A stretch of 28,094 nt of DNA from an uncultured Rhodospirillales bacterium. GTDB taxonomy: Bacteria; Pseudomonadota; Alphaproteobacteria; Acetobacterales; Acetobacteraceae. The DNA lies in the NCBI GenBank assembly GCA_903844785.1, contig CAIMVB010000349.1, positions 1 to 28,094 on the forward strand. The letters are read 5' to 3'. Below the pieces are notes generated by a model, which was given only the letters and a program-made list of their open reading frames with translations, was not told where the DNA came from and ran no database searches. The translations under genes and the position numbers were made by a program. The first letter of the stretch is position 1; each line of letters opens with the position of its first letter. Below, one piece after another: positions 1 to 28,094 of the stretch.

Positions 1-411
1 GATCTTGGTGCGGGCCTTGCCATGAAGCTCATCAACAACATGCTGCTGCAAATCCAGGTGGTGGCGATTGCGGAAGGCATGGTGCTGGGCGCCAAGGCTG
101 GGCTTGACCCCCAGCGTGTGATTGATGTGCTGCGCGTCAGCACTGGTCGGTCGGAAGCGCTTGAACGTTCTGGTCCGCGCATGGTGGCGCGAGATTTCTT
201 ACCATCCGGCACCACGGATATTTCCTACAAGGATCAGGAATTGCAAACCGCGCTCGCCAAGGCGCTGGGCGTGCCCATGATGCTCGCGAATGTATCGCAG
301 CAATTCTATCAAATGGCGCGCACGGCAGGCTATGGCAAGGAAGATGGCTCTTCCGTGGTGAAGGTGATTGAAGGCTTGGCCGGCGTCAGGCTTGGTGCCA
401 AGAAAGCCTGA
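1..411 (+). CDS. NAD(P)-dependent beta-hydroxyacid dehydrogenase, C-terminal part (5' truncated)
   Basis: The reading frame is open from base 1, so the gene begins left of the window and only about 136 C-terminal residues are present. The visible part starts with GAGLAMKLINNML, the G-x3-K-x3-N signature of the 3-hydroxyisobutyrate / tartronate-semialdehyde / L-threonate dehydrogenase family, whose Lys is the catalytic residue. The all-helical C-terminal domain follows, with the DISYKDQELQTAL segment typical of these enzymes. The N-terminal Rossmann domain is missing, so cofactor and substrate cannot be read. A link to the OtnK/OtnC pair 13 kb away is conceivable because L-threonate dehydrogenases belong to this family, but nothing here shows it. 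The gene converges on dxs with only 9 bases between the stops. Confidence 0.88.
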   Translation, partial: DLGAGLAMKLINNMLLQIQVVAIAEGMVLGAKAGLDPQRVIDVLRVSTGRSEALERSGPRMVARDFLPSGTTDISYKDQELQTALAKALGVPMMLANVSQQFYQMARTAGYGKEDGSSVVKVIEGLAGVRLGAKKA

Positions 412-420
412 CGTCGCGCG

Positions 421-2340
421 TCACGCCCGCGCTGGAATCTGCATCTCCGCCTTGCCCAGCGCGCCAAGCGCCATGGCCACAATATGCGGCGCGTTCAGCC
501 CTGCCTGATCATATTGCTTGCGCGGCGTTTCATGATCAATGAAGGTATCCGGCAGGCACATGGGGCGGATTTTCAGGCCGCGATCCAGCAGACCATGCGT
601 CGCCAAATGATGCATCACCATGCTGCCGAAGCCGAGCATGGAGCCTTCCTCGATCGTGATCAGCACCTCATGCTCCCGCGCCAGGCGTTCCACCAGCGCG
701 GTATCCAGCGGCTTGGCGAAGCGCGCATCGGCGACGGTGCAGGAAAGCCCATGGGTCGCCAATTCATCAGCGGCCTTCATGCATTCCTGCAAACGCGCGC
801 CATAAGAAAGAATGGCAATCGCAGAGCCTTCGCGCAGCACACGGCCCTTGCCGATTTCAAGCACTGAACCGCGCGCGGGCAGCGCAAGGCCAAAACCCTC
901 ACCGCGCGGATAGCGCACAGCGCTTGGCCGGTCATCAATCGCCGCACTGGTCGCGACCATATGCATCAGCTCAACCTCATCGGCCGCGGCCATCAGCACC
1001 ATATTGGGCAGGCAGCCGAGATAGGCGATATCAAAGGAACCCGCATGCGTCGCGCCATCCGCGCCGACCAGCCCGGCGCGGTCAATGGCAAAGCGTACGG
1101 GCAGGGATTGCAGCGCCACATCATGCATGATCTGGTCATAGGCGCGTTGCAGGAAGCTGGAATAAATCGCGCAAAACGGCTTCAAGCCTTCCGTTGCAAG
1201 CCCGGCGGCAAAGGTCACCGCATGTTGTTCGGCAATGCCGACATCAAAGCTGCGGCGCGGGAACTTCTTGGCGAATAGGTCAAGCCCCGTGCCGGATGGC
1301 ATGGCAGCATTGATGGCGACAATGCTGTCATCCACTTCCGCTTCCGCAATCAGCGCATTGGCGAATACCTTGGTGAAGGAAGGCGGGCCGGGCGGTGCCT
1401 TGGCTTGTTCGCCGGTCACGACGTTGAACTTGACCACGCCGTGATATTTGTCGGGCGCGGTTTCTGCCGGCGCATAGCCCTTGCCCTTTTGTGTCACCAC
1501 ATGCAGCAAGATCGGGCCCTGGTGATCCGTATCACGCAGATTGCGCAGAATGGGCAGCAAATGGTCCAGATCATGCCCGTCAACCGGGCCGACATAATAA
1601 AAGCCAAGCTCTTCAAACAAGGTGCCGCCGGTCAGCAGGCCGCGCGCATATTCATCAGCGCGGCGCGCGGCGCGTTCCAAAGGTGCCGGGAAGCGCTTGG
1701 CCAGCCGCGCCATCATATCGCGCAGCGAAAGGAAGGGGCGGGATGAAATCAGCTTGGACAGATAAGCACTCATCGCACCCACAGGTGGCGCGATGGACAT
1801 GTCATTATCGTTCAAAATGACAATAAGGTTCGCCTTGGATGCGCCGGCATTATTCATGGCCTCATAAGCCATGCCGGCACTCATGGACCCGTCACCAATC
1901 ACGGAAATGACGTGCCGTTCGCGGCCCTGCAATTGGCTGCCAATCGCCATGCCAAGGCCGGCGGAGATGCTGGTGGAAGAATGCGCCGCGCCGAAGGGGT
2001 CGTATTCACTCTCACTCCGCTTGGTGAAGCCGGAAAGCCCGCCACCCTGGCGGAGCGTGCGAATACGATCCCGCCGCCCGGTTAGGATTTTGTGCGGATA
2101 AGCCTGGTGCCCGACATCCCAGATCAGCCTGTCATGCGGCGTGTCGAAAATCGCGTGGATCGCGACCGTCAATTCCACCACGCCAAGCGATGCGCCAAGA
2201 TGCCCGCCCGTGACGGAAACCGCGTCAATCGTCTCGGCGCGCAATTCATCGGCCAGACGTTTCAATTGATCGGCGGAGTAATTCCGCAAATCGCTTGGGA
2301 TCGAAACGCGATCAAGCAGCGGTGTGACAGGACGGGCCAT
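421..2340 (-). CDS. dxs: 1-deoxy-D-xylulose-5-phosphate synthase
   Basis: This is the thiamine-diphosphate enzyme that condenses pyruvate with glyceraldehyde 3-phosphate, the first step of the MEP isoprenoid pathway in the cytosol. It has 639 residues, the usual length. The N-terminal domain has [13 protein letters not shown] near residues 78-89 and the ThDP/Mg motif GDGSMSAG starting at 149, closing at NDND (177-180). The transketolase-like central domain carries the catalytic Glu in [15 protein letters not shown] (Glu371), then [15 protein letters not shown]. Its ATG directly abuts the stop of ispA (TGA then ATG, no gap), so it is the last gene of a xseB-ispA-dxs operon and probably translationally coupled. 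Both enzymes feed isoprenoid precursor supply. Confidence 0.97.
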
Positions 2341-3246
2341 TCAGCTTCTCCGCGTGATTGTGTAATCCGCCAGCGCGCGCAAATGCACGGCTGCTTCCCC
2401 GAAAGCATCCAGATGGTCTTGCGCCTGCGCCGCAAGGCGTTCCGCTTGCAGCCGCGCGCGTTCAAGGCCGAGCAGGCCAACCAAGGTCGCCTTGCCGGCA
2501 TCGGCATCCTTGCCGGTGCGCTTGCCGGTTTCCTCGGCCGTTGCAGTCGCATCCAGCACGTCATCGGCAATCTGGAAGGCAGCGCCCAAATCGCGGCCAT
2601 AGGCGGAAAGTGCGTGGCGTAGCTGAATCGGTGCCTTGCCAAGAATGGCGCCGGCTTCAGCGGAAAATTCAATAAGCTTGCCGGTCTTCAGTAATTGCAG
2701 CCGGCCAATTTCCGCTTCTTCCAAAGGCCGGCCCGCTTCTTCGGCCAGCATATCCAGCATCTGCCCGCCACACATGCCGCGCGCCCCGGCAGCGCGGGCC
2801 AAGGCGCGGCAAAGCTCCGCCCGCACGGCGGGGTCAGGGTGCGTGTCAGGTTCAGTCAATACCAGAAAGGCCTGGGTTTGCAGCGCATCGCCCGCCAGCA
2901 CAGCAGTTGCCTCATCAAAGGCACGATGCACGGTGGGCTTGCCGCGGCGCAGATCATCATCATCCATGCAGGGCAGATCATCATGCACCAGCGAATAGGC
3001 GTGCAGCATTTCAATCGCCGCCGCCACGCGCAAAGCCGCATCACGCGCCACGCTGAATTGCGCCGCGCCTTCCAGCACCAGGAATCCGCGCAGTCTTTTG
3101 CCGCCGCCGATGCTGGCGTAACGCATGGCTTCAAAAAGCCGCGCCTCATCACCTTCAGGCGGCGGGATCAGCGTATCAAGCGCCTGATCAATTTCCGCCG
3201 CCGCCGCCGTCATGGCTGATGCAAGGGCTTGGGTCGGATCAGGCAT
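2341..3246 (-). CDS. ispA: Farnesyl diphosphate synthase (polyprenyl synthetase family)
   Basis: This prenyltransferase joins IPP to DMAPP and GPP to give farnesyl diphosphate. At 301 residues it has family length. The first aspartate-rich motif DDLPCMDDDD lies at residues 89-98 in the DDxxxxD form with two extra residues, which is typical of bacterial short-chain enzymes. The second motif, DDVLD, is at 227-231. GGKRLR at 48-53 binds the IPP diphosphate, and KTGKLIEFSAEAG (about 187-199) is also conserved. It lies 8 bases after xseB and directly before dxs, a standard proteobacterial operon. The product could be geranylgeranyl instead of farnesyl diphosphate, but the operon context favours IspA. 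Confidence 0.94.
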   Translation of the reverse strand: MPDPTQALASAMTAAAAEIDQALDTLIPPPEGDEARLFEAMRYASIGGGKRLRGFLVLEGAAQFSVARDAALRVAAAIEMLHAYSLVHDDLPCMDDDDLRRGKPTVHRAFDEATAVLAGDALQTQAFLVLTEPDTHPDPAVRAELCRALARAAGARGMCGGQMLDMLAEEAGRPLEEAEIGRLQLLKTGKLIEFSAEAGAILGKAPIQLRHALSAYGRDLGAAFQIADDVLDATATAEETGKRTGKDADAGKATLVGLLGLERARLQAERLAAQAQDHLDAFGEAAVHLRALADYTITRRS

Positions 3247-3254
3247 GGCGCGCC

Positions 3255-3515
3255 TTACTCCACATCCCGAAGCGACGGCCCCGCAGGGCCATCGACGATT
3301 GCTTGGATTTTCTGTTCAGCTTCGGCGAGCTTCGCCTCACAATGGCGCTTCAGCGCCGCGCCGCGCTGATAAGCGGCAACTGAGGCTTCCAAAGCGCCCT
3401 TGCCGCTTTCCAATTCTCGCACAATCGCCTCCAATTCCCCGAGCGCTTGCTCGAAGGAAAGGGCGGCGAGATCGGACGGCGGGGACTCCGCTGTCGCGTT
3501 TGGTGTACGTCCCAT
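3255..3515 (-). CDS. xseB: Exodeoxyribonuclease VII small subunit
   Basis: This is an 86-residue helical protein matching the XseB family in length and core sequence: LSFEQALGELEAIVRELESG (residues 19-38), then a second helix with YQRGAALKRHCEAKLAEAEQ. XseB binds several copies per XseA to form the single-strand-specific exonuclease VII used in mismatch repair and DNA processing. The first 18 residues are a low-complexity leader, and the ATG at 3515 is the only plausible start. It heads the xseB-ispA-dxs set, a neighbourhood widely conserved in proteobacteria. xseA is not in the window. A 33-base gap separates it from the upstream Bug protein gene. Confidence 0.93.
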   Translation of the reverse strand: MGRTPNATAESPPSDLAALSFEQALGELEAIVRELESGKGALEASVAAYQRGAALKRHCEAKLAEAEQKIQAIVDGPAGPSLRDVE

Positions 3516-3548
3516 GGTGTCAGCCTAGCCTTACTTTTATGGAGAAGT

Positions 3549-4517
3549 CTATTCCGGTTCGATGCCGGCGGTACGAATTGCTGAGGTCCAGCGTTGGGTC
3601 TCGGCTTTGACGAAGGCAGCGGCCTCTTCCGGGGTGGAAGTCGCCACCACCATGCCGAAGCCAGACGACAGCCTTTCGCGCAAATCAGCCTGTTCCCCGG
3701 CACGGCGCACGGCCGCATTCAGGCGGGAAACCGCAATCGCCGGGGTGCCGGCGGGCACGAAAAGCCCGAACCAAGCGGTGATCTGATAGCCCGGCAGGTT
3801 GCCAGCCTCGGCCACCGTTGGAATTTCGGGCAGCATGGCGGAACGCTGGGGTGAGGTAATACCCAGGATACGCAGCTTCCCCTCCCGCGCTTGCGGCAGG
3901 ATAACCAATTGATCTGCCACGAAAAGATCAACGCGCCCCGCCAGCAAATCCTGCACCGCCAAGGGGGATGACCGATAAGGCACGCGCAGCATCTTGGCGC
4001 CCGCCATATGGGCCATGAGTTCGGTTGAAACCTGCTGGGATGACGAAGCGGAGGCATAGGTAATGCCCTCGGGCTTCGCTTTCGCCTCGGCCAGCAATTC
4101 GGCCAGGTTCTGCCAGCGCGATTCGGCGCGCACCGCCACCATCAAAGGCACAGAACCCAGCGTGGACACGGGGATGAAGGCGTTTTCCACGTCAAAGGGC
4201 ACGCGCTTGAATAGCGCCCCGGCGGCGGCATTGGTGGAATTGGTGCCGATCAGCACGGTCAGCCCATCCGGCGTGGCGCGGGCCACGGCTTCCGCCCCGA
4301 TCAGCCCATTGGCCCCGGCGCGGTTTTCCACGACCACATTCTGGCCAAGGGTATCGCGCATTTTCTCGGTAAAGACGCGCGCGACGGTATCGGTGGCAGA
4401 GCCTGGGGCGAAGGGCACAATGGCGCGCACCGGGCTGGGCGGCCATTCCTGCGCGGCGGCAAAGCGTGGGGCAAGCGCCGCAGCGGGCAGGGCGGCAAGA
4501 AGATGACGGCGTTTCAT
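3549..4517 (-). CDS. Bug-family periplasmic solute-binding protein (tripartite tricarboxylate transporter type)
   Basis: This is a 322-residue exported protein. The N-terminus MKRRHLLAALPAAALA reads as a signal peptide with a twin arginine, cleaved near AAAQ (residue 23). The mature part has the Bug/TctC hallmarks: VRAIVPFAPGSATDTVAR, NVVVENRAGANGLIGAEAVA and PDGLTVLIGTNS, then LRVPYRSSPLAVQDLLAGRVD and PEIPTVAEAG. These proteins hold organic acids, amides or related anions by backbone contacts and often deliver them to TctAB membrane proteins. No tctA or tctB is present here, so it is an orphan, as most Bug proteins are in Bordetella- and Roseomonas-like genomes. The ligand cannot be predicted. 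AGAGG precedes the ATG at good spacing. Confidence 0.93.
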   Translation of the reverse strand: MKRRHLLAALPAAALAPRFAAAQEWPPSPVRAIVPFAPGSATDTVARVFTEKMRDTLGQNVVVENRAGANGLIGAEAVARATPDGLTVLIGTNSTNAAAGALFKRVPFDVENAFIPVSTLGSVPLMVAVRAESRWQNLAELLAEAKAKPEGITYASASSSQQVSTELMAHMAGAKMLRVPYRSSPLAVQDLLAGRVDLFVADQLVILPQAREGKLRILGITSPQRSAMLPEIPTVAEAGNLPGYQITAWFGLFVPAGTPAIAVSRLNAAVRRAGEQADLRERLSSGFGMVVATSTPEEAAAFVKAETQRWTSAIRTAGIEPE

Positions 4518-4577
4518 GGTGAACCTCTTTCTTTATGCTGTTTGGATTTGGGGGCGCGGGCTTGCGCGGTGCAAGGG

Positions 4578-5507
4578 CTAATTCAGCATCAAGGCGCGGA
4601 CATGGGCGGCTACTGAGGAACCAAGGGCATCAAGATCATAGCCACCCTCCAGCACTGAAACCACGCGCCCCGAAGCATGTCGGGCGGCCAGCGCGCAAAG
4701 TTCTGCCGTGATCCAGGTGAAATCCGCTTCCGTCAGCCGCAACTGCGCCAGCGGGTCCGCAACATGCGCGTCAAACCCGGCCGAGATGATCAGCAATTCG
4801 GGCGCGAAGGCATCCAGCGCCGGCAGCAACAACCTCTCCCACACGGCGCGAAAGGCCGCGCCATCGGCGCCGGGCGGCAGCGTTGCGTTGAAGATATTGC
4901 CAACACCTGTTTCGTGTGGCGCGCCGGTGCCGGGATAAAGCGGCCATTGATGCGATGATGCCAGCATCAGCGAAGCATCGGCTTCAAAACAGGCTTGCGT
5001 GCCATTGCCGTGATGCACATCGAAATCAGCGACCGCCACGCGCGTCACGCCATGCACCGCCTGCGCATGGCGCGCGGCGATGGCGGCATTGGCAAATAGG
5101 CAAAACCCCATCGGCCGCGCCGGTTCCGCGTGATGGCCAGGCGGGCGGGTCGCGCAAAAAGCATGGCGGATGGGCCCGGCACACACGGCATCCACCGCTG
5201 CCACCGCCGCGCCGGCGCTGCGCAAGGCGGCTTCGATGCTGCCATGGGACATTATGGTATCGGCATCCAAAGCCACGCGATCCCCCGTGGCGGGCGCCGA
5301 TTCCAATATGGCATTCAGATAGGCTTCTGGATGCACGCGGAGGATTTGTTCGCGCGTCGCCTGCGGTGCCTCGGCGCGGGGCAGGGTGCTGAAGGTTTCA
5401 TCTTCCAGCGCGCGAGTCACACTGCGCCAGCGATCCGGGCATTCCGGGTGATGCGGCCCGGGATCATGCGCCACACAGGCGCCATGGGTCAGGATCAGCA
5501 CGCTCAT
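4578..5507 (-). CDS. Class II histone deacetylase-like zinc amidohydrolase
   Basis: This arginase/deacetylase-fold enzyme has 309 residues. In bacteria such proteins remove acetyl groups from polyamines, amino ketones or lysines; the substrate here is unknown. Motifs in order are HHPECPDR (19-26), RPPGHHAEPARPMGFCLFAN (121-140) with the catalytic His pair 125-126, ADFDVHHGNGTQ (160-171) with zinc ligands Asp163 and His165, SAGFDAH (242-248) with zinc ligand Asp246, and EGGYD (287-291) with the transition-state Tyr290. All catalytic residues are present. I chose the ATG at 5507 over an upstream start at 5597 because family similarity begins at MSVLILTHG and because this ATG overlaps the upstream tusA-like stop as ATGA. 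Confidence 0.93.
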   Translation of the reverse strand: MSVLILTHGACVAHDPGPHHPECPDRWRSVTRALEDETFSTLPRAEAPQATREQILRVHPEAYLNAILESAPATGDRVALDADTIMSHGSIEAALRSAGAAVAAVDAVCAGPIRHAFCATRPPGHHAEPARPMGFCLFANAAIAARHAQAVHGVTRVAVADFDVHHGNGTQACFEADASLMLASSHQWPLYPGTGAPHETGVGNIFNATLPPGADGAAFRAVWERLLLPALDAFAPELLIISAGFDAHVADPLAQLRLTEADFTWITAELCALAARHASGRVVSVLEGGYDLDALGSSVAAHVRALMLN

Positions 5508-5743
5508 GCGGGGGCGTCGTCGCGCTTGCGAATCACAAAGCGATAGCTGCCCTGGTCTTCGGAAAACGCCACCAGCGCATGGCCGGTTTCCCGACAAAAG
5601 GCGTTGAAATCCGGAACCGAGGCCGGGTCGGTCGCCAGCACGGTCAAGCGCGCGCCGGCTGTCATGCCGCGCAAAGCCTTATTCGCCTTCAAGACTGGCA
5701 GCGGGCAGGTCAGGCCCTTCACATCCAAAATCGTCTCACTCAT
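5504..5743 (-). CDS. TusA/SirA-family sulfur carrier protein
   Basis: This is a 79-residue protein of the TusA/YedF/SirA family. It opens with LDVKGLTCPLPVLKANKAL, where Cys13 in the CPxP motif is the residue that carries a persulfide in TusA. TVLATDPASVPDFNAFCRETGH then matches the second half of the fold. Members relay sulfur for tRNA 2-thiouridine or molybdenum cofactor, or act in sulfur oxidation. Without tusBCDE or sox genes nearby the pathway cannot be set. Its stop overlaps the start of the deacetylase gene (ATGA), implying co-transcription and translational coupling, though no functional connection between the two is obvious. It is divergent from the ROK kinase across 80 bases. Confidence 0.9.
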   Translation of the reverse strand: MSETILDVKGLTCPLPVLKANKALRGMTAGARLTVLATDPASVPDFNAFCRETGHALVAFSEDQGSYRFVIRKRDDAPA

Positions 5744-5823
5744 GCGCCTACTTCCATCATGCCGGCATTGTTGCGTCCAGCCTGGGCTTGCGGCGCCGCG
5801 CTGGCTTGCCCAGTCTTGTTAGC

Positions 5824-6714
5824 ATGAAACTCGGGATTGATCTGGGCGGCACCAAGACGGAAATCGTGGCCCTGGGCGATGATGGCGCCGTGCTGCTGCG
5901 CGAACGCCGCGCGAGCCCCGCGGATTATGAAGGCGTTTTGGCGACCATCGCCGGGCTTGTCGCAGAAGCCGAAGCGCGGCTTGGTGCGCGCGGCAGCATC
6001 GGCATTGGCATCCCTGGCAGCCTGAGCCCCGTGACCGGCTTGGTGCGCAACGCCAATTCCCAGGCTTTGAATGGCCGCGCTTTGAAGCAGGATTTGGAAA
6101 CGCGCCTTGGGCGCGCGCTTCGCATCAGCAATGACGCGAATTGCCTGGCGATGAGCGAAGCCGCCGATGGCGCAGGTGCTGGCTATCACACGGTCTTCGC
6201 CGTGATTATCGGTACGGGCGTTGGCGCGGGCATTGTCTCAGGCGGGCGGATTCTGGATGGGCCGAATGGCACGGGCGGCGAATGGGGCCACGTGCCGCTG
6301 CCCTGGATGAACCCACAGGAATTTCCCGGCCCGCGCTGCTGGTGCGGCCAGCATGGCTGCCTGGAAACCTTCCTGTCGGGCCCCGCTTTGGCCGCGGATG
6401 CGGATGGCCCAGGCGCGCGGGATGCCTCAAGCCTGCCGGCGCGGGCCGCTTCGGGTGATCAGCGCGCGGCTGAGGCGCTGGCGCGGCATGCTGATCGGCT
6501 AGCGCGCGCTTTGGCGATGATTGCCAATATCCTTGACCCGGATGTGATCGTGCTCGGTGGTGGCTTGTCCAATATGGCGCATCTTTATCGGGATGTGCCG
6601 GGGCTAATGGCGCGGCATGGCTTTGGCGATGTAGCGCGCACGCCCGTGGTGCAGGCGAAGCATGGCGATTCGTCCGGCGTTTTCGGCGCCGCGCGGCTTT
6701 GGGATGCGCCATGA
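5824..6714 (+). CDS. ROK-family sugar kinase (fructokinase / N-acetylhexosamine kinase type)
   Basis: This 296-residue cytosolic ATP-dependent sugar kinase begins at the ATG giving MKLGIDLGGTKTEIVALG; the DLGGTKT phosphate-binding loop at residues 6-12 fixes the start, since an upstream in-frame start at 5788 adds only non-family residues. Other features are GIGIPGSLSP (61-69), the catalytic Asp104 in SNDANC, IIGTGVGAGIV (128-138), the ExxH ROK motif (Glu153, His156), and a zinc site of His156 with CWCGQHGCLE (Cys172, Cys174, Cys179). Fructose, mannose or N-acetylglucosamine are all plausible substrates and I cannot choose. Its stop overlaps the start of the next small membrane protein gene (ATGA). 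Confidence 0.92.
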   Translation: MKLGIDLGGTKTEIVALGDDGAVLLRERRASPADYEGVLATIAGLVAEAEARLGARGSIGIGIPGSLSPVTGLVRNANSQALNGRALKQDLETRLGRALRISNDANCLAMSEAADGAGAGYHTVFAVIIGTGVGAGIVSGGRILDGPNGTGGEWGHVPLPWMNPQEFPGPRCWCGQHGCLETFLSGPALAADADGPGARDASSLPARAASGDQRAAEALARHADRLARALAMIANILDPDVIVLGGGLSNMAHLYRDVPGLMARHGFGDVARTPVVQAKHGDSSGVFGAARLWDAP

Positions 6715-7100
6715 TGACGCGTGCCATCAAGGCCGGTGCGGTCTATTTCCTGCTGCTTTATGTGATTGGCTTTTTGCTGGGCGCGACGCGTGAATTGCTG
6801 CTGGCGCCGCGCTTTGGTGTGGTGGTGGCGAGTGCGCTTGAAGCCCTGCCCATGCTCGCCGCCATTATCCATTTCGCGCCGCTGATCGCGCGCCGCTTTG
6901 GCGTGGCGCCAAAATCCGGCGGGCGCATTGTCATGGGGCTGGCGGGGCTTGCCCTGCTGATTGGTGCCGAAATTGCCATGACACGCGCCATGCGCGGCCT
7001 ATCCCCGCAGGAATGGCTGGCGCATTTCCTGAGTTTTGAAGGCGTGATCTATGCGGCGCTATTGGTGGCCTTAGCCGCCATGCCTTGGCTGCGGCGTTAA
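6711..7100 (+). CDS. Small four-helix membrane protein of unknown function
   Basis: This 129-residue hydrophobic protein starts MMTRAIKAGAVYFLLLYVIG. I count four probable membrane helices: about residues 6-26, 37-57, 72-90 and 106-125. The loops carry Arg/Lys clusters such as RRFGVAPKSGGR between helices 2 and 3. I do not recognise the family with certainty. The ATG at 6711 overlaps the ROK kinase stop (ATGA), and a second ATG at 6714 follows at once. An alternative TTG at 6699 lies inside the kinase gene and is less likely. dinB begins 3 bases after its stop, so the three genes are probably one transcript. Confidence 0.75.
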   Translation: MMTRAIKAGAVYFLLLYVIGFLLGATRELLLAPRFGVVVASALEALPMLAAIIHFAPLIARRFGVAPKSGGRIVMGLAGLALLIGAEIAMTRAMRGLSPQEWLAHFLSFEGVIYAALLVALAAMPWLRR

Positions 7101-7103
7101 GCC

Positions 7104-8426
7104 ATGCCGGCGCTCTGCCGCGATTGCTTCCACCACGCGGCAGAAGATTTCACGCGCTGCCCAGCCTGCGCCTCCCGCCGGGTTATCGCCCATCCTGATC
7201 TGTTCCGGCTGACCGTGGCGCATATTGATTGTGATGCCTTCTATGCCTCGGTCGAAAAGCGCGACCGGCCGGAATTGGCGACCCGCCCGGTGATTGTGGG
7301 GGGCGGTACGCGCGGCGTGGTCGCGGCCTGCTGCTATATCGCGCGGCTTTCCGGCGTGCGGAGCGCCATGCCCATGTTCAAGGCCCGCGCCGCCTGCCCG
7401 GATGCCGTGGTGATTAAGCCCGATATCGCTAAATATGCCCGCGAAGGCGCGCGCATCCGCGCCATGATGGAAGCGCTGACCCCACTCGTGCAGCCGCTCT
7501 CCATTGATGAGGCCGTGCTGGATCTGGCGGGGACCGGGGCCTTGCATGGCGCGCCCCCCGCCGTGGTACTGGCACGTTTTGCCCAAGCCGTAGAGCGCGA
7601 GGTTGGCGTCACGGTCTCGGTCGGCCTTGCCGCTAATCGGCTAATGGCGAAGCTGGCTGCTGAACGCGACAAGCCGAGGGGCTTTGCCGTGATTGGCGCG
7701 CAGGAAGCCGCCGCCTGGCTGGCGCCGCAATCCGTCGCCGTGCTGCCGGGAGTAGGGCCGGCCATGGCGAAGCGGCTCTCGGCGGCGGGTTTTGTACGCC
7801 TCGGGCAATTGGCCGCGCTTGACGCAAAGGCGGCGCTGACGCGTTTCGGCGCGGAAGGCCCGGCCCTGATGGCACGCGCGCGGGGTGAGGATGACCGCCC
7901 TGTCAACCCAGCACGAGAGACCAAAAGCATCAGTGCCGAGACAACCTTTGACACAGATATAAGCGCGCTTGCGGCGCTGGAAGGGCCCTTGTGGCTGCTA
8001 TGCGAAAAGCTCGCGCGGCGGCTCAAGGACAAGGGCTTTGCTGCGGGTGGCGTGGTGCTGAAGTTGAAAAGCGCTGATTTCGCGCTCCGCACCCGGTCCC
8101 AGCGCCTGGCGGAACCGAGCTTGCTGCCGGAGGTGATCTTCGCTGCCGCGCGGCCCTTATTGCAGCGGGAAGTGGATGGCACGGCCTTTCGCCTGATTGG
8201 CATTGGCGCACAGCCCTTGGCATCAGCCGATCAGGCGGATCGTGGCGATTTGGCAGACCCTGAAGCCCCGCGCCGGGCTGCGCGCTGGAAGGCGATGGAA
8301 GCGCTGCGGGCGAAGTTTGGCGAAGACGCGGTGGTTGCGGGGCGTGGCTTCGCGCCGAAACCAAATAATGCTGAGGCAGAGCAACCAAACGCCGCAGCGC
8401 AGCCCGGATCAGGCCGGAAACCGTAG
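7104..8426 (+). CDS. dinB: DNA polymerase IV (Y family) with N-terminal cysteine knuckle
   Basis: This translesion DNA polymerase has 440 residues. The catalytic palm has HIDCDAFYASVEK (40-52) with metal-binding Asp42 and Asp44 and Tyr47 at the steric-gate position. The second acidic motif is SIDEAVLDLAG (133-143, Asp135 and Glu136), where Val replaces the usual Phe. GVTVSVGLAANRLMAKLA, the helix-hairpin-helix VAVLPGVGPAMAKRLS and the little-finger domain follow. Upstream of the polymerase core about 35 extra residues hold Cys5, Cys8, Cys19 and Cys22 (CxxC-x10-CxxC), likely a zinc ribbon as in several alphaproteobacterial DinB proteins. The C-terminal clamp-binding segment is weak (DQADRGDLAD). 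It starts 3 bases after the membrane protein and converges on the CHAP gene with a 12-base gap. Confidence 0.95.
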   Translation: MPALCRDCFHHAAEDFTRCPACASRRVIAHPDLFRLTVAHIDCDAFYASVEKRDRPELATRPVIVGGGTRGVVAACCYIARLSGVRSAMPMFKARAACPDAVVIKPDIAKYAREGARIRAMMEALTPLVQPLSIDEAVLDLAGTGALHGAPPAVVLARFAQAVEREVGVTVSVGLAANRLMAKLAAERDKPRGFAVIGAQEAAAWLAPQSVAVLPGVGPAMAKRLSAAGFVRLGQLAALDAKAALTRFGAEGPALMARARGEDDRPVNPARETKSISAETTFDTDISALAALEGPLWLLCEKLARRLKDKGFAAGGVVLKLKSADFALRTRSQRLAEPSLLPEVIFAAARPLLQREVDGTAFRLIGIGAQPLASADQADRGDLADPEAPRRAARWKAMEALRAKFGEDAVVAGRGFAPKPNNAEAEQPNAAAQPGSGRKP

Positions 8427-8438
8427 GGTAACAGCGCC

Positions 8439-9194
8439 TTACCGGCTACGAGCTGGCGCCTGGGCCACTTCTTCGAAGCCGCGCACATCTTCAGGGCGGA
8501 GTGAGCGCGCATTCGCCAAGACAGGCCCGCCGGGCCGCGGTGAAGAGGCGGTGCGCATATACCCATCATCATGACGATCGTAGATGAAGCCTTGGATGGG
8601 GTAGATACGGCCCAAGCTTTCCTGATCGCGGCCGACCTGCACGCGGACCGCCGACCAATCATTACGGAGCGAGACGTCAATTACCGAGACATCCTGCATG
8701 ATCGTACCGGGACGAATGCCGGGGCCCGCCCAATTCGCGTGATGGATCAAAATCTCGCGGGCGCTAATGACTTCCTGCACCACGGCCACATGGCCCGAGC
8801 GCATCTGACCAGTGCGGGAAAAGGCCAGGATGGCGCCGGCTTCCGGGGTATGGCCGCGGGCGTATAGCCCTGCCGCATTGTGCCACCAATCGCCGCCATT
8901 GCCGCGAATGGCCATGCCGGTCGCTTGCCGCACATAGGGAACACAGGAAATACCGGCTGGATAGCTTTGGGCAATGCGTTGCGATTGCGAAACGTGGCGC
9001 ACTTGCGTCGCTGCTGGGCGCTGCTGATTTGTGCGCGCTGCCTGGGGCTTGGGGGCGGGTTTATTCTGGACGGCGGCGCGGGGCTGGCTGGCGGCCTGCC
9101 GATTGACGCCGGAATGGCCATTATTGGCCATGGCTGACGATAGTCCAAAGCCGCAATACATTACGGCTGTCGCGATGATGATCGCTGCGCGCAT
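8439..9194 (-). CDS. Secreted CHAP-domain (NlpC/P60-like) cysteine amidohydrolase
   Basis: This is a 251-residue exported protein. An N-terminal signal peptide (about residues 1-23, ending SSAMA) is followed by a Pro/Gln/Ala-rich linker (about 25-70) and then a CHAP domain. The domain shows the nucleophile Cys84 in GISCVPYVR, GDWWHNAAG, His135 in RSGHVAVV and the third active-site residue in HHANW (Asn154). CHAP enzymes cleave peptidoglycan amide bonds, or in some cases glutathionylspermidine. The signal peptide and lack of phage genes point to a host cell-wall enzyme. The ATG at 9194 is preferred to the TTG codon just before it. A charged C-terminal tail of about 40 residues has no recognisable domain. 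Confidence 0.87.
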   Translation of the reverse strand: MRAAIIIATAVMYCGFGLSSAMANNGHSGVNRQAASQPRAAVQNKPAPKPQAARTNQQRPAATQVRHVSQSQRIAQSYPAGISCVPYVRQATGMAIRGNGGDWWHNAAGLYARGHTPEAGAILAFSRTGQMRSGHVAVVQEVISAREILIHHANWAGPGIRPGTIMQDVSVIDVSLRNDWSAVRVQVGRDQESLGRIYPIQGFIYDRHDDGYMRTASSPRPGGPVLANARSLRPEDVRGFEEVAQAPARSR

Positions 9195-9483
9195 CAAACC
9201 CTAAGCCCCCTGTTGTTGTGACCCGTTTCGAGCCGTTGTTGGGGAGGTAAGAGCGCTCACCTTCTCGTGACAAGCGCCAAGGCTGTAACGTGATGAAACC
9301 TGGCGTGATTGGCTGAAACCTGCTGTTGAGAAGGTGGAAATATAGGAAGAAAATCAAAGTCTTTTGGCGAAAACAAGGCTTGGCCACAGTGTGGTGGCAT
9401 AATTACAACAGAAAACATCGGGATTCGCTCGAATCACCTCGTGGGCGTGGCCGGCCCCCGGACGACACTAAAGCCTCATATAG

Positions 9484-9513
9484 TTGTGAATAATATGATA
9501 TATATCCTATAAA
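9484..9513 (+). promoter_or_regulatory. Possible sigma-70-like promoter in an AT island
   Basis: TTGTGA (9484-9489) and TATAAA (9508-9513) are separated by 18 bases, inside an AT-rich island in a GC-rich genome. If active on the plus strand it would transcribe antisense into the end of the chemotaxis gene, since no plus-strand gene follows. AT-rich tracts produce such matches by chance, so this is weak. Confidence 0.25.
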
Positions 9514-9529
9514 TCGAAAGTGAGCGTGG

Positions 9530-9547
9530 GGGCGCCTGATGGCACCC
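9530..9547 (-). terminator. Hairpin just after the chemotaxis gene, possible terminator
   Basis: On the plus strand GGGCGCC (9530-9536), loop TGAT and GGCACCC (9541-9547) form a 7-base-pair stem including one G-T pair, 8 bases beyond the chemotaxis gene stop. There is no clear U-tract on the minus strand, so intrinsic termination is uncertain. Confidence 0.3.
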
Positions 9548-9554
9548 GCCCCGG

Positions 9555-10697
9555 TCACGCAGCTTTGAGGCGTTTTATAAGAGCCTCGGTCACGGCGCGG
9601 AGGCGTAGCGCTTCGCCCCCCAGCTTTTGGCCTGTCTGGGCGATGCTCCCGATCGTCCCTGCGGCATCGTCCACCGCGCCGGAGACATGGCCAAAGGAGC
9701 CTTCTAGCCCATCCACCGCCAAGTCAGCCTGACGGAGGCCAGCAGCGACAGACGCGGTAAGGCCGGCTTGCTGTTCCACCGCAGCGGCAATGGCCGTGTT
9801 TTGTTCCCCCAAGGCGCTGGTCAGCCTGATAATATCGCTGATCACCGCCGCCACTTCGCTCACCACTGCGCGCATGGCGCCCATTTCTGTCTGGATGCTG
9901 CCCGCGGCCTTGGCCGATTGCGCCGCGAGGCTCCTCACCTCTGAGGCGAGTACCCCAAAGCCCTTGCCCGCTTCGCCAGCGCGCGCCGCTGCTATTTTGG
10001 CATTGAGCGCGAGCAGATTGGTCTCTGCCGCGATGCCCCCCATCAGCCCCGTGGCCTCAAGAATGCGCGTGGCGCCGGCATTCAAGCCTTCCAGCAGCCG
10101 ATTGGCGCGATCCGCCTGTTCTGCCGTGCCGCGCGCTGTTTGTGTTGCGGTGCTGATGCGGATGGAGGCTTCGCAAATCGCTAACGTCAGTTCCTCCACG
10201 GCGTCACAGATGGATTGAACGCCATCCCCGGCGACTATCCCTTCCGCCACGGCCGGGCTTTGTGCTGGCGTGCTGATCGCATTGCCTATCGCGTGTTCAA
10301 GTTCCCTCGCGATACTTTGGAGGGCAGCGCGTTCCGCTTCGGATGCAAGGTGCTGCTTTTCGGCATGGATCAGGGCGTCACGCATCAAAGCGGCGGCGCG
10401 GATGATGTCGCCCACTTCATCCTGACGAGGCTTGCCCGGGAAGTTACTGGCAAGATCACCCTGCGCCATGTTCTCCATGAAAGGTGCAAGCTGCCCCAAG
10501 GGGCGGCTGACACGGCTGCGCACGACCCAGCCGATACCGATGATGATGGCAAGGGAGAAAAGCGCCGGAAGCACAATGGCGCCAAGGCCTTGCGTATCCA
10601 GGCGCAGTGCCATGGACGCGTAGATGGCTGACCCCAAAATCACGGCGCCGAGGATCGCGAGCATGGTGAATAGAAGGGGCGCAATTCTGATAGGCAT
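9555..10697 (-). CDS. Methyl-accepting chemotaxis protein without a periplasmic sensor domain
   Basis: This is a 380-residue chemoreceptor-type signalling protein. Two membrane helices (about 3-30 and 38-59) are joined by a loop of fewer than ten residues, so there is no ligand-binding domain outside the membrane. A HAMP domain follows (about 60-115, with GDLASNF and [10 protein letters not shown]), then a cytoplasmic helical bundle. The hairpin tip is recognisable as [20 protein letters not shown] (about 226-245) followed by [16 protein letters not shown]. Compared with the E. coli consensus, the tip Phe of AFQTN is Ala and the Glu of NAAVEAARAGE is Ala. The ATG at 10697 was chosen because the upstream in-frame extension to 10832 runs through a terminator-like hairpin. 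No che genes are nearby. Confidence 0.87.
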
Positions 10698-10800
10698 CCG
10701 GCGGCGTATTCCTTTCAGGGAAGCGCCGCATTCTGCAGGTGCTATCCTTGCTGAAAGGTGACTAACCGGGCTGGACGTAAAAAATTCGTCAGAAGCCGTT

Positions 10801-10829
10801 AAAGACCCCGGCCTTCGGGGCGGGTTTTT
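10801..10829. terminator. Rho-independent terminator-like hairpin
   Basis: CCCCG (10806-10810), loop GCCTT and CGGGG (10816-10820) form a compact stem, with AAAGA on the left and CGGGTTTTT on the right. On the minus strand it lies about 45 bases past the PHP gene stop and is followed by TCTTT, so it most likely ends that transcript. The T-run on the plus side would also serve plus-strand transcription. Confidence 0.55.
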
Positions 10830-10872
10830 CAAGCACTACCTGGGGCTTTGAAATCGCGGCACCGCCGGCACA

Positions 10873-11772
10873 TTAAAAGAAATACGGATTAGACCAGGCG
10901 CGCTTGCCCGCGGCATCTGCCACCACCACACGTGCGAAGCCACCTTCGCGCAGCTTCCCAAGCGGCAAGACGGCCCGGCTTTGCAAGGGGGCCACGGATT
11001 GCGCGGCGGATGATCCACGCCCGAGCACCATGATGCTGGATGCCGGGCTGCAATGCACCTCAACGCTATCTTCACCCCAGAGAATGCCTTCTATGCGCGG
11101 GCCTTGGCTGGCGTAGAAATGCCCGGCCTTCAGCGCGGCCAGCAGGGCTTCGGGTTCATTTTCGGTCGCCTTCACCATGACCCAGCCGCCGAACCAATCC
11201 TCACAGGCGAAATGTGCGTCATCCACGGCGATCAGCGATACGCGCCTGCCATCGGCCAAAAGCTGATCCGCCAGCACGCCGCCACCGCCGCGATCGGTGC
11301 GCACTTGGCTGGTGTGGTTGTAGATCTCAACGGCATGAGCCGATGCGATGCTATGGCCATCGGCTGGCGTCAGCCCATACCAACCGGGATGGGCAATCGC
11401 GACAAAGGCGCCAGCATCGGCACAGCGTTGCGCGAGTGCCGCGCCATTCTCCTCAGGCGGGGTTGGCGCAAAATCCAAGGGCAGGCCAACGGCCAGGATA
11501 TGCCAAATCTCCCCAAGTGAGGTCGCCGGCGCATGGACTTCTGCGCCGATCAGCGTGGTGAAGCCGGGCGCGCGGAAGCGGCGTGTATCGGCAATGGGAA
11601 AGCCGTAGCGCGCCATGAAGTGATCGGTCAGCGCCATGAAATCATAACCGCCGCGCCGATAGGTTTCCGCCACATCCTCTGGCGCGCGCTGCCCGTCAGA
11701 CAGGTTGGAATGGGTGTGGATATTGCCCTTCAGGAAGCGCCCCGGCGCGGCGAATACGGGATCAAGCTGCAT
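10873..11772 (-). CDS. PHP-domain metal-dependent phosphoesterase
   Basis: This 299-residue protein has a polymerase-and-histidinol-phosphatase (PHP) fold. Metal-binding motifs in order are NIHTHSNLSDG (His19, His21, Asp26), ALTDHF, GAEVHAP, AIAHPGW, EIYNHT and VDDAH; all are intact. The last 80 or so residues (from about 220) look like a beta domain often found in stand-alone PHP hydrolases (GGWVMVKA, AGHFYASQGP). The substrate is unknown; related proteins hydrolyse phosphoesters of small molecules or nucleotides. I placed the start at the ATG at 11772, preceded by AGAGG at 6 bases, because a longer in-frame extension to 12012 reads through a repeat and into the divergent gene. It is divergent from the ATP-grasp gene. 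Confidence 0.87.
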   Translation of the reverse strand: MQLDPVFAAPGRFLKGNIHTHSNLSDGQRAPEDVAETYRRGGYDFMALTDHFMARYGFPIADTRRFRAPGFTTLIGAEVHAPATSLGEIWHILAVGLPLDFAPTPPEENGAALAQRCADAGAFVAIAHPGWYGLTPADGHSIASAHAVEIYNHTSQVRTDRGGGGVLADQLLADGRRVSLIAVDDAHFACEDWFGGWVMVKATENEPEALLAALKAGHFYASQGPRIEGILWGEDSVEVHCSPASSIMVLGRGSSAAQSVAPLQSRAVLPLGKLREGGFARVVVADAAGKRAWSNPYFF

Positions 11773-11829
11773 GAGCGCCTCTGCTGGCAGATGGGTTTCG
11801 GTTTTTCTAAAGCCTAAAGGCGGTTGGGG

Positions 11830-11904
11830 GAATTGCGCACGCCTTGTGGGGAAGGGGCCTCTCCCCGCATGGCGGGCAGGGGTGAGAATTTCCCCGAATT
11901 GCGC
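11830..11904. repeat. GC-rich palindromic unit flanked by 9-base direct repeats
   Basis: Between the PHP and ATP-grasp genes, GGGG-CCTCT-CCCC (11854-11866) overlaps CCCGC-ATG-GCGGG (11864-11876), then CAGGGGTGAG. The wording CCTCTCCCCGC...GGGGTGAG resembles a palindromic intergenic repeat common in GC-rich proteobacteria. The unit is bounded by GAATTGCGC at 11830-11838 and again at 11896-11904. These could be a target duplication, but 9-base repeats can arise by chance. Confidence 0.45.
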
Positions 11905-11992
11905 CCCAAAAAGCAGAATAATCTTTCTTTTTTGAGCCACTTGCGTCGCGCCAAAGACAGGACTTTCTCTTGTGAAATCTTGGAGAAGCCGC

Positions 11993-12949
11993 ATGTCGAA
12001 AATCTTCGTCATTCATGAAAACGACGCCTGGGTTGCACCGCTCCGCGCCGCCTTTGCCCGCATTGGCACCCCTTATGAGGAATGGTTCCTGGATGAAGGC
12101 GTGCTGGACCTGACCACGCCGCCGCCCGAGGGCGTTTTCTATAATCGCATGAGCGCTTCTTCCCACACGCGCGGCCATACCTATGCCCCCGAATATGCCG
12201 GGGCGGTGATTGAACATCTGGAACGCCATGGGCGGCTTTTGGTGAATGGCCGGCGCGCCTTGCAGTTGGAAGTCTCCAAGGTTGCGCAATATGCGGCGCT
12301 GGCGGGGTTTGATATCCCAACACCGCCGACGATCGCCGTGGTGGGCACGCAGCATCTTGCAGCGGCAGCGGAAAAGCTGGGCTTCCCCGTGATCCTGAAA
12401 CATAACCGCGCCGGCAAGGGGCTTGGGGTGCAATTGATCCTGAGCCAGGCCGCACTGCAAGAAGCAGTCGCGAAAATCGCCGCCGACCCTGATCCCTTCG
12501 CCGCACCGCGCGATGGGGTTTGGCTGGTGCAGCGCTATATTGAAGCGCCGGAGCCCTTCATCACGCGGGCCGAATTCATCAATGGCAAATTCCTCTATGC
12601 CGTGCGGGTGGATACTTCTGAAGGGTTTGAACTTTGCCCGGCAGATGTCTGTGCCCTTGAACCCGGCGCGGTTTGCCCCGCAGTGGCGCCGGGCGAAAAG
12701 TTTCGCATCATTGAAGGCTTCACCCACCCCTTGCTGCCGCGCATGGAAGCCTTTTTGCGCGCCAATGGCGTGGGCGTTGGCGCGATTGAATTCATCACGG
12801 ATCGCGCGGGAAATACCTTCGCCTATGATGTGAATACCAACACGAATTACAACAGCGAAGCGGAAGCCCGCGCCGGGCAATCAGGGATGGGCGCCATTGC
12901 GCAATTCCTGACAGGCCTGCTGCAACAGCAACAAGCCAAGGCAGCGTGA
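11993..12949 (+). CDS. ATP-grasp (RimK-like) ligase of unknown substrate
   Basis: This 318-residue protein starts MSKIFVIHENDAWVAP, with GGAG 7 bases upstream of the ATG. It has an N-terminal pre-ATP-grasp domain (about 1-85), then the ATP-grasp lid with FPVILKHNRAGKGLGV (about 134-149), WLVQRYIEAPEPFITRAEF, and the metal-binding end FAYDVNTNTNYN, where Asp-Val-Asn replaces the usual Glu-x-Asn. ATP-grasp enzymes activate a carboxylate as acyl phosphate and ligate it to an amine or thiol, for example glutamylation of proteins or peptide-like cofactors. Neither substrate can be predicted. It is divergent from the PHP gene and converges on the deoxyribosyltransferase-like gene with a 13-base gap. 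Confidence 0.85.
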   Translation: MSKIFVIHENDAWVAPLRAAFARIGTPYEEWFLDEGVLDLTTPPPEGVFYNRMSASSHTRGHTYAPEYAGAVIEHLERHGRLLVNGRRALQLEVSKVAQYAALAGFDIPTPPTIAVVGTQHLAAAAEKLGFPVILKHNRAGKGLGVQLILSQAALQEAVAKIAADPDPFAAPRDGVWLVQRYIEAPEPFITRAEFINGKFLYAVRVDTSEGFELCPADVCALEPGAVCPAVAPGEKFRIIEGFTHPLLPRMEAFLRANGVGVGAIEFITDRAGNTFAYDVNTNTNYNSEAEARAGQSGMGAIAQFLTGLLQQQQAKAA

Positions 12950-12962
12950 GGGCGGCTGCACT

Positions 12963-13298
12963 TCACCCTGGCGGGATATCCGCCAGGGCGTAGAAAACCT
13001 GCTTGCCCGCCTGCGTGAAGCGCGCGACTTCCTGATCCGCGCCTTGGCTTGGTCCGCCAAGGCGCAGCACTGCATCGCAGCGTTCCGCGAGTGCGAGCGA
13101 GATGGGCATCATCACCTCATCAAACACATCCGCTTGCGCCGCAGCAATAATGGGCAGCGCCATATTCACGCCAATTACCGGCACATGACCAAGGCGCAGT
13201 ATGGCGAGCGCCGCGTGGTTCATTTCCGCAAGCCGCGCGGCGCGTAGCGCCGCATCCGCGCCACCGCTGGTATAGGGTGCCGCGATCATGATCCACAT
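12963..13298 (-). CDS. Small nucleoside 2-deoxyribosyltransferase-like protein (DUF4406 type)
   Basis: This 111-residue protein begins MWIMIAAPYTSGGADAA. The AAPYTSGG start, the GHVPVIGVNMALPI segment with its conserved Asn, and LAERCDAVLRLGGPSQGADQ followed by a predicted nucleotide-binding end (KQVFYALADIP) match the nucleoside 2-deoxyribosyltransferase / DUF4406 fold. Such proteins cleave or transfer the N-glycosidic bond of deoxynucleosides, but many small members are uncharacterised. The alternative Met4 start at 13289 gives 108 residues. It is the last gene of the long minus-strand run, 3 bases after otnC. Fold assignment is moderate and function is unknown. Confidence 0.7.
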   Translation of the reverse strand: MWIMIAAPYTSGGADAALRAARLAEMNHAALAILRLGHVPVIGVNMALPIIAAAQADVFDEVMMPISLALAERCDAVLRLGGPSQGADQEVARFTQAGKQVFYALADIPPG

Positions 13299-13301
13299 GG
13301 G

Positions 13302-13934
13302 TCAGCCGAAAGTGCTGAGCAGATCATCCACCTGCGCCGGCGTCAGGCTCCGCGCGCCCGCGCCGCGCAGCAGCAGCGCGAGGCGCGCGGCTTCTTCCAA
13401 TTCCTCAGCGGCATGCACCGCATCTTCCAGCGTGCGGCCTGATACCACGGGGCCGTGATTGGCCAGCAGCACAGCCTTTGCAGTTTTGGCCGCTTCGTGA
13501 ATGTCGCTTTCCATCGCCGCATCGCCCGGACGATAATAGCGGATCACCGGCAAAAGCCGCCCGACACGCATGACGAAATAGGGCGTCAGCGGCGGGATGG
13601 GCGCCGTTTCATCCGGGGCGGCGAGGCAGGCGATGGCGGTGGCATGGGTTGAATGCAAATGCACCACCGCAGCAGAATCGGGCCGCGCGGTCAGCACCGC
13701 GCGATGCATGAAGACTTCCTTGGAAGGCTTATCGCCCGACACATGCGAAAAATCCGGCGCAAGCTTTGAGATGCGCGCGGGATCAAGCCGCCCCAGGCAG
13801 GAATTGGTCGGCGTCATCAGGAAGCCATCGGGCAGGCGCACGCTGATATTGCCTGCCGTGCCCACGGAATAACCGCGCGCGAAAAGCGAGGCACCAAGCG
13901 CGGCAAGCTGTGCGCGTAGCGCTGCCTCATCCAT
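13302..13934 (-). CDS. otnC: 3-oxo-tetronate 4-phosphate decarboxylase (class II aldolase family)
   Basis: This 210-residue class II aldolase/adducin-fold protein shows YSVGTAGNISVRLPDGFLMTP (22-42), PSKEVFMH with the catalytic Glu73, the zinc ligands His92 and His94 in VHLHSTHATA, and the third His160 in LLANHGPVV. OtnC decarboxylates 3-oxo-tetronate 4-phosphate to dihydroxyacetone phosphate in the catabolism of D-threonate, L-threonate or erythronate. The preceding kinase gene, OtnK-like and overlapping by 8 bases, supports this over fuculose- or ribulose-phosphate aldolase. I use the ATG at 13934; a TTG at 13940 is a possible earlier start. No matching dehydrogenase or isomerase is adjacent. 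Confidence 0.88.
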   Translation of the reverse strand: MDEAALRAQLAALGASLFARGYSVGTAGNISVRLPDGFLMTPTNSCLGRLDPARISKLAPDFSHVSGDKPSKEVFMHRAVLTARPDSAAVVHLHSTHATAIACLAAPDETAPIPPLTPYFVMRVGRLLPVIRYYRPGDAAMESDIHEAAKTAKAVLLANHGPVVSGRTLEDAVHAAEELEEAARLALLLRGAGARSLTPAQVDDLLSTFG

Positions 13935-15186
13935 GGTCAAAGGCCTTCAGGAAGAAATCACGCGCGCCGAAATTGCCGGATTTCAACGCCAGATGCAGCC
14001 CGCGCGGTTCGGCGAAAGTCCAGGGCACACCTGGATCGATTTCGGGTCCAATGCGCAGCGCCGTCACGCCAAGGCGCTGCACCACGGCACCTGATGTCTC
14101 TCCGCCGGCCACCACCAAGCGGCCCACGCCTTGCGCGACCAGCCCTTCGGCAATCGCGGCCATGGCGGTTTCAATCAAGGCGCCGGCGGCATCGCGGCCA
14201 AGCTTCGCCTGCAAGGCCGCGACCTTTTCTGGCGGTGCGCTGGCGGCGATTACCACCGGGCGATCTGCGGCCAATTTGCCCGTGACCCATTCGAGTGCTT
14301 GCGCGGTCAAGGCCGCCGCATCGGGCGTGGCGAGTGCATCCAATTCCAGCACCGGCACATGATCCCGCGCGAGGCCGATTTGCCCCAGTGTGGCGCGCGA
14401 ACAAGACCCGGCAACCACCGCAGCCATGCCCTGCATCGGCGGCAGGCTGGCCGCATTGCCGCGCGCGGGCAGCAGGCCGGCACGACGGAAATTCTCGGGC
14501 AGGCCCATCGCCACACCTGACCCGCCAGTGATCAGCGCATGCTGCGCTGCCGCTTCACCAATCGCGAGCAAATGCTGATCTGTCACGGCATCCACAATCG
14601 CGTAGCGCCGGCCTTGTTCGGCAAGCCGCATCATGGCCTGGCGGGTGGCAGCGGCGCCCTGTTCCACGGTGTTGAAAGGCACCAGCCCAACCGCGCCATC
14701 CGTCTGCCGTCCCAGGACGCGCACAAGATTCGCATCTGTCATCGGCGTCAGCGGGTGGTTTTCCATGCCGCTTTCATTCAGCAGCGCATTGCCGACAAAA
14801 AGATGCCCAAGGTAGATGGTGCGGCCATTGGTCGGGAAAGCCGGGCAGGCCAAGGCAAAGCCTGAACCCAGGCGCTTCAACAGCGCATCCGCCACTGGGC
14901 CGATATTGCCTTGATCCGTGCTGTCGAAAGTCGAGCAATATTTCCAGAAAATCTGCTTCGCCCCGGCAGCGAGCAGCGCATCACACGCGGCGAGCGATTG
15001 CGCCACGGCTTCACCCACCGGCGCGGTGCGCGACTTCAGCGCGATGATGATCGCATCTGCTTCCGGCAAAGGCCCGGTCGGCACGCCAATCACCTGCACG
15101 GCCGTCATGCCGCCCTTGACCAGCGTATTGGCGAGGTCCGTCGCCCCGGTGAAATCATCCGCGATGCAGCCGAGAAGAAGAGGCAT
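13927..15186 (-). CDS. otnK: 3-oxo-tetronate kinase (four-carbon acid sugar kinase)
   Basis: This 419-residue protein of the DUF1537 / four-carbon acid sugar kinase family starts MPLLLGCIADDFTGATDLAN; the ADDFTGATD motif (9-17) is the family's sugar-acid-binding signature. KYCSTFDSTDQGNIGPV, CPAFPTNGRTIYLGHLFV and the C-terminal nucleotide-binding VVAGGETSGAVVQRLG follow. OtnK phosphorylates 3-oxo-tetronate with ATP, the product being decarboxylated by OtnC, whose gene overlaps this one. The length matches the family. It begins 6 bases after the stop of the methyltransferase gene, so it may be co-transcribed with the glycosyltransferase and methyltransferase although the chemistry seems unrelated. 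Confidence 0.92.
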   Translation of the reverse strand: MPLLLGCIADDFTGATDLANTLVKGGMTAVQVIGVPTGPLPEADAIIIALKSRTAPVGEAVAQSLAACDALLAAGAKQIFWKYCSTFDSTDQGNIGPVADALLKRLGSGFALACPAFPTNGRTIYLGHLFVGNALLNESGMENHPLTPMTDANLVRVLGRQTDGAVGLVPFNTVEQGAAATRQAMMRLAEQGRRYAIVDAVTDQHLLAIGEAAAQHALITGGSGVAMGLPENFRRAGLLPARGNAASLPPMQGMAAVVAGSCSRATLGQIGLARDHVPVLELDALATPDAAALTAQALEWVTGKLAADRPVVIAASAPPEKVAALQAKLGRDAAGALIETAMAAIAEGLVAQGVGRLVVAGGETSGAVVQRLGVTALRIGPEIDPGVPWTFAEPRGLHLALKSGNFGARDFFLKAFDHG

Positions 15187-15192
15187 TTTTAA

Positions 15193-16068
15193 CTACCTTG
15201 CAGGAGGAAGGGCGAGGAAATCCTGATGGCCGATGCGCACGGCAAGCTGCCCGGCATCTGCCTGATCCTGCCTGATATCCAGCCAATCCAGAATGGCATC
15301 AGCGCCGCGTCTTTCCCAGCCGAGTGCGGCCGTGGCATGGCCATCGGCAATGGCGCGGGTGAAGGCGCGGGCACGACGATCCACCAACCAATCACTCGGC
15401 GCGCGATGAATGGCATAGCCATGCGCGGCGAAGGCTTCGGCTAGTGCGGCAGGCGCCTGCGGGCCGAGTGATGCGCCACCAAAGCCCTTGTCGCGTGCCT
15501 GATCTCGGCGAAAGCCGCGCGCTACCAGCGCATCGGCTGGATGCGGCGGGCTGAAGCGTTCACGCCCGGTCACATTCAGCGCGGCGTAGAAGGGCAGGCG
15601 CCGCGCAGCACAAGCAGCCGCCATGGCTTCCACCCAACCGCGTGAGACCAAATCGCAAAGCGCGGTGCTGAGAACAGCATCCACGCGTTCCAGCGGCAGA
15701 TTGGCAGGTGCTGCGGCAAGATCGGCAAGGATCGCTTCAACGCGCCAAGCGCCTGCGGGGCTATGCACCAAAAGCGCGCTACGGCCCGGATTGGTGGCGG
15801 GCCAGCCTACGGCCTCTGCCCGTTCGGCAATGGTGTCAAAAGCGCGGGAGACTAATTCCGGATCGCTATCTACCAGCGTCCAGCTTTGTGCGCGGCCAAT
15901 GAAATGACCAAGCCAGCGGAGCAAGCTGCCGGTGCCCGCGCCAAGATCCAGCAGGCGTGGTCGCGCAGGCAGGGAAGCCGCGAGCATTTCGGCCAATTCC
16001 GGATTGCGCGCGACCGCGTCATGCGGTTCGCGCAGATCAAGCCAATCGCCGTCAAAGCTTTCGGTCAT
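15193..16068 (-). CDS. Class I SAM-dependent methyltransferase
   Basis: This is a 291-residue protein. SAM-binding motif I is LLDLGAGTGSLLRWLG (39-54) and motif II is WTLVDSDPELV (about 63-73). A middle region with LERVDAVLSTALCDLVSRGW fits the motif IV/V area; the rest is family-specific with ALNVTGRERFSPPHPAD and RAPSDWLVD. Substrate is not predictable from sequence. Its start overlaps the glycosyltransferase stop (ATGA) and otnK begins 6 bases after its stop. The tight coupling to a GT4 enzyme, and to RibD-, MDR- and PTPS-like genes upstream, suggests methylation of a small glycosylated metabolite rather than RNA or protein; this is inference. Confidence 0.85.
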   Translation of the reverse strand: MTESFDGDWLDLREPHDAVARNPELAEMLAASLPARPRLLDLGAGTGSLLRWLGHFIGRAQSWTLVDSDPELVSRAFDTIAERAEAVGWPATNPGRSALLVHSPAGAWRVEAILADLAAAPANLPLERVDAVLSTALCDLVSRGWVEAMAAACAARRLPFYAALNVTGRERFSPPHPADALVARGFRRDQARDKGFGGASLGPQAPAALAEAFAAHGYAIHRAPSDWLVDRRARAFTRAIADGHATAALGWERRGADAILDWLDIRQDQADAGQLAVRIGHQDFLALPPAR

Positions 16069-17108
16069 GGTGTCAGCGCTTTCAGAAACGCAGCAGCGCG
16101 GTCTGACCAGCGCGGCAGCGCCTGGCCGGCCTGCCAGGAAGCTTCGGCCATATCGGCGCGGAGTGCGGTATCAAAAATCGGCCGGCGCATCGCGCGCGAC
16201 AGGGAATTATAATCATCCACCGCCGCAACCACTGCCGCCGCTTCCGGCACAATATCCGCAATCGCGCCGCCCGAGGTGATGGCCAAAGGCAGGCCGCGCG
16301 CCATGGCTTCCGCCGCCGCCATGCCATAGCCTTCAAAACGTGTCGCAAGGCCAAAAAGATCAGCCCGCGCATATTCCGCCTCCAGCGCCGCATCGGGGAG
16401 CGCGCCCAGGAAGCGCACACGCTGCGCGATGCCAAGCTCGGCCGTCAGTGCACGCAGCCCATCGGCATGAACAGGATCACGCGTTGCATCGCCGGCAATG
16501 GCCAGCGACCAATCGAGATCGGTCAGCCGCGCCAGCGCGCGCAACAACACATCATGCCCTTTGCGCGGCACCAGCAGGCCAACACTCAGAATGGCGCAGC
16601 CCGGGCCAGCGGAACCGACAGCACGCGGCGCCGGGTCAGTGCCCGGTTCAACCACGGTGATGCGGGCAGGGTCCACGCCAAAATCTGCTGGCAGGCTGCG
16701 CGCTGTCAGGTTCGATGTGGTGATAATCCGCGCGCAGGCATTGAACAGCACACGCTCAGCGGCCTTCAGCGCGGCCCGCCATGAGTCTGGCGCACCGGGT
16801 TCCAGCGCCGTTGGGTGATGGATCAGCGCCACCGCGCCGCGTTTGGTGAGTTCATCGGCCAGCGGCAAGAAACTTGGCAGGCCCAGCCCATCAATCACAA
16901 TACGCGCGCCCGCTGGAATGTCGGTCAAAGCGGCGCGGGCGGCTTCAGTCGCCTCATCATCAGGGAAGGGATGGCGCCCGGCCAATTCCACCACGCGCAT
17001 TTCCTGCCCAAGCGCGCTGAGCCCTTCGACCATGCGGCGATCATAAATATAGCCGCCAGAAATCGCGCTGAAGGGCGCGGGGACGAGGAGGTGGATGGCT
17101 CGGTTCAT
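16065..17108 (-). CDS. GT4-type (GT-B fold) glycosyltransferase
   Basis: This 347-residue glycosyltransferase starts MNRAIHLLVPAPFSAISGGY, where the SGGY loop is the N-terminal acceptor-side glycine motif. The C-terminal nucleotide-sugar domain has SVGLLVPRKGHDVLLRAL, and the EX7E motif lies in FEGYGMAAAEAMARGLPL. No membrane helix or signal is seen, so it is cytosolic or peripheral. Donor and acceptor are unknown. A longer frame to 17237 exists but overlaps the toxin gene and adds non-family residues; the ATG at 17108 overlaps the toxin stop as ATGA. It likewise overlaps the methyltransferase start. I infer it decorates a small molecule made by the upstream pterin/flavin-like genes, because no polysaccharide genes are nearby. 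Confidence 0.88.
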   Translation of the reverse strand: MNRAIHLLVPAPFSAISGGYIYDRRMVEGLSALGQEMRVVELAGRHPFPDDEATEAARAALTDIPAGARIVIDGLGLPSFLPLADELTKRGAVALIHHPTALEPGAPDSWRAALKAAERVLFNACARIITTSNLTARSLPADFGVDPARITVVEPGTDPAPRAVGSAGPGCAILSVGLLVPRKGHDVLLRALARLTDLDWSLAIAGDATRDPVHADGLRALTAELGIAQRVRFLGALPDAALEAEYARADLFGLATRFEGYGMAAAEAMARGLPLAITSGGAIADIVPEAAAVVAAVDDYNSLSRAMRRPIFDTALRADMAEASWQAGQALPRWSDRAAAFLKALTP

Positions 17109-17548
17109 GTGGTCTTCCGGGCGCCTTTCTGCGGATCCCAAGGGTCTATCACCGCTATGCCACAACCGGCAAAATCGGTGATGTTGCGGGTGGCCATGGC
17201 GGCGCCATGGGCCCGGGCGGTGGCGGCGATCTGGCAATCGGCGAAGCTTATGGGCCGGCCCGCCGCGCGGCGTTCCAGAAACACCAGCACAAAGGCGCTG
17301 GCGGCGGCGCTGTCAAAGGGAAGGATGCGGCCCGCAAAATCTTCGGCGATCATGGCGTCAATTTCTGCCATCAGGCGCGCGCGCCGCTTGCCCTCTGGCA
17401 GCATGGCGGCGCCGCGGCGCAATTCAGCCTCGGCTATTGCGCTCAGATAGAGATCGATGGAAGCCTGGTTGGCGAACCAGCGCAACACGGCCTGATCAGG
17501 TTCAGGACGCATGAGTTCAGAAACCACATTTGTGTCCAGCAGGATCAT
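17105..17548 (-). CDS. PIN-domain toxin of the FitB/VapC type
   Basis: This 147-residue PIN-domain ribonuclease starts MILLDTNVVSELMRPEPD, the FitB-like signature. The acidic active-site residues are all present: Asp5, Glu42, Asp104 in SFADCQIAATA and Asp125 in TRNITDF. Such toxins cleave tRNA or other RNA when their antitoxin is degraded. A TTG at 17566, six codons earlier, overlaps the antitoxin stop (TTGA) and is an alternative start, but family similarity begins at the ATG at 17548. The stop overlaps the ATG of the glycosyltransferase, so toxin and glycosyltransferase translation are linked. An unusual place for a toxin: in the middle of a metabolic operon. Confidence 0.9.
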   Translation of the reverse strand: MILLDTNVVSELMRPEPDQAVLRWFANQASIDLYLSAIAEAELRRGAAMLPEGKRRARLMAEIDAMIAEDFAGRILPFDSAAASAFVLVFLERRAAGRPISFADCQIAATARAHGAAMATRNITDFAGCGIAVIDPWDPQKGARKTT

Positions 17549-17562
17549 GCGCGGCGCCGGGG

Positions 17563-17805
17563 TCAATCCAGGCGGGGGGCGTCGGGCATGGGATCGCGCG
17601 CGGGCAGGTCAAGCTCCACGCCGCCGAGGGCAGCAAAACGGCGATGAATGGCCTGGCCCAAATCCGGCGAAGGCGCGACCCTTCCCATGGCTTGGCGCAG
17701 GATGTCTCTTGCCTCTTCTTCCATGGAACGGCCATGTTCAGCGGCGCGGATGCGGAGTTGCCGCTTCAGCGCCTCATCAATATTGCGAATGGTGATGGCG
17801 GCCAT
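17563..17805 (-). CDS. FitA/VapB-type ribbon-helix-helix antitoxin
   Basis: This 80-residue antitoxin starts MAAITIRNIDEALKRQLRIR, a ribbon-helix-helix DNA-binding domain; the beta strand AAITIRNI and helix EALKRQLRIRAAEHGRSMEEEARDIL match FitA closely. The C-terminal part (about 45-80, ending DPMPDAPRLD) would wrap the toxin's active site. The ATG at 17805 was chosen over one at 17853 because it follows a purine-rich GAAAAGGGGG region and starts exactly at the RHH domain. It and its toxin should autorepress the promoter just upstream, where an inverted repeat sits. Confidence 0.9.
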   Translation of the reverse strand: MAAITIRNIDEALKRQLRIRAAEHGRSMEEEARDILRQAMGRVAPSPDLGQAIHRRFAALGGVELDLPARDPMPDAPRLD

Positions 17806-17828
17806 GGCGCCCCCTTTTCGTTGCCAGC

Positions 17829-17857
17829 GTTGTAAGCATTGATAGCAATGCAATCAA
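17829..17857 (-). promoter_or_regulatory. Promoter of the toxin-antitoxin pair
   Basis: On the minus strand TTGATT (17857-17852) and TACAAC (17834-17829) are separated by exactly 17 bases, and the -10 lies about 24 bases before the antitoxin ATG. Spacing and position fit a sigma-70-type promoter. The 17-base spacer is almost fully occupied by a perfect inverted repeat. Confidence 0.6.
17836..17851. promoter_or_regulatory. Inverted-repeat operator, probable antitoxin binding site
   Basis: GCATTG-ATAG-CAATGC is a perfect 6-base inverted repeat with a 4-base centre. It lies between the -35 and -10 of the antitoxin promoter, where a bound ribbon-helix-helix antitoxin would block RNA polymerase, as known for FitAB and VapBC autoregulation. 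Confidence 0.6.
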
Positions 17858-17880
17858 GTGGCTTGAGGGCTTGATCGGCC

Positions 17881-18294
17881 TCAGCCCGGCTCCTCGCCCG
17901 GTGCCCCTTCATAAGCGGCCCAGGCGATATGGCTTTCGCGCAGCAGCACCTTGAGGCCCGTGACAGCCTTGCCGCCCGCGCCAAGCCGGCCCTCCGCCAG
18001 CGCGGCAGACAGGCAACGATGGATATGCAGGCAGAGATATTCCGTGGTGGTGTTCTGCCCGGCGAAGACCGGTTCTGCATCCAGATTGCGATAATCGAAG
18101 CCATCCAGAATGTGGCGCAATTCCACCTTGGCGGCGGCGATATCCACCAGCAGGTTCAGCGGGTCGAGCTTCGGCGCGCGAAATTCCGCCTCCACAACGA
18201 AGGTGGCGCCATGCAGGCGCTGGGCGGGGCCGAATTCGGCGCCGCGGAAGGAATGGGCGATCATTACGTGATCAACGACGGTCAGGCTGAACAT
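17881..18294 (-). CDS. PTPS/QueD-like protein with altered active site
   Basis: This 137-residue protein has the tunnelling fold of 6-pyruvoyl-tetrahydropterin synthase / 6-carboxytetrahydropterin synthase. Lined up by eye with E. coli QueD, it keeps His14 (VMIAHSF), His28 (RLHGATF), the NTTTEYL helix with Glu85 and the substrate-anchoring Glu120 (LLRESH). However, the catalytic Cys before the LHGH motif is absent (PAQRLHG), the second zinc His of LHGH is Ala30, and the LDHHYLN motif with the catalytic His reads FDYRNLD. It is therefore unlikely to perform standard QueD or PTPS chemistry; it may bind a pterin-like ligand or do another reaction. It follows the MDR gene by 31 bases and precedes the toxin-antitoxin promoter. 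Confidence 0.8.
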   Translation of the reverse strand: MFSLTVVDHVMIAHSFRGAEFGPAQRLHGATFVVEAEFRAPKLDPLNLLVDIAAAKVELRHILDGFDYRNLDAEPVFAGQNTTTEYLCLHIHRCLSAALAEGRLGAGGKAVTGLKVLLRESHIAWAAYEGAPGEEPG

Positions 18295-18325
18295 GGTTTG
18301 GTTGTATCCTCTTCAGTCGGGCGCG

Positions 18326-19309
18326 TCATGACCCGTAGGTGACAAGGGGGCAAAGCGGCGCGGGCTGACCGGGGGCGGGGTTGAGCAGGCCGGGCAGCGC
18401 CTCAGGCAAATCCTCAAACCGCGTGGCGGGGCCGATCAGCGCTTCAAGTGCCGGGTCTGCAAGCAGGCCGAGCGCGTGCGCCATGCGGTCGCCAAAGCTG
18501 CGGCGCCCACGCATGGCGGGTGCGACGGCGCCGACCTGGCTGGAAATTAAGCGTAGGCGGCGGGAATGAAACGCCTCGCCTAAGGGCAGCGCCACTTCCT
18601 GTGCGCCGAACCAGGAAGCTTCGATGATGCGCGCTTCAAAAGCCGCAAGGCTGAGTGCTTGGCGGAGCCCGGCCGAATTGGCGCTGGCATGGATGATCAA
18701 TTCCTGATCGGCAGGCGCCGCTTCGGGGGCGGCGAAGCGGATGCCAAGCGCCTCGGCAATGCTGCGGCGGGAAGCATCGAGGTCTATGATCGTCACCGCC
18801 ATGGCCGGGATGCGCGCCAGCAGATAAGCCACCAGCAGCCCAACCACGCCGGCGCCAATCACCAAGGCGCGTTCGCCGGGCAGAGGCTGCGCATCCCAAA
18901 GAATATTCAGCGCGGTTTCCATATTGGCGCCAAGCACGGCGCGGCTATCCGGCACCGCATCCGGGATGGGGATACACATGGCGGCGGGTGCGAGGAAGAC
19001 ATCCTGATGCGGGTGGAGGCAAAACACGCGCTTGCCTTGCAGTTCTGCCGCGCCTTCGATGACGCGGGCCACGGCTGAGTAGCCGTATTTGACTGGGAAG
19101 GGGAACTCGCCCGCCTGCAAGGGGCAGCGCATCACGCCCCATTGGTTTTCTGGCACCTTGCCCGCCAGCACCAGCCGTTCCGTCCCACGCGAAATGCCTG
19201 AAGCCAGCATCCGCAGCAATACTTGGTCAGCACCGCGCGCGGGCAGGGCCTCTGCGCGGAGTTCCGCCTGTCCCGGCGCGATGGTCCACAAGGCGCGCGC
19301 GATGGTCAT
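18326..19309 (-). CDS. MDR-family dehydrogenase lacking the catalytic zinc ligand
   Basis: This 327-residue medium-chain dehydrogenase/reductase has an N-terminal GroES-like domain (about 1-125) with ASGISRGTERLVLAGKVP at 36-53, where typical zinc alcohol dehydrogenases have a GxCGSD motif; no Cys is present, and the four-Cys structural zinc loop is also missing. The Rossmann domain has VIGAGVVGLLVAYLLA (150-165) and an acidic Asp in IIDLD that favours NAD(H). SGIS-x-GTE-type N-termini occur in BchC-like oxidoreductases, but no photosynthesis genes are present. Its ATG overlaps the RibD-like stop (ATGA). I infer it is a redox step on the same small molecule as its neighbours. Confidence 0.84.
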   Translation of the reverse strand: MTIARALWTIAPGQAELRAEALPARGADQVLLRMLASGISRGTERLVLAGKVPENQWGVMRCPLQAGEFPFPVKYGYSAVARVIEGAAELQGKRVFCLHPHQDVFLAPAAMCIPIPDAVPDSRAVLGANMETALNILWDAQPLPGERALVIGAGVVGLLVAYLLARIPAMAVTIIDLDASRRSIAEALGIRFAAPEAAPADQELIIHASANSAGLRQALSLAAFEARIIEASWFGAQEVALPLGEAFHSRRLRLISSQVGAVAPAMRGRRSFGDRMAHALGLLADPALEALIGPATRFEDLPEALPGLLNPAPGQPAPLCPLVTYGS

Positions 19310-20091
19310 GCAGGGCCCCCGGGCTTCGCGCGATCCAGCGCGGCGTCAATCAATATATCCGGCGCAATATCATGCACGCGCCAGGCAAAGCGCAGCCCAT
19401 CGGCGATGCGCGCCACTTCCGGCAAGGTGAAGGCAGGAATGCCGGACCCAAGCAGCACGGGCGCCACGGTGACATGCAGCCGATCAAGGCAGCCCGCCGC
19501 GAGAAAGCGCGAAACCGTGAGCCCGCCGCCTTCGACGAAAATGCGGGAAGCACCGCGCGCCTTCAGCGCCGCAAGCAAGGCCGGAATGGCCAGCCCGCCA
19601 CCAGCGGCGCGCGGCAGGCGCAATACTTCGGCCATGCCATGCTGATCCGCGCCCCCCGCATCGGCGGCGCAGACCAGCAGCGTGGGCGGCCCGCCTTGGA
19701 AAATACCGTAATCGGCGGAGAGTTTGCGATCCGTATCCAGCACGACGCGCAGCGGATCAGGCCCCGGTGCTTCGCGCGTGGTCAGGCGCGGATTGTCATG
19801 CCGCACCGTGCCCGCCCCCACCACCACGGCATGGCAAAGCGCGCGCAGCCGATGCGTATGCAGAATATCGCCCGGGCCGCCGATCCATTGGCTGGAACCG
19901 CCCGCGGTGGCGATGCGCCCATCAAGCGTTTGCGCGAGGCGCCCGATCACCCGGCAGCCGTCAGCGGCTGCGGGCGGCGCCAGTACCGGGCCAAATAGCG
20001 CGGCAAGCGGGCCAGCAGGCAGGGCGTCAGCGCCGCCATCGCGCAAGGCGAGCAGCGCTTCCCAGGCCGAAAGGTGATTGCCGGTATCCAT
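19306..20091 (-). CDS. RibD C-terminal-type (dihydrofolate-reductase-fold) reductase
   Basis: This 261-residue protein is made only of the RibD_C reductase domain after a roughly 45-residue N-terminal extension; there is no deaminase domain. Motifs are GRLAQTLDGRIATAGGSSQW (50-69), a segment ALCHAVVVGAGTVRHDNPRL (85-103 region), DPLRVVLDT, IFVEGGGLTVSRFLAAG with Glu187, and VTVAPVLLGSG. In riboflavin synthesis this domain reduces the ribose of 5-amino-6-ribosylaminopyrimidinone phosphate using NADPH; stand-alone homologues serve other pathways, including pterin modification. Here it starts the minus-strand run and overlaps the MDR gene, so I expect a dedicated pathway rather than general riboflavin synthesis. 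No other rib gene is present. Confidence 0.87.
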   Translation of the reverse strand: MDTGNHLSAWEALLALRDGGADALPAGPLAALFGPVLAPPAAADGCRVIGRLAQTLDGRIATAGGSSQWIGGPGDILHTHRLRALCHAVVVGAGTVRHDNPRLTTREAPGPDPLRVVLDTDRKLSADYGIFQGGPPTLLVCAADAGGADQHGMAEVLRLPRAAGGGLAIPALLAALKARGASRIFVEGGGLTVSRFLAAGCLDRLHVTVAPVLLGSGIPAFTLPEVARIADGLRFAWRVHDIAPDILIDAALDRAKPGGPA

Positions 20092-20177
20092 CCGCGCCTA
20101 AATGCCTGAGTGGAGCCCGGCGCGCCAGAGTGGGGCTCGCGGGTGCCGGGGGTGCATCGCGGAAAAACTTGAATGCT

Positions 20178-20217
20178 GCTTGACTTCAAGCTTAGGCTCT
20201 AAGAACGAAATGTTTCG
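20178..20217. promoter_or_regulatory. Two short palindromes in the RibD-like / mini-protein divergent region
   Basis: GCTTGA-CT-TCAAGC (20178-20191) and CGAAA-TG-TTTCG (20206-20217) lie 15 bases apart in the 150-base divergent region. The first overlaps a possible plus-strand -35 (TTGACT, 20180-20185); I found no strong -10. They may be regulator sites for either direction. Confidence 0.35.
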
Positions 20218-20241
20218 TACCTGTTCAGGAGCCTTGGCAGC

Positions 20242-20469
20242 ATGCGGCGCTGGCTAAGTGACGAAAAGAACGCAAATATTGTTGTGAATGCTTTGGCTTT
20301 TGGTGTGACGTTCGCCTTGGTCCCGCGTCTTTTCAAAGACGAGCATATCCTAGTCCGGTGGCTGCTGATTTCCTATGGCGTGGTCACTTTGACTCTTATC
20401 GGCCAATACGTTGCGAAGATGATGCGGAACGCAAAAAACCAATTTTGCCCGCCCGATATGACCAAATGA
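20242..20469 (+). CDS. Two-helix mini membrane protein, first of a related pair
   Basis: This 75-residue protein starts MRRWLSDEKNANIVVNALAFG, with AGGAG 10 bases upstream. Two hydrophobic segments (about 13-29 and 38-56) flank a charged turn RLFKDEHILVR; the end MMRNAKNQFCPPDMTK is basic then polar. I do not recognise the family. The downstream gene encodes a protein with the same turn (RIFSDEEPILIR) and layout, so the two look like diverged duplicates. Base composition is less GC-rich than the neighbours, which suggests recent acquisition or relaxed selection. Coding status is supported by the RBS and the paralogy. Confidence 0.65.
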   Translation: MRRWLSDEKNANIVVNALAFGVTFALVPRLFKDEHILVRWLLISYGVVTLTLIGQYVAKMMRNAKNQFCPPDMTK

Positions 20470-20529
20470 ACGAGCCGCTGCATTTTATCGGTTTTGAGCG
20501 CGGGGACTTTTCGAGGGAGGCTGAAAGCC

Positions 20530-20736
20530 ATGAATGAAGCAAAGTCCCGAGTAAACATCCTGGATGGCGTGGTGGCCGGGTTTTCGGCTTTCGTTGGCAT
20601 GACTTTAACGCGCATTTTTTCTGACGAGGAACCCATTCTGATCAGAGTTTCGTTGGGTGTCGTGATTGCAGTAGTGACAGCCCTTTGTTTGAATTCCGTC
20701 ATAAGGATTTTCAGAAAATCCAGGACCAAGCGCTAG
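20530..20736 (+). CDS. Two-helix mini membrane protein, second of a related pair
   Basis: This 68-residue protein starts MNEAKSRVNILDGVVAGFSA and is preceded by GGGAGG (20515-20520), 9 bases from the ATG. An earlier in-frame start at 20494 lies ahead of this RBS and is less likely. Two hydrophobic helices (about 13-28 and 37-56) surround the turn RIFSDEEPILIR, and the C-terminus is strongly basic (RIFRKSRTKR). The turn, the VV-rich first helix and the length match the upstream mini protein. Family and function are unknown; possible roles include a membrane regulator or a small toxin-like peptide, neither shown. Confidence 0.65.
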   Translation: MNEAKSRVNILDGVVAGFSAFVGMTLTRIFSDEEPILIRVSLGVVIAVVTALCLNSVIRIFRKSRTKR

Positions 20737-20775
20737 TTTCTGGTTGGCTGTCGCGGCGTGGCGCGAAGAGTAAGC

Positions 20776-21291
20776 TCAAGGCGCCGCCAAATTGATGGCA
20801 AAAAACGGCAGCAGCGCCTGCATGATCAGCCCCGCTGCGACCGGCAGGAAGAAGGAAGACGCCAGCCGCAGCGCCACAAAGCGCCAGCCCAGCACCGGGT
20901 ATTCCCAAGTCAGGATGCGGTGCATCGCGTAAACTGACCAGGCCGTGAGCAGCGCGGTCATTTGCGCCACACCTGCCCCCGCCTTGCTGAAGGTGATCAC
21001 CAAGGGAAAGGTCACGAATGGCCCGCCCGGCATGACCCCGCCGGCGAGTGACGCGATCAAGATGCCCGAAAGCCCGGAATCATCGCCAAGCCATTCGGTC
21101 GCGATGTCTGCAGGCACCAGTTCTGACAGAAACGCGGCCATGGGCAGCGCCACGCAAAACATCGGCAGAATGCGCCAAAAGCCGCGATTGGTTTCCACCA
21201 CCGCGCGTTTGGCCTGGGGGACGCCGCGGCGGATGCACAACGCCAGCACGGCAAGGGCGATGACCCAGAGAATAATTTGCGGTCCGCTCAT
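20776..21291 (-). CDS. Half-size YraQ/ArsP-like permease, second subunit
   Basis: This 171-residue integral membrane protein has about five hydrophobic segments. Its core LGDDSGLSGILIASLAGG followed by VMPGGPFVTFPLV is the repeat motif of the YraQ/DUF318/ArsP permease superfamily, whose usual members are about 300 residues or more with two such halves. Its ATG overlaps the stop of the upstream half-permease gene (ATGA), so the two are co-translated and likely form a heterodimer. ArsP exports organoarsenicals; other members' substrates are unknown. No ars genes or regulator are adjacent, so the substrate is open. It ends 39 bases from the convergent mini membrane protein gene. Confidence 0.82.
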   Translation of the reverse strand: MSGPQIILWVIALAVLALCIRRGVPQAKRAVVETNRGFWRILPMFCVALPMAAFLSELVPADIATEWLGDDSGLSGILIASLAGGVMPGGPFVTFPLVITFSKAGAGVAQMTALLTAWSVYAMHRILTWEYPVLGWRFVALRLASSFFLPVAAGLIMQALLPFFAINLAAP

Positions 21292-21815
21292 TTCGGCGGT
21301 TCCCAGGCAATCGGCACGCGCCGCGCCAGCCAGCCCGCGATCATCGGCATGGGGAAGGTGATCAGCGTGCGCAGCAGCGCGAAATCCAAGCCCAGCAGCG
21401 GGGCTTCATAGACCAACAACTTCTGAAAGCCATTGAGCGACCAGGCAAGAATGAAGGCGACCAGTGCGCCCTTATCCGCCCCGGCACCGGCCAGCACCAG
21501 CACCAGCGGGAAGGCCGCCATGGGTCCACCAGGGGAGAGCGTGCCGACGAGCGTTGCGATGAACAGCCCAAATAGCCCGCTATCCGCCCCCATCCAGCGC
21601 GCCAGCGCATCGGGGGACAGCAATTGCCGCAACGCCGAGGCCAGCAGCAGCCCCGCCACCAAGGATGGCACAATGAACAGGAACAAGTCCCAGGCATGCC
21701 AAAGCGCCGTCATGAAGGCGCCAGTGCCCCGCAAGTGCCAGGTAGCAAGCCCTGCCGTCACGGCGATGAGGAAGATGACCACGAGGGAGGCGTGGCGGCG
21801 GAGCAGGATCAACAC
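21288..21815 (-). CDS. Half-size YraQ/ArsP-like permease, first subunit
   Basis: This is an integral membrane protein of about 175 residues with about five hydrophobic segments. The core MGADSGLFGLFIATLVGT followed by LSPGGPMAAFPLVLV parallels the motif in its partner, showing the two arose from one repeated unit. No ATG exists in frame before the first membrane segment; possible starts are GTG at 21815 (used here), TTG at 21824 or TTG at 21851. The helix WHAWDLFLFIVPSLVAGLLLASAL precedes the motif. With the partner it probably makes one complete permease. A strong hairpin lies upstream at 21860-21882. Confidence 0.78.
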   Translation of the reverse strand: MLILLRRHASLVVIFLIAVTAGLATWHLRGTGAFMTALWHAWDLFLFIVPSLVAGLLLASALRQLLSPDALARWMGADSGLFGLFIATLVGTLSPGGPMAAFPLVLVLAGAGADKGALVAFILAWSLNGFQKLLVYEAPLLGLDFALLRTLITFPMPMIAGWLARRVPIAWEPPK

Positions 21816-21859
21816 GCGGCGCAAACTGCAACTTGGGGACGCTACGCGCAAGAGAGGGC

Positions 21860-21882
21860 GGGGGGAGGGGAAACCTCCCCCC
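21860..21882. repeat. Perfect GC-rich hairpin upstream of the half-permeases
   Basis: GGGGGGAGG (21860-21868), loop GGAAA, CCTCCCCCC (21874-21882) form a 9-base-pair perfect stem in the 200-base region between the permease and ABC genes. It lies within a longer GC-rich tract (to about 21911) resembling the palindromic unit near 11854. It has no T-run on either side, so it is more likely a repeat or leader structure than a terminator. Confidence 0.5.
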
Positions 21883-22029
21883 GAACTCGCCCGCCGATAA
21901 CGGGGAGGGTGCGGCGCGATGGGGATCCACCCACACCCAACAGGAACAAAAACAGAACTAACAGCCCTTTATGGAGTCTGGCAAGCCCCCTTATGGCAAG
22001 CCGCGCCGGCGGGGCTATAAGCGCCCATC

Positions 22030-23772
22030 ATGAATGACACCTCCACCCGCGTGCTCACGATCAGGCTTTGGCGTTCCTATGTCCGCCAGCATGGCAAGGG
22101 CATTGCGCTTGCCTTGGTCTGTACACTGGCCGTGGCGGGGCTGACCGCGCTTTACCCGATTGTGATCCAACAGGCTTTTGACCTGTTCACCGCCGGGGAT
22201 GAGCGGGTGCTGTGGCTGATCCCCCTGGTGATCATTGTGGTGACATCTTCCAAGGCGCTGGCGCAATTTGGTCAGGCGGTTTCCATTCAATCCGTGGTGC
22301 TGCGCGTGGTGGAAAACCTGCAACGCGATTTGTTCAAGGCGCTAACCTGGGCGGATTTGGCCAATGTGGCGCGCGATGCACCGGCGCGCCATGCCGCGCG
22401 CTTCACTACCGATGCGGGCTTGATCCGCGAAGCGCTGACGAAATCCATTAATTCCATCGCCGATGTACTGACGCTGGTTGGCCTCATAGGGTCCATGCTG
22501 TGGCTTGATTGGCAAATGTCGCTGATTGCCGCGCTGCTTTATCCCATCGCGATTGTACCCATCCTCAAGCTTGGCAAGCGCATCCGCCGCGCATCAGGCG
22601 GCATGCAGGATCGTGTGGGCGATGCGGCAACGCGGCTGACCGAAAGCTTTGGCGCCGCGCGTGTTATTCGCAGCTACCGGCTGGAAGCGGCCGAGGAAGC
22701 GCGCGCCAATACGCTTTTCACCCGCCTGCGAGAGGCGATTTTCGGCATCCAACGCACCCGCGCTTCGCTTGATCCCATGCTGGAAGTGCTGGGCGGGCTG
22801 GCAGTGGCGGCGGTGCTGGGTGTGGTGGGTTTTCGTGTGGCAAGCGGACAGGGCACGATTGGGGAATTCACGGGCTTTGTTGCTGCCGTGCTGATCGCAG
22901 CACGACCGGTGCGCGCGCTTGGCTCACTCAATGCGGCCTTACAGGAGGGTCTTGCCGGGCTCTCGCGGGTTTTCGGCATTATCGACACGCCGCGCCAGAT
23001 CACGGCCCCCATTGCGCCGGCAGTGTTGCCTGCGGGTGGCGGGCGCATTGCCTTTGAAGCGGTGGGCTTTCGCTATGAAAGCGTGCCGGATGCCGCGCTG
23101 GCAGGCCTGAGTTTTGCGGCCGAGCCTGGCCAGACAGTGGCTTTGGTTGGTCCTTCCGGCGCGGGCAAATCCACGGCACTTGCACTGGTGCCGCGGCTTT
23201 ATGACGTGACCGAAGGGCGCGTTTTGCTGGATGGCGTTGATATCCGCGACCTTAGCCTTGAAAGTCTGCGTGATGCGCTGGCCTATGTTGGGCAGGATGC
23301 GGTGATTTTTGAAGATACGGCCTTTGCCAATATTGCCTGCGGCAGGCCGGGTGCGACGGCGGCGGAAGTTGAAGCGGCAGCCCGCGCGGCGGCAGCGCAT
23401 GATTTCATCAGCGCCTTGCCTGCTGGCTATCAAACCGAACTTGGCCCTAGCGGTAATCGGCTTTCAGGCGGCCAGCGGCAGCGCCTGGCACTCGCGCGTG
23501 CCCTGCTGCGAGACCCCCGCGTGCTGCTGCTGGATGAAGCGACCAGCGCGCTGGATGCGGAGAATGAAGCGCTGGTGCAGGAAGCGCTGGCGCGGCTCCG
23601 CCAAGGCCGCACCACTTTGGTGATCGCGCACCGCCTGGCAACCGTGCGCGATGCGGACCGGATTGTGGTGATGGATGCCGGCCGCGCCGTGGAACAGGGC
23701 AACCATCAGGAACTGATGGCGGCCGATGGGCTTTACGCCCGGCTGGTACGCACCCAGGCTTTTGCGGGATAA
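22030..23772 (+). CDS. ABC exporter, fused permease and ATPase (MsbA/lipid A exporter type)
   Basis: This 580-residue half-transporter acts as a homodimer. The N-terminal domain has six membrane helices (about 25-300), and the coupling region RLTESFGAARVIRSYRLEA sits at 202-220. The ATPase domain (about 338-575) has Walker A GPSGAGKST (374-382), the Q-loop GQDAV (Gln422), signature LSGGQ (478-482), Walker B with catalytic Glu503 in LLLDEATSALD, and His534 in VIAHRLATVR. All catalytic residues are intact. MsbA-like exporters move lipids, lipopolysaccharide cores or drugs; the substrate is not determined. No Shine-Dalgarno sequence is evident, and TATAAG ends 8 bases before the ATG, so a nearly leaderless transcript is possible. 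It converges on parE with a 6-base gap. Confidence 0.92.
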   Translation: MNDTSTRVLTIRLWRSYVRQHGKGIALALVCTLAVAGLTALYPIVIQQAFDLFTAGDERVLWLIPLVIIVVTSSKALAQFGQAVSIQSVVLRVVENLQRDLFKALTWADLANVARDAPARHAARFTTDAGLIREALTKSINSIADVLTLVGLIGSMLWLDWQMSLIAALLYPIAIVPILKLGKRIRRASGGMQDRVGDAATRLTESFGAARVIRSYRLEAAEEARANTLFTRLREAIFGIQRTRASLDPMLEVLGGLAVAAVLGVVGFRVASGQGTIGEFTGFVAAVLIAARPVRALGSLNAALQEGLAGLSRVFGIIDTPRQITAPIAPAVLPAGGGRIAFEAVGFRYESVPDAALAGLSFAAEPGQTVALVGPSGAGKSTALALVPRLYDVTEGRVLLDGVDIRDLSLESLRDALAYVGQDAVIFEDTAFANIACGRPGATAAEVEAAARAAAAHDFISALPAGYQTELGPSGNRLSGGQRQRLALARALLRDPRVLLLDEATSALDAENEALVQEALARLRQGRTTLVIAHRLATVRDADRIVVMDAGRAVEQGNHQELMAADGLYARLVRTQAFAG

Positions 23773-23778
23773 TTTCGG

Positions 23779-25761
23779 CTAGGCATCCAAAGCTTCGGCG
23801 GCGATGCGCCCGGCATTTTCCTGAATGAAACGAAAGCGCAATTCCGGGCGCCTTCCCATCAATTCTTCCACCCTTTCACTGGTGAAGGAACGGTCTTCCG
23901 GCGCCAGCATCACGCGCAGCAAGGTGCGTTTCTTCGGGTCCATGGTGGTTTCCTTAAGCGCTGCGGGCGGCATTTCGCCAAGGCCTTTGAAGCGGCTGAC
24001 TTCGACCTTTTGGTTCGATTTGAAGCGCGCTTTCAACACACGCTCCCGATCCGCATCATCCATCGCATAGACGGAAACGCCGCCCGCTTGCAGGCGATAA
24101 AGCGGCGGCTGCGCCAGAAACACGCGGCCCTGCCGCACCAATTCTGGCAATTCGCGATAGAAGAAAGTCAGCAAAAGGGCGGCGATATGCGCGCCATCCA
24201 CATCCGCATCGGTCATGATGACAATGCGCCCATAGCGCAGCCGCGCGATGTCAAACCGATCACCAACGCCACACCCAAGGGCTTCGATCAAATCCTTCAA
24301 TTCCTGATTCTGGCGCAGCTTTTCCACACTGGCGCTGGCGACATTCAGGATCTTGCCGCGAAGGGGCAACACGGCCTGGGTTTCGCGGTCCCGTGCCTGT
24401 TTGGCGGAACCGCCGGCGGAATCGCCCTCCACCAGGAAAAGCTCCGTGCCATCGGCGCTTTCGCGCGCGCAATCGGAAAGCTTGCCGGGCAGGCGGAGCT
24501 TACGCGTTGCGGTCTTGCGCGGTGTGTCTTTCTCCGCGCGGCGGCGCAGCCTGTCCTCGGCGCGTTCAATGGCGAAGGCGAGGAGATTATCCGCCGTTGC
24601 TGGATCGCCCGCCAGCCAATGATCGAAATGATCGCGCAAGGCCAATTCCACGAGGCGCGCGGCTTCCGGGCTGGTCAGCCTGTCCTTGGTTTGGCCTTGG
24701 AATTGCGGTTCGCGGATGAAAACCGAAAGCATCCCCGCCATGGGGCCGAGCAAATCTTCCGCTGTCACATTGGCGGCGCGCTTTTCTTTCTTGAGTTCAC
24801 CATAGGCGCGCAGCCCCTTCACCAGCGCGGTGCGGAAGCCCGCTTCATGCGTGCCGCCCTGCGGGGTTGGGATGGTATTGGCATAGGTATTCAAAAACCC
24901 ATCGCCGCGTTCCACCCAGCTTGCCGCCCATTCAACGCGCCCCGCGCCTTCGGGGAATTCAGCTTCCCCAGACCAAGCCGCGGGGACAACCGTGGGCCGG
25001 CCTTCCAGCGCGGCGCTCAGGAAGTCCGCGAGGCCGCCCGGGAAATGCAGCACGGCTTGGGGTGGTGTTTCATCCTTGATCAGCGCGGGATCACAAGCCC
25101 AGCGGATTTCAACACCGCGATACAAATACGCCTTGGACCGGCAGAAGCGATAAAGCCGTTCCGGGCGGAAGGTGTGCTTGGCAAAAATCTCCGGGTCGGG
25201 CTTGAAGCGAATGGTTGTGCCGCGCCGGTTTTGCACCGCGCCCGCATCCTTCAGCTTCGTGATCGCCTTGCCGCGCGAATAGGCTTGCGTGAACAGCATA
25301 CGGTCGCGCGCGACCTCAACCTCCATCCGCTCAGACAGCGCATTCACCACCGATGAACCCACGCCATGCAACCCGCCCGAGGTGTCATAGGCCTTGCCGG
25401 AGAATTTGCCCCCGGAATGCAGCGTGGTCAGGATCACTTCCAGGGCGCTGAGCTTCGGGAATTTGGGGTGCGGGTCCACCGGAATGCCGCGGCCATTATC
25501 GCGCACGGTCAGCCAATTATCGGCTTCCAGCGTTACTTCGATCCGGTCAGCATGGCCGGCCACGGCTTCGTCCATGGCGTTGTCGATGATCTCAGACGCC
25601 AGATGATGCAGCGCGTTTTCATCCGTGCCGCCAATATACATGCCAGGGCGCCGCCGGACGGGCTCCAGCCCCTCCAGAACCTCGATATCCTTGGCGGAAT
25701 AGCCTTCCTGCTGCCCGCCGCCCCCCTTGCGAGGGCCGCCGCGGCCGAAAAGATCGTTCAT
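23779..25761 (-). CDS. parE: DNA topoisomerase IV subunit B
   Basis: This 660-residue type IIA topoisomerase ATPase subunit works with ParC to unlink daughter chromosomes. The GHKL ATPase has EIIDNAMDEA (Glu57, Asn61), RDNGRGIPV (87-95) and GGLHGVGSSVVN (129-140); the transducer domain carries the QTK-type Lys in QFQGQTKDRL. The TOPRIM domain has VEGDSAGGSAKQ (Glu445 onwards) and DADVDGAH (518-525). QAVLPLRGKILNV with no GyrB-type insertions, and the MNDLFG start of alphaproteobacterial ParE, argue for ParE rather than GyrB. I chose the ATG at 25761 over one at 25860, which adds residues outside the family. It is divergent from the TPR glycosyltransferase. Confidence 0.94.
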   Translation of the reverse strand: MNDLFGRGGPRKGGGGQQEGYSAKDIEVLEGLEPVRRRPGMYIGGTDENALHHLASEIIDNAMDEAVAGHADRIEVTLEADNWLTVRDNGRGIPVDPHPKFPKLSALEVILTTLHSGGKFSGKAYDTSGGLHGVGSSVVNALSERMEVEVARDRMLFTQAYSRGKAITKLKDAGAVQNRRGTTIRFKPDPEIFAKHTFRPERLYRFCRSKAYLYRGVEIRWACDPALIKDETPPQAVLHFPGGLADFLSAALEGRPTVVPAAWSGEAEFPEGAGRVEWAASWVERGDGFLNTYANTIPTPQGGTHEAGFRTALVKGLRAYGELKKEKRAANVTAEDLLGPMAGMLSVFIREPQFQGQTKDRLTSPEAARLVELALRDHFDHWLAGDPATADNLLAFAIERAEDRLRRRAEKDTPRKTATRKLRLPGKLSDCARESADGTELFLVEGDSAGGSAKQARDRETQAVLPLRGKILNVASASVEKLRQNQELKDLIEALGCGVGDRFDIARLRYGRIVIMTDADVDGAHIAALLLTFFYRELPELVRQGRVFLAQPPLYRLQAGGVSVYAMDDADRERVLKARFKSNQKVEVSRFKGLGEMPPAALKETTMDPKKRTLLRVMLAPEDRSFTSERVEELMGRRPELRFRFIQENAGRIAAEALDA

Positions 25762-25873
25762 GTCTTGTTCCCTAATTCGGGGCGAAGATAACGGGGCTCG
25801 CGCCCAGAAACAACGCGCTTGCCGAGTCGCGGCTGCAGCTTTGCGTTTGTCCAAAACCATTTACGGGTGATAA

Positions 25874-25909
25874 ATCCTAATCAATGTAATTACGCATTGA
25901 TTGAAGGAT
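25874..25909 (+). promoter_or_regulatory. Long inverted repeat overlapping the ribosome binding site of the GT41 gene
   Basis: ATCCT-AATCAATG (25874-25886), spacer TAATTACG, then CATTGATT-GA-AGGAT (25895-25909) form 13 base pairs with a 2-base bulge. The AAGGA (25904-25908) that serves the ATG at 25922 is in the right arm, so in RNA the hairpin would hide it. In DNA the perfect 8-base arms AATCAATG and CATTGATT could be an operator between parE and this gene. Confidence 0.5.
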
Positions 25910-25921
25910 CGGCATCGACCC

Positions 25922-28094
25922 ATGCGGCAGCAGCCCCGCCCGGCCAAGGCGGCACCATCCCCCGTGAAGCCCGTGGATCAGGCGCGGCTTGAAGAAAGCC
26001 TGCGGGCGCGTCTGGCAGAGGCGCCAGCAAATGGCGCCGCCTGGCAGCAATTGGCCGCCATTCTGGCTGGCAAGGGCCGCCATGCTGAAGCGGCAGAGGC
26101 CTTTGGCAAGGCGGTGGCGCATGGCCAGCCCCTGGCCGCACTTTGCACGCCCTATGCGCTGGCGCTGTCCAATGCCGGGCGCCATGCCGATGCGGCGGAA
26201 CTTGTCGCCCCGCTGCAGGCGCGCAAGCCCAAGGATTTCGCCCTGGCCAATCTGCTTGGCGTGATGCTGAAGCGCGCCGGGCGGTTTGAGGAGGCTGTGG
26301 CGATTCTGGAATCCGCCAAACGGCTGGAGCCCAAAAACGCTTCGCCCTGGCAGAATATGGGAAATGCGGAAGAAGCGCGCGGCAATTACGCCGCCGCCGC
26401 CACGGCCTTCCAAGGCGCGGTCAGGCTGGATCCGCGTAATGGCGAATTATGGCGGTTGCTCGGGCGCATGCAGCGCGCCTTGAATGACCAGGCAGCGGCG
26501 CGTGCGAGCTTCCTGAAGGCGTTTGAATATCAGCCCAAGGATCAAAATACGCTGAATGATCTGATGGGGATTTTGATTGATACCGGCGATATCGAAGCCG
26601 CCATTCCTGTGGTGGCCCGCGCGCGGCAATTCCGCCAGGGCGATCGTTCGCTGGATGTGATGCATGCGCGCATGTTGCTGCGCCTTGGCCGGCGCGATGA
26701 AGCCCGTGCGGTGATTGATGGCATCCTTGCCGAAGATCCGGGCGAAAGGCAGGCCAATCTTTTCCTGTCCCGCATGGCGGGGGATGGAGATCGGCGCTTG
26801 GCGAATGAAGCGCTGAAGCGTGCCCATGAAGCGAACCCCGATGCGGCGGATGTGCAGGCGGCCTATATCGAAAGCCTGTCGCGCGCGCGGTATGACAGTG
26901 AAGCCGCGCATTTGGAAGAATCCTACCGGCTTTCAATTGATTTCATGAAGCGGCATCCGGATAAGGTGGCGCGCAATTCGCGTTCGCTCCGCACCGTGTT
27001 TCAGCGCGTGATGGATTTGGAACAATTGGACGCCACTGGCGCCATTCCGAATCTTTTGCCGCATTGGCAGGCGGAAGGCCGGCATTCTTCCGTTCATTAT
27101 GAATTGGGCCAGGTGCATAGCCTGGAAGAACGCATCGGCATGGTGGAATGGCATCGCAATTGGGGCCGGGGCGTGCAAAAGCGGATCAAGCCGCTGCCCG
27201 CCGCGCCCGCGCTGCAGATGCCGCGCAAATGGCGCATCGGCTTCCTGTCCAGCGATTTGCGCAACCACCCCGTTGCCTATTTCTGCATGCCGCTGCTTGA
27301 ACAATATGATCGTGATCGGTTCGAGGTTTTCTGTTATTCCTTCTATGAAGGCGAACGAGATGTGATTCAGGCAGAGCTTGAAAAATCCACCAATTTCCGC
27401 TGGTGGCCGCATCGCCCGGATGACCAGGTGGCCGCCGATATCGCCAAGGATAATCTTGACCTGCTGTTTGAATTGGGCGGCAGCACGGCGATGAATAAGC
27501 TTGAAGTCATGGCCTATCGCCCCGCTCGGCTTGGGGGCAGTTGGCTTGGCTATCCGCATTCGGCGGGGCTTGAGACGATTGATTACATTCTGGTGGACCC
27601 GTACATCAAACCGGAAGATCCACGGTTACTCATTGAAAAGCCCTTCGAATTGCCGGAAACCTGGGTGACGGTGGGTGGCCGGCTTGGCTTTTATGAAGTG
27701 CCGATTGATCTGGAAATCCCGGAAGACCGGCGCGGTTTTGTCACCTTCGGCACTGCCAATAACCCTTATAAATACACCAAGCTTTGCATTGATACCTGGG
27801 CTGCGGTGCTGAGGCGCGTGCCGAATTCGCGCTTCATCTTCATCCGCCCTGAAGCGGGAGGGCCATCCTTCCTGGAAAATACCCGCGCTGCCTTCGCCGC
27901 GCGTGATGTGGACCCGGATAGGATCGAATTTGTCGGCATTCGTGGCAAGCATCTGCCGCATTACAACAAGATGGATATCTCGCTTGATACGCTGCCGCAT
28001 GTGGGTGGCACCACTACTTGCGAAAGCATTTGGATGGGCGTGCCTTGCGTTTCGCTCGTGGGGCCGGGCTTTGCCGAACGGCTTTCCTATTCCA
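25922..28094 (+). CDS. TPR-repeat protein with GT41 (O-GlcNAc-transferase-like) domain, 3' truncated
   Basis: The frame is open to the window edge, giving 724 residues. After a Pro/Ala-rich leader (1-20), tetratricopeptide repeats fill about 25-330 (for example LANLLGVMLKRAGRFEEAV and PWQNMGNAEEARGNYAAAA), then a linker, then the GT41 catalytic region from about 438: KWRIGFLSSDLRNHPVAYF, FELGGSTAMNKLEVMAYRPA, SWLGYPHSAGLETIDYILVD, FGTANNPYKYT and VGGTTTCESIWMGVPCVSL. These match O-GlcNAc transferase / SPINDLY-like enzymes, which transfer a sugar to Ser/Thr of proteins; bacterial homologues include HMW-type and flagellin-modifying enzymes. Target is unknown. The ATG at 25922 follows AAGGA by 13 bases. 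The last part of the catalytic domain lies outside the window. Confidence 0.9.
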   Translation, partial: MRQQPRPAKAAPSPVKPVDQARLEESLRARLAEAPANGAAWQQLAAILAGKGRHAEAAEAFGKAVAHGQPLAALCTPYALALSNAGRHADAAELVAPLQARKPKDFALANLLGVMLKRAGRFEEAVAILESAKRLEPKNASPWQNMGNAEEARGNYAAAATAFQGAVRLDPRNGELWRLLGRMQRALNDQAAARASFLKAFEYQPKDQNTLNDLMGILIDTGDIEAAIPVVARARQFRQGDRSLDVMHARMLLRLGRRDEARAVIDGILAEDPGERQANLFLSRMAGDGDRRLANEALKRAHEANPDAADVQAAYIESLSRARYDSEAAHLEESYRLSIDFMKRHPDKVARNSRSLRTVFQRVMDLEQLDATGAIPNLLPHWQAEGRHSSVHYELGQVHSLEERIGMVEWHRNWGRGVQKRIKPLPAAPALQMPRKWRIGFLSSDLRNHPVAYFCMPLLEQYDRDRFEVFCYSFYEGERDVIQAELEKSTNFRWWPHRPDDQVAADIAKDNLDLLFELGGSTAMNKLEVMAYRPARLGGSWLGYPHSAGLETIDYILVDPYIKPEDPRLLIEKPFELPETWVTVGGRLGFYEVPIDLEIPEDRRGFVTFGTANNPYKYTKLCIDTWAAVLRRVPNSRFIFIRPEAGGPSFLENTRAAFAARDVDPDRIEFVGIRGKHLPHYNKMDISLDTLPHVGGTTTCESIWMGVPCVSLVGPGFAERLSYS

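Follow-up and report, generated by a model that had tools for sequence, protein, structure and literature searches.

What compound do five enzyme genes lying in one run in an uncultured Rhodospirillales bacterium make, and from what do they start? The window analysed here, a stretch of 28,094 nucleotides, encodes a RibD_C-type reductase, an MDR dehydrogenase, a PTPS-family protein, a GT4 glycosyltransferase and a methyltransferase, for which an earlier note on this DNA had proposed a reduced, glycosylated and methylated pterin- or flavin-like product. The window genes (RibD_C, MDR, PTPS, FitA-like, VapC, GT4 and methyltransferase) all lie on the minus strand (Table 1). Their coordinates agree with the description of five co-directional enzymes split by a toxin-antitoxin pair: ATGA overlaps are present at the RibD/MDR and GT/methyltransferase junctions, and MDR and PTPS are spaced by 31 bases. 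Further overlaps join VapC with GT and FitA with VapC.

Table 1. Genes of the five-enzyme run and the inserted toxin-antitoxin pair, with window positions.
Feature	Position	Strand	Support
RibD_C-type reductase, single domain	19306-20091	-	PF01872 E 5.6e-40
MDR-superfamily dehydrogenase, distantly BchC-like	18326-19309	-	Pfam matches weak and partial; NCBIfam bchC E 1.6e-13
PTPS-IV (FGPAQ) tunnel-fold protein, altered active site	17881-18294	-	PF01242 E 1.7e-19
FitA-like ribbon-helix-helix antitoxin	17563-17805	-	PF22513 E 5.6e-20
PIN-domain VapC-type toxin	17105-17566	-	PF01850 E 1.3e-15
GT4-family glycosyltransferase	16065-17108	-	PF00534 E 2.8e-25
Class I SAM-dependent methyltransferase	15193-16068	-	Predicted fold; Pfam 25.6 bits, under cut-off 27

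Co-occurrence of the five genes outside this strain, on which the proposal had been staked beforehand, was looked for and found. All five are encoded together in 63 of the 80 named loci, truncated contigs counted in, and in 29 of 40 loci outside the family, the latter hand-picked from search matches rather than sampled at random and including one (L254) that was retained although its MDR gene is fragmented. The gene set occurs in Alpha-, Beta- and Gammaproteobacteria and Actinomycetota, and partly in a halophilic archaeon, Haloarcula. MDR orthologues (E < 1e-90) are present in 64 of 146 searched genomes, that of the window included, and the same partner genes surround MDR repeatedly in loci from many families. 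The neighbour counts quoted here come from an HMM recount whose seed models were derived from the same loci; those of one earlier survey, with single-linkage clusters containing antisense frames, are not used. The cluster is also carried on plasmids, with a PTPS-IV copy on one of Methylosinus trichosporium OB3b (L294), and in small AT-rich genomes, and is retained in genomes of 1.4-1.6 Mb in which GTP cyclohydrolase I (GCH I) was not detected. These recurrence counts reject a chance neighbourhood and mark the five enzymes as a genuine module. The toxin-antitoxin pair is a local insertion.

Most close relatives carry the pair (11 of 14), and none of the 10 more distant genus members examined does. 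Between aligned ends, the PTPS-GT gap measures 8 bases in three close relatives lacking the pair and 771-800 bases where it is present. FitA-like antitoxin genes occur in only 3 of the 69 named loci with room for them, and the VapC distribution is identical. Such a patchy distribution, reflecting recent insertion or patchy loss, rules out the pair as a pathway member, so that the earlier note was right to set it aside and treat the enzymes as one unit. OtnK and OtnC (3-oxo-tetronate kinase and decarboxylase) were likewise considered as members. OtnK follows the cluster in 56 of the 71 named loci that have space for it, but in none of the 27 outside loci (of 40) that do, and both genes are therefore treated as family synteny.

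The PTPS protein carries the FGPAQ signature of subfamily PTPS-IV, as do 126 of the 131 loci with a PTPS match (133 loci scanned). Against the subfamily motifs as defined in PMC5445326 and PMC5041015, it has Ala24 at the Cys position of the PTPS-I (QueD) motif CxxxHGH, Gly22 at that of the PTPS-II (biopterin) motif CxxxxxHGH, and Gln25 at the Glu position of the PTPS-III (folate) motif ExxHGH, with HGA replacing HGH throughout; the catalytic Cys, one zinc His and the ExxHGH Glu are missing. Glu120 is invariant (alignment A6). A role in queuosine synthesis was rejected, the sole PTPS-family match in this 92%-complete genome being the window protein with its broken QueD motif. The closest solved relative, SCO6650 of Streptomyces coelicolor (3d7j; profile E 1.7e-61), shares FGPAQ and HGA in the printed alignment but is actinobacterial and bears the PDB name 'Uncharacterized protein'; the paper describing it reportedly found neither zinc nor PTPS activity. 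No published biochemical activity for PTPS-IV was found in the open-licence literature.

Parts of this neighbourhood are already known. In addition to structure 3d7j, section 19 of PMC5445326 describes a PTPS-IV group (AGeNNT cluster 62 of COG0720) with FGPAQ and with GCH II (PF00925) and RibD_C (PF01872) as neighbours, and in the window RibD_C lies next but one to PTPS. PTPS-IV clusters additionally include MDR, GT4 and methyltransferase genes; these, together with the creatininase and CDP-alcohol transferase genes and the replacement by GCH III described below, are absent from that section's account. A full-text search of open-licence PMC papers returned no characterised pathway or product for the gene set, bearing out the earlier note on this point.

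PF01872 is the only Pfam family found in the cluster RibD_C (137.7 bits; cut-off 24.1), with no deaminase domain. Its best PDB match is the 2,5-diamino-6-ribosylamino-4(3H)-pyrimidinone 5'-phosphate reductase 6p8c (E 4.9e-23), and its score against the archaeal DARPP reductase model TIGR01508 (95.5 bits) lies below the cut-off of 186.45. Asp57 (of LDG), Asp99 and EGG 187-189 are invariant across 12 aligned rows. RibD_C is present in all 79 named loci with room for it; outside the family, 6 of the 38 loci that could hold it lack it. At least one further RibD_C match was found in 17 of 18 searched genomes, in 16 of them within a frame of at least 378 residues, which makes the cluster copy seem an additional one rather than the riboflavin enzyme. 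The bacteriochlorophyll dehydrogenase BchC (TIGR01202) is the top NCBIfam match of MDR, over residues 12-254, but the score of 50.5 bits falls below the BchC cut-off of 291.25. MDR has no invariant cysteine (alignment A1), and its best PDB matches are generic MDR dehydrogenases (E 3e-9). The GT4 protein scores 89.3 bits against PF00534 (cut-off 26.4), matches PDB glycosyltransferases including D-inositol 3-phosphate glycosyltransferase (best E 2.1e-13) and is encoded in 72 of the 78 named loci that have room for it. The predicted fold of the methyltransferase matches class I SAM methyltransferases.

The type of linked cyclohydrolase indicates where the pathway begins. As the earlier note had anticipated, the window lacks a GTP cyclohydrolase and the genome supplies it elsewhere, with GCH II on contig C372 and GCH I on C17. 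Where a cyclohydrolase is linked to the cluster, it is GCH II, or in Haloarcula the unrelated GCH III, and not GCH I. Two low-GC genomes (G235 and G385), both among the three small cluster genomes in which GCH I was not detected, carry a seven-gene island of creatininase, MDR, PTPS, GT4, methyltransferase, RibD_C and GCH II with differing flanks. At least 18 of the 51 MDR-carrying class genomes have a GCH II gene no further than 5 kb from MDR (hand-read distances), and GCH II lies near the cluster in 12 of the 40 chosen outside loci; neither GCH II nor creatininase was found within 78 scanned family-type loci. In all 10 aligned rows, cluster GCH II has three invariant cysteines, the zinc ligands, and a Tyr equivalent to Tyr105 of E. 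coli RibA, which the GCH II of the window's own genome also has. In a Streptomyces plasmid cluster (L293), Met replaces this Tyr and a creatininase gene adjoins GCH II; in Haloarcula, the non-homologous GCH III (PF05165, E 2.2e-82) adjoins MDR, PTPS and methyltransferase. RibD_C was not found in either the Streptomyces or the Haloarcula cluster stretch. The Haloarcula PTPS is only 25% identical to that of the window and has HSH instead of HGA, so its chemistry may differ.

These three arrangements (GCH II, GCH II with Met and creatininase, and GCH III) point towards a single entry compound. GCH I, in a search that left out FolE2, was present in 15 of 18 cluster genomes and not detected in the three smallest. 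Together with the GCH II/III linkage and the motif losses of PTPS-IV, this suggests that the entry compound is probably the ring-opened ribosylaminopyrimidine phosphate of riboflavin synthesis. Two tighter associations failed. An exclusive pairing of the cluster with a full-length GCH II type fits the family sample (24 of 24 genomes with MDR, none of 8 without; 32 genomes) but not the class sample, where the type occurs, among the matches listed and hand-counted, in 42 of 51 genomes with MDR versus 116 of 336 without (Fisher p 1e-10, uncorrected for relatedness and with a profile built from cluster copies); this GCH II type is not dedicated to the cluster. Nor is creatininase an obligatory partner, occurring in 9 of 40 outside loci and also without the cluster (G082). 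The cluster creatininase copies in L253 and L293 belong to family PF02633. According to PMC9478397, the formamidase BrbF, which had at first carried a creatininase annotation, is proven to act on this ring-opened intermediate, whereas one distant homologue of it did not complement.

From the observed gene set, its conservation, the linked cyclohydrolase type and the altered PTPS site, we infer a step order, with substrates, a product and a product role. With moderate confidence, we consider the five genes the portion, in this window, of a conserved and probably horizontally mobile pathway from the ring-opened GTP product to a glycosylated, methylated pteridine- or ribityl-pyrimidine-type molecule. 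GCH II, encoded elsewhere in the genome, would form (formyl)diamino-ribosylaminopyrimidinone 5'-phosphate, and in some clusters the creatininase-family protein, a putative formamidase, would remove the formyl group where needed. RibD_C would then reduce ribosyl to ribityl with no prior deamination, keeping the 2-amino group; alternatively, it could reduce a pterin ring. The invariant Glu of PTPS-IV would grip the 2-amino-4-oxo-pyrimidine edge while the enzyme catalysed a metal-free ring closure or a side-chain carbon step. The BchC-like MDR would oxidise or reduce a side-chain carbonyl, and GT4 and the methyltransferase would add a sugar and a methyl group at presumed targets. The pathway would resemble early riboflavin synthesis in the families used for ring opening, reduction and perhaps deformylation, but the cluster RibD_C lacks the deaminase domain, and PTPS-IV, MDR, GT4 and methyltransferase are present instead. 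Its end product would be a glycosylated pteridine as in biopterin glycoside synthesis, where a pteridine glycosyltransferase acts; that route begins with GCH I, canonical PTPS and sepiapterin reductase, whereas the cluster has GCH II or III and PTPS-IV.

GCH II and PTPS-IV might instead act as a split GCH I. PTPS is a tunnel-fold protein like GCH I, and RibD_C shares the DHFR fold. In this route GCH II, with a formamidase, would yield the deformylated ribosylaminopyrimidine monophosphate, PTPS-IV would rearrange it and close the ring, zinc-free, to dihydroneopterin monophosphate, RibD_C would reduce the dihydropterin, and MDR, GT4 and methyltransferase would decorate the tetrahydropterin. This would account for the company that PTPS-IV, tunnel-folded but with its zinc motif broken, keeps with GCH II or III rather than GCH I, and it agrees with the invariant Glu120 and with the three genomes lacking a GCH I match (FolE2 left out). 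We nevertheless regard it as unlikely, since RibD_C is nearest to a ribosylaminopyrimidine reductase with LDG, Asp99 and EGG conserved, and if it acts on the sugar the rearrangement is blocked. Far less probable is the route in which GCH I supplies dihydroneopterin triphosphate to PTPS, as in tetrahydrobiopterin, folate and queuosine synthesis, ahead of reduction, glycosylation and methylation. Most cluster genomes, the window's own included, do have GCH I, and pterin glycosides are known from Chlorobium according to PMC5683033 and from Synechocystis according to a title cited in PMC1971073; against this stand the residues missing from PTPS-IV, the GCH II or III of the clusters and the same three genomes. 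The earlier claim that PTPS acts on dihydroneopterin triphosphate is thus not supported; a modified pterin- or flavin-like molecule is still the best guess for the product.

An auxiliary riboflavin branch making an extra or modified flavin for secretion is still less probable. It would have the early steps in common with the cluster, and PMC9478397 reports a proposal of two riboflavin modules for Sinorhizobium, one with a creatininase-annotated formamidase; however, lumazine and riboflavin synthase are listed in none of the 13 annotated plasmid stretches read (incomplete gene table), and PTPS-IV and MDR match no known riboflavin step. Least probable of all is deazaflavin F420 synthesis, which shares the ribitylaminopyrimidine precursor. 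The F420 assignment of PTPS-IV is made, citing unpublished work, in PMC5041015. CofH (TIGR03551) exceeds its cut-off in 6 of the 18 cluster genomes, the window's own among them, but not in the other 12, including the three small genomes and six single-contig ones of 98-100% completeness.

Other neighbours hint at a membrane or periplasmic site of action: CDP-alcohol phosphatidyltransferase (18 of the 40 chosen outside loci), YceI (11), FkbM (11), MdoH-like GT2 (10), sulfatase-like (9) and cytochrome b561 (7). Upstream, ArsP half-permeases, a candidate exporter, are encoded in 19 of the 63 named loci that have room for them.

The wide retention of the set, which extends to plasmids and small AT-rich genomes, suggests a generally useful compound of which we found no report. 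Tentatively, and on balance doubtfully, this compound might be a redox cofactor or a signal derived from GTP, widespread and so far undescribed: a pteridine of the ribityl or neopterin type that is glycosylated, methylated and in many lineages attached to a membrane lipid or exported. PTPS-IV genes are annotated as 6-carboxytetrahydropterin synthase in 11 of 12 PTPS-IV plasmid stretches and as 6-pyruvoyl tetrahydropterin synthase in the remaining one; a correct assignment would mend this misannotation and open the function of PTPS-IV to direct testing.

Orthologues of the MDR dehydrogenase (E < 1e-90) were present in 64 of the 146 genomes searched: 34/35 in the genus, the own genome counted, 25/54 in the rest of the family (Acetobacteraceae) and 5/57 in the rest of the class (Alphaproteobacteria). 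An MDR profile (E 1e-50) matched 51/387 class and 32/397 phylum genomes, two samples that overlap. From at least 588 stretches confirmed with this profile, 80 named loci were taken; where the contig left room, they carried RibD_C in 79/79, PTPS in 78/78, GT4 in 72/78 and the methyltransferase (MT) in 64/75 cases. Forty outside loci, picked from the class and phylum MDR matches with none from the family, carried PTPS in 40/40, GT4 in 39/40 and, where there was room, MT in 35/38 and RibD_C in 32/38, the last in the opposite direction in 21 of the 32. Gene order thus varies while content is constant, which argues for function and not mere inherited neighbourhood. The earlier note had grouped these five families into one pterin- or flavin-like pathway, and their co-occurrence does extend beyond the strain of the window, with complete sets in 63/80 named loci (short contigs scored as misses) and 29/40 outside loci. 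Its advice to ignore the toxin-antitoxin pair also holds: the aligned PTPS–GT ends lie 771–800 bases apart in the 11 of 14 close relatives within the genus that carry the pair and 8 bases apart in the three that do not, and the pair is missing from all 10 more distant genus members examined.

All five genes are present in Zoogloea (Betaproteobacteria) and on plasmid records from Thiodictyon (Gammaproteobacteria), Microbacterium (Actinomycetota), Methylosinus and three Rhizobiaceae. Plasmid stretches of Streptomyces fungicidicus and Neorhizobium hold four of the five, RibD_C being the missing one, and that of Rhodobacteraceae SC52 is without GT4; gene names in the plasmid stretches were confirmed with HMMs. 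On two Streptomyces plasmids (loci L292 and L298) PTPS-IV is present with no other cluster genes nearby. Its surroundings on both plasmids include a cupin, an MBL-fold hydrolase, a BTAD regulator and a sigma-70 factor, so PTPS-IV may serve a second purpose there. An archaeal version, on a Haloarcula pelagica plasmid, comprises GTP cyclohydrolase (GCH) III, MDR, PTPS of another subclass (HSH), MT, a CDP-alcohol transferase and GT4.

The mark of PTPS-IV, in an extract of the published description, is an FGPAQ signature (PMC5445326). The window PTPS has Ala24 at the PTPS-I Cys position, Gly22 at the PTPS-II Cys position, Gln25 at the PTPS-III Glu position and Ala30 at the second His of HGH. HGA was recovered in 126 of 131 loci by pattern search and by eye in four of the five misses, the Haloarcula protein being the sole HSH. 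Glu120, presumably the pterin-anchoring Glu, is invariant in the PTPS alignment. The closest solved structure is 3d7j, whose authors reportedly found neither zinc, nor a catalytic triad, nor PTPS activity.

In two small, low-GC genomes (G235 and G385) the five genes are joined by GCH II and a creatininase to make an island of seven, and the flanking genes differ between the two. G316 belongs to the genus of G385, and its profile matches of MDR and GCH II are spaced as they are in G385. At least 18 of the 51 MDR-bearing class genomes have GCH II no more than 5 kb from MDR (distances read by hand). The cluster GCH II has three invariant cysteines, which we take to be zinc ligands, and an invariant Tyr equivalent to E. 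coli RibA Tyr105 (10/10 rows). In the Streptomyces plasmid cluster this Tyr is replaced by Met, a residue with which the reaction reportedly goes no further than the formylated intermediate, and a creatininase adjoins; in Haloarcula, GCH III occupies the cyclohydrolase place. An extract of PMC9478397 gives the formylated intermediate as the GCH III product and describes for it a proven formamidase, originally annotated as a creatininase, a more distant homologue of which did not complement. Three arrangements (GCH II, Met-type GCH II with creatininase as putative formamidase, and GCH III) thus converge on one entry compound.

The own genome carries a full-length-type GCH II on contig C372, probably shared with riboflavin synthesis. 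Among 32 family genomes, full-length GCH II occurs in 24/24 with MDR vs 0/8 without; in the class the association is not exclusive (42/51 vs 116/336). Only one RibD_C was found in the own genome. Since a second match turned up in all 12 further family genomes examined, in a frame of at least 378 residues that we take, from its length, to be the riboflavin RibD, its absence here is likely an assembly gap.

Near the cluster, the 40 outside loci carry CDP-alcohol phosphatidyltransferase (18), GCH II (12), YceI (11), FkbM (11), GT2 (10), sulfatase-like (9), creatininase (9) and cytochrome b561 (7) genes, a set that suggests some link to the membrane or to export in other lineages. Of these eight types, a single GT2 was seen in 78 family-type loci, and none of a membrane or export kind. 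OtnK follows the cluster in 56/71 named loci with room vs 0/27 outside loci with room. The ArsP_1 genes are upstream in 19/63 (first) and 19/60 (second) named loci with room; the pair is possibly an exporter, or synteny. Many loci from the genus likewise have the DUF1937 gene after OtnC.

Features around the cluster and elsewhere in the own genome (G000; C13, contig)
Feature	Position	Remarks
DUF1937 protein (PF09152)	12963-13298	after OtnC
3-oxo-tetronate kinase (OtnK) and 3-oxo-tetronate 4-phosphate decarboxylase (OtnC)	13302-15186	directly downstream; NCBIfam equivalogs
FitA/VapC-type pair	17105-17805	between pathway genes PTPS and GT4
Two ArsP_1 half-permease genes	20776-21851	upstream of RibD_C
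CofH domain, 839-841-residue frame	G000:C13:6353-8590	above cut-off; own genome and five close relatives

PTPS-IV next to GCH II and RibD_C is already in print (PMC5445326, in extract). Open-licence full texts, with subscription papers outside the search, yielded no report of the five- to seven-gene module, of the GCH III replacement or of GCH I absence in cluster carriers.

F420 has been named for PTPS-IV from unpublished work (PMC5041015, in extract). Only 6 of the 18 cluster genomes tested have a CofH above cut-off, which makes F420 unlikely as the general product. The long CofH frame is presumably FbiC-like, and F420 synthesis is possible in the own genome and its five CofH-bearing close relatives; no CofH match was obtained in four further members of the family, one of which shares the genus. 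The main rival is a split GCH I route, in which PTPS-IV would close the pterin ring and RibD_C would reduce the dihydropterin. GCH I was found in 15 of the 18 cluster genomes tested and not in the three small ones (FolE2 being outside the search). What separates this route from the best explanation is the RibD_C target, sugar or pterin ring.

The simplest proposed route runs through ring opening, reduction, a PTPS-IV step and decoration; what is observed is only which enzymes are present and of what type they are. GCH II would open the GTP ring, with deformylation following where needed; RibD_C would reduce the ribosyl chain without deamination, and PTPS-IV would then act on a 2-amino-4-oxo-pyrimidine. 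MDR would perform side-chain redox, and glycosylation and methylation would be the last steps.
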